This document shows, piece by piece, positions 1 through 64,000 of a stretch of 64,000 nucleotides of DNA (positions within the stretch are counted from its first letter, which is position 1; every line of letters starts with the position of its first letter). The position numbers and the translations under genes were made by a program. The notes beneath the pieces were generated by a model, which ran no database searches, was not told the DNA's origin, and worked only from the letters and a program-made list of their open reading frames with translations. Source of the stretch: Dawidia soli (GTDB lineage: Bacteria; Bacteroidota; Bacteroidia; Cytophagales; Cyclobacteriaceae); contig NZ_JAHESC010000005.1 of the NCBI RefSeq assembly GCF_018598185.1, positions 62,001-126,000 of the forward strand, given 5' to 3'.

Positions 1-65
1 CGGAAATACACCATGTGTACGTTCTGGGACTTCATTCATACGATAAAGGGATTTAGCGCGGACCC

Positions 66-114
66 GGTAACCTGAAGGTTAGTGCTAACCTCTTGGTTAC
101 CACCGGAGCTCCGG
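66..114. promoter_or_regulatory. Nested dyads upstream of the DoxX-like gene
   Basis: Two symmetrical elements lie side by side. Bases 66-72 (GGTAACC) pair with 95-101 (GGTTACC), and inside them 77-82 (GGTTAG) pairs with 85-90 (CTAACC). Directly after this, 103-114 is a perfect 12-bp palindrome, CCGGAGCTCCGG. They sit 14-60 bp upstream of a TAnnTTTG-type -7 box, where an activator or repressor would bind. The symmetry is read directly from the sequence; the operator role is inferred. Confidence 0.5.
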
Positions 115-127
115 CTGCAAGATTACC

Positions 128-135
128 TAATTTTG
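128..135 (+). promoter_or_regulatory. Putative -7 box TAATTTTG
   Basis: TAATTTTG matches the Bacteroidota -7 consensus TAnnTTTG and lies 23 bp before the ATG of the DoxX-like gene. No TTTG or TTG stands at the expected -33 position. The 12-bp palindrome occupies part of that region, as expected for an activator-dependent promoter. Confidence 0.4.
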
Positions 136-158
136 CGCACTACTAACAGCTAAATAAA

Positions 159-524
159 ATGAAAGTAAAACGTATTGTAACGATTGTAATGACGGTTCTG
201 GCCGTGCTGATGACAGCCTTGAGTGGTACGATGAAATTAACGGGAAGTCCCGATGTCGTGCGTATGTTAAGCGCCATGGGAGTCACCAGGCTCATCCCGG
301 TCCTGGGCATCCTGCAGTTGGTCTTTATCGGTCTGTTTGCTTATCCGCCGACGCTACGGATCGGCTTCATTCTGCTATCGTGCTACTACTCCGGCGCCCT
401 CGCCACCGAGATCTTCCAGGGAACTACCTTTAATGCTCTCATACCGCTGGGGCTCATTTGGATCGCTGCATTCCTTCGTGATCGCGCGATCTTTCTGACG
501 GAGAAGAAACAGATGCCTGCCTGA
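159..524 (+). CDS. DoxX-like small membrane protein
   Basis: A 121-residue integral membrane protein with four predicted hydrophobic segments (about residues 5-25, 45-63, 67-85 and 92-108) and a short charged C-terminus. The pattern SGTMKLTGSPDVV after the first helix and the length fit the DoxX-like family (DoxX_2), small inner-membrane proteins of poorly defined, often redox-linked function. The ATG at 159 follows an A/T-rich leader and a -7 box at 128. The gene stands alone, with a strong terminator 50 bp downstream. The palindromes in its promoter suggest dedicated regulation. Family assignment is fairly sure; function is unknown. Confidence 0.72.
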   Translation: MKVKRIVTIVMTVLAVLMTALSGTMKLTGSPDVVRMLSAMGVTRLIPVLGILQLVFIGLFAYPPTLRIGFILLSCYYSGALATEIFQGTTFNALIPLGLIWIAAFLRDRAIFLTEKKQMPA

Positions 525-577
525 CACCGGCGGCAGGCCGCATATGGCAGCCTCGACAAAGCTCTCATAGCTTCCCC

Positions 578-608
578 AAAAGAAACTCCGTTTCGCGGAG
601 TTTCTTTT
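578..608 (+). terminator. Intrinsic terminator after the DoxX-like gene
   Basis: A 13-bp perfect stem, AAAAGAAACTCCG (578-590) with CGGAGTTTCTTTT (596-608), closes a 5-nt loop and ends in a T-rich arm. Because the stem begins with As it could also work on the minus strand. Confidence 0.85.
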
Positions 609-674
609 GCATCCTCGTTACACCGGGTGGTGTCTATATAGCGTTAAACGAAACGCAATACAAAAATACCCCCG

Positions 675-1475
675 ATGAAACACTCCCTGATCTATCTTTC
701 TCTATCGTTGCTGCTATTGACCCGCTGCAGCTCGGACGACGACCATCAATCCGTCGAGGAAAAGCCCCGTCTTCTTTCCGTCGCCATGTCCATGGAACAT
801 AACGACGGTACCTTTCGTCCCAGTTACACCCGCAGATTTATCTACTCGTCGGCCGGCCGTCTCGAACGCGAAGAATATGCGGGGTATGAAAGTGCAGAAG
901 ATAAATTCTACGTCCTCTGGACCGATACTTTTACCTATGCCGGCGACGAGGTTGCCCGGATCGACCGTACCTACACCGAGGGCGAGCGGAGCGGCACCAC
1001 CCGGTACACGTACGACGATGAAGGCCGCATCTCGGCTATCCACTTAGACGACGGTACGCGTACCGACGTCACGGTCACATACGAAGATGGGGACACCATC
1101 AACGCGCTCTATGAGCAGGGCAACGGCCGCTGGTTCAAGTTTCGCATGGCGATGTCGGGCGACAACATTGTCTACGGCAAAACCATCGACGACTCCGGGC
1201 GGTTAGCCAACGAGACGTATTATGCGTATGATGAGCATACCAATCCCTACAGCCTGCTGGGCTTTACCGATATGTTCTTCGAGAATGCATCCCACAACAA
1301 CAGGATCCAGCAGAACACTACGTATTATACACCCCAGCAACCTACTTCGACACCCTACGCGCACGAGTATACGTACGACCAAGGTCTTCCGGTAAAACAG
1401 ACTATCCGGTACAAATCGCCGATCACGGGTAACCCAAGCGGCGTGATCCAGTGGGAGTTCGGCTATGAAGAGTAA
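675..1475 (+). CDS. Exported lipoprotein with YD/RHS-like beta repeats
   Basis: 266 residues. An N-terminal hydrophobic segment ends in a lipobox (LLTRC, Cys at about residue 18) followed by Ser-Ser-Asp-Asp-Asp, typical of surface-directed Bacteroidota lipoproteins. The rest is rich in short strands of the form Y-(T/S)-Y-D-(E/D)-x-G-R-(L/I), such as FIYSSAGRLE and RYTYDDEGRISAI. This resembles the YD/RHS-like repeats of DUF4595-type lipoproteins. No catalytic motif is visible. It is flanked by terminators at 578-608 and 1564-1588, so it is probably monocistronic. Its function is not known. Confidence 0.7.
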   Translation: MKHSLIYLSLSLLLLTRCSSDDDHQSVEEKPRLLSVAMSMEHNDGTFRPSYTRRFIYSSAGRLEREEYAGYESAEDKFYVLWTDTFTYAGDEVARIDRTYTEGERSGTTRYTYDDEGRISAIHLDDGTRTDVTVTYEDGDTINALYEQGNGRWFKFRMAMSGDNIVYGKTIDDSGRLANETYYAYDEHTNPYSLLGFTDMFFENASHNNRIQQNTTYYTPQQPTSTPYAHEYTYDQGLPVKQTIRYKSPITGNPSGVIQWEFGYEE

Positions 1476-1533
1476 CCAGGGTAAACGATAGATTCCGATA
1501 CATTCCGACGGACTGTGTCAGGGTCTTTTGCAA

Positions 1534-1565
1534 TTATTGAACGGTTATCGCCAGTTATTAAACGG
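1534..1565 (+). repeat. 11-bp direct repeats spaced 21 bp, upstream of chitinase
   Basis: TTATTGAACGG (1534-1544) recurs as TTATTAAACGG (1555-1565), one mismatch, with starts exactly 21 bp (two helical turns) apart. Such phasing is typical of a regulator bound on one face of the DNA. The pair lies about 115-145 bp before the chitinase ATG. The repeats are observed; binding is inferred. Confidence 0.45.
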
Positions 1566-1597
1566 AGCAGTGTACTCACACCTGCTCCTTTACTTTT
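1564..1597 (+). terminator. Intrinsic terminator after the 675-1475 lipoprotein
   Basis: GGAGCAG (1564-1570) pairs with CTGCTCC (1582-1588), with additional TGT/ACA pairing inside, followed by the T-rich tail TTTACTTTT. It lies 89 bp after the lipoprotein stop and before the chitinase, so it probably separates the two transcripts. Confidence 0.55.
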
Positions 1598-1679
1598 ACG
1601 CGCCGTTATACCCGTCGAGGGGTATGTGAAACGTGTAGCCGGAAAAGTTACAGTGCAGAAACGATAAACCGTACTATAT

Positions 1680-4235
1680 ATGCAAAAACTGAGACTACTA
1701 TTGTTTTTACCACTGCTGTTGCTTGCCGGTAGCGCCTTTGCGCAGACCTGCTACAATATCGTGGGCTACTATCCTTCGTGGGTAGCCGGGGGAAGCGCGT
1801 ACATCAATTCTCCGTCCAAGATCGATTACAGCAAGTATACGCACATCTGCTATGCGTTCGTGATTCCCGGTACCGACGGTAACATCGGTGGTGTGGGCAA
1901 CGGCGCCGAACTGACGAACCTCGTGACCCGGGGGCATGCGGCCGGCGTAAAAGTGTTGCTGTCGGTAGGGGGGTGGCTGGATTCATCGCCCGGCAACACG
2001 CCCTTTGAAGCGATCTCTACCAACACGGCTTCCATCACCCGCCTGGCTGACGCCTGCGCGCGGTTGGTAACGCAATACAACCTCGACGGTATCGACCTCG
2101 ACTGGGAGTATCCCACGACGAAAGCGCGTTGGAATGCACTGGCCCCGGTCGTTGCCAACCGCATGCACGGCATGGGCAAGCTGTTTACGGCTGCCGTGGC
2201 CGAAAGCGCTTATTATGGCGACAACTACGACAATGTCGGCATCGTGGACTTGCTCAACATCATGTGCTACGGTCCGTACTCCATGGCACGTGACGCCATG
2301 CAATACTGGACCAACCGCGGTGTGCCGCAGAGCAAGCGCATGCTGGGTGTACCGTTCTACGACGAGCACAACACCACGGCCGAGCACGTTCAGAAGTCCA
2401 ACCTGGCCAAGACCACTGCCGCCGGCATTATGATCTGGGACATTGCCACCTTCTACGGCGACATCAATTCCATCTACAACACCCTCGGCAATGTGTGTAA
2501 CAATGCCACACCCGTGCCGGCTAACCTGGCGCTGAACAAGCCGGTAACGGTATCGTCTACGGAAGATCCGCAGTACGCCGCATCGTATGCGGTAGACGCC
2601 AGCTATAGCACCCGCTGGTCATCGGCGTTCACGAACGATCAGTGGATCTATGTGGACCTTGGCGGTCCGTATAGCATCAACCGGGTAAAGATCACCTGGG
2701 AAGCGGCGTATGCCACGGCGTATGAAATACAGGTATCCGACAATCCCGCGGCCAACGATTGGAGAAGCATAAAAGCTGTCACCGGAAACAACGCGCTGGT
2801 CAATGATCACACCGGTTTGAGCGGCAACGGCCGTTACGTGCGTATTGCCTCTTCGGCCCGTGCCACGGCCTATGGCTATTCGATCTTTGCGCTGGAAGTA
2901 TATGGGGCGCAAGCCGACAACCAGGCGCCGACGGCACCGGCGAACCTGCGCAGCACCGGGGTAGCCGCCGGCAGCGCGAGCCTGGCGTGGAACGCCTCGA
3001 CCGACAACTTGGCGGTAACAGGTTACGACGTATACAAAGACGGTGTACTGGCTGCGACTGTTACCGGCATAACGTATACGGCCACCGGCCTGTCTGAAAA
3101 CACGACATATACTTTTACCGTGAAAGCAAAAGACGCTGCCGGAAACAGCTCTGTTGCCAGCAACAGCGTGAGTGTTGTGACGCCGGTGAATATTGCCCGC
3201 AACAAACCGGTTACGGCTTCTTCCGAAGAGACCGCCGATTATGTGAAGGCGAATGCCGTCGACGGCAACCTGACCACCCGTTGGTCGACGTCGTTTGCCG
3301 ATCCGCAGTGGATCTATATCGACCTCGGTGCCCGCTATGATCTGAACCGCGTCCGTACGGTGTGGGAGACGGCCTATGCCACTGCCTACGATGTGCAGGT
3401 ATCTGACAACCCCGCGGCCAACGATTGGCAACAGCTTTACAGCACGACCACCGCTACCGGCGGCACCAACGATATTCCGGTAATGGGGACAGGCCGTTAC
3501 GTGCGTATCTACGCGACAAAACGCAGCACGGTATATGGCTATTCCCTCTGGGAAGTGGAAGTATACGGCACACCGGCCAGCGAAGAGCCACTGGTGAACC
3601 TGGCGCTGGACAAACCAGCCGAAGCTTCATCGCTGGAAGACGCTACCTTCCCGGCCGGCCTGGCCGTAGACGGTAGTGTTACCACCCGGTGGGCCAGCGT
3701 CGAGGGCGTTGATCCACAGTCGATCACGGTGGACCTGGGTGCAGCCTATGACATTCGCCGGGTGAAGCTGGTGTGGGAAACCGCCTATGCGAAAAACTAC
3801 ACGCTCGAAGTCTCCACTGACGGCAATGTCTGGAACGAAGTATATAACACGACGACAGGCGACGGTGCTACGGACGATGTCGCGCTCACACCGATACCCG
3901 CCCGCTACGTACGGCTGAACGGTACGGCCCGTGGCACGACCTACGGTTACTCGCTGTACGAGTTAGAAGTGTACGGTGTGGCAACGGCTGCGCGCATGGC
4001 ACTGTCGGTCTACCCGAACCCCGCACGAGAAACCATCGGTGTAACCGTACAAGGTGCTTCGGGAAAGGCCAACATCCGAATCGTAAACACGGCTACCGGA
4101 CAGGTATCGCACACGTCTGCGGTAACGACTGAGGGAACGACACAGATCGGCGTTGCCGGCTGGCAAAAGGGTATATACCTGATCCAATTGCAGACGGAAA
4201 AGGAGACACTTCGTCAGCGGCTCGTCATCGAATAA
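1680..4235 (+). CDS. Secreted GH18 chitinase, three discoidin domains, T9SS tail
   Basis: 851 residues. A signal peptide (residues 1-22, ending AFAQ) is followed by a GH18 catalytic domain (about 23-275) with the signature DGIDLDWE at 136-143. Glu143 is the expected acid/base and Asp141 assists the substrate acetamido group. Then come an F5/8 type C (discoidin) domain (about 281-412), a fibronectin III domain (about 414-503), two more discoidin domains (about 503-632 and 640-767), and a C-terminal T9SS sorting domain starting near LSVYPNPA and ending LRQRLVIE. Chitin or another GlcNAc polymer is the likely substrate, with the discoidin domains binding sugar. It is expected to be released or surface-attached by T9SS. 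The susC/susD pair downstream could import the products, but a terminator separates them. Confidence 0.9.
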   Translation: MQKLRLLLFLPLLLLAGSAFAQTCYNIVGYYPSWVAGGSAYINSPSKIDYSKYTHICYAFVIPGTDGNIGGVGNGAELTNLVTRGHAAGVKVLLSVGGWLDSSPGNTPFEAISTNTASITRLADACARLVTQYNLDGIDLDWEYPTTKARWNALAPVVANRMHGMGKLFTAAVAESAYYGDNYDNVGIVDLLNIMCYGPYSMARDAMQYWTNRGVPQSKRMLGVPFYDEHNTTAEHVQKSNLAKTTAAGIMIWDIATFYGDINSIYNTLGNVCNNATPVPANLALNKPVTVSSTEDPQYAASYAVDASYSTRWSSAFTNDQWIYVDLGGPYSINRVKITWEAAYATAYEIQVSDNPAANDWRSIKAVTGNNALVNDHTGLSGNGRYVRIASSARATAYGYSIFALEVYGAQADNQAPTAPANLRSTGVAAGSASLAWNASTDNLAVTGYDVYKDGVLAATVTGITYTATGLSENTTYTFTVKAKDAAGNSSVASNSVSVVTPVNIARNKPVTASSEETADYVKANAVDGNLTTRWSTSFADPQWIYIDLGARYDLNRVRTVWETAYATAYDVQVSDNPAANDWQQLYSTTTATGGTNDIPVMGTGRYVRIYATKRSTVYGYSLWEVEVYGTPASEEPLVNLALDKPAEASSLEDATFPAGLAVDGSVTTRWASVEGVDPQSITVDLGAAYDIRRVKLVWETAYAKNYTLEVSTDGNVWNEVYNTTTGDGATDDVALTPIPARYVRLNGTARGTTYGYSLYELEVYGVATAARMALSVYPNPARETIGVTVQGASGKANIRIVNTATGQVSHTSAVTTEGTTQIGVAGWQKGIYLIQLQTEKETLRQRLVIE

Positions 4236-4261
4236 AGATTCTATAGTATATATGTAACGCC

Positions 4262-4288
4262 AAAGCCCCACTGATTCAGTGGGGCTTT
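4262..4288 (+). terminator. Intrinsic terminator after chitinase
   Basis: AAAGCCCCACTGA (4262-4274) is mirrored by TCAGTGGGGCTTT (4276-4288), a near-perfect 13-bp stem followed by CTT. It lies 27 bp after the chitinase stop. Confidence 0.85.
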
Positions 4289-4340
4289 CTTATGTGCGCT
4301 ACCCGTGCAAGAATACTCCCCCGGATTACGGTAAGTAGTG

Positions 4341-4430
4341 AGATTAAAAAATTAAGAATAATGTGGGCCGTGCAAATTTAATCTTACATGCATGGCGAGG
4401 CCGGATGCCCTAAACCGTGCGTTTAAACGC
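4341..4430. promoter_or_regulatory. Inverted repeats in the long leader of the first susC
   Basis: The 380-bp gap before susC carries several symmetric elements. AGATTAAA (4341-4348) is inverted as TTTAATCT (4377-4384), and a perfect 12-bp palindrome GCGTTTAAACGC lies at 4419-4430. They are too far from the likely promoter (4504-4533) to be core elements. An upstream regulator site or a remnant is possible. Confidence 0.3.
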
Positions 4431-4454
4431 TCTTTTGTCGACCGGACAGTACAT

Positions 4455-4467
4455 TGTGTACGCACAC
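4455..4467 (+). promoter_or_regulatory. TGTGTACGCACAC motif shared by both susC promoters
   Basis: TGTGTACGCACAC has TGTG/CACA arms around TACG. It occurs here about 37 bp upstream of the putative -33 element of the first susC. The identical 13-mer lies at 19070-19082, just upstream of the second susC promoter. Identity in two independent susC promoters points to a shared DNA-binding regulator. Confidence 0.5.
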
Positions 4468-4503
4468 GTTGTAAGCGTTCGCGTCCACGATTGTTGTATG
4501 TCC

Positions 4504-4533
4504 TTGTTTTTCATTTTCGCACGGTCTACTTTG
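4504..4533 (+). promoter_or_regulatory. Putative promoter of the first susC
   Basis: TTG (4504-4506), a 20-bp spacer, then TACTTTG (4527-4533), one base short of the consensus TAnnTTTG. Transcription would start near 4540, leaving a leader of about 75 nt that contains the two palindromes at 4544-4580. Confidence 0.3.
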
Positions 4534-4543
4534 CGCCCGTTTT

Positions 4544-4580
4544 GCTAAATAGGTTTAGCTGACAGCTAAAAGCGTTTAGC
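4544..4580 (+). promoter_or_regulatory. Tandem palindromes GCTAAA-N4-TTTAGC in the susC leader
   Basis: GCTAAA-TAGG-TTTAGC (4544-4559) is followed by GCTAAA-AGCG-TTTAGC (4565-4580). The 6-bp arms are identical, the 4-nt spacers differ, and the centres are 21 bp apart. They lie at or just after the predicted transcription start. They could be a double operator for a dimeric repressor or two small RNA hairpins. Conservation of arms but not spacers, with two-turn phasing, favours protein binding. Confidence 0.5.
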
Positions 4581-4615
4581 ATAACCGCAACTAACTTAAC
4601 TAATTAAACGCTAAC

Positions 4616-7600
4616 ATGTTTATGAAAACAACGTTTCGCATCCCGCTGACAGTTTTCTTGTTGCTGGTGTGTGCCTACGCAGGTGCGCAGACGGTTACTG
4701 GAAAAGTCACATCCATTTCCGAAGGAAGTGGCATGCCCGGTGTTTCGGTTTTGCTGAAAGGCACGACGATCGGAACAACCACCGATGCTGATGGTAATTA
4801 CACCCTCAGCAATTCGGGTCTCCCCACAGGTACGCTTGTCTTCTCATTTGTCGGCTACGGCACAGAAGAAGTCGAAGTGGCTAACAGAACACAGATCGAC
4901 GTTCAGATGACGGAAGACATCTTTTCACTGGGCGAGGTGGTGGTCACCGCGTTTGGTGTGAAACGTTCGGAGAAGACGGTGACGTATGCTACGCAGCAAG
5001 TGAGCAGTGATGAGCTGACACGTGTAAAAACGGATAACATGGTGAACACCCTCAACGGTAAGATCGCCGGTGTGACGATTACACCCAGTGCTTCTGGTGT
5101 AGGTGGTTCGTCAAAAGTCATTCTACGTGGTAACCGCTCGTTCGTAGGCAATAACCAACCGCTCTACGTCATTGACGGTGTTCCTGTAACAAACGCGGGT
5201 AACTCCAACGGCCAGCCCAACTCACCATTTGGTGGTTCCACTAACGTGGACGGTGGCGATGCAATTTCTACTCTGAACCCCGATGACATCGAAAGCATCA
5301 GCGTATTGAAGGGTGCTTCTGCGTCTGCGTTGTATGGTAGCCAGGCGGCGAACGGTGTAATTCTCATTACTACCAAAAAAGGTAAAGAGGGACAAACACA
5401 GATCAACTTCAATTCATCGATCATTGCGAGCAAAGCGGCGTATACACCTGACTTCCAAAACAGCTATGGCAGAACAACCGAAACGGCCAGCGACAGCTGG
5501 GGTGCTGCGGCTGCCGGTACAGGTGATAAAAACACCGATGAGTTCTTCCGCACGGGTATCAACTGGACAAACTCGATCAGCCTTTCGGGCGGTAACGAGA
5601 TTGCGCAAACATACTTCTCGTATGCGAACACAAAAGCTACCGGTATAATGCCAGGCAACGAGATGAAGCGTAACAACTTTATGTTCCGAGAATCGGCCAA
5701 GTTCTTCGATAAGAAACTGACCGTGGATGGTAGCATCAACTATACATCGCAAGAGATTGATAACTCACCGGCGATGGGCTTGTATTTCAATCCGCTCACG
5801 GGTCTGTACCTCTTCCCGCGCAACGAGGACATCATGCCGTATAAAAATCAGTATGAATACGCGCTTGAGAAAGGTTACGACCGTCAGAACTGGTATAACA
5901 ACGAAGACATTCGTCAAAACCCTTGGTGGGTTGTAAACCGCAACTTAAACGAGTCCATTCGTAAACGTTACCTCATGACGGGAAGCGCTAAATGGGAATT
6001 CAACAAAAACCTGAGCCTCGCGCTTCGCGGTAACATCGACCACCTGGAAGACAGCTATGAGCAAGATCTTTTTTCCGGTACTGTAGCGGCATTGGTGAGA
6101 TCAGGTTCGGGACAGTTCATCCTCAACACACAGACAACGGAACAGAAGTACGGCGACGCTTTGCTGACGTTCACGGTGCCCATGGAATCAGCCTTCAAGG
6201 TTGACGGTCTCGTAGGCACGAGCATCACCGACAGCTATGTGACAGGTACATCGCTGGGTGCGGGGAATGGTTTGAAAGTCCCCAACTTGTTTATTGCCCA
6301 GAATACCGTGCCCTCGGGGCAGGTAAGCAATGCTTCTACCATGAAGTTGAACCACACACAATTGCAATCAGTTTTCGGAAACGTGAACGTCGGCTACAAT
6401 GAGTGGCTCTTTCTGAACGCTACGGCTCGTAACGACTGGTCGTCTAACCTGGCCTTTACCTCCAATGGTTCATTCTTCTACCCGGCAGTGGGTCTTTCCG
6501 GTGTGCTGACGGATGCCCTCGATTTGCCGAGCGTACTTACCTATGCCAAAGTTCGCGTGAACTATGCAGAAGTAGGTAACACCGTGCCGATCTATGCACC
6601 GAACCCCCGTAACTACCTCGATCCTAACACCGCTGCTATCGTGATAAGCAACGTGTTGCCGTTTGCAACGTTGAAGCCGGAACGCACGAAGACCTATGAA
6701 ATCGGTACTGACCTCAAGTTCTTTGACAATCGCCTCAGCGTCATGTTCAACTACTACAAGTCGAACACGTTTAATCAGTTCGTGAGACTGACACCTTCTG
6801 CAGCGACACTGCATGAGGTCGGTTATATCAACGCGGGTGAAATCGAAAACAAAGGCTTTGAATTCCAGGTGGGCTACGACGTCGTCAGCAATGACAAGAT
6901 CAAATGGAATACCGCGCTTAACGGTTCACGTAACGTAAACACGATTATTGACGTCGCCAGCGACAGAAATATCAATAGCTTCGTATTGACACCGTCGAAT
7001 AACACCAACTACCAATCTGAAATGCATGTAGGAGGTTCGTATGGTGACATCTACGGTTACAAAGCAAACCGTGATGCACAAGGTCGTATCATCGTCAATA
7101 ACGACGGTAGCCCAAGCAAAAACAACGCGTTCCAGTACATCGGTAACCCTACACCGAAGTTTGCAGCAGGCTGGACGAACACCGTATCCTACGGCAAGTT
7201 TACGCTGAACGTATTGGTGGACGGTAAATTCGGCGGCCACGTATTGTCACTGACGCAAGCATACCTGGATCAGTATGGCGTGTCTGAAGTTACGGAAGAT
7301 GCTCGTGCACAAGGTGGCGTGAAAGTGAATGGTGTTGATGCCGACGGTCAGGCTGTTGAAGGCGCTGATCCGGAAGCATGGTACAAAGCTGCCGGTGGCC
7401 GCAATGGTATCTCCGAATTCTATATGTATGATGCCACGGTAGTGCGTCTGCGTGAAGCATCGCTGGGCTACACGCTGCCAATCAGCAACAATGTGATCAA
7501 GAGCATGCGTGTATCACTCACGGGCCGTAACCTGATGTACTTCTATAAGAAGGCGCCGTACGATCCTGAGCTCACCATGTCTACGGGTAACGGTTTGTCG

Positions 7601-7666
7601 GGTGTCGACATCTTCAATCAACCAGCTACCCGCAACATTGGTTTCATGGTAAATGTTACGCTATAA
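4616..7666 (+). CDS. SusC/RagA-like TonB-dependent outer membrane transporter
   Basis: 1016 residues. A signal peptide ends at about residue 25 (AYAGAQ). A carboxypeptidase-D-like regulatory domain follows (about 26-105, TVTGKVTSISEGSGMPGVSV). Next are the TonB-box region EVVVTAFG, the plug domain (about 115-240, with VLKGASASALYGSQAANGVI typical of SusC), and the 22-strand barrel ending in an aromatic-rich strand. It imports an oligomeric nutrient through the outer membrane using TonB energy, with the SusD lipoprotein of the next gene as lid. An alternative start two codons downstream (4622) gives MKTTFRIP. The susD gene follows after 18 bp, so they form an operon. The nearby chitinase hints at chitin oligomers, but substrate cannot be read from sequence. 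Confidence 0.93.
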   Translation: MFMKTTFRIPLTVFLLLVCAYAGAQTVTGKVTSISEGSGMPGVSVLLKGTTIGTTTDADGNYTLSNSGLPTGTLVFSFVGYGTEEVEVANRTQIDVQMTEDIFSLGEVVVTAFGVKRSEKTVTYATQQVSSDELTRVKTDNMVNTLNGKIAGVTITPSASGVGGSSKVILRGNRSFVGNNQPLYVIDGVPVTNAGNSNGQPNSPFGGSTNVDGGDAISTLNPDDIESISVLKGASASALYGSQAANGVILITTKKGKEGQTQINFNSSIIASKAAYTPDFQNSYGRTTETASDSWGAAAAGTGDKNTDEFFRTGINWTNSISLSGGNEIAQTYFSYANTKATGIMPGNEMKRNNFMFRESAKFFDKKLTVDGSINYTSQEIDNSPAMGLYFNPLTGLYLFPRNEDIMPYKNQYEYALEKGYDRQNWYNNEDIRQNPWWVVNRNLNESIRKRYLMTGSAKWEFNKNLSLALRGNIDHLEDSYEQDLFSGTVAALVRSGSGQFILNTQTTEQKYGDALLTFTVPMESAFKVDGLVGTSITDSYVTGTSLGAGNGLKVPNLFIAQNTVPSGQVSNASTMKLNHTQLQSVFGNVNVGYNEWLFLNATARNDWSSNLAFTSNGSFFYPAVGLSGVLTDALDLPSVLTYAKVRVNYAEVGNTVPIYAPNPRNYLDPNTAAIVISNVLPFATLKPERTKTYEIGTDLKFFDNRLSVMFNYYKSNTFNQFVRLTPSAATLHEVGYINAGEIENKGFEFQVGYDVVSNDKIKWNTALNGSRNVNTIIDVASDRNINSFVLTPSNNTNYQSEMHVGGSYGDIYGYKANRDAQGRIIVNNDGSPSKNNAFQYIGNPTPKFAAGWTNTVSYGKFTLNVLVDGKFGGHVLSLTQAYLDQYGVSEVTEDARAQGGVKVNGVDADGQAVEGADPEAWYKAAGGRNGISEFYMYDATVVRLREASLGYTLPISNNVIKSMRVSLTGRNLMYFYKKAPYDPELTMSTGNGLSGVDIFNQPATRNIGFMVNVTL

Positions 7667-7684
7667 CGAATAAAGACTACAACG

Positions 7685-9253
7685 ATGAAAACAAAATATA
7701 TCTTAGGAATCCTCGCGGCGGCCGTCCTGGTAAGCTGTACGGATAATTTCGAGGACTATAACACTGATACCACGGGGCTGGGCGATAACGAAATTGTTAT
7801 CGAGCAGATGTTCAAACCCATGCAGCATGAACTTTTCCACGACTATCAGACGGCCCAAAACCTGGGCGCAGACGCGTATGCCGGCTACATGATGTCGCCT
7901 ACGCCGTTTCAGGCCCAGTACAACCTGAACTACGCCTTCGTAGACGGATGGAATAACAATGCTTTCAAAGGCATGTATAACTATGTGCTGTTGCCGATCG
8001 ACAAGGCAGGTAAGTCGGGCGCGCGTGAAAAGGCTCCTGATCTGTGGGCGATCGCGCTGATTCTGAAGGTGGAGGCTATGCACCGTGTAACGGATAAGTT
8101 CGGTGCTATTCCTTATAGCAAAGCCGGTGCAACTCCGACCCTTGTACCCTACGATGACCAGAAGGACATCTATAACCAGTTTTTTGCAGAATTGGATACG
8201 GCTGTCAGCAACCTGGAAACGTTCTTGGCCAATGACGGCGGCACGCCGTTTCAATCGGAAGATTTGTTCTTCAACGGTGATTATGCGAAATGGATCAAGT
8301 TTGCCAACTCACTGCGTCTGCGTCTGGCCATGCACATCGTAAAAGCTGATGCGGCTACGGCGAAGCGAGAAGGTGAGAAAGCGATGGCCCAGCCTCGTGG
8401 CCTCATGGCGACACCTGCGGATGACGCCGCACGTGCGGTGACCAACGGCACGAGCGATCTGTACATGATCTCTCATGATTGGGATGACAATCGTATCAAC
8501 GCTTCTATCCTCAGCTACCTAATTGGTTTCAACGATCCTCGCTTGAGCATTTACGCACAACCGGCTACAAAACCCGGCATGGCAGGTGAATACATCGGTA
8601 TCCGCATCGGTACCGCTATCCCCGCGAAGGACGATTACAAAACGTATGCAAGCATAAACACCACCACTACCTTTACACAGACCAAGGCACAACAGCTGAT
8701 GTGTGCTGCTGAGTCCTGGTTTCTGAGGGCTGAAGCTTCCCTGCGTGGCTGGCAAGGCGCTGGTGATGCGAAAACCAACTACGAAACCGGCGTGCGCGTG
8801 TCCATGCAGCAGTGGGGGGTAGTAGACGGTGCTACGGTTGATGCATACCTCGCAGACGACGAAAGCACACAAGTTGGATATGTCGACAAAGGCGCGAAGA
8901 CTGATGTAAACGACTCGGCTCCTATTTCAACCATCACGATTGCATGGGACGAAACGTCTTCCAACGAGGTGAAGCTGGAACGTATCATGACGCAGAAGTG
9001 GATTGCGATGTTCCCGGAAGGTATGGAGGCGTGGACGGAGTTCCGTCGCACCGGCTATCCTAAACTGTTCCCGGTCGTGAACAACCTTAGCAACGGTACG
9101 ATCGACACCGACATCCAGGTAAGACGTCTGGCCTACCCCACCGCGGAGTACAGCACCAACGGTCCGTCTGTACAAGACGCTGTTTCGAGAATGGGTGGTG
9201 CCGACAACGGTGGCACGCGGCTCTGGTGGGACGTAGATAAAGCGAATTTCTAA
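7685..9253 (+). CDS. SusD/RagB-like nutrient-binding lipoprotein
   Basis: 522 residues. The lipoprotein signal MKTKYILGILAAAVLVSC places the acylated Cys at residue 18, followed by TDNFEDYNTD. The helical TPR-like SusD fold is indicated by WAIALILKVEAMHRVTDKFG, YAKWIKFANSLRLRLAMHI and the late block LERIMTQKWIAMFPEGMEAW, characteristic of the SusD-like_2 (SusD/RagB) branch. It is a surface lid on the SusC barrel that captures ligand. It is translated directly after susC, and a terminator follows at 9271, so the operon is just these two genes. It is homologous to the protein at 14172-15773, with a different ligand likely. Confidence 0.92.
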   Translation: MKTKYILGILAAAVLVSCTDNFEDYNTDTTGLGDNEIVIEQMFKPMQHELFHDYQTAQNLGADAYAGYMMSPTPFQAQYNLNYAFVDGWNNNAFKGMYNYVLLPIDKAGKSGAREKAPDLWAIALILKVEAMHRVTDKFGAIPYSKAGATPTLVPYDDQKDIYNQFFAELDTAVSNLETFLANDGGTPFQSEDLFFNGDYAKWIKFANSLRLRLAMHIVKADAATAKREGEKAMAQPRGLMATPADDAARAVTNGTSDLYMISHDWDDNRINASILSYLIGFNDPRLSIYAQPATKPGMAGEYIGIRIGTAIPAKDDYKTYASINTTTTFTQTKAQQLMCAAESWFLRAEASLRGWQGAGDAKTNYETGVRVSMQQWGVVDGATVDAYLADDESTQVGYVDKGAKTDVNDSAPISTITIAWDETSSNEVKLERIMTQKWIAMFPEGMEAWTEFRRTGYPKLFPVVNNLSNGTIDTDIQVRRLAYPTAEYSTNGPSVQDAVSRMGGADNGGTRLWWDVDKANF

Positions 9254-9270
9254 TCACCTCCAATACGAGA

Positions 9271-9303
9271 AAAGGGCGTCTACACCAGGCGCCCTTTTTT
9301 TTT
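9271..9303 (+). terminator. Intrinsic terminator of the first susCD operon
   Basis: AAAGGGCG (9271-9278) pairs with CGCCCTTT (9290-9297) and runs into nine Ts. It lies 17 bp after the susD stop. Confidence 0.85.
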
Positions 9304-9319
9304 ATATCGGTAAGGGATA

Positions 9320-10660
9320 TCAGGCTGCGGGTACCACCGTTGTGGAAACGCCCCGTACCAGCGGCGGCCGCTTCCAATACGTCAGACTCCGCCATACCCA
9401 CTCCAGCGGACCATACAGAAAATACCGTAGCCATACCGCACTGAAGATGATCTGGAACACCCATACGCCCACCACCACATACCACAGCTCGCTGCGGGTA
9501 AGCTTGCCGTAGAAGCCCAGCCCATAGCCGTGAAAGAACAGCGTGCAAAGCACCGACTGCATCAGGTAGTTGGTAAAGGCCATCTGGCCTACGTTGGCAA
9601 AGGGTTTCAGGAACCAGTCCATCCAGCCGCTCTTCCAGGCCAGGATGATTAGGCCGATGTGGCCGCACGTAACCAGCAGACGGTGGAGCTGGTATATTTC
9701 GATCTTGACGGGGCGGACCTCCAGGTAGCGGTAGTAATCAAAGTTCACGGCGCGGTATGCGTTGCCCTCCAGGATACCCCAGCCAAAGCCTACTATATAC
9801 CCTGCGACTACAAACACACCGTACAACCATAAAGGCTTGTCGCCGGTCAGGATGCCGGTCTTATAGAAGACCATTCCCAGGAAGACGAACAACATCACGT
9901 CAAAGAAAAAACCGTCGTACATCTTGGTGCTTTCAAACGAACGGATCAACGGTGCCAGGTGCTGCCAGATGTCGGAATAGGATTTTTGCATGTCGCTGAT
10001 CTTTTTTCTGGCACCCTCCCGCAGCTTGGTCACGCTGCTTTTTTCTTCGATCATCTTCCAGGCCTTTAAGTCCTCCTGCTGTTTGTCTGTTAAGGGTTTC
10101 TTTTGTTTTTCCAGTTGCATGGCGGCGTGCGCCCGGTTGCGTACCGCCAGCCGCTCGTCGGTGCGTGACCAACCTTTATAGACCGTTACGGCGAAGCAGA
10201 ACACGGCGAGGGCGACGAGCAGCTTCACCGAGCTGTTGCGAAAAGGGAACAGGAACAGGCCGCACAGGGCGTACGCATAGAGGATGTCGCCAAACCACAG
10301 CAGCACGTAGGCATTGAACAACCCGAAGAGTAACAGCCAGATCAGGCGCCGGTAATAAATGTCAGCAGCGGCCAGTCCCGGGTGTTGTTTGGCAAGGCGG
10401 TGTACAAGCAGGAGCATGCCCGCACCGAACAGCATGGAGAACAGCCCGCGGTACGAGCCTTCCACCAGGAAGTTGGTGACGTACCACGAGGCCAGGTCGG
10501 CGTGGGAGGTTTCGTTGTAGACCAGCAGGTGACGCGATGCCTGAAAGGGCCGTCCGAAGCCGCCGATGTTGAGGATGAGGATGCCGCACAAGGCGATGCC
10601 CCGTATGGCGTCCAGAATGAAAAGTCGTTCTTTTTGTTGAAGAGGTTGTATTGTTTCCAT
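9320..10660 (-). CDS. DUF418-domain multi-pass membrane protein
   Basis: 446 residues from the ATG at 10660 (METIQPLQQKERLFILDAIR); an upstream in-frame start at 10714 would add an unlikely 18-residue tail. The opening motif RLFILDAIRGIALCGILILN is typical of the DUF418 / YeiB-like family. These are inner-membrane proteins with about eight to ten helices and the DUF418 domain in the C-terminal third (about 280-430). Here the middle contains a charged, lysine-rich cytoplasmic stretch (about 170-235). The biochemical role is unknown; relation to acyltransferase-like membrane proteins has been suggested for the wider group. It lies 113 bp downstream of the FG-GAP lipoprotein gene on the same strand. 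Confidence 0.8.
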   Translation of the reverse strand: METIQPLQQKERLFILDAIRGIALCGILILNIGGFGRPFQASRHLLVYNETSHADLASWYVTNFLVEGSYRGLFSMLFGAGMLLLVHRLAKQHPGLAAADIYYRRLIWLLLFGLFNAYVLLWFGDILYAYALCGLFLFPFRNSSVKLLVALAVFCFAVTVYKGWSRTDERLAVRNRAHAAMQLEKQKKPLTDKQQEDLKAWKMIEEKSSVTKLREGARKKISDMQKSYSDIWQHLAPLIRSFESTKMYDGFFFDVMLFVFLGMVFYKTGILTGDKPLWLYGVFVVAGYIVGFGWGILEGNAYRAVNFDYYRYLEVRPVKIEIYQLHRLLVTCGHIGLIILAWKSGWMDWFLKPFANVGQMAFTNYLMQSVLCTLFFHGYGLGFYGKLTRSELWYVVVGVWVFQIIFSAVWLRYFLYGPLEWVWRSLTYWKRPPLVRGVSTTVVPAA

Positions 10661-10773
10661 AACGAGTATATAGCTAACGTGAAATAATATACGGTGTACG
10701 CCGTGAGCATACACCGATATTTACACGAGCGGTATCGAATTGTTGGAATGAGCCGCGGTATCGGTATATATTT

Positions 10774-13700
10774 CTACGGGCGTGCTAACGGCGCTAATTG
10801 ATAGCACGCTAAAGACTGGCCCGCGGCTCCGCACACGAGTAATGTTTTGCCTCCGGCAGCAATCATCGCAAGCGCGCGCGTATCATGCCGCAACTGCAGT
10901 CCGCTGCGGTGTTGCGGTACGTATGAAAAATCTCCTTTGCCGTCGTTTAATAATACGGCGCCGCTGAGTGCATCAGACCGGCCTATGCGTACGCGCACAT
11001 TTGTTTCATTGCCCGCCAGGATCAGATCGGTGTCACCGTCGTGATCTACATCGCTCGTGGCGATGGCATAAACCGGCGCGAACTGTGCTTGCACCGGCAG
11101 AGCCCGGGGTACAAATCGGCCACCTTGATTTTCAAAATAGGCCGTCTGCAAGAAAGGCGCGGAAAGCGTCACCCCGCCTTCCAGCTCTTCCGGTTTAAAC
11201 ATGGTGTTAAGCGTTGCATTGGCATACGACGTATAGTCGGTGAACCGGGGTTTGAGTGATGTGACTTGCCCCAGCGCTTCGTCGCGGCTGGCGTAGGGAT
11301 AAGATTGGTCGCCGATGTAATAGCAGAAGAATGGATCGACCTGATCGTCTTTATTGAAGTCTTTATATACCAGCGTGGCCGGGTGCTCTGCTGTGACATT
11401 GTACTGATTGTTAGTACCATAGTTGCCCGCTACGATGTCGACGTCGCCGTCGCCATCCAGATCTTCTGCCTTCAGGCAGTTCCACCAGCCGGAAGTGTTT
11501 TCGGTAAAAAAAGTGGCGGTAGCATCTGTGAACGTCGCACCGCCCTGGTTGACCAGGATACGTACGGGCGTCCATTCACCGGCCACGACCAGGTCTTGTT
11601 TACCATCGCCATTAATATCGGCGGCTTTTGCGTCGCGTACCATGCCCAGTCCCGTGAGCAACGGCTCCGTGCTGACGGTGAAGGTGCCCGTGCCGTTGTT
11701 GATCAGCAGCAAGCTGGCGGATGCCAGGGGATATTGCCCCGGTGTTATGCCGGTGCCGACAAACAGGTCCATATCTTTATCACCGTCGGCGTCCAGTACT
11801 GCTATGCAAGATCCCGCCAGCGTTTCGGTCGGTAACGAAGCGCGTGTGAACTGACCGTGACCGTTGTTCAGGTATAAACGATCTTGTAACAACACGTCGT
11901 TCGGTTGAAATTGATATCCGCCGCTGACAACGTACAGGTCCGCGTCGCCATCACTGTCGGCATCGAAGAATGCGGCGTCTTCATCCTGGTATGCTTTGTC
12001 CTGCCCGAAGACCGGTACGCTAGCCTCGGTAAATGTGCCGTCCTTTCGTTGCAACAACAATGTGCCTTGCTGGCCCTGCGGTGCGCAGAGGTAAAGATCT
12101 TCCAGACCGTCGTGATTGACATCCGCTTGTGCCATGCGCGGTCCGGAGCGTGAGTACATTCGTGGCAGGAGGAACTGCCGTTTAAAATCGTTCACTTTGG
12201 GTGGTATATGTTGCCAGACGGGAGCCTTCGTAGCGGTAAACAGAGGTTTGGCAGTAGTAGCAGATGAGAAAGTATATACGGAAGTGGCCTCCGTGTAGTC
12301 GGGCGCTAACACCGTGGATACTTTTGAGAAGTGCTGCGTTTTATGATCCGGCCAGACAATGCGAACCGAATCCACGCTATCGGCGCCGAGTCCGATCTGC
12401 ATGGATGTATAGCTGCACGACTGAAATCCCCGCACCGGCTCGAACTCGTATTGCTGCATACGTCCCGGCTGGTATACCGTTACTTGTGTACCCGCCAGAT
12501 TGCGCGCGGCATTATGCTTGCGCAGATCGACGGTCAGAAACCGGGCTTTATGATCTTCTACGCTACGGTTGCGGTAGAGTACTGCCGGCTCGTTCAATGT
12601 ATTGACGACCAGGTCGGCATCGCCGTCGTTGTCCAGGTCGGCATACGCGGCACCGTTCGATTTATAGGGGCGGGTTATACCCCATGCCGTATTGGCCTTT
12701 GTAAAGGTCAGGTTGCCATTGTTCCTGAATACGCAATTGCCAACCTGGATGGATGGCATCTGGTCCAGGATCAACTGCAGGTTTGGCGCAGTACCTGTGG
12801 TGCGCGCTTTTACTTGCTCATCCACCGTAAACTTCAGGAACTGCATGTTGGTGTAGTCTTTCTCATAACCATTGGTAATGTAAAGGTCCTTCCAGCCGTC
12901 GCCGTCAAAGTCGTTAAACAATGCTGCCCAGCTCCAGTCGGTGTTCGATACGCCGGCCAATTGACCCACTTCCGAGAAAGTGCCGTCGCCGTTGTTGAGC
13001 TGCAGCATGTTGCGCATGGTCTGGTCGTGAAAGCCTGCTTCCAGCAACAGGTTGTATTTGTCGTAGTTGTCGTCGCCCGACGAAAGTTTGATACGCTCGT
13101 TGCTTTCGGGCAGCATGTCGAGGGTGATGAGGTCGGTCAGGCCGTCATTGTTTATGTCGGCCGCGTCCGAGCCCATGGAGAACAGCGATACGTGCCCCGT
13201 GGCGGTGGTAATGGTATTTTTAAACGTGCCGTTGCGCTGGTTGATGTACAGATAGTCTTCTTCGTTAAAATCGTTGGAGATGTACAGATCGGACCAGCCG
13301 TCGTTGTTAAAGTCGGTGATGGCTACGCCGAGGCCAAAGCTCAGGACGTTATTGATAAGCCCGGCGCTTTCGCTCACGTCGGTGAATTTTCCGCCGTCGT
13401 TCCGGTACAGGCGACTGCCGAATTTGTCGGCCTTCTGATGCTTGAGGCTGCCCAGCAGTTTGCTGAAGCCTCCATATTTGGGGATCGAGTGGTTGAGTAC
13501 GAACAGATCGGGGTCGCCGTCTTTGTCATAATCGAAGAAGGCGGCTTGCGTGGAGTAAGAGTCGTCGGCAATGCCGTATTGCGCGGCCTGCTCGGTAAAG
13601 GTCAGATCGTGGTTGTTGATAAAGAGCAGATTTTTGCGTTGTGTGGACTCTGTTCGTGCGGAACGGCATACGTATATATCGAGCCAACCATCCTGGTTGA

Positions 13701-14079
13701 TATCGGCGAGTGTTACACCGGTCTTCCAACCCTGCGGCACCGCGACGCCGGCCTTGGCCGTAATATCTTCAAACTTCCAATGGCCCTTGTTGAGGTATAA
13801 TGTGTTTGCTACCTGGTTGCCGGAGAAGTACAGATCGGGCAAGCCGTCGTTGTTGAGGTCGCCTACCGCCACGCCACCGCCGTTAAAGAAATACGGATAA
13901 TTCAATACGTGATTGTCGCCTTGCTGGCGCACGGTGTTGGTGAACGTTACGCCCGATTGCTGCGGGGTTATTTCTTCGAAGAGGGTAGGAGTGGGTGTCG
14001 TTGTCGTGTCGGGTTCACAGCGTGTGAGCAAGAAGACCGATAACACGGTGACAGAAAATAAAAGGCAGCTGTATCTCAT
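10774..14079 (-). CDS. CRTAC1-type FG-GAP/VCBS lipoprotein with UnbV (ASPIC) domain
   Basis: 1101 residues. The lipoprotein signal ends LLTRC (Cys at about 21). Many FG-GAP/VCBS beta-propeller units with calcium-binding loops follow, for example VGDLNNDGLPDLYFSG, DYDKDGDPDLFVLN and ADLDNDGDADLVVN. A UnbV/ASPIC domain occupies about residues 506-583 (FEPVRGFQSCSYTSMQIGLG), and a second propeller follows. Such proteins commonly accompany SusC/SusD pairs in Bacteroidota and are thought to bind glycans at the surface. It lies after susC2/susD2 on the same strand but is separated from them by a terminator hairpin at 14119-14150, so expression probably depends on partial read-through or its own promoter. 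Confidence 0.9.
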   Translation of the reverse strand: MRYSCLLFSVTVLSVFLLTRCEPDTTTTPTPTLFEEITPQQSGVTFTNTVRQQGDNHVLNYPYFFNGGGVAVGDLNNDGLPDLYFSGNQVANTLYLNKGHWKFEDITAKAGVAVPQGWKTGVTLADINQDGWLDIYVCRSARTESTQRKNLLFINNHDLTFTEQAAQYGIADDSYSTQAAFFDYDKDGDPDLFVLNHSIPKYGGFSKLLGSLKHQKADKFGSRLYRNDGGKFTDVSESAGLINNVLSFGLGVAITDFNNDGWSDLYISNDFNEEDYLYINQRNGTFKNTITTATGHVSLFSMGSDAADINNDGLTDLITLDMLPESNERIKLSSGDDNYDKYNLLLEAGFHDQTMRNMLQLNNGDGTFSEVGQLAGVSNTDWSWAALFNDFDGDGWKDLYITNGYEKDYTNMQFLKFTVDEQVKARTTGTAPNLQLILDQMPSIQVGNCVFRNNGNLTFTKANTAWGITRPYKSNGAAYADLDNDGDADLVVNTLNEPAVLYRNRSVEDHKARFLTVDLRKHNAARNLAGTQVTVYQPGRMQQYEFEPVRGFQSCSYTSMQIGLGADSVDSVRIVWPDHKTQHFSKVSTVLAPDYTEATSVYTFSSATTAKPLFTATKAPVWQHIPPKVNDFKRQFLLPRMYSRSGPRMAQADVNHDGLEDLYLCAPQGQQGTLLLQRKDGTFTEASVPVFGQDKAYQDEDAAFFDADSDGDADLYVVSGGYQFQPNDVLLQDRLYLNNGHGQFTRASLPTETLAGSCIAVLDADGDKDMDLFVGTGITPGQYPLASASLLLINNGTGTFTVSTEPLLTGLGMVRDAKAADINGDGKQDLVVAGEWTPVRILVNQGGATFTDATATFFTENTSGWWNCLKAEDLDGDGDVDIVAGNYGTNNQYNVTAEHPATLVYKDFNKDDQVDPFFCYYIGDQSYPYASRDEALGQVTSLKPRFTDYTSYANATLNTMFKPEELEGGVTLSAPFLQTAYFENQGGRFVPRALPVQAQFAPVYAIATSDVDHDGDTDLILAGNETNVRVRIGRSDALSGAVLLNDGKGDFSYVPQHRSGLQLRHDTRALAMIAAGGKTLLVCGAAGQSLACYQLAPLARP

Positions 14080-14118
14080 GCCGGGAAAGGTTCAGGTTTA
14101 CCTAAAGATAAAAATGAA

Positions 14119-14150
14119 AAAGGTCAGGCAGTGTATACCGCCTGACCTTT
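14119..14150 (-). terminator. Hairpin terminator between susD2 and the FG-GAP gene
   Basis: AAAGGTCAGGC (14119-14129) pairs perfectly with GCCTGACCTTT (14140-14150) over 11 bp with a 10-nt loop. In the minus direction the stem is followed by a T-rich run. It lies just after the susD2 stop and could attenuate transcription into the downstream FG-GAP gene. Confidence 0.75.
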
Positions 14151-14171
14151 TTTATAGAGGATTTTTGAGCA

Positions 14172-15773
14172 CTAATTACGAGGAATGACGTCCCACCACA
14201 AGGGTGTCTGTGTGTCGTCCGGGCCATTGAGCAAAGCTTCGCCACTGGCAACGCCGTCGGGGTTGATCCCGCGCTCCGATTCGAGGAATGGAATGCGACG
14301 CAGCCATTGCGAAGAAGGGTTTCCAATGAGCGGGTTGTCGGAGTTTACCACCGGGTACAGTTTCAGCTTATGACTGCGGCGGTAGTCGGCCCAGGCTTCC
14401 ACTCCGTCGGGGAAGAGCGCGATCCATTTCTGGGTGGCTATCTGCTCTTCCTGGACTTCCAGGGTACTGCCGAATGCAACGGGAATATCCGTCATCGCCG
14501 GCGAGTCGAAGAAATCGTCGGGCTCGACGGGTGTGTTGGTACTGGCGGCGTATGCCGCGGCTTGATCGGCCGTGAAGCCCCATTGCAGGAACGATTGGGT
14601 GATGCCCGCCTCATAATATTCCTGGGATGTGCCGCCGCCCATATTCCAGTTTTTCAGAGCGCCTTCCGCGCGGAGGAACCAGGCCTCTGCAGAACACATA
14701 ACGTTCTGAGGCGTGGAGTTGTAGGTTGCTATACCACCGACCGATACAGGCGACCAGCGGGGCCCCTGCTGGGAAAGCGAATCCGTATGGTTAACAGCCG
14801 CTGCCATCTGACCGGGAGTCATACCGTTACGTGCACCGTCATATTCGCGGCGAACTTCTGTGCCGTCGATCACCACAGGATGCGGTAGATAATATTCCGT
14901 TATACGCGGGTCTTCGTATCCTTTCAGCACCGATTCCATCGATGCGCTCATGCGAAATTCGTTCCACTGCATGATGGCCAGTCCGTTGCCATCGCCGCCG
15001 TTCAGCGAACGCTGTACCAGCGCGTCGTCGGTAGGGCTTTCTTCCATCACACCACCGGCAACGGCGGCTTCCGCCTCGGTTTGCGCACGCTCCGGGTTTA
15101 CGTTTGAAATGCGCATGGCTAGCCGAAGCCGTAGTGTATTGGCGAATTTTATCCAGCGGTCTACATCACCGCCATACAGAATGTCATAGTTTCCGAACGG
15201 AGTCTCTGCACGTTTCCCCTCCAGTACAGTAACGGCAGCGGATAGTCGTTCAAAGAAGTTATTGTAGATTGCGTCTTGTGCATCGTACGGTACGACATCA
15301 CTGTCTTGTAAAATCTGCGTGTAGGGGATTGGGCCCCAATAGTCCGTCACCCGGTGGAATGCATATACCCACCAGATGCTGGCCAACTGGTATTCTGCCG
15401 TGGAAGGATCCGTCAGTTGAAATATAGCATCAAGTTGTGGTGCAACCTGCGTGTAGATCGGATTGAATGCGGCACCCACCCAGTTCTGGTTGATGACCAG
15501 ACGGTCAGACCCGAAGGAGCTCGCGGTACAGGCAAAATATTGCGCATACTGGTCGGCAAAAAGGTTCTGTGCGATCTGGTAATTGTTCTGGTTGTTCGGG
15601 GCCACCGACAAGGCCTTGCTGAACAGGAACGGAATTTCCGCTGCCGTCATCACGGTCACATTTCGTTTGTCGGTATTGATGCTCTCGTAACTCTCCGTAC
15701 ACGCCAGCAACAACATGCAACTGCCCAGCAACATACAGGTGGCGCGGAGTATATAGCGTTTTGTTTTTTTCAT
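14172..15773 (-). CDS. SusD/RagB-like nutrient-binding lipoprotein (second pair)
   Basis: About 533 residues from the ATG at 15773 (MKKTKRYILR); an ATG at 15785 would add four residues. The lipobox LLLLAC precedes TESYESINTDKRN. SusD hallmarks are WWVYAFHRVTDYWGPIPYT, VDRWIKFANTLRLRLAMRIS and the late block QIATQKWIALFPDGVEAWADY. It acts as the ligand-binding lid of the SusC barrel encoded immediately upstream (gap about 19 bp). It belongs to the same SusD-like branch as the protein at 7685-9253 but is clearly diverged from it, so the two pairs are unlikely to be a recent duplication. Confidence 0.92.
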   Translation of the reverse strand: MKKTKRYILRATCMLLGSCMLLLACTESYESINTDKRNVTVMTAAEIPFLFSKALSVAPNNQNNYQIAQNLFADQYAQYFACTASSFGSDRLVINQNWVGAAFNPIYTQVAPQLDAIFQLTDPSTAEYQLASIWWVYAFHRVTDYWGPIPYTQILQDSDVVPYDAQDAIYNNFFERLSAAVTVLEGKRAETPFGNYDILYGGDVDRWIKFANTLRLRLAMRISNVNPERAQTEAEAAVAGGVMEESPTDDALVQRSLNGGDGNGLAIMQWNEFRMSASMESVLKGYEDPRITEYYLPHPVVIDGTEVRREYDGARNGMTPGQMAAAVNHTDSLSQQGPRWSPVSVGGIATYNSTPQNVMCSAEAWFLRAEGALKNWNMGGGTSQEYYEAGITQSFLQWGFTADQAAAYAASTNTPVEPDDFFDSPAMTDIPVAFGSTLEVQEEQIATQKWIALFPDGVEAWADYRRSHKLKLYPVVNSDNPLIGNPSSQWLRRIPFLESERGINPDGVASGEALLNGPDDTQTPLWWDVIPRN

Positions 15774-15792
15774 AAGTATTGTCATTGAATGC

Positions 15793-18700
15793 TTAGAACG
15801 TAAGTGTCAGATTACAACCCAGGCTGCGCGTAGAAGGAAGCGTTGCAATCTGAATTCCTTGGTAGTTACCATTGCCCATGCTCATATCGGGATCTATTTG
15901 CATCTTGCGTTTGCCGAGTCCGGGTATATCCAGAAGCGACTCGCCGCGGTACAGCCAAGCCAGGTTTCTGGCGACGATCGAAAATTTAGCTGAACGGATC
16001 AAAAAGTTGGCAGGAACCGGTATGTTGTAACCGATGCTCAACTCGCGGATGCGGAAGTTGGTGGCATCATAGGCAAATACCTCGCCTACACCATAACGTT
16101 TTCCGGCAACGATGTTGTCACCGGCCGACCAGAATTGTTGGGCTGTAACGTTAGTTGCTACAGGGGTGCCGTTGGAATCAACACCACCGAGGTTCCAGCC
16201 TTCCTCGCGGTTGCTGGCCGTTACTTCGGCGATGCCACTGTTAGCCAGGTTCATCTCGGTGGCGTCAACCACGATGCCTCCGATACGACCGTCTATCAGC
16301 ACGCGTGCTGAGAAGTTCTTATAGGTGAAGGAGTTTGTAATACCCATGGTAGCCTTCGGGTTGAAATTCCCGAGGTAAGTTTGCGAGCCGTCGGTCGTCG
16401 GAAGCCCAGCAGTCTGAGTGCCTTCAGGGGAAACGACAAGCTGGCCTGCGGCATTGCGGACCCAGTGTTTACCGTACAGATCACCATAGCTCCCGCCTTG
16501 TATAGCGATGGGAGTCGCCAGGCGGCCATAGCCGGTGCCGCCTCCCAGGAAAAACTCGCCATCCGGAAGAGAAGGGTCTATTTCAATTACCTTGTTTCGG
16601 TTTAAACCAAAGTTATAGGTAATATCCCAGCTGAAATCTCCGCTCCTGACAGGAGTACCGCTCAGCACGACTTCGATGCCTTGGTTCTGAATGTTACCCG
16701 CGTTGAAGTACTTGGATTCATAGCCTGTGCCAACAGGTTGACGTGCCTGAAGAAGTTGGTTGCGGGAGTTACTCTTATAGTAGGAAAATGTGAGGCCGAG
16801 ACGCCCTTCCAGGAAACGTGCATCAAACCCGAACTCGATATTGGTTACCTCTTCGGGCTTTAAGTCTGCAAGAGCCTGTGTGTATTGACGATGCAGAAAG
16901 CCATTGCCTGCACCCGCTTCATATGGATACGATGGATTGATAATGAATGGCTGCCCTCCGTTACCCACCACGGCGAAGTTTGCATTTAGTTTAAGAAACG
17001 ATATTGCCTGCGGCATTGTCACCAGATCGGAGATCACGCCTGAAAGGCCGACCGATGGGTAGAACACATTATACGGATCAGGAAGCGACGAGAACCAGTC
17101 ATTCCGGCCTGTTACTTCTAAGAAAATGGCTTCCTTATACGCAAAGCTGAGCTGTCCGAAAACTGCCTGCACCTGTTGGTGAAAGAGATTTGATGCGTCG
17201 TAAGGAAAATTAAAAGACTTTCCGTTCGACATGAGAAACAGGTTGGGAACGTTCAGTCCGTTCGCCTGCGCAACGTTGCGCTCATGTTGTTTGTCCTGGT
17301 AGATGGCACCGGCACGGTAGTCCAGCTTTAAATCTTTATTCAGATCAAACGCGCCGTAAAAATTCAGATCATACCACTGTTGCGTGGCGACCATGTCCAT
17401 GCGCTCGTAGAGACCACCGGCAGTCGTGGCCCATAACAACGTGCCGTCCGAGTATTTTGAATTCCCCATGTCGATTTGTTTGTCCAGATTGGCGCGGCCC
17501 GAAATCCCGAACTTCTTGCTGAATTCATATTTCGCCGAAATAAAACCCATGATGCGGTTTCGTGTCTCATTGATGCTCGTCATCTCCGTCATCCAGTAAG
17601 GATTTTGATAAATGGAAGAGAGCGTCGCAGGCCACGGGGCCGGGGCCGGGGTGCCTACTTCGATAGGAGCCAGGTATTGTTTAACATCGCCAAGACTCAT
17701 GCTCCGGGGCACCTGGTAGAGGTCGCTTACCGGCGCGTTTTCTTCACCCGTACGAGGGCGGCTATCGATGTCCTGGTAGATATAGGTCAATTTCGCATCC
17801 GTAGAAAACTTGCTGCTGAGCTGGTTGGTCAGGCGCACTGTTGTCGTGTGCCGTTTCATGTCGTTGTTGGGTATAATCCCCTTCACATTGTTATTGGTGT
17901 ACGACAGATATGTCTGCATTTTTTCCGAACCACCTTGTACGCTAATGGAGTTGTTCAAGGTTACGCCTGTCTCGAAGAAATCCTTGATATTGTCTTTTTG
18001 AGGACTGTAGGTACGCTCTTCGCCCATGAGATTCGTATAGGTCTGCCCCTCCATACGTGCACCCCAGCTGTGACCGGATGCCATTGTTAGCGCTCCGTCT
18101 ATACCCTGTCCATATGTATTTTGTACGGCTGGAAGAGCAAACGGCCTTTCGGCGGTTATCCCAGAGTTTATATTAACGGTGAATCTATCCTTCGTACCCT
18201 TCTTCGTCGTAATAACCACAACGCCGTTCCCTGCTTCGCTGCCGTAGAGAGCAGCGGCAGAGGCACCGCGAAGAACGGTGACCGACTCGATATCGTCCGG
18301 ATTGATGTTGGAAGCCCCGTCGGAGTTTTGTACCGCGCCGAAGTCGTTGCTCGCAGGAGACAGCGATACGTTGTTGATAGGAATACCGTCGACCACGATC
18401 AACGCATTGTTGCTTCCCTGCAGCGAGCGGTTACCACGCATGACAAAACGTGCCCCGCTACCCGGGCCACCCGAGCCCTGCGTGATCTGCACGTTAGCAA
18501 TCTTTCCCTGCAGCGAGTTTACAAAGTTGTTTGCATCGCGAACTTCGGTCAATTGCTGCGCCTTAACCGTCTGGGTAGAGTACACCAGCGTCTTGGCCTC
18601 ACGCTGCACGCCAAGGGCCGTAACGACCACTTCGCCGAGCTGCGATACGTCTTCTGACAGCACGACGTCAACGGACGTTCTACCTGCCAGTGCCACGTCC

Positions 18701-18945
18701 TGTGTGGCATACCCGATAAAAGAAATGGTGAGTGTGGCGGCCGTGGCATCCGGAACGGCCAATGTGAAACGCCCCTCGGTGTCAGTAGCCGTACCGGTAG
18801 TCGTGCCCTTCAGCATGACAGAAACACCCGGCATGGGAGCGCCGTCGCTGGCAGACGTGACCTTGCCAGTCACGGTCTGCCCATACGCCACTGCCGTTGT
18901 CAGCCATAGCAACAACAAAGACGTAAGTCGTAGACTTCTTCTCAT
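15793..18945 (-). CDS. SusC/RagA-like TonB-dependent outer membrane transporter (second pair)
   Basis: 1050 residues. The signal peptide ends TAVAYGQ (about 22). The carboxypeptidase-D-like domain TVTGKVTSASDGAPMPGVSV is followed by the TonB-box region EVVVTALGV, a plug domain (about 115-245, VTVLRGASAAALYGSEAGNG) and a barrel ending STRSLGCNLTLTF. It imports a nutrient together with the SusD encoded 8-20 bp downstream. A promoter matching the Bacteroidota consensus lies at 19025-19054, preceded by a palindromic element identical to one upstream of the first susC. Confidence 0.93.
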   Translation of the reverse strand: MRRSLRLTSLLLLWLTTAVAYGQTVTGKVTSASDGAPMPGVSVMLKGTTTGTATDTEGRFTLAVPDATAATLTISFIGYATQDVALAGRTSVDVVLSEDVSQLGEVVVTALGVQREAKTLVYSTQTVKAQQLTEVRDANNFVNSLQGKIANVQITQGSGGPGSGARFVMRGNRSLQGSNNALIVVDGIPINNVSLSPASNDFGAVQNSDGASNINPDDIESVTVLRGASAAALYGSEAGNGVVVITTKKGTKDRFTVNINSGITAERPFALPAVQNTYGQGIDGALTMASGHSWGARMEGQTYTNLMGEERTYSPQKDNIKDFFETGVTLNNSISVQGGSEKMQTYLSYTNNNVKGIIPNNDMKRHTTTVRLTNQLSSKFSTDAKLTYIYQDIDSRPRTGEENAPVSDLYQVPRSMSLGDVKQYLAPIEVGTPAPAPWPATLSSIYQNPYWMTEMTSINETRNRIMGFISAKYEFSKKFGISGRANLDKQIDMGNSKYSDGTLLWATTAGGLYERMDMVATQQWYDLNFYGAFDLNKDLKLDYRAGAIYQDKQHERNVAQANGLNVPNLFLMSNGKSFNFPYDASNLFHQQVQAVFGQLSFAYKEAIFLEVTGRNDWFSSLPDPYNVFYPSVGLSGVISDLVTMPQAISFLKLNANFAVVGNGGQPFIINPSYPYEAGAGNGFLHRQYTQALADLKPEEVTNIEFGFDARFLEGRLGLTFSYYKSNSRNQLLQARQPVGTGYESKYFNAGNIQNQGIEVVLSGTPVRSGDFSWDITYNFGLNRNKVIEIDPSLPDGEFFLGGGTGYGRLATPIAIQGGSYGDLYGKHWVRNAAGQLVVSPEGTQTAGLPTTDGSQTYLGNFNPKATMGITNSFTYKNFSARVLIDGRIGGIVVDATEMNLANSGIAEVTASNREEGWNLGGVDSNGTPVATNVTAQQFWSAGDNIVAGKRYGVGEVFAYDATNFRIRELSIGYNIPVPANFLIRSAKFSIVARNLAWLYRGESLLDIPGLGKRKMQIDPDMSMGNGNYQGIQIATLPSTRSLGCNLTLTF

Positions 18946-18986
18946 AATGTAGTTTGGGTTTTGGGTTAGTAAATATTTTGAACCAG

Positions 18987-19012
18987 CAGGTGAAAGCAGA
19001 ATTTTACACCTG
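18987..19012 (-). promoter_or_regulatory. Hairpin in the susC2 5' leader
   Basis: CAGGTG (18987-18992) is inverted as CACCTG (19007-19012) with a 14-nt loop, inside the roughly 70-nt untranslated leader of susC2. The stem is short. It could be a regulatory RNA hairpin or a protein site. Confidence 0.3.
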
Positions 19013-19024
19013 TTGATCGCTTGG

Positions 19025-19054
19025 TAAAGATATAATGTTTTGAAACTAAATCAA
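19025..19054 (-). promoter_or_regulatory. Bacteroidota-type promoter of susC2
   Basis: Read on the minus strand, TTG (19054-19052), a 19-bp spacer, then TATCTTTA (19032-19025). This fits the -33 / N19 / TAnnTTTG pattern with one mismatch. Transcription would start near 19018. The palindrome at 19069-19082 ends 15 bp upstream of the -33 element, the position of an activator site. Confidence 0.5.
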
Positions 19055-19068
19055 GCAAAATTGCGTGT

Positions 19069-19082
19069 GTGTGTACGCACAC
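19069..19082. promoter_or_regulatory. GTGTG-TACG-CACAC palindrome upstream of susC2
   Basis: Perfect 5-bp arms around TACG. Bases 19070-19082 are identical to the 13-mer at 4455-4467 upstream of the first susC. A further TGTGTGCACA-like element follows at about 19089-19098. A shared susC regulator is inferred. Confidence 0.5.
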
Positions 19083-19681
19083 ATGAATGTGTGCACATGG
19101 AAGCACAAGGTTTCGAAAGCCCGGAAAGGTGTTTTCGATCGTATGCAGACGCAATTGGGGAAATTACCCAGGCAGGAATAAAAAGTTTAAGATTTTTCTA
19201 AAGTGACTTCTAAAAACAATCAAAAAAGCCAACATCTATGCAATTTTGTTGGTTATCTGGGTCTTTTTTGATGATTTTCTGGGCTAATCTTAAAATTTAG
19301 CTGAAGCAGACTCAAACTCCAGTGCTGTCGTGAAGTATGAAGGAAAGGGCTGTAGCGCCCAGGAAGGGCCTTTTCCATCAAATCCGTCATCGCAAATTGC
19401 GGTAACGCATGGCCAATGGGCTATCCGTTTCCGCAACTGTTGCACCAGTTTCACGGGGTCGCCATTCGCCAAACTGAAAGTTAACCCGCCGACAGACGTT
19501 CGGGCCCCAGGTCCGGTAACCATATAACAGACAGCGATTGGACTCCACGCCGCAGTGATCGGCCTACGTCTAATTAATGGAAATTTAACCCTGGCATATT
19601 CGTTCGGTTGGCAATCTTCCCAATCTTTGTATGTTTCCTGTGCATGTACACGTGAGAGCGTAACCTATTTTTTGACCTTAT
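19083..19681. other. Long intergenic stretch, possible dispersed repeat at 19290-19530
   Basis: About 600 bp without a convincing gene between susC2 and the metallophosphoesterase. Bases 19200-19300 are A/T-rich and unstructured by eye. From about 19290 to 19530 the base composition rises to gene level. Both strands are open here: a 77-codon frame on the minus strand with FPSYFTTALEFESA, and a 65-codon frame on the plus strand. Neither resembles a known domain. The block could be an intergenic repeat or a decayed gene. I see no tRNA or known RNA family. Confidence 0.35.
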
Positions 19682-21166
19682 ATGATACGAAGAGACTTTA
19701 TTAAAGGATTGGGAATGTTGGGCGCGGTGGTTATCGCGCCCGTTGTGACCCACGCGCAACGCCTCTCGGGCATCTCCCGCGATCTTACCACCACACAGCT
19801 GAAGGGTCGTGTGTTGGCCAATGGCAAAGGCCTGGCCGGCGTTGCCATGACCGATGGCATCAACGCTGTGCAAACCAATGCCAGGGGTGAATATACCCTG
19901 CTAAGCAATAAAACTACTTCGTACATATATATGTCGCTGCCGGCGGGCTATGCGTTCCCGCACGAACAGAGTGTTACCCGGTTTTACCGCGCCATCGATC
20001 ACCGGCAGAAGACCTTCACGGCCGATTTTGTGCTGCAAGCGCTACCGGGCAGCGATGACAAACACGCCTTTGTGCTGTGGGCCGACCCGCAAATACAGTC
20101 CAGGGAAGATGCGCAGAAGCTGCTGACGGAGTCCGCGCCCGACCTGAAAGCCCTGGTCAGCTCATACACTGCCGGCACACTCTTTCACGGCATCGGCTGC
20201 GGTGACCTGGTCTGGGACAAGTTCGAGTTGTTTGCAGACTACAAGCAAGCCATTGCGCAAAGCGGCATACCATTCTTCCAGGTGATCGGTAACCACGATA
20301 TGGACCTCGAGGCTCGTACCGATGAAGGCTCGTCTAAAACCTTTGAGAGCCACTTCGGCCCCTCGTATTACTCCTACAACCGCGGCAAGATCCACTATGT
20401 GGTGCTGGACGACGTATTCTTTGTCGGCGTAGACAAACGTTACATCGGCTACCTCGACGAGCGGCAGCTGGCGTGGCTCGAGCAAGACCTGCAGTACGTC
20501 AAGCCGGGCGCCACGGTGGTGGTAAGCCTGCACATACCTTCCAACACGGGCAAGCGTCGCCGCTACCAGGAAGACAGCGACGACATGGGCGGCGTGGTGC
20601 TGAACCGCGAGCGCCTGTATGCCTTATTAAAACCGTACAACGTTCACATATTGTCCGGTCACACGCACGTGAGTGAAACCTGGGAAGAGAAGAATATCAT
20701 GGAGCATAACCACGGCGCCGTCTGCGGCGCCTGGTGGACAGGCCCCATCTGCGGCGACGGCACACCCAACGGTTACGGGGTGTACGAAGTCGACGGCAAC
20801 GACCTGACGTGGTACTACAAGGCCACCGGCCGCCCGAAAGAGCACCAGCTACGCGCCTATGTGCCGGGCCGCCACCGCGAGTTTCACGACGAGGTCTGCA
20901 TCAACGTATGGAACTGGGACAAGGCCTGGAAGATCGAGTGTTTTGCCGATGGCAAATCCATTGGCAGCCCCGAACAGCGCACAGCGCTCGATCCCTGGTC
21001 GGTCGAGCTACACGAGGGCGCCACGAAACCCGTGCCGCGCCGCTGGGTAGAGCCGTCGCTCACCGATCACCTGTTCTTTATCAAGCCGCCCGCGGACACC
21101 AAAAAATTCGAAGTCGTTTGCACCGATCGCTTTAACAATCGCTACACCGAGACATTGTCACTGTAA
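19682..21166 (+). CDS. Calcineurin-like metallophosphoesterase, Tat-exported
   Basis: 494 residues. The N-terminus MIRRDFIKGLGMLGAVV carries a twin-arginine motif (RRDFIK), so export of a folded metalloenzyme by Tat is likely. A carboxypeptidase-regulatory-like beta domain follows (about 38-95, LKGRVLANGKGLAGVAM). The phosphoesterase core (about 125-345) has Asp135 in ADPQ, GDLVWDK, GNHD (203-206, His205), a HIPS motif and GHTH (326-329), the dinuclear metal ligands of this superfamily. A C-terminal beta domain of about 150 residues follows. It resembles the MetallophosC/N-type secreted phosphoesterases common in Bacteroidota; its substrate (phosphodiester, lipid or nucleotide) cannot be read. 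The first ligand block is DPQ rather than the usual DxH. Confidence 0.87.
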   Translation: MIRRDFIKGLGMLGAVVIAPVVTHAQRLSGISRDLTTTQLKGRVLANGKGLAGVAMTDGINAVQTNARGEYTLLSNKTTSYIYMSLPAGYAFPHEQSVTRFYRAIDHRQKTFTADFVLQALPGSDDKHAFVLWADPQIQSREDAQKLLTESAPDLKALVSSYTAGTLFHGIGCGDLVWDKFELFADYKQAIAQSGIPFFQVIGNHDMDLEARTDEGSSKTFESHFGPSYYSYNRGKIHYVVLDDVFFVGVDKRYIGYLDERQLAWLEQDLQYVKPGATVVVSLHIPSNTGKRRRYQEDSDDMGGVVLNRERLYALLKPYNVHILSGHTHVSETWEEKNIMEHNHGAVCGAWWTGPICGDGTPNGYGVYEVDGNDLTWYYKATGRPKEHQLRAYVPGRHREFHDEVCINVWNWDKAWKIECFADGKSIGSPEQRTALDPWSVELHEGATKPVPRRWVEPSLTDHLFFIKPPADTKKFEVVCTDRFNNRYTETLSL

Positions 21167-21256
21167 GCGTAAGCGTTGCGGAGATGTATGGCGGACAGAA
21201 AAATTATGGCCATGCACCATGATCCGCCGGAGCTTTTTTTGTTACTTTACACCGCG

Positions 21257-21299
21257 AGAGCCCATCTCATGTACCGGCAACGGTATAGAGATGGGCTCT
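21257..21299 (+). terminator. Long hairpin with GCAA tetraloop before the NlpC gene
   Basis: AGAGCCCATCTC (21257-21268) pairs with GAGATGGGCTCT (21288-21299) over 12 bp. An inner TACCG/CGGTA stem (72-76/81-85) is capped by the stable tetraloop GCAA. No long T-run follows. It may end the phosphoesterase transcript or serve as a processed 3' hairpin. Confidence 0.55.
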
Positions 21300-21345
21300 T
21301 AGCGTTTATATCTTTGGTGTAAAACATACAATAAACCCCCTCTCC

Positions 21346-22575
21346 ATGAAACGAATTTACTATGCCGCAGCCATCGTACTGCTCACAGCCCTGATGCACG
21401 GCTGTAGCGATTCCGGTGATGATGAAACATCCATTGAATCTTCCGAAGGCCTGGACTCACAGGAAATTGAAATCCTCGACAACACACCCGACGCCGTAGG
21501 CTTCGACCCGGAAGACGTCGTGCTGCCCAACGGCAGGAACATGATGGAATACCTGGAGGAAGTAAACCCTGACTTTCTTGACGAGCAAGGCCGTAAAGCC
21601 AGCCCCAAAGAACTCGGACCTCAAGCTGCCCGTAACGAGCTTATTGCCAAGCTGACGTACACAGCCACCAGGCTGATCGACAGGAGCCGCTACCCCGGCA
21701 ATGGCCAGAACGGCCTCGGTTATTCATGGGGTTCGAAAGACCCGTCCAAGTTGCAACCGCCACCGGGAGCAGGTACGAAATGCAAAGAGCCAATATACGG
21801 TCTCGACTGCTCGGGATATCTGTACCAGGTATTCAAATCTGCTGGTATCATCTTACCCGAGGGGCCCGCAGATCTGCAACGTGACGCTACGGTGCTGGAA
21901 AATGCCATCAAAAAAGCCTACCCTGAATTTAAAAAGCTGAAGGTCGACGACCTTGGTGAAATTCCTGCGGCGAAATTCGAGACAGGCGATATTATCTATT
22001 GGCTCAACAGCAAGGGGCAGGCAAAGCACATCGGCGTTATACTCAAAGATGCCAATGGCCGCCTGGCAGTATTTCAATCGAACGGGAGCCCGGGCACCGA
22101 TTCAGGAGATTGTGATAAAAATATGAGCGCTGGCCGTGGGCCGCGCAAGCTGGAGCTAAATGATCCATACTGGTTTGCGACCAACAAAATATATGGTGTC
22201 GTACGCTTCAATGCCGCGATTTCGGGTAAATGGGACTTGGTGCTGCGCTGCCAGGGATATACCACTGACGCCCTGAAATTCAACCTCGACTTTCCGACGA
22301 GTCAGGAGGCAGACTTATCCATCACCGGCTCGGGCGTCGACTACGACGGCGAACCGATTAATTGCGAGGGCACCTTGCATTACGACAATACTACCAACGT
22401 GCTGTCGGGCAATTTCCTTACAACAAAGTCCAGCGCACCCGAGTTTTTTCGCAATGACTCCTTTGAGGTAAAGCTCGCTACGGACGACACGGGTTACTTT
22501 CCCATGTTACTCGGCGAAGAGAACGAGGCAGGCTGCCCCGTGGAAGGAAAATTGGTCAACAAAGATACTGAATAA
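21346..22575 (+). CDS. NlpC/P60-family lipoprotein
   Basis: 409 residues. The lipobox is LMHGC (Cys at about residue 20), followed by an acidic linker. An NlpC/P60 cysteine peptidase domain covers about 100-290. The nucleophile Cys155 lies in LDCSGYLYQVF, and the catalytic His228 in AKHIGVI follows the typical GDIIYW strand. The C-terminal 115 residues form a separate beta-rich domain (WDLVLRCQGYTTDALKF onward) of unknown type. Such enzymes cut peptidoglycan stem peptides, usually between D-Glu and the third residue; this one would act in the periplasm or on the cell surface. It is monocistronic, between hairpins at 21257 and 22585. Confidence 0.82.
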   Translation: MKRIYYAAAIVLLTALMHGCSDSGDDETSIESSEGLDSQEIEILDNTPDAVGFDPEDVVLPNGRNMMEYLEEVNPDFLDEQGRKASPKELGPQAARNELIAKLTYTATRLIDRSRYPGNGQNGLGYSWGSKDPSKLQPPPGAGTKCKEPIYGLDCSGYLYQVFKSAGIILPEGPADLQRDATVLENAIKKAYPEFKKLKVDDLGEIPAAKFETGDIIYWLNSKGQAKHIGVILKDANGRLAVFQSNGSPGTDSGDCDKNMSAGRGPRKLELNDPYWFATNKIYGVVRFNAAISGKWDLVLRCQGYTTDALKFNLDFPTSQEADLSITGSGVDYDGEPINCEGTLHYDNTTNVLSGNFLTTKSSAPEFFRNDSFEVKLATDDTGYFPMLLGEENEAGCPVEGKLVNKDTE

Positions 22576-22584
22576 TGGTGATAA

Positions 22585-22609
22585 GGTTGTCCCGCCCCGG
22601 CGGGCAGCC
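22585..22609 (+). terminator. Intrinsic terminator after the NlpC gene
   Basis: GGTTG (22585-22589) and CCCGCC (22591-22596) pair with GGCGGG (22599-22604) and CAGCC (22605-22609), a GC-rich stem followed by TTT. It starts 9 bp after the stop codon. Confidence 0.55.
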
Positions 22610-22615
22610 TTTCCG

Positions 22616-22739
22616 CTAACAGGTAACAGCGCTTCGCCCCGCCGTCGATTTTTTGCGGTATGCCATGGGGCTGATGCCCGCGTGTTTTTTAAAGGTACGG
22701 TTGAGGTGGCTTTCGTGGTTGTGATGATGGAAGATAAAC
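22616..22739 (-). pseudogene. Remnant of an AraC-family regulator (C-terminal HTH only)
   Basis: On the minus strand the sequence encodes HESHLNRTFKKHAGISPMAY, the unmistakable second helix-turn-helix of AraC/XylS regulators, ending in a normal C-terminal tail and stop. Upstream of HHHNHESHLNR the homology breaks off. A piece resembling the preceding helix (AQLLLV) is found in another frame, and no ligand-binding domain remains. The remnant abuts the start of the esterase gene. It is best read as a decayed regulator whose former target may have been the neighbouring esterase or NlpC gene. Confidence 0.72.
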
Positions 22740-22851
22740 CTTCCTGACCAGCAATAGCTGGGCGCTCGACAACCTGCTGGGCAAGCCGTAACCCGTGCGC
22801 CGTTCTGGTCCTTCGTGGCGGGAAACCGCGCAGCTATCTGTATATTGTAAC

Positions 22852-23823
22852 ATGGTACAGTATACACTCTGGCTCGCGATGCTATTGCTGCCGCTCATCG
22901 GCTATGCGCAGCGCATGGAAGGGTTGACCCACCGCGCCGACACGTCGTTCAATAATGCCAGTGCATATCGTCAGGCGCGCAAACAATATCCGTCCATCGT
23001 GCTTGTCACCGACAGCTTGCCGCCCGGGGTAGAACAAGTGCGCAACGTTCCGTATACCACTATCGACGGCCACACACTGCCATTGGATGTATTTTACCCG
23101 GCGCGCAGCGCTAAGCCCTTGCCGGCCGTGATGATCATACACGGCGGCGGTTGGCGTTCGGGTAACCGGCAACAACACATACCCCTGGCGGAACGATTGG
23201 CCGCGCGGGGGTTTGTGTGCTTTACGGTGTCGTACCGCTTGTCCACCGATGCACTCTACCCCGCCGCGGTACACGATCTGAAAGCCGCCATCCGCTGGAT
23301 CCGCGCCCATGCGGTGACCTATCACGCCGACACCGCACGCGTAGCTGTGCTCGGCTTTTCTGCCGGCGCGCAGCTGGCCGCGTTGCTGGGCAGTGCCACC
23401 AACGTGCCCGCGCTTGACGACAGCTCGCGCAATACACCGTATAGCAGTGCTGTACAAGCCGTAGTGAACATAGACGGTATCCTGGCTTTTATACACCCTG
23501 AGTCGGGCGAAGGAAATGATACCAAATCCATTTCAGCAGCAACGAATTGGTTTGGCTATACGCGTACGGAAAACCCGGACCTTTGGCGGCAGGCGTCGGC
23601 GTTGACGTACGCTGGTAAACATTCGCCCCCGACGTTGTTCCTCAACAGCAGCGTAGTCCGTATGCACGCCGGCCGCGAAGACTATATCGCCATTTTACAG
23701 CGGTACGGCATTTATACGGAAGTGCATACTTTTTCCGAAACGCCGCATACTTTCTGTCTTTTTGAACCATGGTTCACACCGGTGTTGAATTATACCACTG
23801 CTTTTCTGCAGAAGGTATTATAG
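22852..23823 (+). CDS. Secreted alpha/beta hydrolase (carboxylesterase type)
   Basis: 323 residues from the ATG at 22852 (MVQYTLWLAMLLLPLIGYAQ), which gives a clear signal peptide; upstream codons to 22795 overlap the AraC remnant and are not needed. The alpha/beta hydrolase core shows the oxyanion motif HGGGW, nucleophile motif GFSAG, and a late His in SETPHTF as catalytic base. This pattern is that of the BD-FAE/hormone-sensitive-lipase-like esterases, which often remove acetyl or feruloyl groups from plant polysaccharides. The Asp of the triad is probably in the strand near AGREDY. It is probably periplasmic. Confidence 0.85.
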   Translation: MVQYTLWLAMLLLPLIGYAQRMEGLTHRADTSFNNASAYRQARKQYPSIVLVTDSLPPGVEQVRNVPYTTIDGHTLPLDVFYPARSAKPLPAVMIIHGGGWRSGNRQQHIPLAERLAARGFVCFTVSYRLSTDALYPAAVHDLKAAIRWIRAHAVTYHADTARVAVLGFSAGAQLAALLGSATNVPALDDSSRNTPYSSAVQAVVNIDGILAFIHPESGEGNDTKSISAATNWFGYTRTENPDLWRQASALTYAGKHSPPTLFLNSSVVRMHAGREDYIAILQRYGIYTEVHTFSETPHTFCLFEPWFTPVLNYTTAFLQKVL

Positions 23824-23830
23824 CGGGGCG

Positions 23831-24520
23831 TCAGTCTGTGCGTCGCCAGGGAAAACGGTAGCCTACGCGTACCCCTAATGCCAGGCCGGGTTCGTCACGC
23901 GATGTTTCGTCGGGCGTGAATTCCAGGAAATCATCTTTGTCTTCGTCGAAGATGGGTAATAGTTTACTATAGTGGATGAAACGGGCGCCCAGGCCGGCAT
24001 TGACGTCCACTAAAACAGGTCCCATGTTCCAGAGAAAACCAAACTTGCCGTTGATGCCTTTTTCTTCGTGGTATATACGTTGGCGGTGGGTCTTCTCGTA
24101 GATTGCATCCCTGGTCTCGTCGTAATACTCGTGCGTTACCATCTGTTTTTGATAATTGATCTTATTGTAATAAAGCTCCCCGGCCGCATACCAGGTGAAG
24201 CGGCCGCTTCGGGTCGCATACACGTAATACCGGGCCTCGAGTTTGGTCTTATAGCCTTTGCGGTCGCTATCCCACGCATCCTGGATCCGGTCTTCCGGTT
24301 GCGAATTGGGGATGTTTACGATCTTGCCGTATTCCCCCTGGAGGGTCCAGCGACGGGCGATGCGGTGCTCGTAGGAGAATTCGGTCGTGGGATGATAATT
24401 GACCAACAGGTGGCCCGGGCTGAATTTGACAGCGTGACGCGGTACTGCCAGGTCGAAACGGTCTACGTCCTGTGCGACGGCCGCGGTACTAATGAGGATC
24501 AACGCAAAGAAAAGTCTCAT
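23831..24520 (-). CDS. Predicted outer membrane beta-barrel protein
   Basis: 229 residues. The signal peptide MRLFFALILISTAAVAQ is followed by alternating amphipathic strands rich in Tyr and charged residues (EFSYEHRIARRWTLQGEYGK, LEARYYVYATRSGRFTWYAA), ending GLALGVRVGYRF. This resembles small outer-membrane barrels of the DUF3575-like type. No catalytic motif is seen. It converges on the esterase gene with an 8-bp gap. It is followed on the same strand by nothing closely linked, and preceded upstream by the LVIVD gene pair (24-bp gap), so it may be the third gene of that unit. Confidence 0.65.
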   Translation of the reverse strand: MRLFFALILISTAAVAQDVDRFDLAVPRHAVKFSPGHLLVNYHPTTEFSYEHRIARRWTLQGEYGKIVNIPNSQPEDRIQDAWDSDRKGYKTKLEARYYVYATRSGRFTWYAAGELYYNKINYQKQMVTHEYYDETRDAIYEKTHRQRIYHEEKGINGKFGFLWNMGPVLVDVNAGLGARFIHYSKLLPIFDEDKDDFLEFTPDETSRDEPGLALGVRVGYRFPWRRTD

Positions 24521-24544
24521 AGCAGATAGATACAGTCGTGTAGG

Positions 24545-25291
24545 TTAGGGTTTTTCCACAGCAATGGTGCTGACCAGCGTAAGTCCCTGGCCGTTGCCAT
24601 AGCGATATTGTAGAATGCCTTGTGCGCTGGTAACTGTAGCCATACCGTTACTGGCAATGACGTCGTAGGGCGCATCCACCGCGGTTTCGGCCAGGAGCCG
24701 GGCGCGGGTGTCGCTACTCACATCAAATACTTTCAGGGACTCGTCGCAGACAAAAAGCAGGTTGCCGTCGATCGACAAACCGCGCGGTGCTGTAAGGGGA
24801 TAAGCTTTCAGGAGCTTGGGCCAGTGGGGATCTTCGATGTCGATCACCTCCAGGGTGTTGCGGTCGCCGCCGCCACAGGCACTGTTGCTGCGCAAGGTCA
24901 CGTACGCCCGGTTGCCACGCACGACCACGGGGTCGCATGAGCGGATGTGCTCATAGGTAAAAATGAATACCGGCTCTGCCGGGTTTTCGAGTGAGTAGAT
25001 GTGCATGCCGGTTTGCGCCCCCAGATAGAGATAGTCGCCCTGCGCATGGATGGTTTCAATATCGGAAGGGATGGATAGCGCATATACTGCGTCGAGCGTA
25101 TCACGACGCGCAATGTCGATGACCGTAAGCTCATCATCCACGGCAGTATATAGGTAGTGACCGTGCACGGTAAAACGCGCCATCGAGCCTCCTTCGCCGG
25201 TGGGTGTGGCGCCGCCGGCTTCATCACCGCAGGCTGCCAGGAACAACGTATAGGCCAAAAGCAAAAAGATCGTGTAGTTATTTAGGCGCAT
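24545..25291 (-). CDS. LVIVD-repeat beta-propeller lipoprotein
   Basis: 248 residues from the ATG at 25291 (MRLNNYTIFLLLAYTLFLAAC). The lipobox LAAC is followed by a Gly/Glu-rich linker. Four to five blade-like units follow of the form YLYxxxxxxLxVIDIxxPxxP (HGHYLYTAVDDELTVIDIA, GDYLYLGAQTGMHIYSLENP), typical of LVIVD surface repeats. The start overlaps the end of the upstream gene by 14 bp, so the two are translationally coupled. They share the propeller repeat and may work as a pair at the cell surface. Function is unknown. Confidence 0.75.
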   Translation of the reverse strand: MRLNNYTIFLLLAYTLFLAACGDEAGGATPTGEGGSMARFTVHGHYLYTAVDDELTVIDIARRDTLDAVYALSIPSDIETIHAQGDYLYLGAQTGMHIYSLENPAEPVFIFTYEHIRSCDPVVVRGNRAYVTLRSNSACGGGDRNTLEVIDIEDPHWPKLLKAYPLTAPRGLSIDGNLLFVCDESLKVFDVSSDTRARLLAETAVDAPYDVIASNGMATVTSAQGILQYRYGNGQGLTLVSTIAVEKP

Positions 25292-25826
25292 AGCAAGAGG
25301 GATTGTGAAGCGTGGTGGCCTCCCAGCCGATGACATATCCCTGCATGGGGTCGATGCATTCGAAGTGATAGCCTCGGGGTGGCGGGGGTATGTCTGAGGT
25401 CAGGCCGCTATAATACGGTGATCCGAGGGGCCTCGAACTGACTTGTACAACGGTGTTAAAGTCGTCGATGCGAAGGGCCGTGAGGTTATCGAGATGGTTG
25501 ACATACAGGATATCCTGCGCCACGGCCAGCTCACGGTTGCCGGGAATTAGGATAAATCCAATGGGGGCAGGAGCCTCCGGTTTGTTATTGTCGAATACGT
25601 GGATGCCCGCATTATATTCATTGATCAGGAGATAGTCGCCGTAGCGATAGATCTTGCCGGGACGTTGCAAGGCGCGTGGTTCCTGCATCACGATATGGCC
25701 GACAGCCTCCTGGCTGTAACGCGGGCGATAGCCCCGCACGTTTTCCAGGTTGTTATCGTCGTCATGCCGGCAGCCGTTCAGCGCCAGGAGCAGCGCGAAG
25801 AGCCCACACATCGATAGGGTTTTCAT
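25278..25826 (-). CDS. LVIVD-type lipoprotein, short paralogue
   Basis: 182 residues from the ATG at 25826 (MKTLSMCGLFALLLALNGC), the start that gives a proper lipoprotein signal; the frame stays open to 25925 without need. RHDDDNN follows the Cys. The body contains a few LVIVD-like units (GDYLLINEYNAGIHVFDNNK, AQDILYVNHLDNLTALRIDD). It is the first gene of a minus-strand unit with the 24545-25291 gene (14-bp overlap) and possibly the barrel gene. The C-terminus is rich in Cys/Tyr and Pro and lacks repeats. Confidence 0.7.
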   Translation of the reverse strand: MKTLSMCGLFALLLALNGCRHDDDNNLENVRGYRPRYSQEAVGHIVMQEPRALQRPGKIYRYGDYLLINEYNAGIHVFDNNKPEAPAPIGFILIPGNRELAVAQDILYVNHLDNLTALRIDDFNTVVQVSSRPLGSPYYSGLTSDIPPPPRGYHFECIDPMQGYVIGWEATTLHNPSCYAPK

Positions 25827-25947
25827 AGGTAGGAGTTTCCATGGATCAGACACGCTGCCCTGGCAAAAGGTTGGAATGTCTCTGGAAGTCTGATATAAAT
25901 CAGCGGCCGGGCTGACAGCCTTCATCTGCAGCGCGTCGCGGGGCGGC

Positions 25948-25955
25948 TACTTTTG
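25948..25955 (+). promoter_or_regulatory. Putative -7 box TACTTTTG of the stress-protein gene
   Basis: TACTTTTG matches TAnnTTTG and stands 26 bp before the ATG. No -33 TTTG is at the usual spacing. The same decamer CTACTTTTGA occurs before the ABM-domain gene at 27140-27149. Confidence 0.4.
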
Positions 25956-25981
25956 AAGTACGATTTGAAACCACAACAGTC

Positions 25982-26821
25982 ATGAAACGAATCATAGTAC
26001 CCTGCGATTTTTCCAAACCTGCCGTACACGCTTTCCGGTTTGCCGTAGACGTGGCCGCGCAGTCGGTGGGTGAAGTACACTTGCTGCATGTTATTGAGGT
26101 TCCTGTCTTACAGGATTCTGCGGTGTTATCGTTTGAGGAGGGACTATTCAAAGAGCTGCGCGCCGAGGCCGAACTGGAAATGCGCACACTCGCGGCCGGC
26201 GTGCCAGATACTGTACGGATCATACAGGCTATACGCTTCGGCCCCGTACACAAGATCATACCGATCTACGTCTCGGCCGCTGCGGCCGATCTGATCATCA
26301 TGGGTACCCATGGCGCCACCGGCTTGCGCGAGGTGCTGGTAGGCTCCAACGCCGAGAAAGTGGTGCGAACATCGGCCGTGCCCGTCATTACGGTGAAAGA
26401 TGAGTATAGTCGTCCTGTTAAACACATTGTATTTCCCTGCACCCTCGAAAACGAGCAGCAGGAAGAATTGGCGCAGAAGGTCAAAGCCCTGCAGCAGTTC
26501 TTTCAGACACGCCTGCACATCGTCTGGATCAACTCGCCGCTATACCCTGAACGCGATGCCGCCGTACAGGATCGTCTCAGGGCGTTTGCAGATCGGTTTG
26601 GATTTGAAAATTATACCGTCAATGTATACCATGACATGGACACCGAAGCCGGCATTCTAAACTTTGCCCGCCGGGTGGAAGCCGATATGATCGCGCTGGG
26701 TACACACGGCCGCCGCGGCGTGGCCCGCGCCCTGTACGGAAGCACGGCCGAAGACATCGTCAACCACGCGCAATCACTGACCTGGACGTCGGTGATGCCA
26801 CCGGCGGTGAGTGAATATTAG
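25982..26821 (+). CDS. Tandem universal stress protein (UspA family)
   Basis: 279 residues with two Usp domains. The N-terminal domain (1-139) starts MKRIIVPCDFSKPAVHAF and carries the ATP-binding pattern G-x2-G-x9-G-S in GTHGATGLREVLVGS. The C-terminal domain (about 145-275) repeats it as GTHGRRGVARALYGS. Tandem Usp proteins bind ATP or other nucleotides and act in the cytoplasm in starvation, redox or hypoxia responses. It is monocistronic with a short leader and a TACTTTTG -7 box. Its stop codon overlaps the stop of the convergent small gene at 26818. Confidence 0.93.
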   Translation: MKRIIVPCDFSKPAVHAFRFAVDVAAQSVGEVHLLHVIEVPVLQDSAVLSFEEGLFKELRAEAELEMRTLAAGVPDTVRIIQAIRFGPVHKIIPIYVSAAAADLIIMGTHGATGLREVLVGSNAEKVVRTSAVPVITVKDEYSRPVKHIVFPCTLENEQQEELAQKVKALQQFFQTRLHIVWINSPLYPERDAAVQDRLRAFADRFGFENYTVNVYHDMDTEAGILNFARRVEADMIALGTHGRRGVARALYGSTAEDIVNHAQSLTWTSVMPPAVSEY

Positions 26822-27006
26822 GGAATGCGGTCAAGCCGCCACATACCCAGCGGGTTTTCGAACAGCTCATGGCCGGCGTTGGGTTGGTTGGTTTCTTCGT
26901 GGATGCGGTAGACGGGGGCGTCGTGATCGGCGGCGAAGGTCTGACCGGCACGGATGGTGGGCTTGTCGACGATCTGATAATAACCAAAGGTGCTTAAAGT
27001 GTTCAT
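26818..27006 (-). CDS. Small hypothetical protein (62 residues)
   Basis: A 62-residue frame starting MNTLSTFGYYQIVDKPTIRA and containing YRIHEETNQPNAGHELFENP and LGMWRLDRI near the C-terminus. There is no signal peptide or membrane segment. The composition is that of a real soluble protein, and the frame ends precisely at, and overlaps by 3 bp, the convergent stress-protein gene, as adjacent real genes do. Two TGTAAA elements 13 bp apart (27060-27078) lie upstream. Family and function are not recognised. Confidence 0.5.
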   Translation of the reverse strand: MNTLSTFGYYQIVDKPTIRAGQTFAADHDAPVYRIHEETNQPNAGHELFENPLGMWRLDRIP

Positions 27007-27140
27007 GATGTCCGTGCGGTACGGCGGCAGGATGCCTGTTCCTGCGGATGGGCGGGCTGTGTAAAGGGTGGGTGTAAATTTTTTGGAAGGATTGCGCCAG
27101 GTGGTGCTGCTGCTGACATACGGCTGTCAATCAGACCGCC

Positions 27141-27148
27141 TACTTTTG
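27141..27148 (+). promoter_or_regulatory. Putative -7 box TACTTTTG of the ABM-domain gene
   Basis: TACTTTTG, 22 bp before the ATG, in the same CTACTTTTGA context as the stress-protein gene at 25947. No -33 element is evident, so the two genes may share an activator or alternative sigma factor. Confidence 0.4.
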
Positions 27149-27170
27149 ATCCATCAAAACACCCACGGAT

Positions 27171-27599
27171 ATGAAACTTGCCATCTTTCTGATCGCCGTG
27201 TGCGCATCGTCTGTGATGTGCACGGGCTTGTTTTTTAAAACCTACACGAAGAACCCAAAGAAAAATACAATGGAAAAGACGACCATTTCTGCCACCAAGT
27301 ATGGCATGACCGGCAAGTTTCGCGCGAAGCCGGGTGAGGCCGAAAAGCTCGCGGCTATCCTGCTGGAAGCCTCTCGCCAGGTATCGGTGGTGAAGGGCAT
27401 ACGCCTGTACGCCGTCGGCCGGGACCCAAAGGACGAGAACGTTATTCATGTCATGGAGATCTGGGACAGTAAGGAAGATCACGACCAGTCGCTCACGCTA
27501 CCGGAGACCCGTGCGCTGATCAGCCAGGCCATGCCGCTCATCGACGGCAAGCCCGAGGGCGTTGCATTGGAGATGGTCGGCGGCCTGGGCGTTGACTGA
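27171..27599 (+). CDS. Antibiotic biosynthesis monooxygenase (ABM) domain protein
   Basis: 142 residues. A hydrophobic N-terminus (about 3-23, MKLAIFLIAVCASSVMCTG) could be a signal or a membrane anchor; a Cys at position 17 fits poorly to a lipobox. The ABM fold follows (about 45-135): YGMTGKFRAKPGEAEKLAAI, then GIRLYAVGRDPKDENVIHV and EIWDSKEDHDQSL, the usual small ferredoxin-like dimeric barrel. Members oxidise quinone-like or polyketide substrates or detoxify electrophiles without a cofactor. An internal Met at about residue 34 could give a cytosolic form. The gene converges with a quinone-oxidoreductase-like gene 9 bp away, which may be functionally related. Confidence 0.8.
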   Translation: MKLAIFLIAVCASSVMCTGLFFKTYTKNPKKNTMEKTTISATKYGMTGKFRAKPGEAEKLAAILLEASRQVSVVKGIRLYAVGRDPKDENVIHVMEIWDSKEDHDQSLTLPETRALISQAMPLIDGKPEGVALEMVGGLGVD

Positions 27600-27608
27600 G
27601 GGGATACA

Positions 27609-28550
27609 TTATACTCGTACCACCACTTTGCCTACCGTGCGCCCCGTTTCTACCTGCAGGTGCGCGGCGCCCATGTCGTTGAATGCGAACACGTGTGATA
27701 CGTGGGCTTTGACTGTGCCTGCGGCGAGTAACGCGGCGATGGCTTCCATGTCGGGACCATTGGATTGTACGAGCATAAAGCTGCCGTCGACGCCTTTGTC
27801 TTTTGCTTTTTGGACCACAGCTTCGCTTAGTCCGGATGGAATGCTGATAATGGCGCCGCCCCGCCTGACGATGGTCAGCGAGCGGTCGATGTTGTCGCCG
27901 CCGAGGGTGTCCAGCACGAAGTCTACCGGACCGGCTACTTGCTCGAACGGCTGCGCGCGGTAGTCGATGTGCTCGTCGGCGCCGAGGCTTGATACAAAGT
28001 CTTTGTTCGCGGCCGACGATGTACCGATCACATAGGCGCTGCGGTGTTTGGCGAGCTGCACGGCGAAGTGACCTACGCCGCCGGCGGCGGCGTGAATGAG
28101 TACACGTTTGCCAGGACCTGCTTGCGGATGGTGGGCCATGGCCTGCCAGGCTGTGAGCATTGCTAATGTCGCCGCGGCGGCTTCTTCAAACGATATATTG
28201 GCGGGTTTATGGGCGAGGTGGTGCGCCGGCGCGACCACGTATTCGGCATACGCCTGGCCGTGGCCGGGGAAGTTGATCATGCCAAAGACCGCGTCGCCTG
28301 GGCGGAGGGTGGTGACCTTGCTGCCGACGGCCGTAACAACACCGGCAATGTCCCAGCCGAGGATGATGGGGCTAAGCTCTTTCAGGCGGCTATATACGCC
28401 TTTGCCCGCACGGGTTTTGACGTCCACCGGGTTGAGGCTGATGGCTTTTACTTGTACCAGGACGTCGCTTTCGCCCACCGCCGGTTCGGGAAGCTCGGTG
28501 TATTGCAGTTGTTCTATGCCACCGGGAGCTTTTAAAATGATTGCTTTCAT
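27609..28550 (-). CDS. Zinc-independent NADP-dependent oxidoreductase (quinone reductase-like MDR)
   Basis: 313 residues from the ATG at 28550 (MKAIILKAPGGIEQLQYTEL). The medium-chain dehydrogenase fold has an N-terminal GroES-like domain (NPVDVKTRAGKGVY, LGWDIAGVVTAVG) and a Rossmann domain with the nucleotide motif HAAAGGVGHFAVQLAK (about residue 150). The zinc-binding Cys/His set of alcohol dehydrogenases is absent, so it belongs to the quinone oxidoreductase branch that reduces quinones or enones with NADPH. It is divergent from an AraC-type regulator gene 88 bp away, which is its likely controller. Confidence 0.9.
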   Translation of the reverse strand: MKAIILKAPGGIEQLQYTELPEPAVGESDVLVQVKAISLNPVDVKTRAGKGVYSRLKELSPIILGWDIAGVVTAVGSKVTTLRPGDAVFGMINFPGHGQAYAEYVVAPAHHLAHKPANISFEEAAAATLAMLTAWQAMAHHPQAGPGKRVLIHAAAGGVGHFAVQLAKHRSAYVIGTSSAANKDFVSSLGADEHIDYRAQPFEQVAGPVDFVLDTLGGDNIDRSLTIVRRGGAIISIPSGLSEAVVQKAKDKGVDGSFMLVQSNGPDMEAIAALLAAGTVKAHVSHVFAFNDMGAAHLQVETGRTVGKVVVRV

Positions 28551-28613
28551 GTCGATTGTGATGTTTAACAATGCAAATTTCTACCGATTTTGGTGCGTAA
28601 TCCGGTACTATTC

Positions 28614-28629
28614 CTACCTTTTTCGGTAG
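28614..28629. promoter_or_regulatory. CTACC-N6-GGTAG dyad in the divergent oxidoreductase/AraC promoter
   Basis: CTACC (28614-28618) and GGTAG (28625-28629) flank TTTTTC, 10 bp before the AraC-type ATG. A related half-site CTACCGATTTTGG lies at 28581. The 88-bp divergent gap makes these candidate sites for the AraC protein, although AraC proteins more often bind direct repeats. Confidence 0.35.
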
Positions 28630-28638
28630 TTTGGCGTC

Positions 28639-29484
28639 ATGAAGCGTGAGACTTTGTACGAACCGTTTGAAGTAGCCTTTAGCAAGCTGGACGAAGGGCC
28701 CAGCGCCGGCCACCGCCACTTGTTCTTTGAGCTGGTCTATGTCATGTCGGGTACGGGCAAGCAGTGCATCAATAAAAGTACCTTCAACTACCGGCCAGGG
28801 CACATGTTCCTGATCACCCCGCAGGACTGTCATTCGTTTGACGTCGAGACGACCACGGAATTTTTCTTTCTTCGTTTCAACGATAACTATATACGTTCCA
28901 AGTCCTTCCATACCGACGATATCATGCGGTTGGAGTATATTCTGCAGAATGCCAATCATCAACCCGGCTGTATCTTAAAAAACCTGTCGGATAAGCCGCT
29001 GGTGCGGAGCCTGGCCGATGCGGTCATTGCCGAATTTGTAAACCGCGACCTCTACAACCGCGAGCTCGTGGAGAAGCTGGTGAATACGCTGATCGTGATC
29101 GTAGCCCGGAACATCGCCAAGTATCTGCCCGCCTCGGTACACGAAGATACCGACGCACGCGCCGTCGACATTCTCAACTATGTGCAAGCCAATTTATTTC
29201 ATCCCGAAAAACTCAAGGCCGAGCACCTGAGTGCGCAGTTTGGCGTATCGGAATCCTACCTGGGCCGGTATTTTAAGAACAAGACGCACGAAACGTTACA
29301 GCAATATATTTCCCATCTGCGTCTGCGGCACGTCGAATCGCGTCTGCGCTTCAGCGACCTGCGTGTGCACGAGATCGCCGCCGAGTTGGGTTTCGCCGAC
29401 GAGAGCCACCTCAACAAGTTCCTGCGTAAGGCTACCGGTAAGAGCGCTTCGCAGTTCCGGAAGGAACTGTTGCATGTAGCCTAG
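28639..29484 (+). CDS. AraC-family transcriptional regulator
   Basis: 281 residues. The N-terminal cupin domain (about 15-110) includes GHRHLFFELVYVMSGTGKQ and FNYRPGHMFLITPQDCHSFD. The C-terminal HTH_18 pair (about 180-280) contains LSAQFGVSESYLGRYFK and, as second helix-turn-helix, IAAELGFADESHLNKFLRK. It is a cytoplasmic ligand-responsive regulator. Head-to-head arrangement with the quinone reductase-like gene suggests control of that gene and autoregulation. It ends ASQFRKELLHVA and is full length. Confidence 0.92.
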   Translation: MKRETLYEPFEVAFSKLDEGPSAGHRHLFFELVYVMSGTGKQCINKSTFNYRPGHMFLITPQDCHSFDVETTTEFFFLRFNDNYIRSKSFHTDDIMRLEYILQNANHQPGCILKNLSDKPLVRSLADAVIAEFVNRDLYNRELVEKLVNTLIVIVARNIAKYLPASVHEDTDARAVDILNYVQANLFHPEKLKAEHLSAQFGVSESYLGRYFKNKTHETLQQYISHLRLRHVESRLRFSDLRVHEIAAELGFADESHLNKFLRKATGKSASQFRKELLHVA

Positions 29485-29639
29485 CCAGTGGCCTGGATAG
29501 GATTCTCATGGACAGGGGTTGTAAAAACGAACAGTATTCTTTTGTACAGAAGCAAAGCGAGTGAGCGATTCCGAGGGACGGTATCAGCTCACTGCTTCAC
29601 CTACTTCACCAACTTTACTATTTTTTTTGCGCGCAAGTA

Positions 29640-30182
29640 TTACTCGGCTGTAGTTTTCTTTTTATTGACATTGCCAACAATGAAGCCTACACCTACCTGA
29701 AACTGGAAGATCATGCCAAGATCCATTTCAGAAGGGTTGCTGGCCAGGTTGAACGAGAAGTTCATACCAGCGTCGACATTGAGGCTTTCGGTAATAAAGT
29801 ATTTGCTGCCGCCGTAGAGGCCCATGTTTGCTTGTTTCATTTTGCCCGATCCTTCGCCACCGGATTTGAGACTGGAGTGATTGATTTCGGCGCCTGCGTA
29901 CGGCACCAGCTTGGCGTCTTTGGTCAGGAAGTTATATGTGCCATAAAGGCCAACACCTGTACCCGAAAAGCCGTCGCCAAAGAGGAACTGTGGCTTGATA
30001 CCTGCCTCGACGTTTTTTGTAACGAAATAACCACCCTTGATAAAGACCTGCCCGAAGCTATATAATTTGTTGCTGGTATAGGTGCCAGAGAAGGTGACGT
30101 TGACGTCGCCTTTATCCTGCTGGCTATACGCGGTGGTTCCTGCTGTTAAGATTAAAAGCACAACTACTAAAGACTTTTTCAT
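29640..30182 (-). CDS. Small outer membrane beta-barrel protein
   Basis: 180 residues. The signal peptide MKKSLVVVLLILTAGTTAYSQ precedes roughly eight amphipathic strands, for example GYFVTKNVEAGIKPQFLFGD and ANMGLYGGSKYFITESLNVD. The family resemblance is to OmpX/OmpW-like barrels of Bacteroidota (outer membrane beta-barrel domain). The C-terminus ends in a short Lys-rich tail (NKKKTTAE), not an aromatic residue. The gene stands alone. The 155 bp after its stop contain only an imperfect 7-bp hairpin (29570-29593). Confidence 0.78.
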   Translation of the reverse strand: MKKSLVVVLLILTAGTTAYSQQDKGDVNVTFSGTYTSNKLYSFGQVFIKGGYFVTKNVEAGIKPQFLFGDGFSGTGVGLYGTYNFLTKDAKLVPYAGAEINHSSLKSGGEGSGKMKQANMGLYGGSKYFITESLNVDAGMNFSFNLASNPSEMDLGMIFQFQVGVGFIVGNVNKKKTTAE

Positions 30183-30298
30183 GTGGTTTGTTTAAGTGAT
30201 TGAATGGGTTCAGTATAAATTTGTTTTTGTAACGTGAATCCAAACAATTGGTTGCCATCGCACGTTGATATGAGCTCTACATCTTAAACGAATTATAT

Positions 30299-32320
30299 AT
30301 GTTTCGAATTTTCCTCTCGCTATTTCTTACGGTTAGTTTCGCTGCGTCGCTCGCTGCGCAGGATATTTTTCTGACGCCATACCAGGCGTTGACGCACGAT
30401 GCCCCCATAAAGATGGTGGCGATGGCGTTTTCTGCCGGCGGTAAATATTTATCGGTGGTGGATGGAAAAGGGACTATATCCATTTGGGATGTGGCAGACA
30501 GGAGTATGGTCAAACAGTGGTCTGTCGATGAGAAAGTACTATATACGTCGTTTACCGAACAGGATAACAAGTTTGTAGCCGTTACGACGGGTGGCGCCAT
30601 ATACCAGTATGCCGTGGGTAACTTTGATCGGGTTCGTACGGCAAAGGTGCTGGCCAGGCTTGTGCTGGCCAACCTCGATCCCTCCCGGCAAACACTGGTG
30701 CTCTACACGCGGGACAACAACCTCGAACTTTTCGATCTGAAGGCAAATCTTACCCATGCAAATATACGTGTGCCGGCTACCGTGAAAAACCCCATGTTTG
30801 TGGGGTACGACCGTTTCGGACAGCAATTGTTTATGATCACCGAGCAAGGTAGCGTGCTGAGCTGGAATCCGATCACACAAAGATTCCTGCGTGAGCTGAC
30901 ATTGCAAAGTGGCGAATATACCGGCTCGCGCTCGGTGTTGCATGCTGCCGCTATGAACTCGCCGGGCGATCGGTTTGTGGTGGGATTACAAGAGGTGTTT
31001 ATCCCCAAAGGGGGTATGCAAGGCCGCAACCAGCCGGAGCGTCGTAACATGATCCTGTCATATGACTGGCTGACCGGCAATGAAAACAAACGCGTGCCGA
31101 TGCGGTACCGGGTGGATGAAATGTCGTTCGCGCCGGGCGCGGGCCACGTGGCCTGTATCTCCAAAGACGCCATGTCGGTGTGGACGGTGAACCTGGAGAA
31201 GGCCGAGATCACCAGCACGGTGTCGCTGCCCGGTACGCCGTCAGTACTGGCAATATCGGAGAACGGTGAATATTTGGCCGTAGGATTGCACAAAGGTGCT
31301 GTGCAGCTGTATTACATAGAACGCAACACGCCGGCCGAGATCAGGATCAATACACCCGGATTGGATCGCAGTTATGCCAGTCAGGTTGTATATACCGACA
31401 AGGCGGCGGTGGAAGGAATGATCGAAGGCAATGAGCGGATCACCAAAGTATATATCAACGACAAAGAGGCAACGCTGGATGGCAATCGTCATTTCTCGGG
31501 GGAGGCCGAGCTGCTGCCCGGCAAGAACAAAGTGCGGATTACGGCCGAGAATACGGAGGCCAGGACCACGGCCAGGGATTTTTACATCACGTACGAGCCC
31601 AGGACGGCCACGGCGGGCAAGACCCATGTTTCGGGCAATGTGAAAGTCTCGCAGAAGAAGGTTGCGCTGGTCATGGGTAACGCATCGTATCAGTATACCA
31701 ACAAACTCAACAATACCGTGAATGATGCCGATGGCATGGCCGCCACATTGAGCGAATTGGGCTTTGACGTGATAAAGATTACCGACGGTACATACGAGCA
31801 GATGAAGAACGCCATCTATGCATTCGGCGATCGTGTGCAGGATGTGGACGTATCGGTGTTTTATTACGCAGGCCACGGCCTGGAAGTGGACGGCGCCAAT
31901 TACCTGGTGCCGGTGGATGCCGATATCCAGTCGGCGTTGGATGTGCGCCAGAAGACCATTCCGTTGACGGGGGTGCTGCGCACCATGGAGGTAACGAACC
32001 ACGAGGGACTGAACATGATCATCCTAGATGCCTGTAGGAACAACCCGTTCCCGACGGGTAAGCGGGGTGGGGCGGGGCTTGCCAAGGTCAATGCCCCCTC
32101 GGGTACGATCATCGCGTATGCAACAGACCCCGGCTCGGTTGCCTCCGACGGTGCCGGCGCGCACGGTTTGTATACCGGCGAGCTGATCAAGCAAATGAAA
32201 TTGTCGCAACGTATCGAGGATGTATTTATGAACACACGCAACCGCGTGGAAGAGCTGTCGAAAGGCTCACAGCGGCCATGGGAAGAGGCCCGCCTGAAAG
32301 GGGTGTTCTACCTGAAGTAG
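30299..32320 (+). CDS. WD40-like propeller fused to a caspase-family (C14) peptidase
   Basis: 673 residues. A signal peptide (MFRIFLSLFLTVSFAASLAAQ) suggests export, unusual for caspase homologues. Residues about 35-345 form a WD40-like propeller (SAGGKYLSVVDGKGTISIWD, NGEYLAVGLHKGAVQLYYIE). A short Ig-like segment follows (about 355-425, EGNERITKVYINDKEATLDG). The C-terminal caspase domain (about 450-673) has KVALVMGNASYQYTNKLNN, catalytic His526 in YYAGHG and Cys579 in LDACRNNPF. It is a bacterial orthocaspase, probably cutting after a basic residue, with the propeller as sensor or substrate-binding part. It lies 0.5 kb upstream of an ECF sigma run but is not obviously co-transcribed. Confidence 0.9.
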   Translation: MFRIFLSLFLTVSFAASLAAQDIFLTPYQALTHDAPIKMVAMAFSAGGKYLSVVDGKGTISIWDVADRSMVKQWSVDEKVLYTSFTEQDNKFVAVTTGGAIYQYAVGNFDRVRTAKVLARLVLANLDPSRQTLVLYTRDNNLELFDLKANLTHANIRVPATVKNPMFVGYDRFGQQLFMITEQGSVLSWNPITQRFLRELTLQSGEYTGSRSVLHAAAMNSPGDRFVVGLQEVFIPKGGMQGRNQPERRNMILSYDWLTGNENKRVPMRYRVDEMSFAPGAGHVACISKDAMSVWTVNLEKAEITSTVSLPGTPSVLAISENGEYLAVGLHKGAVQLYYIERNTPAEIRINTPGLDRSYASQVVYTDKAAVEGMIEGNERITKVYINDKEATLDGNRHFSGEAELLPGKNKVRITAENTEARTTARDFYITYEPRTATAGKTHVSGNVKVSQKKVALVMGNASYQYTNKLNNTVNDADGMAATLSELGFDVIKITDGTYEQMKNAIYAFGDRVQDVDVSVFYYAGHGLEVDGANYLVPVDADIQSALDVRQKTIPLTGVLRTMEVTNHEGLNMIILDACRNNPFPTGKRGGAGLAKVNAPSGTIIAYATDPGSVASDGAGAHGLYTGELIKQMKLSQRIEDVFMNTRNRVEELSKGSQRPWEEARLKGVFYLK

Positions 32321-32481
32321 CATTTGCCCGTCATCATTTTTCGAACCCGGCTTCAGCGCGAAGCACACCGTAAAAGGCTCTGTTACGACGTAGAGTAACT
32401 ATGAGCTGTAGTATGAGAATAGGCGGCTGTGCTACCTCGCGTGGCGTTAGGACGGAACTGGGGAGGTGACGTTGTCGCGGC
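32321..32481. other. Gap after the caspase gene
   Basis: A 160-bp stretch before the barrel remnant. No terminator, promoter or RNA is recognisable. It may contain more decayed sequence of the remnant that follows. Confidence 0.3.
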
Positions 32482-32724
32482 CGTTGACCTATAACTATTT
32501 CTTTGGTGTGGGCGGACAACGATCCTCCGTCGGCAGATTATTGGCACCAGGGCTATGGCGCAGGCTTTTACGTAGTGCCATTTGTGAATCAACTTTCGTT
32601 GACTGTGAATTTCGGGGCTTCGGAAGAGGAGTCGTTTCTGATTATGGTTGGCGTAGGTGCTTCTTTTTTAAGGTTTTTAAGTGTCGCAAAATACGTGACA
32701 TCGATTATGGAAGTGCCTGAATGA
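32482..32724 (+). pseudogene. C-terminal fragment of an Omp85/surface-antigen-like barrel
   Basis: In the frame from 32503 the sequence encodes SADYWHQGYGAGFYVVPFVN and SEEESFLIMVGVGASFLRF. This is the pattern of the last two strands of a BamA/Omp85-type barrel or surface-antigen protein, where a GxGxxxxP strand is followed by the terminal fGxGxxF strand. There is no proper start: the frame is closed at 32485, and another frame just upstream reads LTYNYFFGVGG, which looks like the preceding strand. I read this as a truncated, frameshifted remnant. A short real gene from a TTG at 32503 cannot be excluded. Confidence 0.5.
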
Positions 32725-32842
32725 TGACTATCTTCGGGGTGTTTCCCCCATACATCCCGGAATTAGGTTGAATTTTTTTCAGATGCAGGCAACCTGCTCC
32801 GGAAAAGGCCCGTCTTGGGGGAGATTTGAAAATTAAGAATGC

Positions 32843-33400
32843 TTGGAAGACCCGCAGCAGCTTAACGCAATCATTCAACGTTGCCTGAAGGGCGACCGCG
32901 AATCCCAGAAAGTGCTTTATGAGCATTTTTATGGGTATGCTATGAGCATCTGCTTGCGGTACACGCGCTCTCGGGAAGAAGCCCGGGAGATCCTGAATGA
33001 TGGGTTTATGAAAGTGTTTACACGATTGCACCAGCACGAGGACCAGTCTTCGTTCAAAGCATGGTTGCGGCGGATCATGATCAACACGGCCATTGATCAA
33101 TACCGCAAGTCGGGTAAACACGAGCTACATCAGGATCTGGATGCCGTCGCTGCACAAGTGGCATCGGTGCACGGAGATGCGCTTGACACGCTGTCCTACG
33201 GAGAATTGGTCATGATGGTTCAGCAATTGACACCGGCGTACCGAACTGTCTTTAACCTGTACGTAATAGACGGTTATACGCACGAAGAGATTGCCGCCCA
33301 GATGGGGATCTCAGTGGGGACTTCCAAATCTAACCTATTTAAGGCGCGTGAGCAGTTGCGGACGCTGCTGAAAAGGATTAACGTGAAAAAGTATGCCTGA
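32843..33400 (+). CDS. ECF RNA polymerase sigma factor
   Basis: 185 residues, starting at a TTG (32843); no ATG is in frame before the conserved region, and an in-frame stop lies 9 bp upstream. Region 2 (about 22-95) includes VLYEHFYGYAMSICLRYT and WLRRIMINTAIDQYRK. Region 4 (about 120-180) contains TPAYRTVFNLYVIDGYTHEE and MGISVGTSKSNLFKARE. It is an ECF sigma of the Bacteroidota type. The stop overlaps the start of the next gene by 8 bp (33393), the usual arrangement of sigma with its anti-sigma factor. The TTG start probably limits its amount. Confidence 0.93.
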   Translation: MEDPQQLNAIIQRCLKGDRESQKVLYEHFYGYAMSICLRYTRSREEAREILNDGFMKVFTRLHQHEDQSSFKAWLRRIMINTAIDQYRKSGKHELHQDLDAVAAQVASVHGDALDTLSYGELVMMVQQLTPAYRTVFNLYVIDGYTHEEIAAQMGISVGTSKSNLFKAREQLRTLLKRINVKKYA

Positions 33401-35312
33401 GATGTCAGACAAAGAGTTGGATAAGCTGTTCCAGGAGGCAGCGAGCGGCCTCGAGCCTGCGTACGATCCGCAGGACTGGGAGATGCTGCGCGCACGTCTG
33501 GACGGCGACGACAAGGCTGCTTTTGTCCGGCGTGTAACATTGCGCATACTGGTAGGAGCGATGCTGCTCTCATCGGTATGGTCAACATGGCAGGGTGATA
33601 CGAAGACTTCTTTCCAGGAAGCGGCGGTCGTGGAAACTACGACATTGCTTTCGGCGGATACCGACACTGCACTTGCCCGGACCGTGCCCGCACATCGTGA
33701 GGATGCCGGCGCACAGGCACAGGATCTATCGGAAACGACAATGGAGGGGCTGCCAAATACCGCTGCCGACACCCGTGAGGGTACGGTACGGTCGAGTGCG
33801 ACGGACACCACGCCAGAGGAGACAGCGGCGCAAGCCCTGACAGCAAATACAACCGCGAGGAGCAGGGTTGCAGCCGATCATACGACCACGACACCAAATG
33901 CTACTGGCCCTGACAGGGTCAGCCCAGGTGATAAAAATAAGGCCGAAGAAGCCGGTCTTGAAGTAACGAACCAACATCGCCGGGTGCAGCGTCAAACCGC
34001 TGTTGCCACAAGCGAAGAGAATAATACAATAGACCACACTGACCGGACGGGACAGGTGAATGCAAAACAAGGTAAGTCCGCGACTTCTGTATCGAATCAG
34101 CGGGATAGTCTGAGCGCGGTACGGCGAGTCGCGGGCCGTCCGGTAGACGCCGCGGTAAATAAGGGCACTGTAGATTCGGAGCAATCGAAGATCACCACGG
34201 GCACCACGCGCATAGCGGATGCTAAAGACCACGCTGTCGGTGGTGTAAAGGAAGAAGATAATGATGGAGCCCATCGGGAAGCGGCCGGCCGTGAAGTGAG
34301 TAAAGAAGGGCAGGCAACTGCACCTGTAAAAGATCAGGAGAACGAACAAAAGCCTGCCGCAAACGCCGTAACGAACAACAATAAGCTTGTCGTCGGTGTG
34401 CAGGCGGATGAAAAGGATAAAGGCCTTTACCCGGAAACCCAGGAAACGGTACGATACCGTCAGAACGAGACGGATACCGCGCAGGCGCTGAACCGCGACA
34501 GGCAAGCGGGTGAGGCAGAGGTCGACGTATACGTACGAGAAAAAGACAATGTGATCGGTGTGAACGGCCCCCCGATGCGGAAGCGCAATAAGGGCGAAAC
34601 GATCTCGGGTAAAGAATCACTGGTGGCAGCGGTACAGCAAGACAGCACACACGTGAAGGAAGGCGAGAAAAAAGATACTGCCCCGGTGGCCGAAGTGCAG
34701 GAAGAAGTCGCAAAGCAAGACGAGGTGAAACTGTCGCGCTGGTATATCAAGCTGCCGGTGTCACCGGACTTCAGTACGGTTGGCTATACACGTCCGGGTA
34801 AACCAGGTATCAATCTGGGCTTGTTGGTAGAGTTTATGCCGGTAACGCGCATCGGTATTAGCACCGGGGCCATCTGGTCACGCAAGATCTATACCAGCAA
34901 GAACCCCGAGAAGACCTATGGCTCGGGACCGTACCAGGTAAAGGCGGACTGGCTGGACGGTGAGTGCCGGGTACTGGACCTGCCGTTGAACGTAACGTAC
35001 TATATACGGCCGGCGGCGCGCACCAATTTCTCGATCACAGCGGGTGTATCGTCGTACATCATGCTGAGTGAAGATTATACGTATGGAGTTAAAGGTCCTG
35101 CAAAGGACTATATATATAACGAAAGATTTACGCGTAAAAACAATGACTGGGCGAGTATGCTAAACCTGTCTATCGGCATACAGCATCGGCTGAGCAGGCG
35201 GTTCCTCGTACAGGCGGAACCCTTTCTCAAAGCCCCTCTTTCCGGCGTCGGCGAAGGTAAGGTCGACCTGGTAAGCTCGGGGGTTTTCTTCTCACTCAAG
35301 TATCAACTTTAA
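33393..35312 (+). CDS. Predicted anti-sigma factor fused to an outer membrane beta-barrel
   Basis: 639 residues. The N-terminal 45 residues are charged and soluble (LDKLFQEAASGLEPAYDPQD), a size and position typical of a sigma-binding segment. One transmembrane helix follows (about 49-66). A roughly 370-residue Thr/Glu/Asp/Lys-rich low-complexity linker (about 70-440) precedes a C-terminal domain (about 445-639). That domain has GINLGLLVEFMPVTRIGIST and LDLPLNVTYYIRP and ends SLKYQL, like small outer-membrane barrels. The chain would run from cytoplasm through both membranes. This matches the dual membrane-spanning anti-sigma (Dma) type described in Bacteroides. Start ATG 33393 or 33402. It probably senses an outer-membrane state and frees the ECF sigma. 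Confidence 0.82.
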   Translation: MPEMSDKELDKLFQEAASGLEPAYDPQDWEMLRARLDGDDKAAFVRRVTLRILVGAMLLSSVWSTWQGDTKTSFQEAAVVETTTLLSADTDTALARTVPAHREDAGAQAQDLSETTMEGLPNTAADTREGTVRSSATDTTPEETAAQALTANTTARSRVAADHTTTTPNATGPDRVSPGDKNKAEEAGLEVTNQHRRVQRQTAVATSEENNTIDHTDRTGQVNAKQGKSATSVSNQRDSLSAVRRVAGRPVDAAVNKGTVDSEQSKITTGTTRIADAKDHAVGGVKEEDNDGAHREAAGREVSKEGQATAPVKDQENEQKPAANAVTNNNKLVVGVQADEKDKGLYPETQETVRYRQNETDTAQALNRDRQAGEAEVDVYVREKDNVIGVNGPPMRKRNKGETISGKESLVAAVQQDSTHVKEGEKKDTAPVAEVQEEVAKQDEVKLSRWYIKLPVSPDFSTVGYTRPGKPGINLGLLVEFMPVTRIGISTGAIWSRKIYTSKNPEKTYGSGPYQVKADWLDGECRVLDLPLNVTYYIRPAARTNFSITAGVSSYIMLSEDYTYGVKGPAKDYIYNERFTRKNNDWASMLNLSIGIQHRLSRRFLVQAEPFLKAPLSGVGEGKVDLVSSGVFFSLKYQL

Positions 35313-35331
35313 CTAAAAACGAAGAATTTTT

Positions 35332-36147
35332 ATGATTCGCAGGGCGAAGTATGTCCATTTTTTTCTAATAGGCCTGTTGGCCAGTGCCTGTGCAAACCAT
35401 TCTGAAGAAGAACTGGTGGATTGTGCCACGAGCGGTTTGACCCTTGCGGTCGATAACCAGGCCAACCCGTCGGGATGTGGCGTCGAAGACGGTACCATCA
35501 CCGTGTCGGGTACAGGCGGCCGCACGCCGTATCAGTTCAGCCTCGATGGCACGACGTTCCAGGCAAACGGTGCGTTCAGTAAATTATTGGGCGGTAGCTA
35601 TACTGTTACGCTGAAAGACGCCAACGGCTGCGCGACGACGACCGACGTGACGCTACAGGTTCCTTCGAGCGACCTGACGGCGTCGGCAGAGACTACGATG
35701 ACCACCGGCTGTGATACAAACAACGGTAGCATTACAGTAACTGCGGAGGGTTCAAAAACTCCATTCCAGTATAAATTGGGTACCGGCGCCTTTGGTGACA
35801 ACCCCGTGTTTGAGAACCTGGCCAGCGGTCAATATTCGGTCACTGTGCGCGATGCAGATAATTGTGCGCAGGTGATCAGCACTACTGTTGCGCGTGGCGA
35901 AAGCGGCGTGACCTTCAGCGGTGACATCAAGGCCATTATCCAGGCAAATTGTGCTGTCAGCGGTTGCCACGTGGCGGGTGGACAAAGCCCCAACTTTACG
36001 CTGTTCTCGAATGTAAAAGCCAACGCGGCTGCGATCAAGACCCGCACGGGAGCCAGAATCATGCCGCCGGCCGGCCAGCCGGCCCTGTCACAATCGGCTA
36101 TCAATGAGATTGCCTGCTGGGTAGACGACGGAGCGAAAGATAACTAG
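35332..36147 (+). CDS. SprB-repeat lipoprotein with atypical c-type haem motif
   Basis: 271 residues. The lipobox LLASAC (Cys at about 19) is followed by two SprB-like repeats (about 30-105 and 110-185), each with GTGGRTPYQFSLDG or EGSKTPFQYKLG and (Y/S)VTxxDAxxCA. The C-terminal domain (about 195-271) carries the haem-type motif Cys207-x4-Cys212-His213 (CAVSGCH). This is one residue longer than the usual CxxCH spacing by two, yet it recurs in Bacteroidota cytochrome-like lipoproteins. Met244 in RIMPPAG is a possible distal ligand. It is probably a surface or periplasmic electron carrier. It lies 19 bp after the anti-sigma barrel gene and 20 bp before yceI, in one operon. Confidence 0.75.
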   Translation: MIRRAKYVHFFLIGLLASACANHSEEELVDCATSGLTLAVDNQANPSGCGVEDGTITVSGTGGRTPYQFSLDGTTFQANGAFSKLLGGSYTVTLKDANGCATTTDVTLQVPSSDLTASAETTMTTGCDTNNGSITVTAEGSKTPFQYKLGTGAFGDNPVFENLASGQYSVTVRDADNCAQVISTTVARGESGVTFSGDIKAIIQANCAVSGCHVAGGQSPNFTLFSNVKANAAAIKTRTGARIMPPAGQPALSQSAINEIACWVDDGAKDN

Positions 36148-36167
36148 GCCTAACCCGTATCAGGTAT

Positions 36168-36707
36168 ATGGAACGACGTGTGATACTCGTAGTCCTCGTG
36201 CTGGCAACGGTGTTGCCGGCACTGGGGCAAAAATATAAAGCCGAGAAAGGATATGCATCCTTTTTCTCGAAGGCAACGGTAGAAGATATCAAGGCGGAGA
36301 ACACGCAAATTTCCAGCTTGTTCAATGCGGCCAGCGGAGACATCGCCTTTTCAATTCCCATCAAGGGCTTCCAATTCGACAAGGCGTTGATGCAGGAGCA
36401 CTTCAATGAGAAGTATATGGAAACGGAGAAGTACCCCACGGCGACGTTTGCCGGAAAACTGCAGGGCTACTCGTCCGGGGGTGCGGCGACACAGTCCGTG
36501 ACGGCAAAGGGCAAGCTGAACATACACGGTGTGGTGCGGCCTGTCGAGATCGCGGGACAAGTCGAAAAGCAGGGCGACAAGCTGTTGATGAAATCAAGTT
36601 TTGTCGTCAAGCTGGCGGACTACAACGTGCAGATCCCCAAACTCCTGTGGCAGAATATAGCCGAGCAGGTGGACGTAACCATTCAAGTAACCTACAAGCC
36701 TCAATAA
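36168..36707 (+). CDS. YceI-family periplasmic lipid-binding protein
   Basis: 179 residues. A signal peptide (MERRVILVVLVLATVLPALGQ) precedes a YceI-like lipocalin-type beta barrel: AEKGYASFFSKATVEDIKAE, the middle QEHFNEKYMETEKYPTATF and the late VKLADYNVQIPKLL. Characterised YceI proteins bind polyisoprenoids such as ubiquinone-8 in a hydrophobic tunnel. In this neighbourhood, next to a cytochrome-like lipoprotein, handling of a quinone or isoprenoid lipid is a reasonable inference. It has a 9-bp gap to the following DUF5777 gene. Confidence 0.9.
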   Translation: MERRVILVVLVLATVLPALGQKYKAEKGYASFFSKATVEDIKAENTQISSLFNAASGDIAFSIPIKGFQFDKALMQEHFNEKYMETEKYPTATFAGKLQGYSSGGAATQSVTAKGKLNIHGVVRPVEIAGQVEKQGDKLLMKSSFVVKLADYNVQIPKLLWQNIAEQVDVTIQVTYKPQ

Positions 36708-36716
36708 TCACGAACT

Positions 36717-37619
36717 ATGCGGTTTATTATCAGAACACTTTTCACAGCGCTGGCCTTTACGACATGTTATACGTTTTCGGCACGTGCACAAGACGAACTG
36801 TTGCAAGAGCTTTCCACGGGCCAGGAAGATCAGGGTGCCTATATCGGCCAGGCCTTTAAGGGCTCGCGGCTGGTGAACGGCCACTCGGCAGAGACGACCC
36901 GCGCCGGTACCCTGGAGTTTATTTTTTCGCACCGCTTCGGACGCGTGAACGGCGGTTTGTATGAGATGTTTGGTTTGGACGACGCCTTTGTGCGCATCGG
37001 CCTGGAATATGGTCTGACCGATAACCTGAGCGTTGCCATTGGTCGTAACTCGGTGGATAAGACGGTGGACGGCTACCTGAAGTATAAACTGCTGCGCCAG
37101 ACCAAAGATGGCATGCCCTTTACCGTCACGGCATTTGGCAGCGGCGCGTATAAGACATCGCCCAAGGACGATGCAGTACCGGCGGGTTTTGAAACGATCG
37201 ACCGCCTGGCGTATACCGGCCAGCTGTTGATCGCCCGCCGCTTCACCTCGAAGCTGTCGCTGCAGCTGATGCCGACGGTGGTGCACAAGAATTACATCGC
37301 CCTGAGCGAAGGCGATTCTGAAAACACACAGGCGGCGATCGGGATCGGCGGCCGTATCAAGCTGACGCGTAGCGTATCCGTGAATGCTGAATATTACCAC
37401 CGCCTGAATGCGGCCGACAACTCGCCATACAAGGACGCGATCGGCCTGGCGATCGACATCGAGACGGGCGGCCACGTATTCCAGATCGTGATGACGAACA
37501 CACGTGGCATGATCGAGCGGACGTTCATTACCGAGACGGACGGCGACTTTTTCGACGGCGACATCCACCTGGGCTTTAACGTGACACGTGCCTTCCAGCT
37601 GAAGTCGCACAAACGCTGA
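36717..37619 (+). CDS. DUF5777-family outer membrane beta-barrel protein
   Basis: 300 residues. The signal peptide ends SARAQ (about 25). The body shows the DUF5777 pattern: FKGSRLVNGHSAETTRAGTL, IFSHRFGRVNGGLYEMFGLD and IGLEYGLTDNLSVAIGRN, followed by many strands. It is expected to form a barrel of about 12-14 strands in the outer membrane. DUF5777 genes commonly travel with YceI and cytochrome-like genes in Bacteroidota, as here. Last gene of the run before a terminator-like hairpin at 37671. Confidence 0.85.
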   Translation: MRFIIRTLFTALAFTTCYTFSARAQDELLQELSTGQEDQGAYIGQAFKGSRLVNGHSAETTRAGTLEFIFSHRFGRVNGGLYEMFGLDDAFVRIGLEYGLTDNLSVAIGRNSVDKTVDGYLKYKLLRQTKDGMPFTVTAFGSGAYKTSPKDDAVPAGFETIDRLAYTGQLLIARRFTSKLSLQLMPTVVHKNYIALSEGDSENTQAAIGIGGRIKLTRSVSVNAEYYHRLNAADNSPYKDAIGLAIDIETGGHVFQIVMTNTRGMIERTFITETDGDFFDGDIHLGFNVTRAFQLKSHKR

Positions 37620-37670
37620 CGATATATGGCCTTTTGAGGCCCACTACCTGAGTACAGTATGCTGATCATT

Positions 37671-37714
37671 CCCCGAAACGGTCTGCCATAGGCCGCTTCC
37701 CGGGGTGCCTTTTT
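37671..37714 (+). terminator. Probable terminator after the DUF5777 gene
   Basis: CCCCG (37671-37675) pairs with CGGGG (37701-37705), with inner CGG/CCG pairing, then TGCC and five Ts. A smaller GGCCT-TTTG-AGGCC hairpin precedes it at 37628-37641. Together they suggest that the following lipoprotein gene has its own promoter. Confidence 0.45.
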
Positions 37715-37756
37715 CTAAAACTTTTTTCTTTTAAACCCTAAATAATTTTAATCTGT

Positions 37757-38632
37757 ATGAAACTTCTGTTTAACACGCGTATGCTCTTTTTGCGGGGCAT
37801 GTTCTTTACGGCAGCTCTGTCGGCTGTTGTGCTTGGTTGTAGCGACGACGACGATAACACACCGGCTGAACCCGAAGTAGCGATCAAGCTCAGCAGCTCG
37901 GCTGATCTTGGCTCGTTCCTGACGGATGCCGACGGCAATACCCTGTATTATTTCGCTACCGACGTGGCCGGGACCAACACCTGTACGGGTGGATGCACGG
38001 CCAACTGGCCGGTATACAACGAGGCCGGACTGACCGAAGACCTGGTGGGCGAAGGTCTGGACTTTGACGACTTCGCGACCATTACCACAAACGGTGTAGC
38101 GCAAACGACCTACAAAGGATGGCCCCTCTATTATTATGCACCCGGCGGCGTGCGTGAAGCTGCCGGTCAAACAACAGGCGAAGGTGTCGGTGGCGTATGG
38201 TTTGTTGCCAAGCCCGACTACACCGTTCAACTGGCGAAAGGTCAGCTGATCGGTGCCGATAGCAAACACTACAAAGGTGACTATACGGAAGGCGATGGTC
38301 CCGTGACATACTTTACCGATACCCACGGCCGTACACTGTATATCTTCGTGATCGATAAGAAGAACACGAACAACTTTACCACCGGAGATGCCGCCCATGA
38401 TGCCGCCTGGCCGATCTTTGAAGCTACACCGGAGCAGGTTCCTTCGACCCTGGACAAGACCTTGTTCGGCACGATCGATGTCTTCGGTAAAAAGCAGCTT
38501 ACCTACAAAGGCTGGCCGATATACTACTTTGGCTCAGACACGCAGCGGGGGCAAACAAAAGGCGTAAGCGTGCCGCAACCCGGTGTTTGGCCTGTGGTGG
38601 TGAAAGATCTCGAGACTGCTCCAGAGGAATAG
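37757..38632 (+). CDS. COG4315-type lipoprotein (Yx(F/W/Y)xxD repeats)
   Basis: 291 residues. The lipobox AVVLGC precedes an Asp-rich spacer. Two to four repeats of the secreted-repeat type (PF03640) follow: DADGNTLYYFATDV, CTGGCTANWPVYNE, THGRTLYIFVID, and twice a segment TYKGWP(L/I)YY. This family of periplasmic or surface lipoproteins is linked to redox and envelope functions, but its biochemistry is unclear. It follows the YceI/DUF5777 genes by 137 bp and ends at a strong terminator, so it may belong to the same functional set. Confidence 0.82.
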   Translation: MKLLFNTRMLFLRGMFFTAALSAVVLGCSDDDDNTPAEPEVAIKLSSSADLGSFLTDADGNTLYYFATDVAGTNTCTGGCTANWPVYNEAGLTEDLVGEGLDFDDFATITTNGVAQTTYKGWPLYYYAPGGVREAAGQTTGEGVGGVWFVAKPDYTVQLAKGQLIGADSKHYKGDYTEGDGPVTYFTDTHGRTLYIFVIDKKNTNNFTTGDAAHDAAWPIFEATPEQVPSTLDKTLFGTIDVFGKKQLTYKGWPIYYFGSDTQRGQTKGVSVPQPGVWPVVVKDLETAPEE

Positions 38633-38662
38633 CCCGAACGATCTTCAGTACTCATATCGTAC

Positions 38663-38690
38663 GGGGCGCTCTGGTTGGGCGCCCCTTTCT
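38663..38690 (+). terminator. Intrinsic terminator after the COG4315-type lipoprotein
   Basis: GGGGCGC (38663-38669) pairs with GCGCCCC (38679-38685), followed by TTTCT. It lies 31 bp after the stop. Confidence 0.8.
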
Positions 38691-38694
38691 ATTA

Positions 38695-38732
38695 CCTGGC
38701 AAGGCGTCTTCCAGATGGGAAGCCTTGCCAGG
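38695..38732. terminator. 11-bp hairpin between convergent genes
   Basis: CCTGGCAAGGC (38695-38705) pairs perfectly with GCCTTGCCAGG (38722-38732). It lies just beyond the 38738 stop of the minus-strand aldo/keto reductase and probably ends that transcript, although no T-run follows. Confidence 0.5.
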
Positions 38733-38737
38733 AATGG

Positions 38738-39583
38738 CTACTTGGAAAGTTCGTCAAACTCTTCATCGGTCAGCGTGATGTTGGCAGCTTGCATGTTTTC
38801 GTGCAAGTGTTCGACCGAGCTGGTGCCGGGAATGAGCAGGATGTTGGGCGAGCGTTTGAGCAGCCACGCCAGGGCTACTTGCGCCGTGGTAGCACGATGG
38901 TGTTTGGCAATGCTGCTGATCTTGCCGGCCATGGACTCCGGGCCGGAAGCTAGCGGGTACCATGGTATAAAGGCCAGGCCTTGCCGTGTCGTGTAATCTA
39001 CAACCTTCTCCCACTTGCGGTTGCCTAAATTATAGAGATTTTGTACCGACACGATCGGTACGACCTTTTCGGCGCGTTCGATCTGCGGCACGTCTACTTC
39101 GGATAATCCTACATGCCGTATTTTACCCGCCTTGATGGCGTCGACCACGGGGCCGAGTGTTTCTTCCACGGGTACGTTCGGATCGAACCGGTGTAGCTGC
39201 CAGAGATCGATGGTGTCTACTTTCAGGCGTTTCAGACTGCCGTCGATGTTCTCGCGAATAAAGGCCGGCGTACCGTTGGGGATCCATTGGCCTGGGCCGG
39301 GCCGGTTAAAGCCACCTTTGGTTGCAATGATGAGACCTTTTTTATAGGGATGCAAGGCTTCGGCAATCAGCGACTCGTTGGTGTGCGGACCGTAGGCATC
39401 GGCCGTATCGATAAAGTTTACCCCCGCGGCGACGGCTTCTTGCAATACCTTTTTGGCTTTGCCGCGGTCGGGGGCGTCGCCGAATACACCGGGGCCGGTC
39501 AGCTGCATGGCGCCGTATCCCAGGCGATTGATCTCGTGCTGGCCCAGGCGGAAGGTGTGGGTTTGTTTTGTGACGGTTGTCAT
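38738..39583 (-). CDS. Aldo/keto reductase
   Basis: 281 residues with the complete (beta/alpha)8 AKR fold. The catalytic tetrad is visible as Asp and Tyr in FIDTADAYGP, Lys in IATKGG and His in WQLHRFD. The NADPH site is marked by the late IPGTSSVEHLHENM. It reduces aldehydes or ketones with NADPH in the cytoplasm; the substrate is not predictable, but closest resemblance is to the oxidoreductase YdbC/Tas-like group. No signal peptide. It stands alone, convergent with the lipoprotein gene. Confidence 0.92.
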   Translation of the reverse strand: MTTVTKQTHTFRLGQHEINRLGYGAMQLTGPGVFGDAPDRGKAKKVLQEAVAAGVNFIDTADAYGPHTNESLIAEALHPYKKGLIIATKGGFNRPGPGQWIPNGTPAFIRENIDGSLKRLKVDTIDLWQLHRFDPNVPVEETLGPVVDAIKAGKIRHVGLSEVDVPQIERAEKVVPIVSVQNLYNLGNRKWEKVVDYTTRQGLAFIPWYPLASGPESMAGKISSIAKHHRATTAQVALAWLLKRSPNILLIPGTSSVEHLHENMQAANITLTDEEFDELSK

Positions 39584-39947
39584 ATATGTTGTATATTATG
39601 ATGTATAAAAAGTATGTTCGTGATATGGATCATGGTTGCATGATAAGGCGTGCCAGCAAAGATGCGGCAAATAACCTGTGGATTGTTAGGACAAATCCGC
39701 GAAATCTTTATGAATTTAACGGCGGTAGTATACTTATGCATGTTCCGGACCATGCGCCCCTTATCGGAAAGAGCGGTGAATGGTCTGGCCAGAGCTGCTT
39801 TTAATCTGAATTTAATACCATTGAACACAACTAAAGACCGCTTAGTGCGTTTAGTCTGTAAGTTTTTTCGTCCGTGCGGGTCATTTTTATAAAATAGGCA
39901 CGATAATTTAAGAGAGAAAAAATATCATCAAACAGAAAACAAGAGAC
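39584..39947. other. Intergenic region, 364 bp
   Basis: A/T-rich sequence between the divergent aldo/keto reductase and the four-gene LRR operon. It should hold both promoters, but no element close to TAnnTTTG with a -33 partner stands out. Short open frames here lack coding character. No RNA gene was seen. Confidence 0.4.
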
Positions 39948-40490
39948 ATGACACTTCTTATTCAACGATCTTCCAGATTTATAATGTTGGCCGTGATGGT
40001 CGTAGTGCTGGCGATGGGCGCCGGTTGTAAGGGTAAAAAGAAAGCGATGGAGGCACAAGCGGCGGCCGAGAAGGCGCGTATGGAGCAGGAAGCTGCCGCC
40101 CGCAAGCAACGTGAAGAAGAGGAGGCTCGCCGTCGCCGTGAGGCTGAAGAGCAGGCCCGCCGCGATGCAGAAGCGCGTACCCGTGCCGAGCGAGAAGTTG
40201 GTCCGCAGAAAAAACTCGAACAATATTTTAGCGCTATAGCCAACGCTTCCAGCCCGGGAGCCGCCAACAACAGCATCAACGAAGCACTTGCATTATTCGC
40301 TTCGCCGTCAACACCCGTATTGATCGTGATTCACGAAGAGGGCGGTGAGAAAGATTACGATCGTCCTACCAATATCAAGGACTATCTGAATTATCTCAAG
40401 GATCAGCGAAAGCCGGCCGACCGCATTGGCAACCTTCAGTTTGACGGTTCCGGCAAGATCAAAGAGGTCGAGCTGGTGAAGCAGAAATAA
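39948..40490 (+). CDS. Lipoprotein with charged coiled coil, first gene of the LRR operon
   Basis: 180 residues. The signal ends in the lipobox MGAGC (Cys at about 27) followed by KGKKK. Residues about 35-85 form an Ala/Glu/Arg-rich single helix or coiled coil (EEEEARRRREAEEQARRDAE). The C-terminal 100 residues are compact: KLEQYFSAIANAS, then TNIKDYLNYLKDQ and IGNLQFDGSGKIKEVEL. By eye this block resembles, in spacing and hydrophobic pattern, a segment in the third-from-last and last genes of the operon (xxxYLxxLxxxxxxRIxxxxF). An NTF2-like fold is possible. Function unknown. The next gene starts 27 bp downstream. Confidence 0.65.
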   Translation: MTLLIQRSSRFIMLAVMVVVLAMGAGCKGKKKAMEAQAAAEKARMEQEAAARKQREEEEARRRREAEEQARRDAEARTRAEREVGPQKKLEQYFSAIANASSPGAANNSINEALALFASPSTPVLIVIHEEGGEKDYDRPTNIKDYLNYLKDQRKPADRIGNLQFDGSGKIKEVELVKQK

Positions 40491-40517
40491 TGTTCCATTT
40501 TCAAAACGTATAACGAC

Positions 40518-41096
40518 ATGCATTCTATTAAATATGTATATGCCCTTTTGCTGAGCTTGTGTATCCTGGGGCAGGCGTCCGCGCAAAAAGGTGAGATCAG
40601 CCCGTCCCGGAAGCAAGCCATCGATTCACTGGCATTGGAAAAGGTGCGCGATCTGAGCAAGTATATCAGTATCATTGGCAACAAAAAAACGCCATTCTCG
40701 GAAGCCCAGCGTGTAATGGATCGCGCCGAGGAGCTTTTTGCCCCGGATAGCGAAATGGGTGTTTCTTCGCTGAACCGCAAAGAGGTGAACTACTACAAAG
40801 TGCGCAAATACTTTGAGCGTCTCATGGCCCTGAACTATGACCGCGTTTCGATCGAGTGGTACGATATCCATTATATCAGCGACCTGGAGCGTCAGCCCGA
40901 CGGAAGGTATGTAGGGGTCGTTACCATCTATCAACGTTTTGAAGGCGAGTCTGACGACGGCCTGAAGTATAAAGACACAACGAAGAAAGACATTACTATT
41001 TATGTAGAGCGGAAGAAAACTCAGATCCAGGGCCGTACCATCGAGTTCTGGGACGTAATGCTGGGTGATATCCGGGTGACTGAAACGAGTGCATGA
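40518..41096 (+). CDS. Secreted protein of unknown family, LRR operon
   Basis: 192 residues. The signal peptide MHSIKYVYALLLSLCILGQASAQ is followed by a helical, charged part (about 28-85, SRKQAIDSLALEKVRDLSKY) and a beta-rich part with YYKVRKYFERLMALNYDRVS and VGVVTIYQRFEGESDDGL. The VRKYFERL block matches the YLNYL and YLKDV blocks of the neighbouring operon proteins. The last codons overlap the next start by 4 bp (ATGA at 41093), so translation is coupled. It is probably periplasmic. No known domain is recognised. Confidence 0.65.
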   Translation: MHSIKYVYALLLSLCILGQASAQKGEISPSRKQAIDSLALEKVRDLSKYISIIGNKKTPFSEAQRVMDRAEELFAPDSEMGVSSLNRKEVNYYKVRKYFERLMALNYDRVSIEWYDIHYISDLERQPDGRYVGVVTIYQRFEGESDDGLKYKDTTKKDITIYVERKKTQIQGRTIEFWDVMLGDIRVTETSA

Positions 41097-41938
41097 TCTA
41101 CGTAAGAGCAGCAATCTTTTTTACATGGGTACTGGGCCTGGCCACGACGATGTCGGTACAGGCCCAGCTCGTCTCCGACATGGACGATGAGAGCCGGCTG
41201 TATGCCGAGACCAAACAAGTGAACCAGTTCTTCCGGAGATTTAACGGTGAGGAAGACGATAAGGGCGATCGGTACGATCCGAAAGACCGGCAGTATCAGA
41301 GCGTGAAGCTTCGCAAGAAGTATCTCGGTATGTTGTTCGACGCGGGCAATGCCGGTATAAAATCCGACCTGAAGGCACAGTTCGGCAAGGACGTGCTGGA
41401 GGGGGCGAACCCTGTCATCCTGGACTTTCACGGCGGCAACTGGTTTGCCGAAGTGCATACCACGTTCCTGTATAACAACAAGGCGCAGACCATGATCTTG
41501 TTCCTGAAATTGGAGAAAGATCACCTGGGTACCAAGTGGGTAATAGACCGGGTACATGCGGATATGTTCGATCCGTACTTTAAGCGCGATACTACCAAAG
41601 TGGGCAAGTTCCTGCATCCCCTCAGCCACGAGCTGGATTTCATGAACCTGCGCAAGGCGTTTCAGAATAGTGACAGCGTCAGCCAGTTTGCCGGCAAACG
41701 CTTTGTGGCCGATCATCTTTCTGTGTTCTTGTATGAGATCAAGAAGGGAAATCTTAAATTTAAGACCGTAGACGAAGTGAAGTTCCACTTCTTTCAGATT
41801 CCCGGCTGGTACTTTGAGCTTTCTGAGTTTAACCGCCCCGGCAACAACAACGGCTGGTTGATCTCCAACCTGGTGAGTCTGAAGAGCGAGTCGGAACGCA
41901 ATATTCTCAGAAAGTACTTGTATTATGAAACGAAATAA
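41093..41938 (+). CDS. Secreted protein of unknown family, LRR operon
   Basis: 281 residues. The signal peptide ends TMSVQAQ (about 25). A conserved-looking core includes RKKYLGMLFDAGNAGIKSDL, NWFAEVHTTFLYNNKAQTM, and a long second half with HELDFMNLRKAFQNSDSVSQ and FHFFQIPGWYFELSEFN. The part around residues 70-165 has an NTF2-like secondary structure pattern by eye. The start overlaps the preceding gene by 4 bp and the end overlaps the following LRR gene by 14 bp. Such tight coupling suggests a stoichiometric envelope complex. Function is unknown. Confidence 0.65.
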   Translation: MIYVRAAIFFTWVLGLATTMSVQAQLVSDMDDESRLYAETKQVNQFFRRFNGEEDDKGDRYDPKDRQYQSVKLRKKYLGMLFDAGNAGIKSDLKAQFGKDVLEGANPVILDFHGGNWFAEVHTTFLYNNKAQTMILFLKLEKDHLGTKWVIDRVHADMFDPYFKRDTTKVGKFLHPLSHELDFMNLRKAFQNSDSVSQFAGKRFVADHLSVFLYEIKKGNLKFKTVDEVKFHFFQIPGWYFELSEFNRPGNNNGWLISNLVSLKSESERNILRKYLYYETK

Positions 41939-44486
41939 ACTGTGGCTGATCACAGTTTTCCTGCTCCTGGTGTATGTTGCCCCTGTAGAAGCCCAGCAAA
42001 AAAAGCAACCGGCAAAAAAGCAACAGTCCACTAAGAAAGGTCAACAGCCTGCCAAGAAGACTACTACGTCCACCAGCCCTAAGAAGCAAGAAGCCAAGCC
42101 GGCTGCTCCGCCACCCGATGTCACGGCAAAGCCCGTCGACGCGTCGGGCCACGAGGCGAAGGTGCGCGACATGGTAGCGTTCCTGGAGTATGTGCTGAAC
42201 ACCCTGGGCAGCAGCGCGACGCTGGCGCGCGATAAAGACGTACTGGTGACACAGAGCTATACCAAGATCTTTCGCGATGGCAAAGTCCAGATCGAAGACG
42301 ATCTCGACGAGAACCGGAAGGTCATCACCAATAAAGATGTGCAAGCGTATCTGAAAGATGTCGACTTTTTCTTTGATGACGTAAAGTTTGAATTTGCCAT
42401 CGACGAAATACAACAGAAGACGCTGGCCGGTGATAAGCTCTTTTATAAAGTGACACTGCGGCGAAACATGAAAGGCACCACGGTCGCAGGCAAGGCGGTG
42501 AACAGCACGTTGAAGCGGTTTATCGAGATCAACTACAATCCCGACGACCAGGATCTGAAGATCGTCAGCATTTACACGAATGAGTTTAACGAGAAGGGCG
42601 CATTGAAAGAGTGGTGGAACCAGCTCTCGTATGAATGGCAGGCGATTTTCAGCCGCAAGCTGGGACTGGCCGACAGTGTGTCGCTGACAGACATCAAAAA
42701 CGTAACCGCCATCGAGTCGCTGGACCTGAGCCGCAACAGCTATATTCAGAGTCTCGAGCCGCTGTCGGCATTGGTGGGCCTGCGCACGCTGGATATCTCA
42801 AATACCTTTATTACCGACATTAGTCCTATCCGCAACCTGACCGATCTGGTGGACCTCAACCTGTCGCATACCGGCGTGGCCGACCTCACACCGTTAAAGT
42901 ACGCGGAGAATTTGCAACGTCTGAACTTTGGCTATACAAAGGTGCGTGACCTCGCGCCCCTGGAGCGCATGCTCAAGCTGGAGTTCCTGGAGATGGAGAA
43001 CCTCGAACCCAACGACTTTTCCATGTTAAGCAGGCTTACCGCGCTAAAGCATCTGGATGCGAGCGGATCCACGCTGACGCAGGCGACAGTGCTGGAACCG
43101 TTGGTGAACCTGCAGGAGCTGGGGTTGTCGCAGACACCGGTTACCGACCTGAATGCCCTCAAGGGCATGAAGAAACTGATGATCCTGCGCCTCGACAGCA
43201 CGCGCTTGACAGACCTCACGCCGCTGGGCAGCGTGGAAGGGTTAAAGGCGTTGTATGTGAACTATACCCCGGTGGCAACACTGGCGCCCCTGGACCCATT
43301 GGCACACCTCGAGAGAGTATACTGCGACCATACGGCCATTAATCGCGCGGCTGCCGATGCCTTTATGGCGTCTAACCCGGGCGTGTTGGTGATCTTCGAC
43401 TCCGAGGATTTGAAGGGCTGGTGGGACACGTTGCCCGCCGTGTGGCAGAAGATCTTCCGCGATGCCGCCCGTACCGCGGCTGAGCCCGGCAAGGAAGAGC
43501 TGGCGCGTATCACGACACTCGACTCGATCAACCTTGGCGGTAATGCCCAGATCCGAAGCCTTGACCCGCTCGAAAAGCTGACGAAGTTGAAAGTGGTGAT
43601 CGCCGCGAAAACATCCATCCGCGACCTGATGCCGCTGCAAGATCACCAGGAGATCCGAACGCTCGACATCCGCGATACGCCGGTAGACGACCTGGCCGTG
43701 GTGGGGCGCTTTAAGAAGTTAAATACATTGCAAGCCGACCGCAGCAAGATCCAGACGCTGGAGCCACTCGCATCGGCCGGCAGCCTGCGCAAAGTATATG
43801 CCGACCAGACGGCTATCAACGACGAGCAGGCACGCCAGTTGTTGCGCCAACACACCGAATGCCTCGTGGTATACAAAACCGACTCGTTGCAAGCGTGGTG
43901 GAACAGCGTGACCGACGACTGGAAAGAGATCTTCAACACGCAGCTGCGCATGCAACCGCAGCCGACGCGGGAGGACCTACACCGACTGGTGGAGTTGAAG
44001 ACTGTGCACGCCGGCGAAACGCGGGTTCAGGACCTGACACCGCTGGGTGTGTTTATCCGTCTTTCGGAGCTGCGTTTTTCGGGCACGGCCGTTACCGACA
44101 TCACGCCGCTTACGAAAGTGAAGACGCTCACATCGCTGTACCTTACGCATAGCCCGCTGCGTGAGCTCGATCCACTCGCGCAACTGTCAAACCTGGAAGA
44201 CCTTGATATTTCCAATACACCGACAGAAGACCTGAGACCCCTCAGCAGTCTGCAAAACCTCAAGAAGATAAACTGCGCCGGCACGCAGATCAAAACCCTG
44301 ACGGCGTTGGAAACATTACGGTCATTGGAGTTCCTCGACTGCTCGAACACCGAAGTCAAAAAGATCGACCCGTTGCAAGAGCTGCCCTTAAAGACACTGA
44401 AGTGTTACAATACCAAGATATCGGCCAGGCAGGTGGAAAGTTTTCAAAAGATCCATCCCGACTGTCAGGTGATGTACTACCGATAA
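41925..44486 (+). CDS. Exported leucine-rich repeat protein with three WW-x(7)-W modules
   Basis: 853 residues. A signal peptide (about 1-24) is followed by a Lys/Gln/Pro/Ala-rich linker (25-70). An N-terminal alpha/beta domain (about 80-225) contains VQAYLKDVDFFFDDVKFEF, like its operon partners. Three repeat blocks follow. Each begins with a WW-x(6,7)-W-x(2)-IF segment (Trp pairs at 230/231, 499/500 and 658/659). An LRR stretch follows with PLxxLxxLxxLxLSxTxVxDL-type units, and each block ends in a cap such as SNPGVLVIFD, QHTECLVVYK or IHPDCQVMYY. It is probably a periplasmic or surface ligand-binding scaffold. It is last in the operon and followed by a terminator. Confidence 0.82.
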   Translation: MKRNKLWLITVFLLLVYVAPVEAQQKKQPAKKQQSTKKGQQPAKKTTTSTSPKKQEAKPAAPPPDVTAKPVDASGHEAKVRDMVAFLEYVLNTLGSSATLARDKDVLVTQSYTKIFRDGKVQIEDDLDENRKVITNKDVQAYLKDVDFFFDDVKFEFAIDEIQQKTLAGDKLFYKVTLRRNMKGTTVAGKAVNSTLKRFIEINYNPDDQDLKIVSIYTNEFNEKGALKEWWNQLSYEWQAIFSRKLGLADSVSLTDIKNVTAIESLDLSRNSYIQSLEPLSALVGLRTLDISNTFITDISPIRNLTDLVDLNLSHTGVADLTPLKYAENLQRLNFGYTKVRDLAPLERMLKLEFLEMENLEPNDFSMLSRLTALKHLDASGSTLTQATVLEPLVNLQELGLSQTPVTDLNALKGMKKLMILRLDSTRLTDLTPLGSVEGLKALYVNYTPVATLAPLDPLAHLERVYCDHTAINRAAADAFMASNPGVLVIFDSEDLKGWWDTLPAVWQKIFRDAARTAAEPGKEELARITTLDSINLGGNAQIRSLDPLEKLTKLKVVIAAKTSIRDLMPLQDHQEIRTLDIRDTPVDDLAVVGRFKKLNTLQADRSKIQTLEPLASAGSLRKVYADQTAINDEQARQLLRQHTECLVVYKTDSLQAWWNSVTDDWKEIFNTQLRMQPQPTREDLHRLVELKTVHAGETRVQDLTPLGVFIRLSELRFSGTAVTDITPLTKVKTLTSLYLTHSPLRELDPLAQLSNLEDLDISNTPTEDLRPLSSLQNLKKINCAGTQIKTLTALETLRSLEFLDCSNTEVKKIDPLQELPLKTLKCYNTKISARQVESFQKIHPDCQVMYYR

Positions 44487-44490
44487 GTAG

Positions 44491-44514
44491 AAAAGCGGTC
44501 TAATGGCCGCTTTT
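44491..44514. terminator. Bidirectional terminator between the LRR operon and a small gene
   Basis: AAAAGCGG (44491-44498) pairs with CCGCTTTT (44507-44514). The stem has As on one side and Ts on the other and serves both converging transcripts; the minus-strand gene's stop codon lies in the loop. Confidence 0.8.
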
Positions 44515-44709
44515 CACTTCTTCCAGATAATGTTCTTTTTGTTTTTCACGCATCAGGTCGGCAAAGGCCTCTTCCGGTGTGTTGCCAAATCCCGTGGGAC
44601 TTTCGTGCCGTGATGTGAAGTCGTTGAAGGCGGCAGCCCAGCCATGGCCTTCTTTAAAGAATCCTACCTCGAACTCTTTCTTTTTTTGATCATATCCTTT
44701 TGCATCCAT
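44500..44709 (-). CDS. Small soluble protein, HicB-like composition
   Basis: 69 residues from the ATG at 44709 (MDAKGYDQKKKEFEVGFFKE). The segment GWAAAFNDFTSRHESPTGFG followed by NTPEEAFADLMREK resembles the strand-helix pattern of HicB-like partial RNase H folds. There, the xGxTxxEAxxxL helix is typical, but no partner hicA gene is adjacent, so a toxin-antitoxin role is not supported. The longer upstream reading (to 44838) would extend over the GH43 leader and is unlikely. Function unknown. Confidence 0.55.
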   Translation of the reverse strand: MDAKGYDQKKKEFEVGFFKEGHGWAAAFNDFTSRHESPTGFGNTPEEAFADLMREKQKEHYLEEVKSGH

Positions 44710-44825
44710 GATGATTGACGTTTTGGAAAGGGAAGGGCAAAAAATGATGCCCGTGGTCGATGGCAGGGCATCAATTTTTAGCCGGATATCACCAGCCGCG
44801 GCCAGGCGGCTTTTATGTGTACGAT

Positions 44826-45767
44826 ATGATCCGAGCAACCGAACAACCGCAAGCGGCCGTGCAAGGCACTGTCCGGGCAGAAGGAAACCCTGTTATTCAG
44901 CATGTATACACGGCAGACCCATCGGCGGTGGTGTATGACGGCCGGGTGTATTTGTTTACGGGCCGCGATGAGGCAGAAGCCGACCAGCAGACCTACATCA
45001 TGCGTGAGTGGCTGTGCTTTTCATCACCGGATATGCGCACCTGGCAACCCCATGGCTCGCCATTGCGGGCACAGGATTTTGCGTGGGCACAAGGCGACGC
45101 ATTTGGGTCGCAGGTAATTACCCGCCACGGAAAATTCTACTGGTATACAGCTGTTACGCACGCTACCATTGCCGGTAAGGCAATTGGCGTAGCCGTGGCC
45201 GATGTGCCGTGGAGCCCGTTTCGCGACGCCCGCGGTACGGCATTGATCACGAACGATATGGTCGCCGCGCCACCCGGTAGTATGAATAACCTGGATCCGG
45301 CCGTGATCGTTGACGACCGTGGACAAGCCTATATTTTCTGGGGTAACGGGCAGGCCTACTACGCACGGCTGAAAGAGAACATGATCGAGCTGGACGGCCC
45401 GATCAGGAAGCTGGACTTGCCGGGCTTTCAGGAGGGCTCACGGTTATATAAACGTCGCGGCTGGTATTACCTTTCTTACGGATCGGGCATGCCTGAGAAG
45501 ATCGTCTATGTCCGCAGCCGTGACCTCGACGGCCCGTGGGAATACTGTGGCATTCTCAACGAAATCGCCGGTAACTGCCAAACCAACTCGGGCTTTATCC
45601 TCGACTACCAGGGGCGGTCGTATTTCATTTACCACAATGGTGCGTTAGCAGGTGGCGGCAGCCACCATCGTTCAGTGTGTATAGATCATATTTACTTTAA
45701 TGCCGACGATACGATTCGCCGGGTCGTTATGACCTCCGAAGGAGTATATGGAGCCCCCGAACCATAG
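44826..45767 (+). CDS. Glycoside hydrolase family 43
   Basis: 313 residues from the ATG at 44826 (MIRATEQPQAAVQG); a frame from 44760 would add 22 unlikely residues. The five-bladed GH43 propeller shows the three expected acids: Asp in YTADPSAVVYDGRVYLF (base), Asp in NNLDPAVIVDDRGQAYIFWG (pKa modulator) and Glu in GFQEGSRLYKRRGWYYLSYG (acid). Substrates of the family are arabinan, arabinoxylan or xylosides. No signal peptide is seen, so it may act on imported oligosaccharides in the cytoplasm. The arabinose operon lies 9 kb away and could take up its product. Confidence 0.88.
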   Translation: MIRATEQPQAAVQGTVRAEGNPVIQHVYTADPSAVVYDGRVYLFTGRDEAEADQQTYIMREWLCFSSPDMRTWQPHGSPLRAQDFAWAQGDAFGSQVITRHGKFYWYTAVTHATIAGKAIGVAVADVPWSPFRDARGTALITNDMVAAPPGSMNNLDPAVIVDDRGQAYIFWGNGQAYYARLKENMIELDGPIRKLDLPGFQEGSRLYKRRGWYYLSYGSGMPEKIVYVRSRDLDGPWEYCGILNEIAGNCQTNSGFILDYQGRSYFIYHNGALAGGGSHHRSVCIDHIYFNADDTIRRVVMTSEGVYGAPEP

Positions 45768-45851
45768 CCGGCGATAGAAACCCCGGGGGGTGTATTGCAC
45801 TTGTGCCGACAGTTGCTATCTTTAAACAATGATTTCACGGAATGGAATCAC

Positions 45852-45924
45852 GCGGGAGTAGCTCAGTTGGTAGAGCGGCAGCTTCCCAAGCTGCAGGTCG
45901 CGGGTTCGAGACCCGTTTCCCGCT
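45852..45924 (+). tRNA. tRNA-Gly (anticodon CCC)
   Basis: A complete 73-nt cloverleaf. The acceptor stem is GCGGGAG/TTCCCGC with one G-T pair, the D arm is AGCTCAGTTGGTAGAGC, and the anticodon stem GCAGC/GCTGC closes the loop TTCCCAA with anticodon CCC at 45885-45887. The T arm is GCGGG-TTCGAGA-CCCGT. The discriminator base is T and no CCA is encoded. Confidence 0.95.
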
Positions 45925-46026
45925 CTTTCTTTTGTTTAGCGGCAGCGGCCTCCCTACTTCCAAAAAAACTTTGTATGTAAAGCAGGCCGTCCGGCAATCC
46001 TATATCTTTACAAGAAGCTTTGGACT

Positions 46027-46866
46027 ATGAAATTAAGAACCTGGGTGGGGCTGAGTGTGCTGGCCTTATTTGTTTTAAATATCGCGCCGGATCTCAACGA
46101 GGTATTATATGCGGTTGGCGTGAAACGAGCGCCGATGATCATTACAGATCGCTTCAATGTCGGCGCGTGGGGTAATCCCATAGTCTTTAACTACTATGAT
46201 CTGTCGGAAGCCCTCACGCTCGTGGCGACGGGTCTGCTATATGTCAGCGCGTTGATCTTTATCATTACCGGCCGTGCGTTGAAGATGCTGACATTTTTGT
46301 GTTCGCTCATGGTGGCACACCAGGGGGCCCGGCTGCTGTCCGGGACTTTTTATTTCATATTGTCGCCCGACAAATCGTTAGACAATCTGCAGATGATCGT
46401 TCCACCACTCGTAATGACGGCTATCGGTTGTGGTGTTTTGCGGATCTTTCAACGGACCTGGGATGAGCGATCGGCCTCAGGAGGATACTTTGTAGCAGCG
46501 CCTATCGTTCGTTTTTATGGCTATATAGTGGATCTGACGATAATTCAAACGTTGCTGGAGACAAGGCCCTATAGCCTGGATATGTCGGGGTATGAGTGGC
46601 TCGTTGCGTTGATGGCATATGTGTTGTATTATGTCCTTTTCGAAGGGCTGTTCCATTTTACGCCGGGCAAGCTATTGCTGAATACACGCGTGTGTATGCA
46701 AAACGGCACCGAGCCGCTGTGGGGTACTGTTGTCTTGCGGACGTTGGTGCGGATGATTCCGTTCGAGCCCTTGTCCTGCTTATACAACCAGGGTTGGCAT
46801 GATGAGTTCTCCAGGACCAAGGTTATCAGATACCCGTGGGCGGGTGGTCCTGTAACGACCGGCTGA
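46027..46866 (+). CDS. RDD-domain membrane protein
   Basis: 279 residues, with predicted membrane helices at about 7-22, 62-82, 90-108 and 125-140 plus the C-terminal RDD-like part (about 155-275). The RDD signature is RFYGYIVDLTII, then FHFTPGKLLLNTRVCMQNG and the late VLRTLVRMIPFEPLSCLY. The charged pairs characteristic of RDD proteins (Arg and two Asp) are visible. Such proteins are inner-membrane transport- or exchange-associated components of unclear function. The last 41 bp overlap a convergent small gene. Confidence 0.8.
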   Translation: MKLRTWVGLSVLALFVLNIAPDLNEVLYAVGVKRAPMIITDRFNVGAWGNPIVFNYYDLSEALTLVATGLLYVSALIFIITGRALKMLTFLCSLMVAHQGARLLSGTFYFILSPDKSLDNLQMIVPPLVMTAIGCGVLRIFQRTWDERSASGGYFVAAPIVRFYGYIVDLTIIQTLLETRPYSLDMSGYEWLVALMAYVLYYVLFEGLFHFTPGKLLLNTRVCMQNGTEPLWGTVVLRTLVRMIPFEPLSCLYNQGWHDEFSRTKVIRYPWAGGPVTTG

Positions 46867-47119
46867 CATCGCGCGAGCTGCGCATTTCTTTTAAGAACTC
46901 GTATTCGATCTCTTCGAGAATGGTGACCAGGAGAGACTGCTGCGGCAGATCCTCCCCCAGGTATTCCACGGGATTTTCCCCCACGCGCGTGAGCGTAATT
47001 TTTACTTCTTCTTCCCACGACGTAGCGGAAATGCGATCACGTTTGGCCACCAGCACGGCAAAGATGGGTTGCAAGTTGCGACGAAAGATCCGTTTATAAC
47101 GCTTGAAGACGATGCTCAT
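46826..47119 (-). CDS. Small hypothetical protein linked to the porin gene
   Basis: 97 residues starting MSIVFKRYKRIFRRNLQPIF. Basic N-terminal third, then acidic EEEVKITLTRVGENPVEYLG and a C-terminal helix LVTILEEIEYEFLKEM. No signal peptide or membrane segment. The start is only 3 bp downstream of the porin stop (47123), which supports co-translation, and its end overlaps the convergent RDD gene by 41 bp. No family recognised. Confidence 0.6.
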   Translation of the reverse strand: MSIVFKRYKRIFRRNLQPIFAVLVAKRDRISATSWEEEVKITLTRVGENPVEYLGEDLPQQSLLVTILEEIEYEFLKEMRSSRDVSRSLQDHPPTGI

Positions 47120-47122
47120 ACG

Positions 47123-48352
47123 CTACAAATTTACCTGAAATTGTAAACGCACCAGGCTTCCTTCTTGCAAATTGTCGGGTCGCACCGCATCGACATACCG
47201 CCGGCTGGAAATAGTATACATTGCCACTACCTCAAAGGCTTTGAAAGGCTGCCATTCGGCGCCGATCTCCCATTCGTTCACGCGGTAGCTACGCGCATCG
47301 AGCTCATGTTTTTTACCACCGTTGTAATAATGATGGCGTACAAACGGAATGAGCACCTGATCCTGAAAACGGGCCATATACGAGGCCATGACGTAACCGC
47401 CCTTCAGGTCCTTTGACTGGATCGAGTTGGTCGCGGGATCGTACTCGGGGCCAGTGCCTACGTTGTATTCGGCCATCAAGCCAAAGGGTTGCGGGTATAC
47501 CACCAGCGAAGCCGCTATACGCCGGTCGCGGTATTCAAACTCGGGGTTTGCGCCGGTCACGCCTTCGCTGACAGAGCCCACGATGGCCTTGCCCGAGTAG
47601 GCCTGCAAGCCCGGCTCGATATACTGCTCACCAAATTGGAACGGATAGGATACACGGGCGACCACATGCGGTTGATCGTTGCCTTCGTTGCGGTTGGCGC
47701 TTTGGCCGTTAAAGAGCCCGAAGCCTACCACACCATAGTCGCCAGAACCTTTCAGACCGGAATTTACGAGGTAAGAAAAACGCTCGCGGATCTTTGTCGG
47801 CGCCCAATAGGCGAATACGCCAATATCCCGCTCGTTGCTGATGGCACTGTTGATGCCGTCGTTCCGGTCCAGGGGAATTCGGTTTTGGCTCGACTGAAGA
47901 TTCTCAAAACCATACGGTACTTTGCTTTGGCCGAAACGCAACCGCCACCGGTTCTCTTTGTCCAGGCCCACGTCGAAATAGGCGTCGCGTAGCTGGGCGA
48001 AGTTCATGGCGCTGGAAGAAGCCGGCGAAGCAAAGTCGGGTTGGATATAGACATATACCCGCTCGTGTACCTGGCCAAACACGATCAGGCGAATGCGCCG
48101 GAAGAAGAAACCATTGTCGCCACCCCACGATTTGTCACACTGCTCACAGCCCAGGTCGGGGTTTGTTTCCGCGAGTTTGTTATATCGTATTTGGGCGTAG
48201 CCCCGCAGGCTGATCTTCCTGAACCACTCGATGGGCTTCGCCTTGCGGTTTTTGACCGAGTCGACATCCTGCGCTTCTACACCGTCAACCGGCGCTATCC
48301 AAGCAAAGAAAAGGAAGGGGAGGATGTGGCGGACAGACGAGGTTCGCGGCAT
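47123..48352 (-). CDS. Porin, phosphate-selective OprO/OprP-like
   Basis: 409 residues from the ATG at 48352 (MPRTSSVRHILPFLFFAWIAP), which provides the signal peptide; the frame is open to 48532 but that part is not protein-like. The mature part shows ISLRGYAQIRYNKL, FFFRRIRLIVFGQVHERVYV and YIQPDFASP, then many strands ending EGSLVRLQFQVNL, in line with the 16-18 strand OprO/OprP porin family (Porin_O_P). A pair of Cys (LGCEQCDKSW) near the first loop is unusual. It forms a trimeric channel for anions or other small solutes. Confidence 0.87.
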   Translation of the reverse strand: MPRTSSVRHILPFLFFAWIAPVDGVEAQDVDSVKNRKAKPIEWFRKISLRGYAQIRYNKLAETNPDLGCEQCDKSWGGDNGFFFRRIRLIVFGQVHERVYVYIQPDFASPASSSAMNFAQLRDAYFDVGLDKENRWRLRFGQSKVPYGFENLQSSQNRIPLDRNDGINSAISNERDIGVFAYWAPTKIRERFSYLVNSGLKGSGDYGVVGFGLFNGQSANRNEGNDQPHVVARVSYPFQFGEQYIEPGLQAYSGKAIVGSVSEGVTGANPEFEYRDRRIAASLVVYPQPFGLMAEYNVGTGPEYDPATNSIQSKDLKGGYVMASYMARFQDQVLIPFVRHHYYNGGKKHELDARSYRVNEWEIGAEWQPFKAFEVVAMYTISSRRYVDAVRPDNLQEGSLVRLQFQVNL

Positions 48353-48585
48353 GGTGGTGTATTTTGGATGCAAAAGAACCACTCTGCTGGTAACAATGCG
48401 ATAACATATAGATAACTTAACCAAATGATAAATAACATAACATTGGGGTAACATAGGAACTAAGTAAAGATGGCCGCCGTTGTATTCTTTTCCATCCGAT
48501 AACCCCCAATTTTGGTATAATGAGCGGTCCATATCCCCATAAAACGCTGTTTTTCAGGCTAATAATATTGATTGTGAAGTAAGCT

Positions 48586-49617
48586 ATGGCAGAACGATCT
48601 ATACGCCTGAGCATATTAGACCAGTCGATCGTGCGTCGGGGTGGAACGGCGACGCAGGCTATTGCCGAGACGATCGAAACCGTTAAGCTGGCGGAGCAAC
48701 TGGGCTACCATCGGTTCTGGGTCTCGGAACATCATAATTCGACGATGATTGCCGGCTCGACGCCGGAGGTACTGATTGTCAAGCTGGCCGACGAAACCCG
48801 TATGATCCGCATCGGCTCCGGCGGCATTATGTTGCCAAATCACAGCGCCCTGAAGGTGGCGGAAAACTTTCGCATGCTGGAGACGCTTTTCCCGGGGCGC
48901 ATCGACCTGGGCACCGGGCGTGCACCCGGTGGCGACCGCATTACCTCATCGCTCTTAAATCCTTCCAACCGCTTTCGCGAGGAAGACTACCGCGAGCAGC
49001 TCGAGCACCTGCACGCCTATTTCCGCGACGAAGCCGGTACCGAGTACGGCAGGCTGCTGGCCGTGCCGCAGAGCCCCGGTATACCGCAGCAGTGGATCCT
49101 GAGCAGCAGCGCCGGTGGCAGTAGTACGCTCGCCGCAAATTTGGGGTTGGGATTGGTGATCGCGCGGTTTATCAATGGCCACGCGGGGCCGGAGTTGACG
49201 GCGCAATACCGCCAGCAGTTCCGCCCGTCAGATCAGTTTCCCGAGCCGCAAGCCATGCTGGGCATCACCGTATTTTGCGCCGACACCGAAGAGAAGGCAA
49301 ACCAGCTGCGCAAATTGAGCAACTATACACTGCTGATGTTCGAGCGCGGACGCTTTGAGCCCATCGGTCCGTACGAAGCTATTGCCAACTATCAGTTTTC
49401 CGCCGAAGAGCAGCTGCGTATCGAGCACAACCGCGGGCGCATTGTCTCGGGCACCCCCGAGCAGGTAAAGACACAGCTCACTGCGCTGGCCGATGCCTAT
49501 GGTGTAGACGAGATCATCGTCTCGACGATGACCTATGCGCAACAAGACCGGCTGCGTTCGTTTACATTGCTGGCCGAGGTCTTTGGGTTAACCCCGGTGC
49601 CGGCAAGGCAATTATAA
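48586..49617 (+). CDS. LLM-class flavin-dependent oxidoreductase
   Basis: 343 residues. The luciferase-like TIM barrel begins IRLSILDQSIVRRGGTATQA and carries LAEQLGYHRFWVSEHHNS, GSGGIMLPNHSALKVAENFR and LFPGRIDLGTGRAPGGD, all typical of the LLM family (MsnO8-like single-component branch). It uses reduced FMN for oxygen-dependent oxidation of an unknown substrate in the cytoplasm. Full length, stand-alone, divergent from the porin gene with a 233-bp gap in which no clear promoter could be marked. Confidence 0.92.
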   Translation: MAERSIRLSILDQSIVRRGGTATQAIAETIETVKLAEQLGYHRFWVSEHHNSTMIAGSTPEVLIVKLADETRMIRIGSGGIMLPNHSALKVAENFRMLETLFPGRIDLGTGRAPGGDRITSSLLNPSNRFREEDYREQLEHLHAYFRDEAGTEYGRLLAVPQSPGIPQQWILSSSAGGSSTLAANLGLGLVIARFINGHAGPELTAQYRQQFRPSDQFPEPQAMLGITVFCADTEEKANQLRKLSNYTLLMFERGRFEPIGPYEAIANYQFSAEEQLRIEHNRGRIVSGTPEQVKTQLTALADAYGVDEIIVSTMTYAQQDRLRSFTLLAEVFGLTPVPARQL

Positions 49618-49778
49618 CGGATGGGCTGAACGGCACGGTTCTCGCCGATACGTACAACGGCCTTCTTTATCGCGGTGCCGTCGACAGCACCAGGCAGGTG
49701 TGAGTAATACATACGGCCGGGGCGGGAATGACGACAGGTTTGCCTATCTTGCACGCGCCAGGCATGGCAAACTCCGTT

Positions 49779-50282
49779 ATGAAAAAAATGAAGCTTACAC
49801 CGTCAGTGCGTTACATCGTTAAAAACCTCGTAGTATTGGCAGGGGTGTCGTCGGTCATCGTGTTCCTTGTCAATGTCAATACCGGGTATAATTTGCTCGT
49901 TAGCAAGCTTGCGCAAGAACGATTGGCCGAACGGCAATATGAAGACCTGAGCTACGACCAACGCCGGACAGTAAAGCTGGGCTATAACGTTACTTACCTG
50001 CAATTACTACGGTCGCGTACGCCTGAAACAGCGGTTATTCTCATGCCCCCCGACAGCGTCTTTCGAAAGACCGACGAAGCCCACGCGTTTATCGATTACT
50101 GGATCACCAATCGCGGCTGGGCCAGCTATTTTGTTTATCCCCGCCGGTTAGTGTATAGCGACGATCTCCAGGCGGAACCAGTGGTGCGCCCGACCCATGT
50201 CGCGATCGTCAACGACTGGGGCTATGATAAGCTCGACTATCCCGTCGACAAAAGATACGCGTATGATGTTATGCCATTTTAA
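49779..50282 (+). CDS. Membrane-anchored hypothetical protein, GT-C unit
   Basis: 167 residues from the ATG at 49779 (MKKMKLTPSVRYIVKNLVVL); ATGs at 49764 and 49728 are possible but longer. One transmembrane helix (about 14-32) and then a soluble extracytoplasmic part of about 130 residues with LVSKLAQERLAERQYEDLSY, TPETAVILMPPDSVF and NRGWASYFVYPRRLVY. The periplasmic domain beside a GT-C glycosyltransferase gene (9-bp gap) suggests an accessory role in that pathway. No family is recognised. Confidence 0.65.
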   Translation: MKKMKLTPSVRYIVKNLVVLAGVSSVIVFLVNVNTGYNLLVSKLAQERLAERQYEDLSYDQRRTVKLGYNVTYLQLLRSRTPETAVILMPPDSVFRKTDEAHAFIDYWITNRGWASYFVYPRRLVYSDDLQAEPVVRPTHVAIVNDWGYDKLDYPVDKRYAYDVMPF

Positions 50283-50291
50283 CCTGCTGGT

Positions 50292-51674
50292 ATGGAAATA
50301 GCAGGGTTGTTAATCACGCTGGTGTTCGGCCTCGCCCTGGTGAATGCCGTGGCGTACCGACTTCCCGTATGGGAGAAGATCGGCTATGCCTGGCCCATGG
50401 GCCTGGGCGCTAACGCGTTGCTGATGTTTATGCTGGACCTGATGCACATCTCCCTCCGGCACGTTACGGGGGTGTTGGCGGTCGAGCTTGCGCTGACGAT
50501 CGTGTTGGGGGTATATATCCAACGGAAGTACCGGCCGCGGCTGCCGGAAAAGAGTTTGCTGACAATAGCGGCACCACGCAACCTGGCGTGGCTGTTGCTG
50601 ATGGCCACGGTGGTGTTCCTGGTATATGTCGTCACCACGCGGGCGTTGTTCTGGCCCGTATACATCTATGACAGCATCTACGGCTTTGACTTTGTTGCGA
50701 AGGCCGTGGCCCAGGAAGGTACCTTGAACAACGCGGTCTTCGACCCGCACCATCCGCTCTATAGCCTTCGAAGCCTGTATCCACCACTCGTAGCGCTCAA
50801 CTTTGCCTTTGCCTATCTCTTGGGCTTTGAGACCTCGCATATCATCGTGGTGATATTTTATGCGTCGCTGGCCGTTTCTCTGTACGCCTTCCTGGCACAG
50901 GTCACCACCCCCCTGGGCGCCGCCTTTTATACCTTGCTGCTGGTGACGATCCCCGAGCTGTTCAACTTTGCCTCGCTGTCGTCGTCCAATCCTATCTGCG
51001 CCTACTATTGCGCCATGGGCCTGCTGGCCCTGTGGCGTGCCGTAGATACCACGTGCGGCCTGGACCTGCGAATGGGCGCCGTGCTCATAGCACTGGCGCT
51101 GTGGACCCGGCCGGAAGCGATCATATTTGCCACAGTAGCCGGAGCATTGGTACTGTGGTGGAGTATAAAGCAAAAGCGTATCGGGGCCGTGGTGGTCGTG
51201 GGCGTGACCTTCCTGGCCGTCTGGGGAAGCTGGCAGCTATATTTACAGGATGTTTTGCATGTCACGGGCGATCAGCCCATGGACTTCGACCTTACGTGGG
51301 ATGCCGGCAAGCTCTCCCGCATGCTGAGCCGGGTCATGGAAGTGACCTTTCACGGATCGTACTATGGCATCGTGATGTTTTTGTTCGTGGCCGTGGTATT
51401 CCTGAATATCCCGTTCCTGTGGAAACAGCGGCATACGTCGCTACTGCTGGTCGTCATTGTCGCCGCATGGGGCCTGTACCTGCTCGTGTTTTATCAGCTG
51501 GATACCGACTTTATGCCGAACTCGACGGACTGGATCGGCGATGCATACCGCCGAGGCATGTTTAACTTTATCCCACTGATGTTGTTATATTGTGCGGCCA
51601 GCCCGTGGAGCCGTACGGCGTTCACCGGCATAGAGCGGTGGTTAGACGCAGACAAATCTTCCGTAACAGAATGA
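50292..51674 (+). CDS. GT-C type membrane glycosyltransferase
   Basis: 460 residues with about 11 membrane helices. The first periplasmic loop after helix 3-4 carries the acidic-aromatic stretch VYIYDSIYGFDFVAKAV and the following DPHHPLYSLRSLYPPLVALN. That pattern of Asp and a long loop is expected for a GT-C polyprenyl-phosphate sugar transferase such as the ArnT/PMT or DUF2079-like groups. It would move a sugar from a lipid carrier to an acceptor outside the inner membrane. The last codon overlaps the next start (ATGA), so the three genes 49779-52237 are one unit. Confidence 0.75.
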   Translation: MEIAGLLITLVFGLALVNAVAYRLPVWEKIGYAWPMGLGANALLMFMLDLMHISLRHVTGVLAVELALTIVLGVYIQRKYRPRLPEKSLLTIAAPRNLAWLLLMATVVFLVYVVTTRALFWPVYIYDSIYGFDFVAKAVAQEGTLNNAVFDPHHPLYSLRSLYPPLVALNFAFAYLLGFETSHIIVVIFYASLAVSLYAFLAQVTTPLGAAFYTLLLVTIPELFNFASLSSSNPICAYYCAMGLLALWRAVDTTCGLDLRMGAVLIALALWTRPEAIIFATVAGALVLWWSIKQKRIGAVVVVGVTFLAVWGSWQLYLQDVLHVTGDQPMDFDLTWDAGKLSRMLSRVMEVTFHGSYYGIVMFLFVAVVFLNIPFLWKQRHTSLLLVVIVAAWGLYLLVFYQLDTDFMPNSTDWIGDAYRRGMFNFIPLMLLYCAASPWSRTAFTGIERWLDADKSSVTE

Positions 51675-52237
51675 AAAGTGCCTTGTGCGTAACGTTGTTG
51701 CTCGTGGCGTGTGCCGGTCCACGCCGGTTGCCGCTTTCGTCGGCAGCCGTTGGCGGATTTACCACGTGGCAAACGGGGCACGACCGGCAGACCGTGCAAC
51801 TACTTCCGGCCACGGGCACGAACGCATTGGTTCAGCGCGGCGATTCTGCCTGGATGCAAGTGAAATTCAACGTGCGCGAATATGGAGAAGTATCCTTCCC
51901 GTTGGCGAATACGGCGCCGGGTGTGGAGGCACCGCGTGCAGACCTTTCAGGCTGCAAGTCCGTGCGCATCACGTATAAGGCAAATCAGGCGTTTATCGTG
52001 CAGCTGCGCCAGACCGGCGTACACGGCGGCATTCAGAATCACATCGAATTGCCGACATCTGTCCAGAGCACCACCGTAACAGTACCCTTTACACAGTTTA
52101 CCGGTGGCCTGAAGCCCCTTGCGCTAAACGATGTCGCCAAATTCAATTTTGCATTCTTATCCAACAATACAGCAGAGGGGTATGCGGAGCTTATAGTCTA
52201 CGACGTGGTCGTTGACGGCTACACCGCGCCACGATAA
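51671..52237 (+). CDS. Lipoprotein with CBM-like jelly-roll domain
   Basis: 188 residues from the ATG at 51671 (MKSALCVTLLLVACAG), which overlaps the GT-C stop by 4 bp. The lipobox is LLVAC. The rest (about 28-188) is a beta-sandwich with LSGCKSVRITYKANQAFIVQ, TVTVPFTQFTGGL and DVAKFNFAFLSNNTAEGY, strongly like carbohydrate-binding modules of the CBM11/CIA30 type. It may bind the glycan product of the adjacent transferase. Converges with the FUSC gene, with only 6 bp between stops. Confidence 0.7.
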   Translation: MKSALCVTLLLVACAGPRRLPLSSAAVGGFTTWQTGHDRQTVQLLPATGTNALVQRGDSAWMQVKFNVREYGEVSFPLANTAPGVEAPRADLSGCKSVRITYKANQAFIVQLRQTGVHGGIQNHIELPTSVQSTTVTVPFTQFTGGLKPLALNDVAKFNFAFLSNNTAEGYAELIVYDVVVDGYTAPR

Positions 52238-52243
52238 CAGATG

Positions 52244-53308
52244 CTATTCTTTTAGCTTGGACAGGATCACTTTGGTTTTGCGCAGTTGTTTGGTCGCGGC
52301 GAACTGCAATTTTTCGTTGTAGAGGATCCAGCCGCCCAGCGAGCCCATGGCACTGCCGATAAAGATGTCGATAAAACGGGTGGTGAGTAACCTGTTGGGA
52401 TCACTTGTCAGCGCGGGTCCCGATTCCGCCAGGAAGATCGTGAGTACTGTAATGAGGATAACGGCCAGTCCATAATTGCGTACGACTAATATCTCCACCA
52501 CGATCTGCAATACGACGATACTCAGGCATAACACCGGCACGGGTGGATGTAGCAAGAGTATGATCCATGTTAAGATCAGTCCCACGAAGGTACCCATGAT
52601 CCGTTGCACGCTGCGCTGCCAGATGTGTTTGGTGCTGATGCCTTGCATGACGGCGGCGCAGGAAGTCGGAATCCAATAGGGGTTGTCAAGTTTTAAGAGA
52701 CGGCCGGCGAGCAGGGCTGCGCCGACAAAAAATCCAAACGTGACCGATTCGATCAGATTTACGTACCGGCTCTTCGCAACGGTAATGGTCTCCGTGGTCG
52801 CCGGCATGCGTTTGTGCATTAACAGGAAAAATACGAAGGCCAGGAGGCAGGAAGTCATCGTGCCGATGCCTACCAGTCCAATGCGATGCGGCACAACGGC
52901 CAGGTCGTGCGGCAGGCATACCGCAACCGAGGCGATCATGATAAAGAAAAAGTTGCCGGGTGGTCTGTTCATCTTCAGGTAGAAGATCGCCAGGTGCACA
53001 GTAAAGGCATATATCCCCAGGATAAGACACGACCACAATGGATGAAAGCTGGCCACGCTTCCGACCGTAAACGACACCATCAGTCCAAAGGAGCAGGCCA
53101 TGAGCTTTACCAGCTGATTGGCCATTTGTTGCTGTACCTGCATGTATAGGATCACCAGGCCGGCCATGGATGCCAATTTGCCGTCGACGATGTGGCCGGT
53201 AAAGTATCCGGTCAGCACGGGTATACCGACACACAGGCCGGCCAGCACGGGCAGGTGCCACGTGCGATCGGTCTTCTTAAACTCCAGCAGCTCCCGGAAT
53301 ACGGCCAT
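52244..53308 (-). CDS. FUSC-family inner membrane efflux protein
   Basis: 354 residues from the ATG at 53308 (MAVFRELLEFKKTDRTWHLP); a TTG at 53317 is possible. Two sets of about six helices, separated by a charged segment near KRMPATTETITVAKSRYV, and the conserved block WIPTSCAAVMQGISTKHIWQ with RIMGTFVGLIL, typical of fusaric-acid-resistance (FUSC) proteins. These are aromatic-acid or hydrophobic-compound exporters. The start lies one base after the stop of the arginase-like gene (TGACATG), so the two are translationally coupled. Confidence 0.85.
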   Translation of the reverse strand: MAVFRELLEFKKTDRTWHLPVLAGLCVGIPVLTGYFTGHIVDGKLASMAGLVILYMQVQQQMANQLVKLMACSFGLMVSFTVGSVASFHPLWSCLILGIYAFTVHLAIFYLKMNRPPGNFFFIMIASVAVCLPHDLAVVPHRIGLVGIGTMTSCLLAFVFFLLMHKRMPATTETITVAKSRYVNLIESVTFGFFVGAALLAGRLLKLDNPYWIPTSCAAVMQGISTKHIWQRSVQRIMGTFVGLILTWIILLLHPPVPVLCLSIVVLQIVVEILVVRNYGLAVILITVLTIFLAESGPALTSDPNRLLTTRFIDIFIGSAMGSLGGWILYNEKLQFAATKQLRKTKVILSKLKE

Positions 53309-53309
53309 G

Positions 53310-54137
53310 TCACGCAAGGATTCGTCTGATCGCCTCTACGGCAACTTCGGGCACGCGGGCGTGCGGGTCGAGCGAAGGATCGTAGGCGGTAATGCCTACG
53401 CCGGCGATGGTATACCGGTGTCGAATGCTGTCAATGGCACGGTATAATGTTTCCGGCGACAGCCCGCCGGGCGTGCTATATTCATTGACGCGAGCATAGT
53501 CGGGATCGAGCACGTCCAGGTCCAGGTGCAGGTATATTTTGCCTGCGGGAAGTCGAAAGTCATCAAAGGCATTTTCGGGTTGTGCCAGGGTAGCGGGCGT
53601 GATCAGGCGCACCGCCGAAGCGGCCAGCCGGTGGCCTTCCAGGGCATCGACGTCACGTGCGCCCGCCAAAATGATCTTATCCTCTGCCACCGGCGCATAG
53701 CCGGGAATTGATTCGGCCAGGGGTGTCCAGCACTGACCGGCAACGATCGAGAGCGCCATGCCGTCGAGGTAGCCGCCGATGGTGGTTTCGGGCGTGTTAA
53801 AGTCGCCGTGGCAATCGAACCAGATCACGCCGAGGTCTTCTTGCAGGCCGCTGAGCACGCCCAGGGCGGCGGCATTGCAATTTCCGGTGAACACGAGGGG
53901 GAACTCACCCTGTTGTTTGGCCGCGGCGACTTGCTCTGCCACGGCCCGGGCTACGGCAAAGCTCGTGGTGACCTCGGTAGCGAACGGCGTGTCGACAAAA
54001 ACTTCGGCCTTGCGGGCACGATGGCCCCACGCGGGCAACTGTTGTGCAACGGCATCGATCAGGATGGGCGGCCCGGCAGCCAGACGCTTGCGATGGTGGC
54101 CACTGTCGTACGGTACGGAAAGAAGGCATGTTTTCAT
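53310..54137 (-). CDS. Arginase/agmatinase/formiminoglutamase-like protein
   Basis: 275 residues from the ATG at 54137 (MKTCLLSVPYDSG). The ureohydrolase fold has the manganese motif DCHGD (108-112) and late HLDLDVLDP (about 203-211). However, the first motif, normally GGDHS, reads GNCNA (85-89), so a metal-ligand His is replaced by Asn. The protein may therefore use a single metal or a different nucleophile, or be inactive towards arginine. It is co-transcribed with a FUSC efflux gene (1-bp gap). Upstream is the araB promoter on the opposite strand. Confidence 0.82.
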   Translation of the reverse strand: MKTCLLSVPYDSGHHRKRLAAGPPILIDAVAQQLPAWGHRARKAEVFVDTPFATEVTTSFAVARAVAEQVAAAKQQGEFPLVFTGNCNAAALGVLSGLQEDLGVIWFDCHGDFNTPETTIGGYLDGMALSIVAGQCWTPLAESIPGYAPVAEDKIILAGARDVDALEGHRLAASAVRLITPATLAQPENAFDDFRLPAGKIYLHLDLDVLDPDYARVNEYSTPGGLSPETLYRAIDSIRHRYTIAGVGITAYDPSLDPHARVPEVAVEAIRRILA

Positions 54138-54275
54138 ATGCCCAAAGGTACAAAAAATGAGAAAGGGCATGAAAAGTGGCGTTCGCTGTGCCGACCGTGC
54201 GCAGCTGCACACGGACCTGTGGCAGGTGAATAAATTATGATGAATGGTTTTGATAGAAAGATTCTGCGTGTGAAT

Positions 54276-54306
54276 TTTGTTTTATTAATTGTAAACGTTA
54301 CATTTA
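54276..54306 (+). promoter_or_regulatory. araB promoter: TTTG, N19, TACATTTA
   Basis: TTTG at 54276-54279, a 19-bp spacer, then TACATTTA at 54299-54306, one base from the Bacteroidota -7 consensus TAnnTTTG. The AATTGTA-N5-TACATTT operator (54287-54305) overlaps the spacer and almost all of the -7 element, the classic position for a repressor. Confidence 0.6.
54287..54305. promoter_or_regulatory. Probable AraR operator in the araB promoter
   Basis: AATTGTA-AACGT-TACATTT. Six of seven arm positions are inverted-symmetric. The same layout recurs at 59178-59196 before the GH51 gene (AATTGTA-ATTTG-TACAATT). Two copies at the two arabinose promoters, with AraR encoded between them, make AraR binding likely. 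Confidence 0.65.
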
Positions 54307-54352
54307 ATAATATAAGTACGGATCACAACAGTATAATAATGAAATAACCACT

Positions 54353-56068
54353 ATGGCGCACGATTCATTTGTGATTGGAATTGACTTCGGCACAGACTCC
54401 GTTCGTTCGATGCTCGTAAACGCCGCGAACGGCGAAGAGCTCGCCACGAGCGTATTTTATTACCCGCGCTGGCGCGACGGCCTGTATTGTGATCCGGCAT
54501 CGAACCAATTCCGGCAGCACCCGAGCGATTACATCGAAGGATTGGAACACACCGTGCGTGCATGCCTCGAGCAGGCCGGCGGCGATGCGCGCAAGCATGT
54601 AAAAGGCATCAGTATAGATACCACGGGGTCGACACCGGTCGCGGTAGACCGAACGGGCACGCCGTTGGCGCTGACCGCCGGCTTTGAACAGAATCCGCAT
54701 GCCATGTTCCTCTTGTGGAAAGACCACACGTCGGTAGGAGAGGCCGCCGAGATCAACGCCCACGCGCAGGTGTTTGGCGGCAACTACCTGCAATATGTCG
54801 GTGGTATATACTCATCCGAATGGTACTGGGCCAAGTTGCTGCATACCCTGCGTGAAGACGCGGCCGTGCGTAATGCGTGCTATACCTGGGTAGAGCATTG
54901 TGACTGGATACCCTTTCTGCTGACCGGAGGCCAGCGCGCGGAGGATATTAAACGCGGCGTATGCGCGGCGGGGCACAAAGGATTGTGGGCCGCGGCCTTT
55001 CACGGCTATCCGCCCGATGAATTCTTTACATCACTCGACCCGCTGTTGAAAGGGTATGTGCAAACGCTGGGGCGGGAGACCTATACCGCGGCACAGGCGG
55101 CCGGTCATTTAAGTGCTGCATGGGCCGCGCGGCTGGGACTATCGACGGAGGTTGTGGTGGGTATCGGCGCATTCGACTGCCACATGGGCGCCGTGGGCGG
55201 CCAGATCGAACCGTATTACCTCAGCAAGGTGATGGGCACGTCAACCTGCGACATGATGGTCATCCCCCGGCCGGATATGGAGAACAAACTGGTCAGCGGC
55301 ATCTGCGGCCAGGTGGACGGATCGATACTACCGGGCATGATCGGTCTGGAAGCCGGGCAATCGGCCTTTGGCGATGTATACGCCTGGTATAAAAAACTCC
55401 TGTTGTGGCCGATAGAGAACATACTGGCGGGCTCCTCGCTGATCACGAGCGAAACAGCCCGGGAGCTAACGGCCGAGCTGAGCGACAAACTCATTGCCAC
55501 CCTTGCCGTACAGGCGGGACAGTTGCCGCTGGACGAGCACGACGAGCTTGCCGTGGACTGGCTCAACGGTCGGCGTACCCCCGATGCCAATCAACGGCTC
55601 ACCGGCGGAATCATGGGCTTGAACCTCGGCAGTGACGCACCGGCCTTGTTCAAGGCCTGGGTAGAGACGACCTGTTTTGGTGCCAGGGCCATTGCCGATC
55701 GGTTCCAGCACGAAGGTATACCGGTGAAAGGCATCATTGCCCTGGGCGGCGTAGCGCGCAAGGCTCCCTACGTCATGCAGGTGATGGCCAACGTCATGAA
55801 TAAATCGATCCGCATCCATCGTTCGGAGCAAACGTGCGCCCTGGGAGCGGCGATGTTTGCCGCCACGGCTGCCGGGATACATCCGTCGGCGGAGGTGGCC
55901 ATGCAGGCGATGGGACAGGGGTTTGACCTCACCTACGACCCGCAGCCGGCTGCCGTGCCGTATTACCATGCGCGGTATAAAAAGTATCAGGCCTTTGGCG
56001 CGATGATCGAGCAATCGGTCGAACCGTTGCCGGCCGATCCGCAACGTGTTCAGGGAGCCTTCGCCTAA
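54353..56068 (+). CDS. araB: L-ribulokinase
   Basis: 571 residues of the FGGY carbohydrate kinase family. The phosphate motif VIGIDFGTDSVRSMLVNA opens the protein. HVKGISIDTTGSTPVAVDR and the second-domain motif GVARKAPYVMQVMANVMNKS with CALGAAMFAA follow. Length and the sequence GLYCDPASNQFRQHPSDY are characteristic of bacterial AraB. It phosphorylates L-ribulose to L-ribulose 5-phosphate. First gene of the araBDA operon, 46 bp after the promoter; araD starts 12 bp after its stop. Confidence 0.96.
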   Translation: MAHDSFVIGIDFGTDSVRSMLVNAANGEELATSVFYYPRWRDGLYCDPASNQFRQHPSDYIEGLEHTVRACLEQAGGDARKHVKGISIDTTGSTPVAVDRTGTPLALTAGFEQNPHAMFLLWKDHTSVGEAAEINAHAQVFGGNYLQYVGGIYSSEWYWAKLLHTLREDAAVRNACYTWVEHCDWIPFLLTGGQRAEDIKRGVCAAGHKGLWAAAFHGYPPDEFFTSLDPLLKGYVQTLGRETYTAAQAAGHLSAAWAARLGLSTEVVVGIGAFDCHMGAVGGQIEPYYLSKVMGTSTCDMMVIPRPDMENKLVSGICGQVDGSILPGMIGLEAGQSAFGDVYAWYKKLLLWPIENILAGSSLITSETARELTAELSDKLIATLAVQAGQLPLDEHDELAVDWLNGRRTPDANQRLTGGIMGLNLGSDAPALFKAWVETTCFGARAIADRFQHEGIPVKGIIALGGVARKAPYVMQVMANVMNKSIRIHRSEQTCALGAAMFAATAAGIHPSAEVAMQAMGQGFDLTYDPQPAAVPYYHARYKKYQAFGAMIEQSVEPLPADPQRVQGAFA

Positions 56069-56080
56069 CGCCAGTGTGCC

Positions 56081-56782
56081 ATGAAAAAAAATTATGATAC
56101 TATCCGCACGGCCGCGTATGATGCCAACATGCAACTGCCTAAACTGGGGCTGGTGTTGTTTACCTTTGGCAATGTAAGCGCCGCCGATCACGAGCAGCGC
56201 GTCTTTGCCATCAAGCCCAGCGGCGTGCCGTACGACGAGCTGTCGCCGGCCAACATGGTGGTCGTGGATTTCGATGGAAATGTGGTAGACGGCGCGTTGC
56301 GACCTTCATCCGATACCAAAACCCACGCGGTGCTGTACAGCCATTGGCCCGACGTAGGCGGTATCGTCCATACGCACTCTACGTATGCCACCGCCTGGGC
56401 GCAGGCGCTGACAGACATTCCAATCTTCGGCACAACGCATGCCGATCATACCACGGCCGACATACCCTGTGCGCCGCCCATGGACGACCAGATGATCCAG
56501 GGAGACTACGAATACCAAACAGGCCTGCAGATCCTTCAATGCCTGGCTGAGCGCCGGCTGAGCCACCGCGACATGGAAATGATCCTGGTGGGGAACCATG
56601 CGCCCTTTACCTGGGGCAAAGACTGTCGCAAGGCGGTCTACAACAGCGCGGTGCTGGAGTCGGTCGCGCAGATGGCCTACCTCACACGCCAGATACAACC
56701 CGATGCCGCCCGCCTCAAAGAGTCGCTCATTCGCAAACACTATGAGCGGAAACACGGACCCCACGCATATTATGGGCAATAA
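56081..56782 (+). CDS. araD: L-ribulose-5-phosphate 4-epimerase
   Basis: 233 residues of the class II aldolase/epimerase family. The zinc ligands His97 and His99 are in [12 protein letters not shown], the third His is in the later GNHAPFTWG, and the substrate-phosphate motif GNVSA is near the N-terminus. It converts L-ribulose 5-phosphate to D-xylulose 5-phosphate, which enters the pentose phosphate pathway. Length and motifs are full. It lies between araB (12 bp) and araA (32 bp). Confidence 0.96.
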
Positions 56783-56814
56783 CAAATCAACGATATAGAC
56801 AAACGACAACAATC

Positions 56815-58308
56815 ATGACGAACTTGAAGACGCTGGAAGTTTGGTTTCTGACGGGAAGCCAGTTTTTGTATGGCGAAGAAACGCTCCGGCAGGTGGCCGC
56901 CCACTCCGAAGAGATCGCCCGGACACTGGATGCCGCGCCGGCCATTCCCGTGCGCGTAGTATATAAGCCCGTGCTCAAAACACCCGAGGAAATATACCAG
57001 GTGTGCCAGGAAGCCAACCGGCATGCCGCCTGCATCGGCCTTGTGGCCTGGATGCATACCTTCTCGCCCGCCAAAATGTGGATCGGTGGTTTGAAGATCC
57101 TGCAGAAACCATTGCTTCATTTGCACACCCAGTTTAACCGTGACATCCCCTGGTCGGGCATCGACATGGATTTTATGAACCTGAACCAAAGCGCGCACGG
57201 CGACCGCGAGTTTGGTTTTATTATGTCACGCATGCGCCTGGAGCGCAAAGTGGTGGTGGGCCACTGGCAGGATGCGTATGTGCACGAACGTCTCAATGTG
57301 TGGATGCGTGCAGCCGCCGGGTGGCACGACCTGCAGGGTGCGCGGTTCTGCCGCTTTGGCGATAACATGCGGCAGGTAGCGGTAACCGAAGGCGACAAGG
57401 TGGAGGCCGAGATCCGGTTCGGGTATTCGGTTAACGGCTACGGTATGGGCGACCTGGTGCAGGTGATCCGGTCTGTGCCCGATGCAGCCGTCACCGCATT
57501 GGTGGACGAATACGAAGCCAGCTATCGCGTGGCCGATGCCTTGCGCAAAGGCGGCGCCCGGCATGCTTCGCTGCAGGAGGCCGCGCGCATCGAGCTGGGC
57601 TTACGCGAATTCCTGAAGGCCGGAAACTTCAAAGGCTTTACCGATACGTTCGAAGACCTGCACGGCCTGGTGCAGCTGCCGGGCATTGCCGTACAACGCA
57701 TCATGGCCGATGGCTATGGCTTTGGGGCGGAAGGTGACTGGAAAACGGCGGCGCTGGTCCGCGCCATGAAGACCATGGGCAGCGGCCTGCCGGGAGGAAA
57801 CTCCTTCATGGAAGACTATACCTATCATTTTGACCCCGCCAATCCCCTGGTACTGGGAGCACACATGCTGGAAATCTGCGCGTCTATTGCAGACGGCAAA
57901 CCGTCGTGTGAGATCCATCCGCTGGGCATTGGGGGCAAGAGCGACCCCGTGCGCCTGGTATTTAATGCGGCAGCCGGCCCCGCCCTCAACGCGTCGGTCA
58001 TCGACATGGGCAATCGCTTCCGGCTGCTGGTGAACGAGGTGGAGGCGGTAACACCCGAACAAGACCTGCCCAAACTGCCCGTAGCCCGGGTGTTATGGAA
58101 GCCCTACCCGACGATGTACGAAGGCTGCGCGGCATGGATCCTGGCCGGCGGTGCGCACCACACCTGCTATAGCCAGAACCTCACCGCCGAACACCTGCAG
58201 GACTTTGCCGACATGGCCGGTATAGAGTATACACTCATCGGGCAGGATACCGACCTGCGCCAGTTCCGGAACGAGCTGCGCTGGAATGAGCTGTATTACC
58301 GGCCCTGA
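56815..58308 (+). CDS. araA: L-arabinose isomerase
   Basis: 497 residues starting [20 protein letters not shown]. The manganese ligands are recognisable at the same numbering as in E. coli AraA: Glu306, Glu333, His350 and His449. It converts L-arabinose to L-ribulose in the cytoplasm, the first step of the pathway. Full length, no defect. Third gene of the araBDA operon; an 82-bp gap to the regulator gene contains no clear terminator. Confidence 0.97.
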
Positions 58309-58390
58309 CGGGATGGTAGCACCTTTATTTTGACAGTCCGCCGGTGGAAAGTGTTGGTGAAAGTTCGGAGGATAGGGTACCTTCGCTGCT

Positions 58391-59080
58391 ATGGACATCC
58401 AGAACTATAAACTTCACAAGAAGATCCTCGTAGCGGTCGACTGTATCATCTTTGGGTTTGACGGCAGCGAGCTAAAGGCGTTGCTCATTAAACGCGGCTT
58501 CGAACCCGAGCGCGGCAAATGGTCGCTGATGGGGGGCTTCGTGGGGGAAGACGAAAATGCCGACAAGGCCGCGCTGCGCGTGCTCCACCAGCTTACCGGC
58601 ATGAAGGATGTTTATGTCGAGCAGCTCCATACGTTCACCGATGTGAACCGGGATACCGCGGGACGGGTTATTTCGATCGCGTACTTTGCGTTGATCAACA
58701 TTGCGGCCCACAACAAACAGCTGGAGCAGGAACACGAGTCGCGTTGGTTTCCGCTCGACAAAATGCCGGCGCTGATCTTCGACCATAAAAAGATGGTGGA
58801 GAAAGCAAAAGCCATGCTGCGTCAAAAGGTTGCGACGCACCCGGTAGGGTTTGAGCTGCTGGCGAAGAAGTTCACACTGCCGCAGCTGCAGAACCTGTAC
58901 GAGGCGATCTACGAAACAGAGCTCGACAAACGCAACTTTGCCAAAAAGATGCTTTCGTTAGGCATTCTGAAAAAGCTCGACGAAAAAGAACGCGAGTCTT
59001 CGAAAAAGGGAGCCTTTTATTATGTGTTCGACACCGTCAAATATCGCAAGATGGAATCGAACGCCCTGAAGTTTATATAA
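58391..59080 (+). CDS. araR: Nudix-type arabinose regulator (AraR)
   Basis: 229 residues. The N-terminal Nudix-like domain (about 10-145) begins KILVAVDCIIFGFDGSELKA. The Nudix box region reads GGFVGEDENADKAALRVLHQ with LTG, where the REUxEE catalytic glutamates are lost, so it should bind but not hydrolyse a sugar or nucleotide. The C-terminal winged helix (about 150-229) ends KYRKMESNALKFI. This is the architecture of the Nudix-related AraR of Bacteroidota (NrtR superfamily), a repressor released by arabinose. It lies between araBDA and GH51 and probably binds the repeats at 54287 and 59178. Confidence 0.9.
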   Translation: MDIQNYKLHKKILVAVDCIIFGFDGSELKALLIKRGFEPERGKWSLMGGFVGEDENADKAALRVLHQLTGMKDVYVEQLHTFTDVNRDTAGRVISIAYFALINIAAHNKQLEQEHESRWFPLDKMPALIFDHKKMVEKAKAMLRQKVATHPVGFELLAKKFTLPQLQNLYEAIYETELDKRNFAKKMLSLGILKKLDEKERESSKKGAFYYVFDTVKYRKMESNALKFI

Positions 59081-59177
59081 CGCCCGCCGCCGGTATACCC
59101 ACCGTCAGCGCCGGCCTGAGATTACAGAAAGAATTTTGCGTCCCCCGGATACATTCCTGGGACGAATGTTTATATTG

Positions 59178-59196
59178 AATTGTAATTTGTACAATT
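59178..59196. promoter_or_regulatory. Probable AraR operator before the GH51 gene
   Basis: AATTGTA-ATTTG-TACAATT has perfect 7-bp arms and ends 15 bp before the GH51 ATG. It matches the araB copy at 54287-54305. Any promoter here lies under or just upstream of the site, so binding would block transcription or early elongation. No good -33/-7 pair is visible. Confidence 0.65.
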
Positions 59197-59211
59197 AAAA
59201 CCAGATAACCC

Positions 59212-60786
59212 ATGTTCTCTTCTCCTCACGCATTTTTCGTAAGACTGGCATGCCTGCTTGTGGTGTGCCTGACGACAGTCACTGCTTTTGCACAGGGCAC
59301 AGCGAATAAGATCTCGATACAGACGACCGGTCCACAAACCACCATCAGCAAACATATTTACGGCCATTTTGCCGAGCACCTGGGCCGGTGTATATACGGC
59401 GGTTTTTATGTCGGCGAGAATAACACCAAAGTGCCGCATGTGAAAGGTATTCGCAAAGATGTTATTGAAGCCCTCAAGCAACTGAACATTCCCAACCTGC
59501 GGTGGCCGGGCGGCTGTTTTGCCGACACCTATCATTGGAAGGACGGCGTAGGCCCTAAAGACAAACGCCCGAAGATCGTCAACGTGTGGTGGGGCGGTGT
59601 GACCGAAGACAATAGCTTCGGTACACACGACTTCCTCGACATGTGCGAGCTCCTGGGTACCGAGCCCTACCTTGCCGCGAACGTCGGCAGCGGCACGGTA
59701 CAGGAACTGACCGAGTGGCTGCAGTACGTAAACTTCGGCGGGGTAAGTCCCATGTCGGCGTGGCGTAAAGAGAACGGCCGCGAAAATCCCTGGAAAGTGA
59801 ACTACTGGGGTGTCGGCAACGAAGCCTGGGGGTGTGGAGGCAACATGAAGCCCGAGCACTACGCGAATATATACCGCCAGTACGCTACGTTTATGACCGA
59901 CTGGAACAACAGCAACAAGCTGTTCCGGATCGCCTCAGGGGCGAACGGTGCCGACTATAACTGGACGGAAGTACTCATGCGCGACATACCACACAACATG
60001 CTGGGCGGATTAGCGCTGCACCACTATTCCGTCATCGAGTGGAACAGCAAAGGCCCCGCCACGGGCTTCAGCGAAGAGCAATACTTCAAAACCATGAAGC
60101 AAGCCTGGCGCATGGAAGAGCTGGTGACGCGTCACAGCACGATCATGGACAAATACGACCCCGCCAAACGTGTAGCCCTGGTGGTGGACGAGTGGGGCGG
60201 CTGGTACGACGTAGAGCCCGGCACCAATCCCGGCTTTTTATTCCAGCAAAACACGATGCGCGACGCGATGATCGCCGGCATGACCCTGAACATCTTCAAC
60301 AACCACGCCGACCGCGTGCGCATGGCCAACCTCGCCCAGACCATCAACGTTCTCCAGGCCGTGATCCTCACCGACGAAGAAAAGATGATCCTGACACCCA
60401 CCTATCACGTCATGGAAATGTACAAGGTGCACCAGGATGCCAAACTGCTGCCGCTCACGCTACAAACAAAAGACTATGCCTTTGGCAACGACAAGCTACC
60501 CGCAGTATCGGCATCGGCATCTGTAGATGCACAGGGCCGTACGCATATCTCCCTGGTAAACGTCGACGCGAAGAATGCGCAGGACGTTAGTATCGACTTG
60601 TTTGGCGCAACGACGCATAAAACGGTTTCCGGCCGTATATTGACTTCGAAAACGTTACAGGATCATAATACATTTGACAAGCCGGCGAATATAAAGCCGG
60701 TCGCGTTTAACGACGCAAAGCTGAAAGGCGGAGCGCTGAATGTAACCGTGCCGCCGTTTTCGGTAGTTGTCCTCGAACTGAAATAA
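59212..60786 (+). CDS. Secreted alpha-L-arabinofuranosidase, GH51
   Basis: 524 residues. A signal peptide (MFSSPHAFFVRLACLLVVCL, cleavage near FAQ at 28) is followed by the GH51 (beta/alpha)8 barrel. Acid/base Glu204 is in WGVGNEAWGCGG and nucleophile Glu327 in VVDEWGGW. A C-terminal beta domain (about 400-524) ends in VVLELK. It removes terminal arabinofuranosyl residues from arabinoxylan or arabinan, in the periplasm since it has no T9SS tail. The arabinose released is then metabolised by AraABD. Probably under AraR control through the operator at 59178. Confidence 0.94.
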   Translation: MFSSPHAFFVRLACLLVVCLTTVTAFAQGTANKISIQTTGPQTTISKHIYGHFAEHLGRCIYGGFYVGENNTKVPHVKGIRKDVIEALKQLNIPNLRWPGGCFADTYHWKDGVGPKDKRPKIVNVWWGGVTEDNSFGTHDFLDMCELLGTEPYLAANVGSGTVQELTEWLQYVNFGGVSPMSAWRKENGRENPWKVNYWGVGNEAWGCGGNMKPEHYANIYRQYATFMTDWNNSNKLFRIASGANGADYNWTEVLMRDIPHNMLGGLALHHYSVIEWNSKGPATGFSEEQYFKTMKQAWRMEELVTRHSTIMDKYDPAKRVALVVDEWGGWYDVEPGTNPGFLFQQNTMRDAMIAGMTLNIFNNHADRVRMANLAQTINVLQAVILTDEEKMILTPTYHVMEMYKVHQDAKLLPLTLQTKDYAFGNDKLPAVSASASVDAQGRTHISLVNVDAKNAQDVSIDLFGATTHKTVSGRILTSKTLQDHNTFDKPANIKPVAFNDAKLKGGALNVTVPPFSVVVLELK

Positions 60787-60990
60787 CCATAGGTGAGGAC
60801 TTTGCGCCAGATGCAGCAGGTCAAAACCAGGGATATAGCAGAGATGTCGAACTGATACGGCACAGATAACGCACTGATGAAGCAGCCTTTAAGGCGCTGC
60901 TATATCGCTGCCATATCCGTGGCGGATGAATGCAAATACACTTCGTCTGATGTGCCGTTGATAGGACGCTGCTCTACGGAAGATAACAAG

Positions 60991-61014
60991 GAAAGAGGCC
61001 GGAAGGCCTCTTTC
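60991..61014. terminator. Hairpin with GGAA loop between GH51 and amylase genes
   Basis: GAAAGAGGCC (60991-61000) and GGCCTCTTTC (61005-61014) form a perfect 10-bp stem with a 4-nt loop. It lies between the convergent GH51 and amylase genes, 25 bp past the amylase stop, and can terminate both. No long T-run follows. Confidence 0.55.
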
Positions 61015-61038
61015 CCATTTAAAAGCTCTGGAAAACCA

Positions 61039-63654
61039 CTATCGCTCGATCAAAACCTTCTCTACCCGCACGGCCTCTGCTGTCCTTACTTTCACAAAAT
61101 ACAGCCCTCCGGGCAGGTCGTGCGTGATCACCCCCGAGCGCTTCACCCTCGTTTCCAGCACAGGCCGGCCGTGTACATCCTGGATTAGCACAGCCGCCGG
61201 TATGGCGTCGGGTAATTCCGGTACCTGCACATGCAGCTGATTGCCCCGGGCGGGATTGGGATACACCGCCACCGCCGATAAAGATCTCTCCTCATACACG
61301 GGCATCTCCGATGCTGCCGTGCGGCCGCCGGTGCTGACCGGTATTAGCTGCCATTGCGCGCTATACCAGCCCTCCTGTGCGCCGGCGTATTGCGCGGAGC
61401 CGGTTTGGCCTTCGACGTGGATGATGCTGCCGGTTTGCCAGTGGTTGCGCAGGCGTACATACGTGCCGTCTACGTTGTCCTGCAACCATTGGGCGCTCCA
61501 CCATTCCAGCGTTACCGCCGTGCATTGTACCGATCCGGTTTGGTTTTCAATGTGCATATACTCGCCCGTGCCGCGGTTCTTCAGCCAGAAGTAGTTGGCG
61601 TCGATGGCCACCTTCTGCCATTGGTAGTTGTTGTTGGCCGCGGTAGCGCCATAGCCCACGCTGCCGCCCGCATCGTACAGGTACGTGTTTTTCCAGCGGT
61701 TGCGGATGGTATAGTAGGTATCCGTCACCGGTGGCGTGCCGGGGTCGGCGTTGTACCACGTGTTGTTTTGATACCAGCCCGTGGTGCTGCGTATCAGGTC
61801 GGCCGTCTGGTTCGTGCCGTCGTTAAAGATCAGGTTCGTGGAGGTAACATTCGTAAAGGTATAGCTATACCAGCCGCCGCCGGCGTTGGCCATGCTTACC
61901 CCCGGCCAGGTAACGGTGGGGATCGATCCGGCCGGCAGGGTGTTCCAATAGTAGATGCGTAGGGTGGTGCCCCAACTGGCCGGCTTGTAGAAGTATACCG
62001 TAAACGACGATGCCGGAGTTACCGTGATGGCGGCGGTGGCCGTCTTGCCGCCACTTACCGTCGTGGCGGTAATGGTTGCGCTGCCGGTCGATACTCCTGT
62101 TACTAAACCGCTGCTGTTGACCGTTGCCACGGCGGTATTGCTCGACGCCCAGGTAACGGACTGGTTGGTGGCATTTGCAGGACTGACCGTGGCCGTAAGC
62201 TGCTGGGTAAGCCCCACCTTGATGCTGGCGCTTGTCGGGCTGACCGCCACCGACGCGACGGGCACGTCCGGCACATTGGCGTTGGTAAGCACCCGGTATT
62301 GAAAGTTCGACAGCGACTGTGTGGCGCCCGCCGTGAGCGTAACGGCCGCGCCCGTATAGGCATCGACATAACTGCCGGCCAGCGCCGCCGGGATCACATA
62401 GCTCGCACCGTTGTTCCGCAGGTTGGCCAGCACGACAACCTTCTCCGTGCCCGATACTTTGGTAAAGGCGCATACATCGTTATTGGAATACGTCGTGAGC
62501 GTGCCCCGGCGTACGGCGGTACTGTTGGTGCGGAAGGTCAGGATTTTGGTAAAATCGGCCGCCGCCGTTGGGTTGGCGCTCCAGTTGATCTTGACGGTAG
62601 TATACGGCCAGGGTATAGCCTGGTTAAAATCCACCTCCTGGCCGCTGGTCAGGAACGGCACGCCTCGCATATAGGCCGAAACCACGAAGTTCACGACGAC
62701 GCCCGCATGGTTCTGAAACAGCTGAAAGGGCAGGAAGCCGTCCGTGCGGGTTTCGGTGTCGTGGTTCGCGGTGTAACGCACTACCTGTTGGGCGGCGCCG
62801 GCATACGTATACTCGGTGTTGGTGACGGATTGAAACAAGGATACAGATCCGCCCTTGGCGACATCCTCCAGCGCATCGTAAAACCATTTATCGCCGAAGT
62901 TCATGTCAAAGCCCGCCTGGAAGTTCTCGATCCGGTCGCCTTCGGCAAACATCAGCAACTTGTGCGATGTGATGCCGCGCAGGTTGTTGATGACCGCCGT
63001 CCAGAAGGGCAGGGGGGCATTGTTGGCAAAGTCGCATCGGTAGCCGTCGATGTTGGCGGCAAAGATCCAGTAACGCATCGCGTCGATCATCGCGGCACGC
63101 ATCGTGGTATTGTTCATGTCGAGCGCGGCTACGTCGCTGAACTCCGCGAGCTGTTGAATGACGCCATTCACGCGTACGTACCAGTCGGGATGTTGGGTGA
63201 TCCACGGATGGTCCCACGACGTTTGGTTGACGACAAAGTCCAGCATGACCGCCATGCCCCGGCTGTGGGCGCCGTCTACGAGCGTACGCAGGTCGGTTAA
63301 CGAGCCATACTCCGCGCCAACCGCCTTGAAGTCTTTTACACAGTACGGTGATTGTGAGCTGCGCGCATCGGTGCCGTGCGGATAGAGGGGCATGAGGTAG
63401 ATCACGTTGGTGCCAAGGGCCTTGATCTGGTCCAGGCGGCTGATGACACCCTGCAGGTTGCCGGCCGCGCTGTAGGGGCGGATGTGTACCTGGTACATGT
63501 TCACATCGCGGGCATCGGGCACGCCCGAAAACGGGGTGCCGTATGGGGGCGGGTCCTGGGCGTATAGCGCCTGTGCCAGCAGCATCAGGAGTACTGCCAA
63601 CCCCTGGAGCCGGATTCGGAAAAGGGCGTAAAACAAGGGGAAACGTTCTTTCAT
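61039..63654 (-). CDS. Secreted multidomain alpha-amylase (GH13) with T9SS tail
   Basis: 871 residues. The signal peptide ends QALYAQ (about 33). The GH13 barrel (about 48-460) has region I DFVVNQ (139-144), nucleophile Asp208 in GYRCD, acid Glu238 in FAEGD and Asp299 in ANHD. A Big2-like Ig domain (about 465-547) is followed by a starch-binding CBM26-like module (about 548-640), a ricin-type beta-trefoil-like domain (about 650-775, RNRWKNTYLYDAGG) and a T9SS sorting domain starting VAVYPNPARG. It cleaves starch or related alpha-glucans outside the cell. Region I has Gln144 where most GH13 have His. Confidence 0.92.
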   Translation of the reverse strand: MKERFPLFYALFRIRLQGLAVLLMLLAQALYAQDPPPYGTPFSGVPDARDVNMYQVHIRPYSAAGNLQGVISRLDQIKALGTNVIYLMPLYPHGTDARSSQSPYCVKDFKAVGAEYGSLTDLRTLVDGAHSRGMAVMLDFVVNQTSWDHPWITQHPDWYVRVNGVIQQLAEFSDVAALDMNNTTMRAAMIDAMRYWIFAANIDGYRCDFANNAPLPFWTAVINNLRGITSHKLLMFAEGDRIENFQAGFDMNFGDKWFYDALEDVAKGGSVSLFQSVTNTEYTYAGAAQQVVRYTANHDTETRTDGFLPFQLFQNHAGVVVNFVVSAYMRGVPFLTSGQEVDFNQAIPWPYTTVKINWSANPTAAADFTKILTFRTNSTAVRRGTLTTYSNNDVCAFTKVSGTEKVVVLANLRNNGASYVIPAALAGSYVDAYTGAAVTLTAGATQSLSNFQYRVLTNANVPDVPVASVAVSPTSASIKVGLTQQLTATVSPANATNQSVTWASSNTAVATVNSSGLVTGVSTGSATITATTVSGGKTATAAITVTPASSFTVYFYKPASWGTTLRIYYWNTLPAGSIPTVTWPGVSMANAGGGWYSYTFTNVTSTNLIFNDGTNQTADLIRSTTGWYQNNTWYNADPGTPPVTDTYYTIRNRWKNTYLYDAGGSVGYGATAANNNYQWQKVAIDANYFWLKNRGTGEYMHIENQTGSVQCTAVTLEWWSAQWLQDNVDGTYVRLRNHWQTGSIIHVEGQTGSAQYAGAQEGWYSAQWQLIPVSTGGRTAASEMPVYEERSLSAVAVYPNPARGNQLHVQVPELPDAIPAAVLIQDVHGRPVLETRVKRSGVITHDLPGGLYFVKVRTAEAVRVEKVLIER

Positions 63655-63688
63655 AAAGTGTGGTGTTTAGTTTTTTTAGGACGTGGAA

Positions 63689-63729
63689 TTAACGTTTGAA
63701 TGGCTATATACAAACGTTTGCGTGCGCAC
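63689..63729. promoter_or_regulatory. LacI-type palindromes upstream of the amylase gene
   Basis: CAAACGTTTG (63711-63720) is a perfect 10-bp palindrome with the central CG typical of LacI-family operators. A degenerate copy, TTAACGTTTGAA, lies at 63689-63700 with its centre 22 bp away, and a perfect GTGCGCAC at 63722-63729 touches the first. All lie 35-75 bp upstream of the amylase ATG on the minus strand. Confidence 0.5.
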
Positions 63730-63845
63730 AATCAAAGCACGTCCATCACGCTGCCGGAATCAATTTGTCGGTAAAAAATCTAGAAATAAGATGCGCGATA
63801 AATGGCTAAGCGGTTCAGCCAGAGCGCGTTGCTGCCGGGGGCGAT

Positions 63846-64000
63846 CTAATGGCGATTAAGAGTGCTCGGATCGTTCACGGCGGGGTAGCCGGTCAGCGTT
63901 TGCAAACACTGCGCATTTTGCAGCGCATCGCCCAGGGTGTTGTTGAAGTATACATAGACGTCCTGGCCGGCCTTCAGACTGGCCCCGATATAGGTCGCAT
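63846..64000 (-). CDS. DUF72-family protein, C-terminus (cut by window end)
   Basis: Only about 51 residues are inside the window; the gene begins beyond base 64000. The frame reads ASLKAGQDVYVYFNNTLGDA and then LQNAQCLQTLTG before the stop at 63846. The pattern (D/R)VYVYFNN...A..NA..L is the conserved end of DUF72/YecE proteins, TIM-barrel proteins of unknown biochemical function. The gene lies on the same strand as the amylase, 190 bp upstream of it, and is probably separate. Confidence 0.75.
   Translation of the reverse strand, partial: ATYIGASLKAGQDVYVYFNNTLGDALQNAQCLQTLTGYPAVNDPSTLNRH

Follow-up and report, generated by a model that had tools for sequence, protein, structure and literature searches.

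A conserved four-gene unit of Cytophagales encoding exported proteins with a putative duplicated NTF2-like module and a leucine-rich repeat arm

Do four adjacent genes for exported proteins in Dawidia soli belong to one system and, if so, what might that system do? The genes, here called g1 to g4, lie in a window of 64,000 nucleotides, the whole stretch of DNA that was analysed, and their features (window coordinates) are:

39948..40490, + strand: g1, 180 aa; putative lipoprotein with a long charged spacer and a predicted C-terminal NTF2-like module (approximately residues 86-180)
40518..41096, + strand: g2, 192 aa; exported, single predicted NTF2-like domain
41093..41938, + strand: g3, 281 aa; exported
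41925..44486, + strand: g4, 853 aa; signal peptide, Lys/Pro-rich linker, predicted NTF2-like module, then three LRR blocks, each WW-capped
42150..42602, + strand: putative N-terminal NTF2-like module of g4, residues 76-226, from profile comparison
42603..43412, + strand: LRR block 1 of g4, Trp pair at residue 230
43413..43889, + strand: LRR block 2 of g4, Trp pair at residue 499
43890..44483, + strand: LRR block 3 of g4, Trp pair at residue 658
44490..44515, + strand: end hairpin, 11-bp stem with a T-run inside the 3' arm

ORF coordinates confirmed the four consecutive reading frames of the original prediction, with a 27-bp gap between g1 and g2 and overlaps of 4 bp (g2/g3) and 14 bp (g3/g4). 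Signal peptides were judged by eye, which upheld the proposed set of one lipoprotein and three secreted proteins, and a crude cleavage-site pattern matched about half of the g2, g3 and g4 sequences (38/80, 39/80 and 38/79, respectively). The hairpin at the end of the operon had been read as a strong terminator; its strength was borne out (−20.8 kcal/mol, z −4.9), but no T-run follows the stem and the terminator-scan output does not include it. Because its T-run sits in the 3' arm, facing a convergent gene at 44500-44838, it is possibly a bidirectional terminator common to that gene. A promoter scan gave 2 sites, against a mean of 3.6 in shuffles.

The four genes are a conserved unit. Among 80 named Cytophagales loci, the best 80 of at least 531 relatives, the order g1-g4 is kept in 78 and the remaining two are interrupted by contig ends, which answers the suggested neighbourhood check with an order that reaches well beyond close relatives. 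The 4-bp g2/g3 overlap recurs in 56 of these loci and the 14-bp g3/g4 overlap in 45, while in one of the 78 the g3 and g4 matches fall in a single 1003-aa frame (spacing −3012). Flanking genes are common to at most 34 of the 80. The most conserved member is g2, with a mean pairwise identity of 79% (78 loci), followed by g3 (55%), g1 (52%) and g4 (42%).

Co-occurrence of g2, g3 and g4 was counted across 291 genomes of the order. With cut-offs chosen after the lists had been inspected (E<1e-89 for g2, E<1e-40 for g4), strict g2 was present in 69 genomes, g3 in all 69 of these, and a frame of g4 size bearing the N-terminal module of g4 in 67 of them, such frames (704-929 aa) being defined by these two features. 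One further genome has a frame of this kind without g2, and a g2 relative of any kind occurs in 106 of the 291. The coupling also holds in loci where the genes sit apart, and g2, g3 and g4 are thus co-inherited even when unlinked; for loci L212-L226, neighbours are only those among the matches listed, and at L197-L199, L227 and L234 g1 was not found beside g2. Chance proximity of the four genes was rejected on the strength of this co-occurrence and the conserved order and, because some families have the genes split, one operon with a fixed stoichiometry is not required. All three counted genes are absent from some complete genomes of the same family (e.g. G146, G280 and G023), so the system is dispensable. 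In a survey of 395 genomes of the phylum, a loose first look in which 6 to 8 candidates were scored per genome, no spread outside Cytophagales was seen except for a borderline g3 match (G358, E 9.6e-4). Since the parts are kept together across several families even when unlinked, and g2 is so well conserved, they must have a specific task in these cells.

Structure modelling, one of the checks suggested originally, was carried out for g2, which is predicted with confidence to have an NTF2-like fold. The model has a curved sheet and three helices, arranged in the order typical of NTF2-like folds; LinA and ketosteroid isomerase are among the solved folds nearest to it, and identity of the solved chains to g2 is 2 to 19%. 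No relative was found among PDB sequences at E values up to 10, and no Pfam or NCBIfam family exceeded its cut-off (RnlA_toxin, E 0.009, lies below it). The sequence of g2 is strongly invariant. The short motif (V/I)xxY(L/F)xxL, noticed earlier in three of the four proteins, was found in g1 (IKDYLNYL), g2 (VRKYFERL) and g4 (VQAYLKDV, in which V replaces the last L), inside the stretch for which profiles support homology; in the g2 model it forms helix 95-104, followed by strand 107-125.

Profile comparison using hhalign linked g2 to the C-terminus of g1 (P 6e-11) and to the N-terminus of g4 (P 2e-8), where the best of 20 controls reached 0.017. These profiles included, as additions by hand, three caspase tails along with nine g4 modules that were non-LRR or picked by context; in an orthologue-only repeat with the hand-added relatives removed, the g2 profile retaining the distant relatives that the g2 model had detected, the values were P 6e-9 for g1-g2 and P 1.4e-4 and 3.8e-4 for g2-g4. 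An early comparison of shallow alignments had given P 5e-5 for g2-g4, with signal peptides included in the alignment, 0.0024 over 13 columns for g2-g3, 0.015 for g1-g2, 0.022 for g3-g4 and 0.15 for the rest. The g1 and g4 modules showed no direct similarity (P 0.03 and 0.11), and iterated searches from g1 reached just 1 to 3 of 42 g2 relatives; at the profile level, the two modules connect only through g2. For g3 there was no profile link to the module (P 0.10-0.41), nothing above the Pfam and NCBIfam cut-offs (TY-Chap1, E 0.06, lies below) and three matches to PDB sequences, all at E 0.045 or worse. The results support one NTF2-like module duplicated among g1, g2 and g4, with the fold modelled for g2 and extended to the other two by profile homology. 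The original prediction of such a module has sequence support in these three proteins and none in g3; among the pairwise comparisons it suggested, g1-g2 and g2-g4 gave a link, while g1-g4 and g3 with the module did not.

The remainder of g4 is a leucine-rich repeat protein, as predicted: Pfam LRR_4 matches at E 7.8e-49 (163 bits; cut-off 27). The three proposed WW/LRR blocks are present, with Trp pairs at the expected residues; of the 79 named g4 sequences, 75 have three WW-x(5-8)-W motifs and the other four have two. The blocks align to one another (BLAST E 1e-18 to 2e-24), as LRRs do easily. The block was rejected as a novelty by itself, since single-block WW-LRR proteins exist (L252-L255), three of which have a signal-peptide-like start. 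The Cys/His caps described earlier contain partly conserved Cys, but look like ordinary LRR caps, with nothing pointing to metal binding. The best NCBIfam internalin model scored 157.7 bits on g4, against a cut-off of 1050, which leaves g4 outside the class 1 internalins.

The original prediction left open a periplasmic or a surface location. No T9SS C-terminal sorting family was matched in g1-g4 at E values up to 1 in Pfam and NCBIfam, both of which contain T9SS tail models. Searches with g1 gave coil-like matches below the Pfam and NCBIfam cut-offs and nothing above them. Its Cys27 is invariant in 41 aligned sequences, with K28 and K31 conserved at 90% or more in the same alignment, and the basic stretch CKGKKK starts at this putative lipid Cys. 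A pattern requiring K or R after the Cys gave 76/79 matches, two at the wrong Cys; the alignment is the better evidence, because the pattern presupposed K/R and misplaced two. PMC5080379 describes the surface-export signal of Bacteroidota lipoproteins (Capnocytophaga, Bacteroides and Flavobacterium, all outside Cytophagales) as acidic residues just after the lipid Cys; g1 lacks this signal and has a basic CK-x-x-K instead. A surface location is unlikely, given the missing T9SS tail and these basic residues, and the surface alternative was not borne out.

Relatives in other families of the order have TPR or Fn3/Ig-like parts in place of LRR, an OmpA-type protein in place of g3, or a module resembling this one in fusion with caspase domains. 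In Spirosoma-type relatives the g2-like gene has the OmpA-type protein as its neighbour (Pfam OmpA at E 1e-16 and 1e-18 in L200 and L210), and this partner was matched in 16/16 added f11 loci, the model-building L200 and L210 lying outside the 16. Two f11 loci (L201 and L215) have g3 and no OmpA-type protein among the neighbours inspected; at L210 a PD40 propeller protein and a TPR protein are present as well. Of 40 distant loci, 9 encode caspase-like proteins, six of them with a g2-like tail; the 80 named loci and the 44 close ones gave no match to a caspase domain, and Pfam Peptidase_C14 is absent from g1-g4. Grouped by hand (three matched by the iterated model, three not), the six tails gave hhalign P 1.5e-5 with g2 and 2.8e-4 and 1.5e-3 with g1, and were no better than the best control (0.012) against the g4 module. 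The six Peptidase_C14 loci of the D. soli genome lack the module, and the caspase-like gene at window positions 30299-32320, also without it, was rejected as linked to the operon. Descent of the window's g1 from caspase tails is not favoured, as a tree nests g1 inside g2, a weak placement where long branches meet.

We propose that the products of g1-g4 form one periplasmic assembly in which an NTF2-like hub, tethered to a membrane, carries a solenoid for recognition. Pairs and rings are common among NTF2-like domains, e.g. the CaMKII hub, and we infer from this that g2 would be a hub pairing with the modules of g1 and g4. The lipid and charged spacer of g1 would anchor the hub on the periplasmic side of a membrane, g3 would complete the core, and the three-block solenoid of g4 would be a projecting, fastest-evolving arm that may recognise or capture an envelope ligand: a misfolded or foreign protein, a glycan or a wall fragment. 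At other loci of the order the arm, partner or output would be exchanged (TPR, Fn3/Ig-like, OmpA-type, caspase), and such exchange fits a modular envelope-surveillance hub. Envelope surveillance is probably the role, while the explanation as a whole, surveillance included, is given slightly less than an even chance. The analysis of g1-g4 revealed neither a ligand nor an enzyme motif or regulator. A bolder version, rather unlikely, is a periplasmic innate-immunity-like surveillance in which an NTF2-like hub connects a receptor arm (LRR, TPR or Fn3/Ig-like) with outputs that can be exchanged, caspase among them, with the window holding the lipoprotein-tethered LRR form; if true, it would be the envelope counterpart of cytoplasmic receptor-protease systems.

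Structural envelope maintenance (outer-membrane or peptidoglycan tethering, or a secretion or assembly accessory), with no receptor and the solenoids as passive scaffolds, would accommodate the OmpA-type neighbours of g2-like genes in the Spirosoma-type and further f11 loci and the OmpA-type, PD40 and TPR set of L210, reminiscent of PorE/PG1058. We consider it possible though unlikely, as the system is dispensable within its family and the LRR protein evolves fastest. It is quite unlikely that the genes are an envelope conflict or defence system against phage, predators or competitors, in which the LRR arm would recognise part of the invader and related loci would kill by caspase: the patchy presence of g2 relatives and the g2-like caspase tails of distant loci favour it, but the window operon has no caspase domain, none was matched in the named and close loci, and the very slow evolution of g2 with joint retention of split genes suggests a house function rather than a mobile defence island.

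The invariant residues of g2, and the presence of LinA and ketosteroid isomerase among its closest solved folds, could instead reflect a pocket for binding or converting a small molecule, like those of SnoaL or ketosteroid isomerase relatives, with the other genes serving delivery. No catalytic residue set was identified in g2, its identity to the solved chains is low, and three NTF2-like copies plus a long solenoid suit assembly better, making this account very doubtful. The idea of an adhesin or attachment complex at the surface, its LRR protein facing outwards, draws on the size of that protein and its internalin-like profile matches, all far below cut-offs; lacking a T9SS tail family, an acidic signal on g1 and an apparent route over the outer membrane, it is highly improbable.

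Literature searches found no described system with this four-gene layout, in line with the original prediction that no named system would match. Relative to the NTF2-like superfamily (SnoaL, ketosteroid isomerase, CaMKII hub), g2 stands apart in having neither a Pfam family over cut-off nor a PDB sequence relative, and in belonging, as an exported protein, to a conserved set of genes. With internalin-type and other bacterial LRR proteins g4 shares LRR_4 repeats, but its three WW-capped blocks follow a putative NTF2-like module and internalin models fall far short of their cut-off. The type IX secretion protein PorE (PG1058) has OmpA, PD40 and TPR domains, the periplasmic parts that occur together at L210, whereas the window operon has none of them. 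Distant relatives of the operon resemble prokaryotic caspase homologues (orthocaspases/metacaspases) in carrying Peptidase_C14, beside a module-like tail, and differ in this from the caspase-free window operon; the part of PMC3501461 consulted describes diverse secreted architectures for these homologues, with no NTF2-like tail among them. The joint retention of the genes points to an undescribed envelope machine, and recognising one unlisted NTF2-like module across LRR, TPR, OmpA-linked and caspase-linked loci would make many 'hypothetical' Cytophagales envelope proteins one testable system.

Four consecutive forward-strand open reading frames make up the operon, and their coordinates agree with the 27-bp gap and the 4-bp and 14-bp overlaps originally described:

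39948-40490, forward strand: g1, putative lipoprotein
40518-41096, forward strand: g2, single NTF2-like domain
41093-41938, forward strand: g3, putatively exported protein (281 aa)
41925-44486, forward strand: g4, NTF2-like module with leucine-rich repeats (LRRs)

The strong terminator predicted at the operon end held up in part: a hairpin is present (-20.8 kcal/mol, z -4.9), but it has no T-tail and is absent from the terminator scan. One possibility is a bidirectional terminator serving both the operon and a convergent gene. Forward-strand neighbours of the operon at 36717-38629 and 44760-45764 feature a DUF5777 barrel, Lipoprotein_15 repeats and a GH43 glycosidase, and nothing ties these to the four-gene system. 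About 8 kb upstream lies a caspase-like gene (30299-32320, forward strand; C14 E 2.6e-39 in a genome search), whose protein has an N-terminal part that is propeller-like by eye and carries no NTF2-like module.

The four-gene order is conserved. The genome carrying the window is 7.48 Mb, and its closest named relative among the matches listed is Parachryseolinea silvisoli (order Cytophagales; 97% g2 identity), in a scan that possibly omits records of the window's own genome. A g4 match was found in 75 of 98 related genomes, LRR cross-hits included, and 39 of 44 loci fetched from such genomes feature relatives of all four genes; L056, L058, L061 and L080 retain g4 alone, with L080 stopping at a contig end, and L082 has no g3 match. 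The gene-neighbourhood check proposed earlier recovered the order g1-g2-g3-g4 in 78 of 80 named loci (the best 80 of 531 relatives), the other two being truncated by contig ends; in one ordered locus, a single frame holds both the g3 and g4 matches. Flanking genes, which include alaS- and gatB-like genes by eye, are common to at most 34 of these 80 loci, and the four genes are therefore the unit. Locus L077 has an additional short g2-like frame between g1 and g2 (10155-10532, reverse strand), possibly a duplication. Metagenome records assigned to Rickettsiales, Chitinophaga and Bacteroides (L150, L093 and L096) also contain the operon; these labels look wrong because g2 identity to the window is 78-88%.

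Co-inheritance of g2, g3 and g4 was observed across one set of 291 genomes of the order, queried with g2, g3 and the N-terminal module of g4. Strict g2 (E<1e-89) occurs in 69 genomes, all of which have g3; 67 also encode the module (E<1e-40) in a frame of g4 size, leaving two draft genomes, G593 and G631, as exceptions. Conversely, of 68 genomes with such a frame, 67 have strict g2 (the exception, G595, is a draft) and all 68 have g3. At least 12 of these genomes have g2 and g4 on separate contigs (G062, G081, G096, G497, G508, G510, G533, G535, G544, G574, G586 and G604), and some fetched loci feature only g1-g2 (e.g. L232, L233, L235 and L236) or g2-g3 (e.g. L197, L198, L199 and L227) followed by unrelated genes. 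The coupling is therefore not explained by linkage alone. A looser g2 relative was found in another 37 genomes, and 17 of these also have g3. No matches outside the order were found among 395 genomes spread over the phylum, bar one borderline g3 match (G358, E 9.6e-4).

The duplicated NTF2-like module of the original prediction was borne out: it is homologous in the g1 C-terminus, g2 and the g4 N-terminus, and the g2 model confidently predicts an NTF2-like fold. In g4, a signal peptide and Lys/Pro-rich linker (both by eye) precede the module and three mutually similar blocks, each with a WW-x(6-7)-W-x(2)-IF motif at its start, followed by LRR units and a terminal cap, as originally described. 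Three WW starts are present in 75 of 79 named g4 sequences (from the best 80 of 531 relatives). Single-block WW-LRR proteins of the same make-up (267-305 aa) occur in other families of the order (L252-L255), and in L256 and L257 a single block sits behind an extended N-terminal part that looks module-like by eye. The WW-LRR block of g4 is a reusable part.

Relatives with swapped parts were found among 40 loci from other families and distant g2 relatives (25 distant g2, L200-L224; 15 strict g2). A g3-like gene is present in 25 (17 distant, eight strict). What comes after the g4-type module is TPR in three loci (L206, L208 and L210) and Fn3- or Ig-like parts in two (L202 and L212; the L202 fn3 match is slightly below cut-off). 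In Spirosoma-type genomes (L258-L273, L200 and L210), a g2-like domain is fused to an N-terminal part resembling two small domains, and the partners of this fusion are an OmpA-type protein and a g4-type module. Among 16 further loci of the f11 group (15 genomes), the OmpA-type protein adjoins the fused gene in all 16 and the module is present in 15, the sixteenth (G711) giving a weak genome-search match (E 9e-12); g3 is present in two other f11 loci, L201 and L215. On the reverse strand of L201 (3531-6955), next to a g2-g3 pair, visual inspection suggests a ClpB/ClpV-like AAA protein plus a metallopeptidase-like gene, which might belong to a contractile injection or secretion cluster.

Caspase-like proteins, of a separate kind from the window's own, occur in nine of these 40 loci, whereas neither the 80 named loci (best 80 of 531) nor the 44 close ones contain any. 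Peptidase_C14 was detected in four of six candidates tested (L212, L213, L215 and L216). The tails of six, grouped, resemble g2 (P 1.5e-5) and, more weakly, g1, and all six tailed proteins keep His and Cys at the expected places, by eye. In L213 (7977-9551, reverse strand) and L222 (6678-8171, forward strand), a caspase-like domain is fused to a g2-like domain and the usual catalytic His is apparently lost, by eye; these are possible pseudo-caspases. All such part-swapping loci represent relatives rather than the window system itself and serve only to guide the functional guess.

The original prediction allowed a periplasmic or a surface complex, and the periplasm is favoured. The invariant Cys of g1 is followed by conserved lysines, whereas the surface signal reported for other Bacteroidota (PMC5080379) is acidic, and no T9SS tail was matched in g1-g4 (Pfam, NCBIfam); both points argue against the surface. 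Export of g2-g4 is suggested by hydrophobic N-termini, with a crude cleavage-site pattern fitting only about half of the sequences. Our best inference from sequence is that the system acts in the periplasm, where the proteins would assemble via the NTF2-like modules, with g1 as a putative tether and the LRR arm probably serving recognition.

Mean pairwise identities across the 78 loci (g1 52%, g2 79%, g3 55%, g4 42%) fit a slowly evolving, many-contact hub (g2) with a fast, variable arm (g4). An envelope surveillance or capture hub is our tentative reading, at a little under even confidence. Structural maintenance of the envelope is unlikely, though it retains real weight; a conflict system is distinctly improbable, an enzyme acting on a ligand more so, and an adhesin would be very surprising.

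Compared with known systems, g1-g3 match no Pfam or NCBIfam family at its cut-off, and PDB sequence searches gave no convincing relative of g2 or g3. As first supposed, no named system with such a layout appears in the literature searched, which covered few subscription papers and included passages of PMC3501461 and PMC7159879. The parts are of known fold types, and the system as a whole is undescribed within the literature and databases searched.
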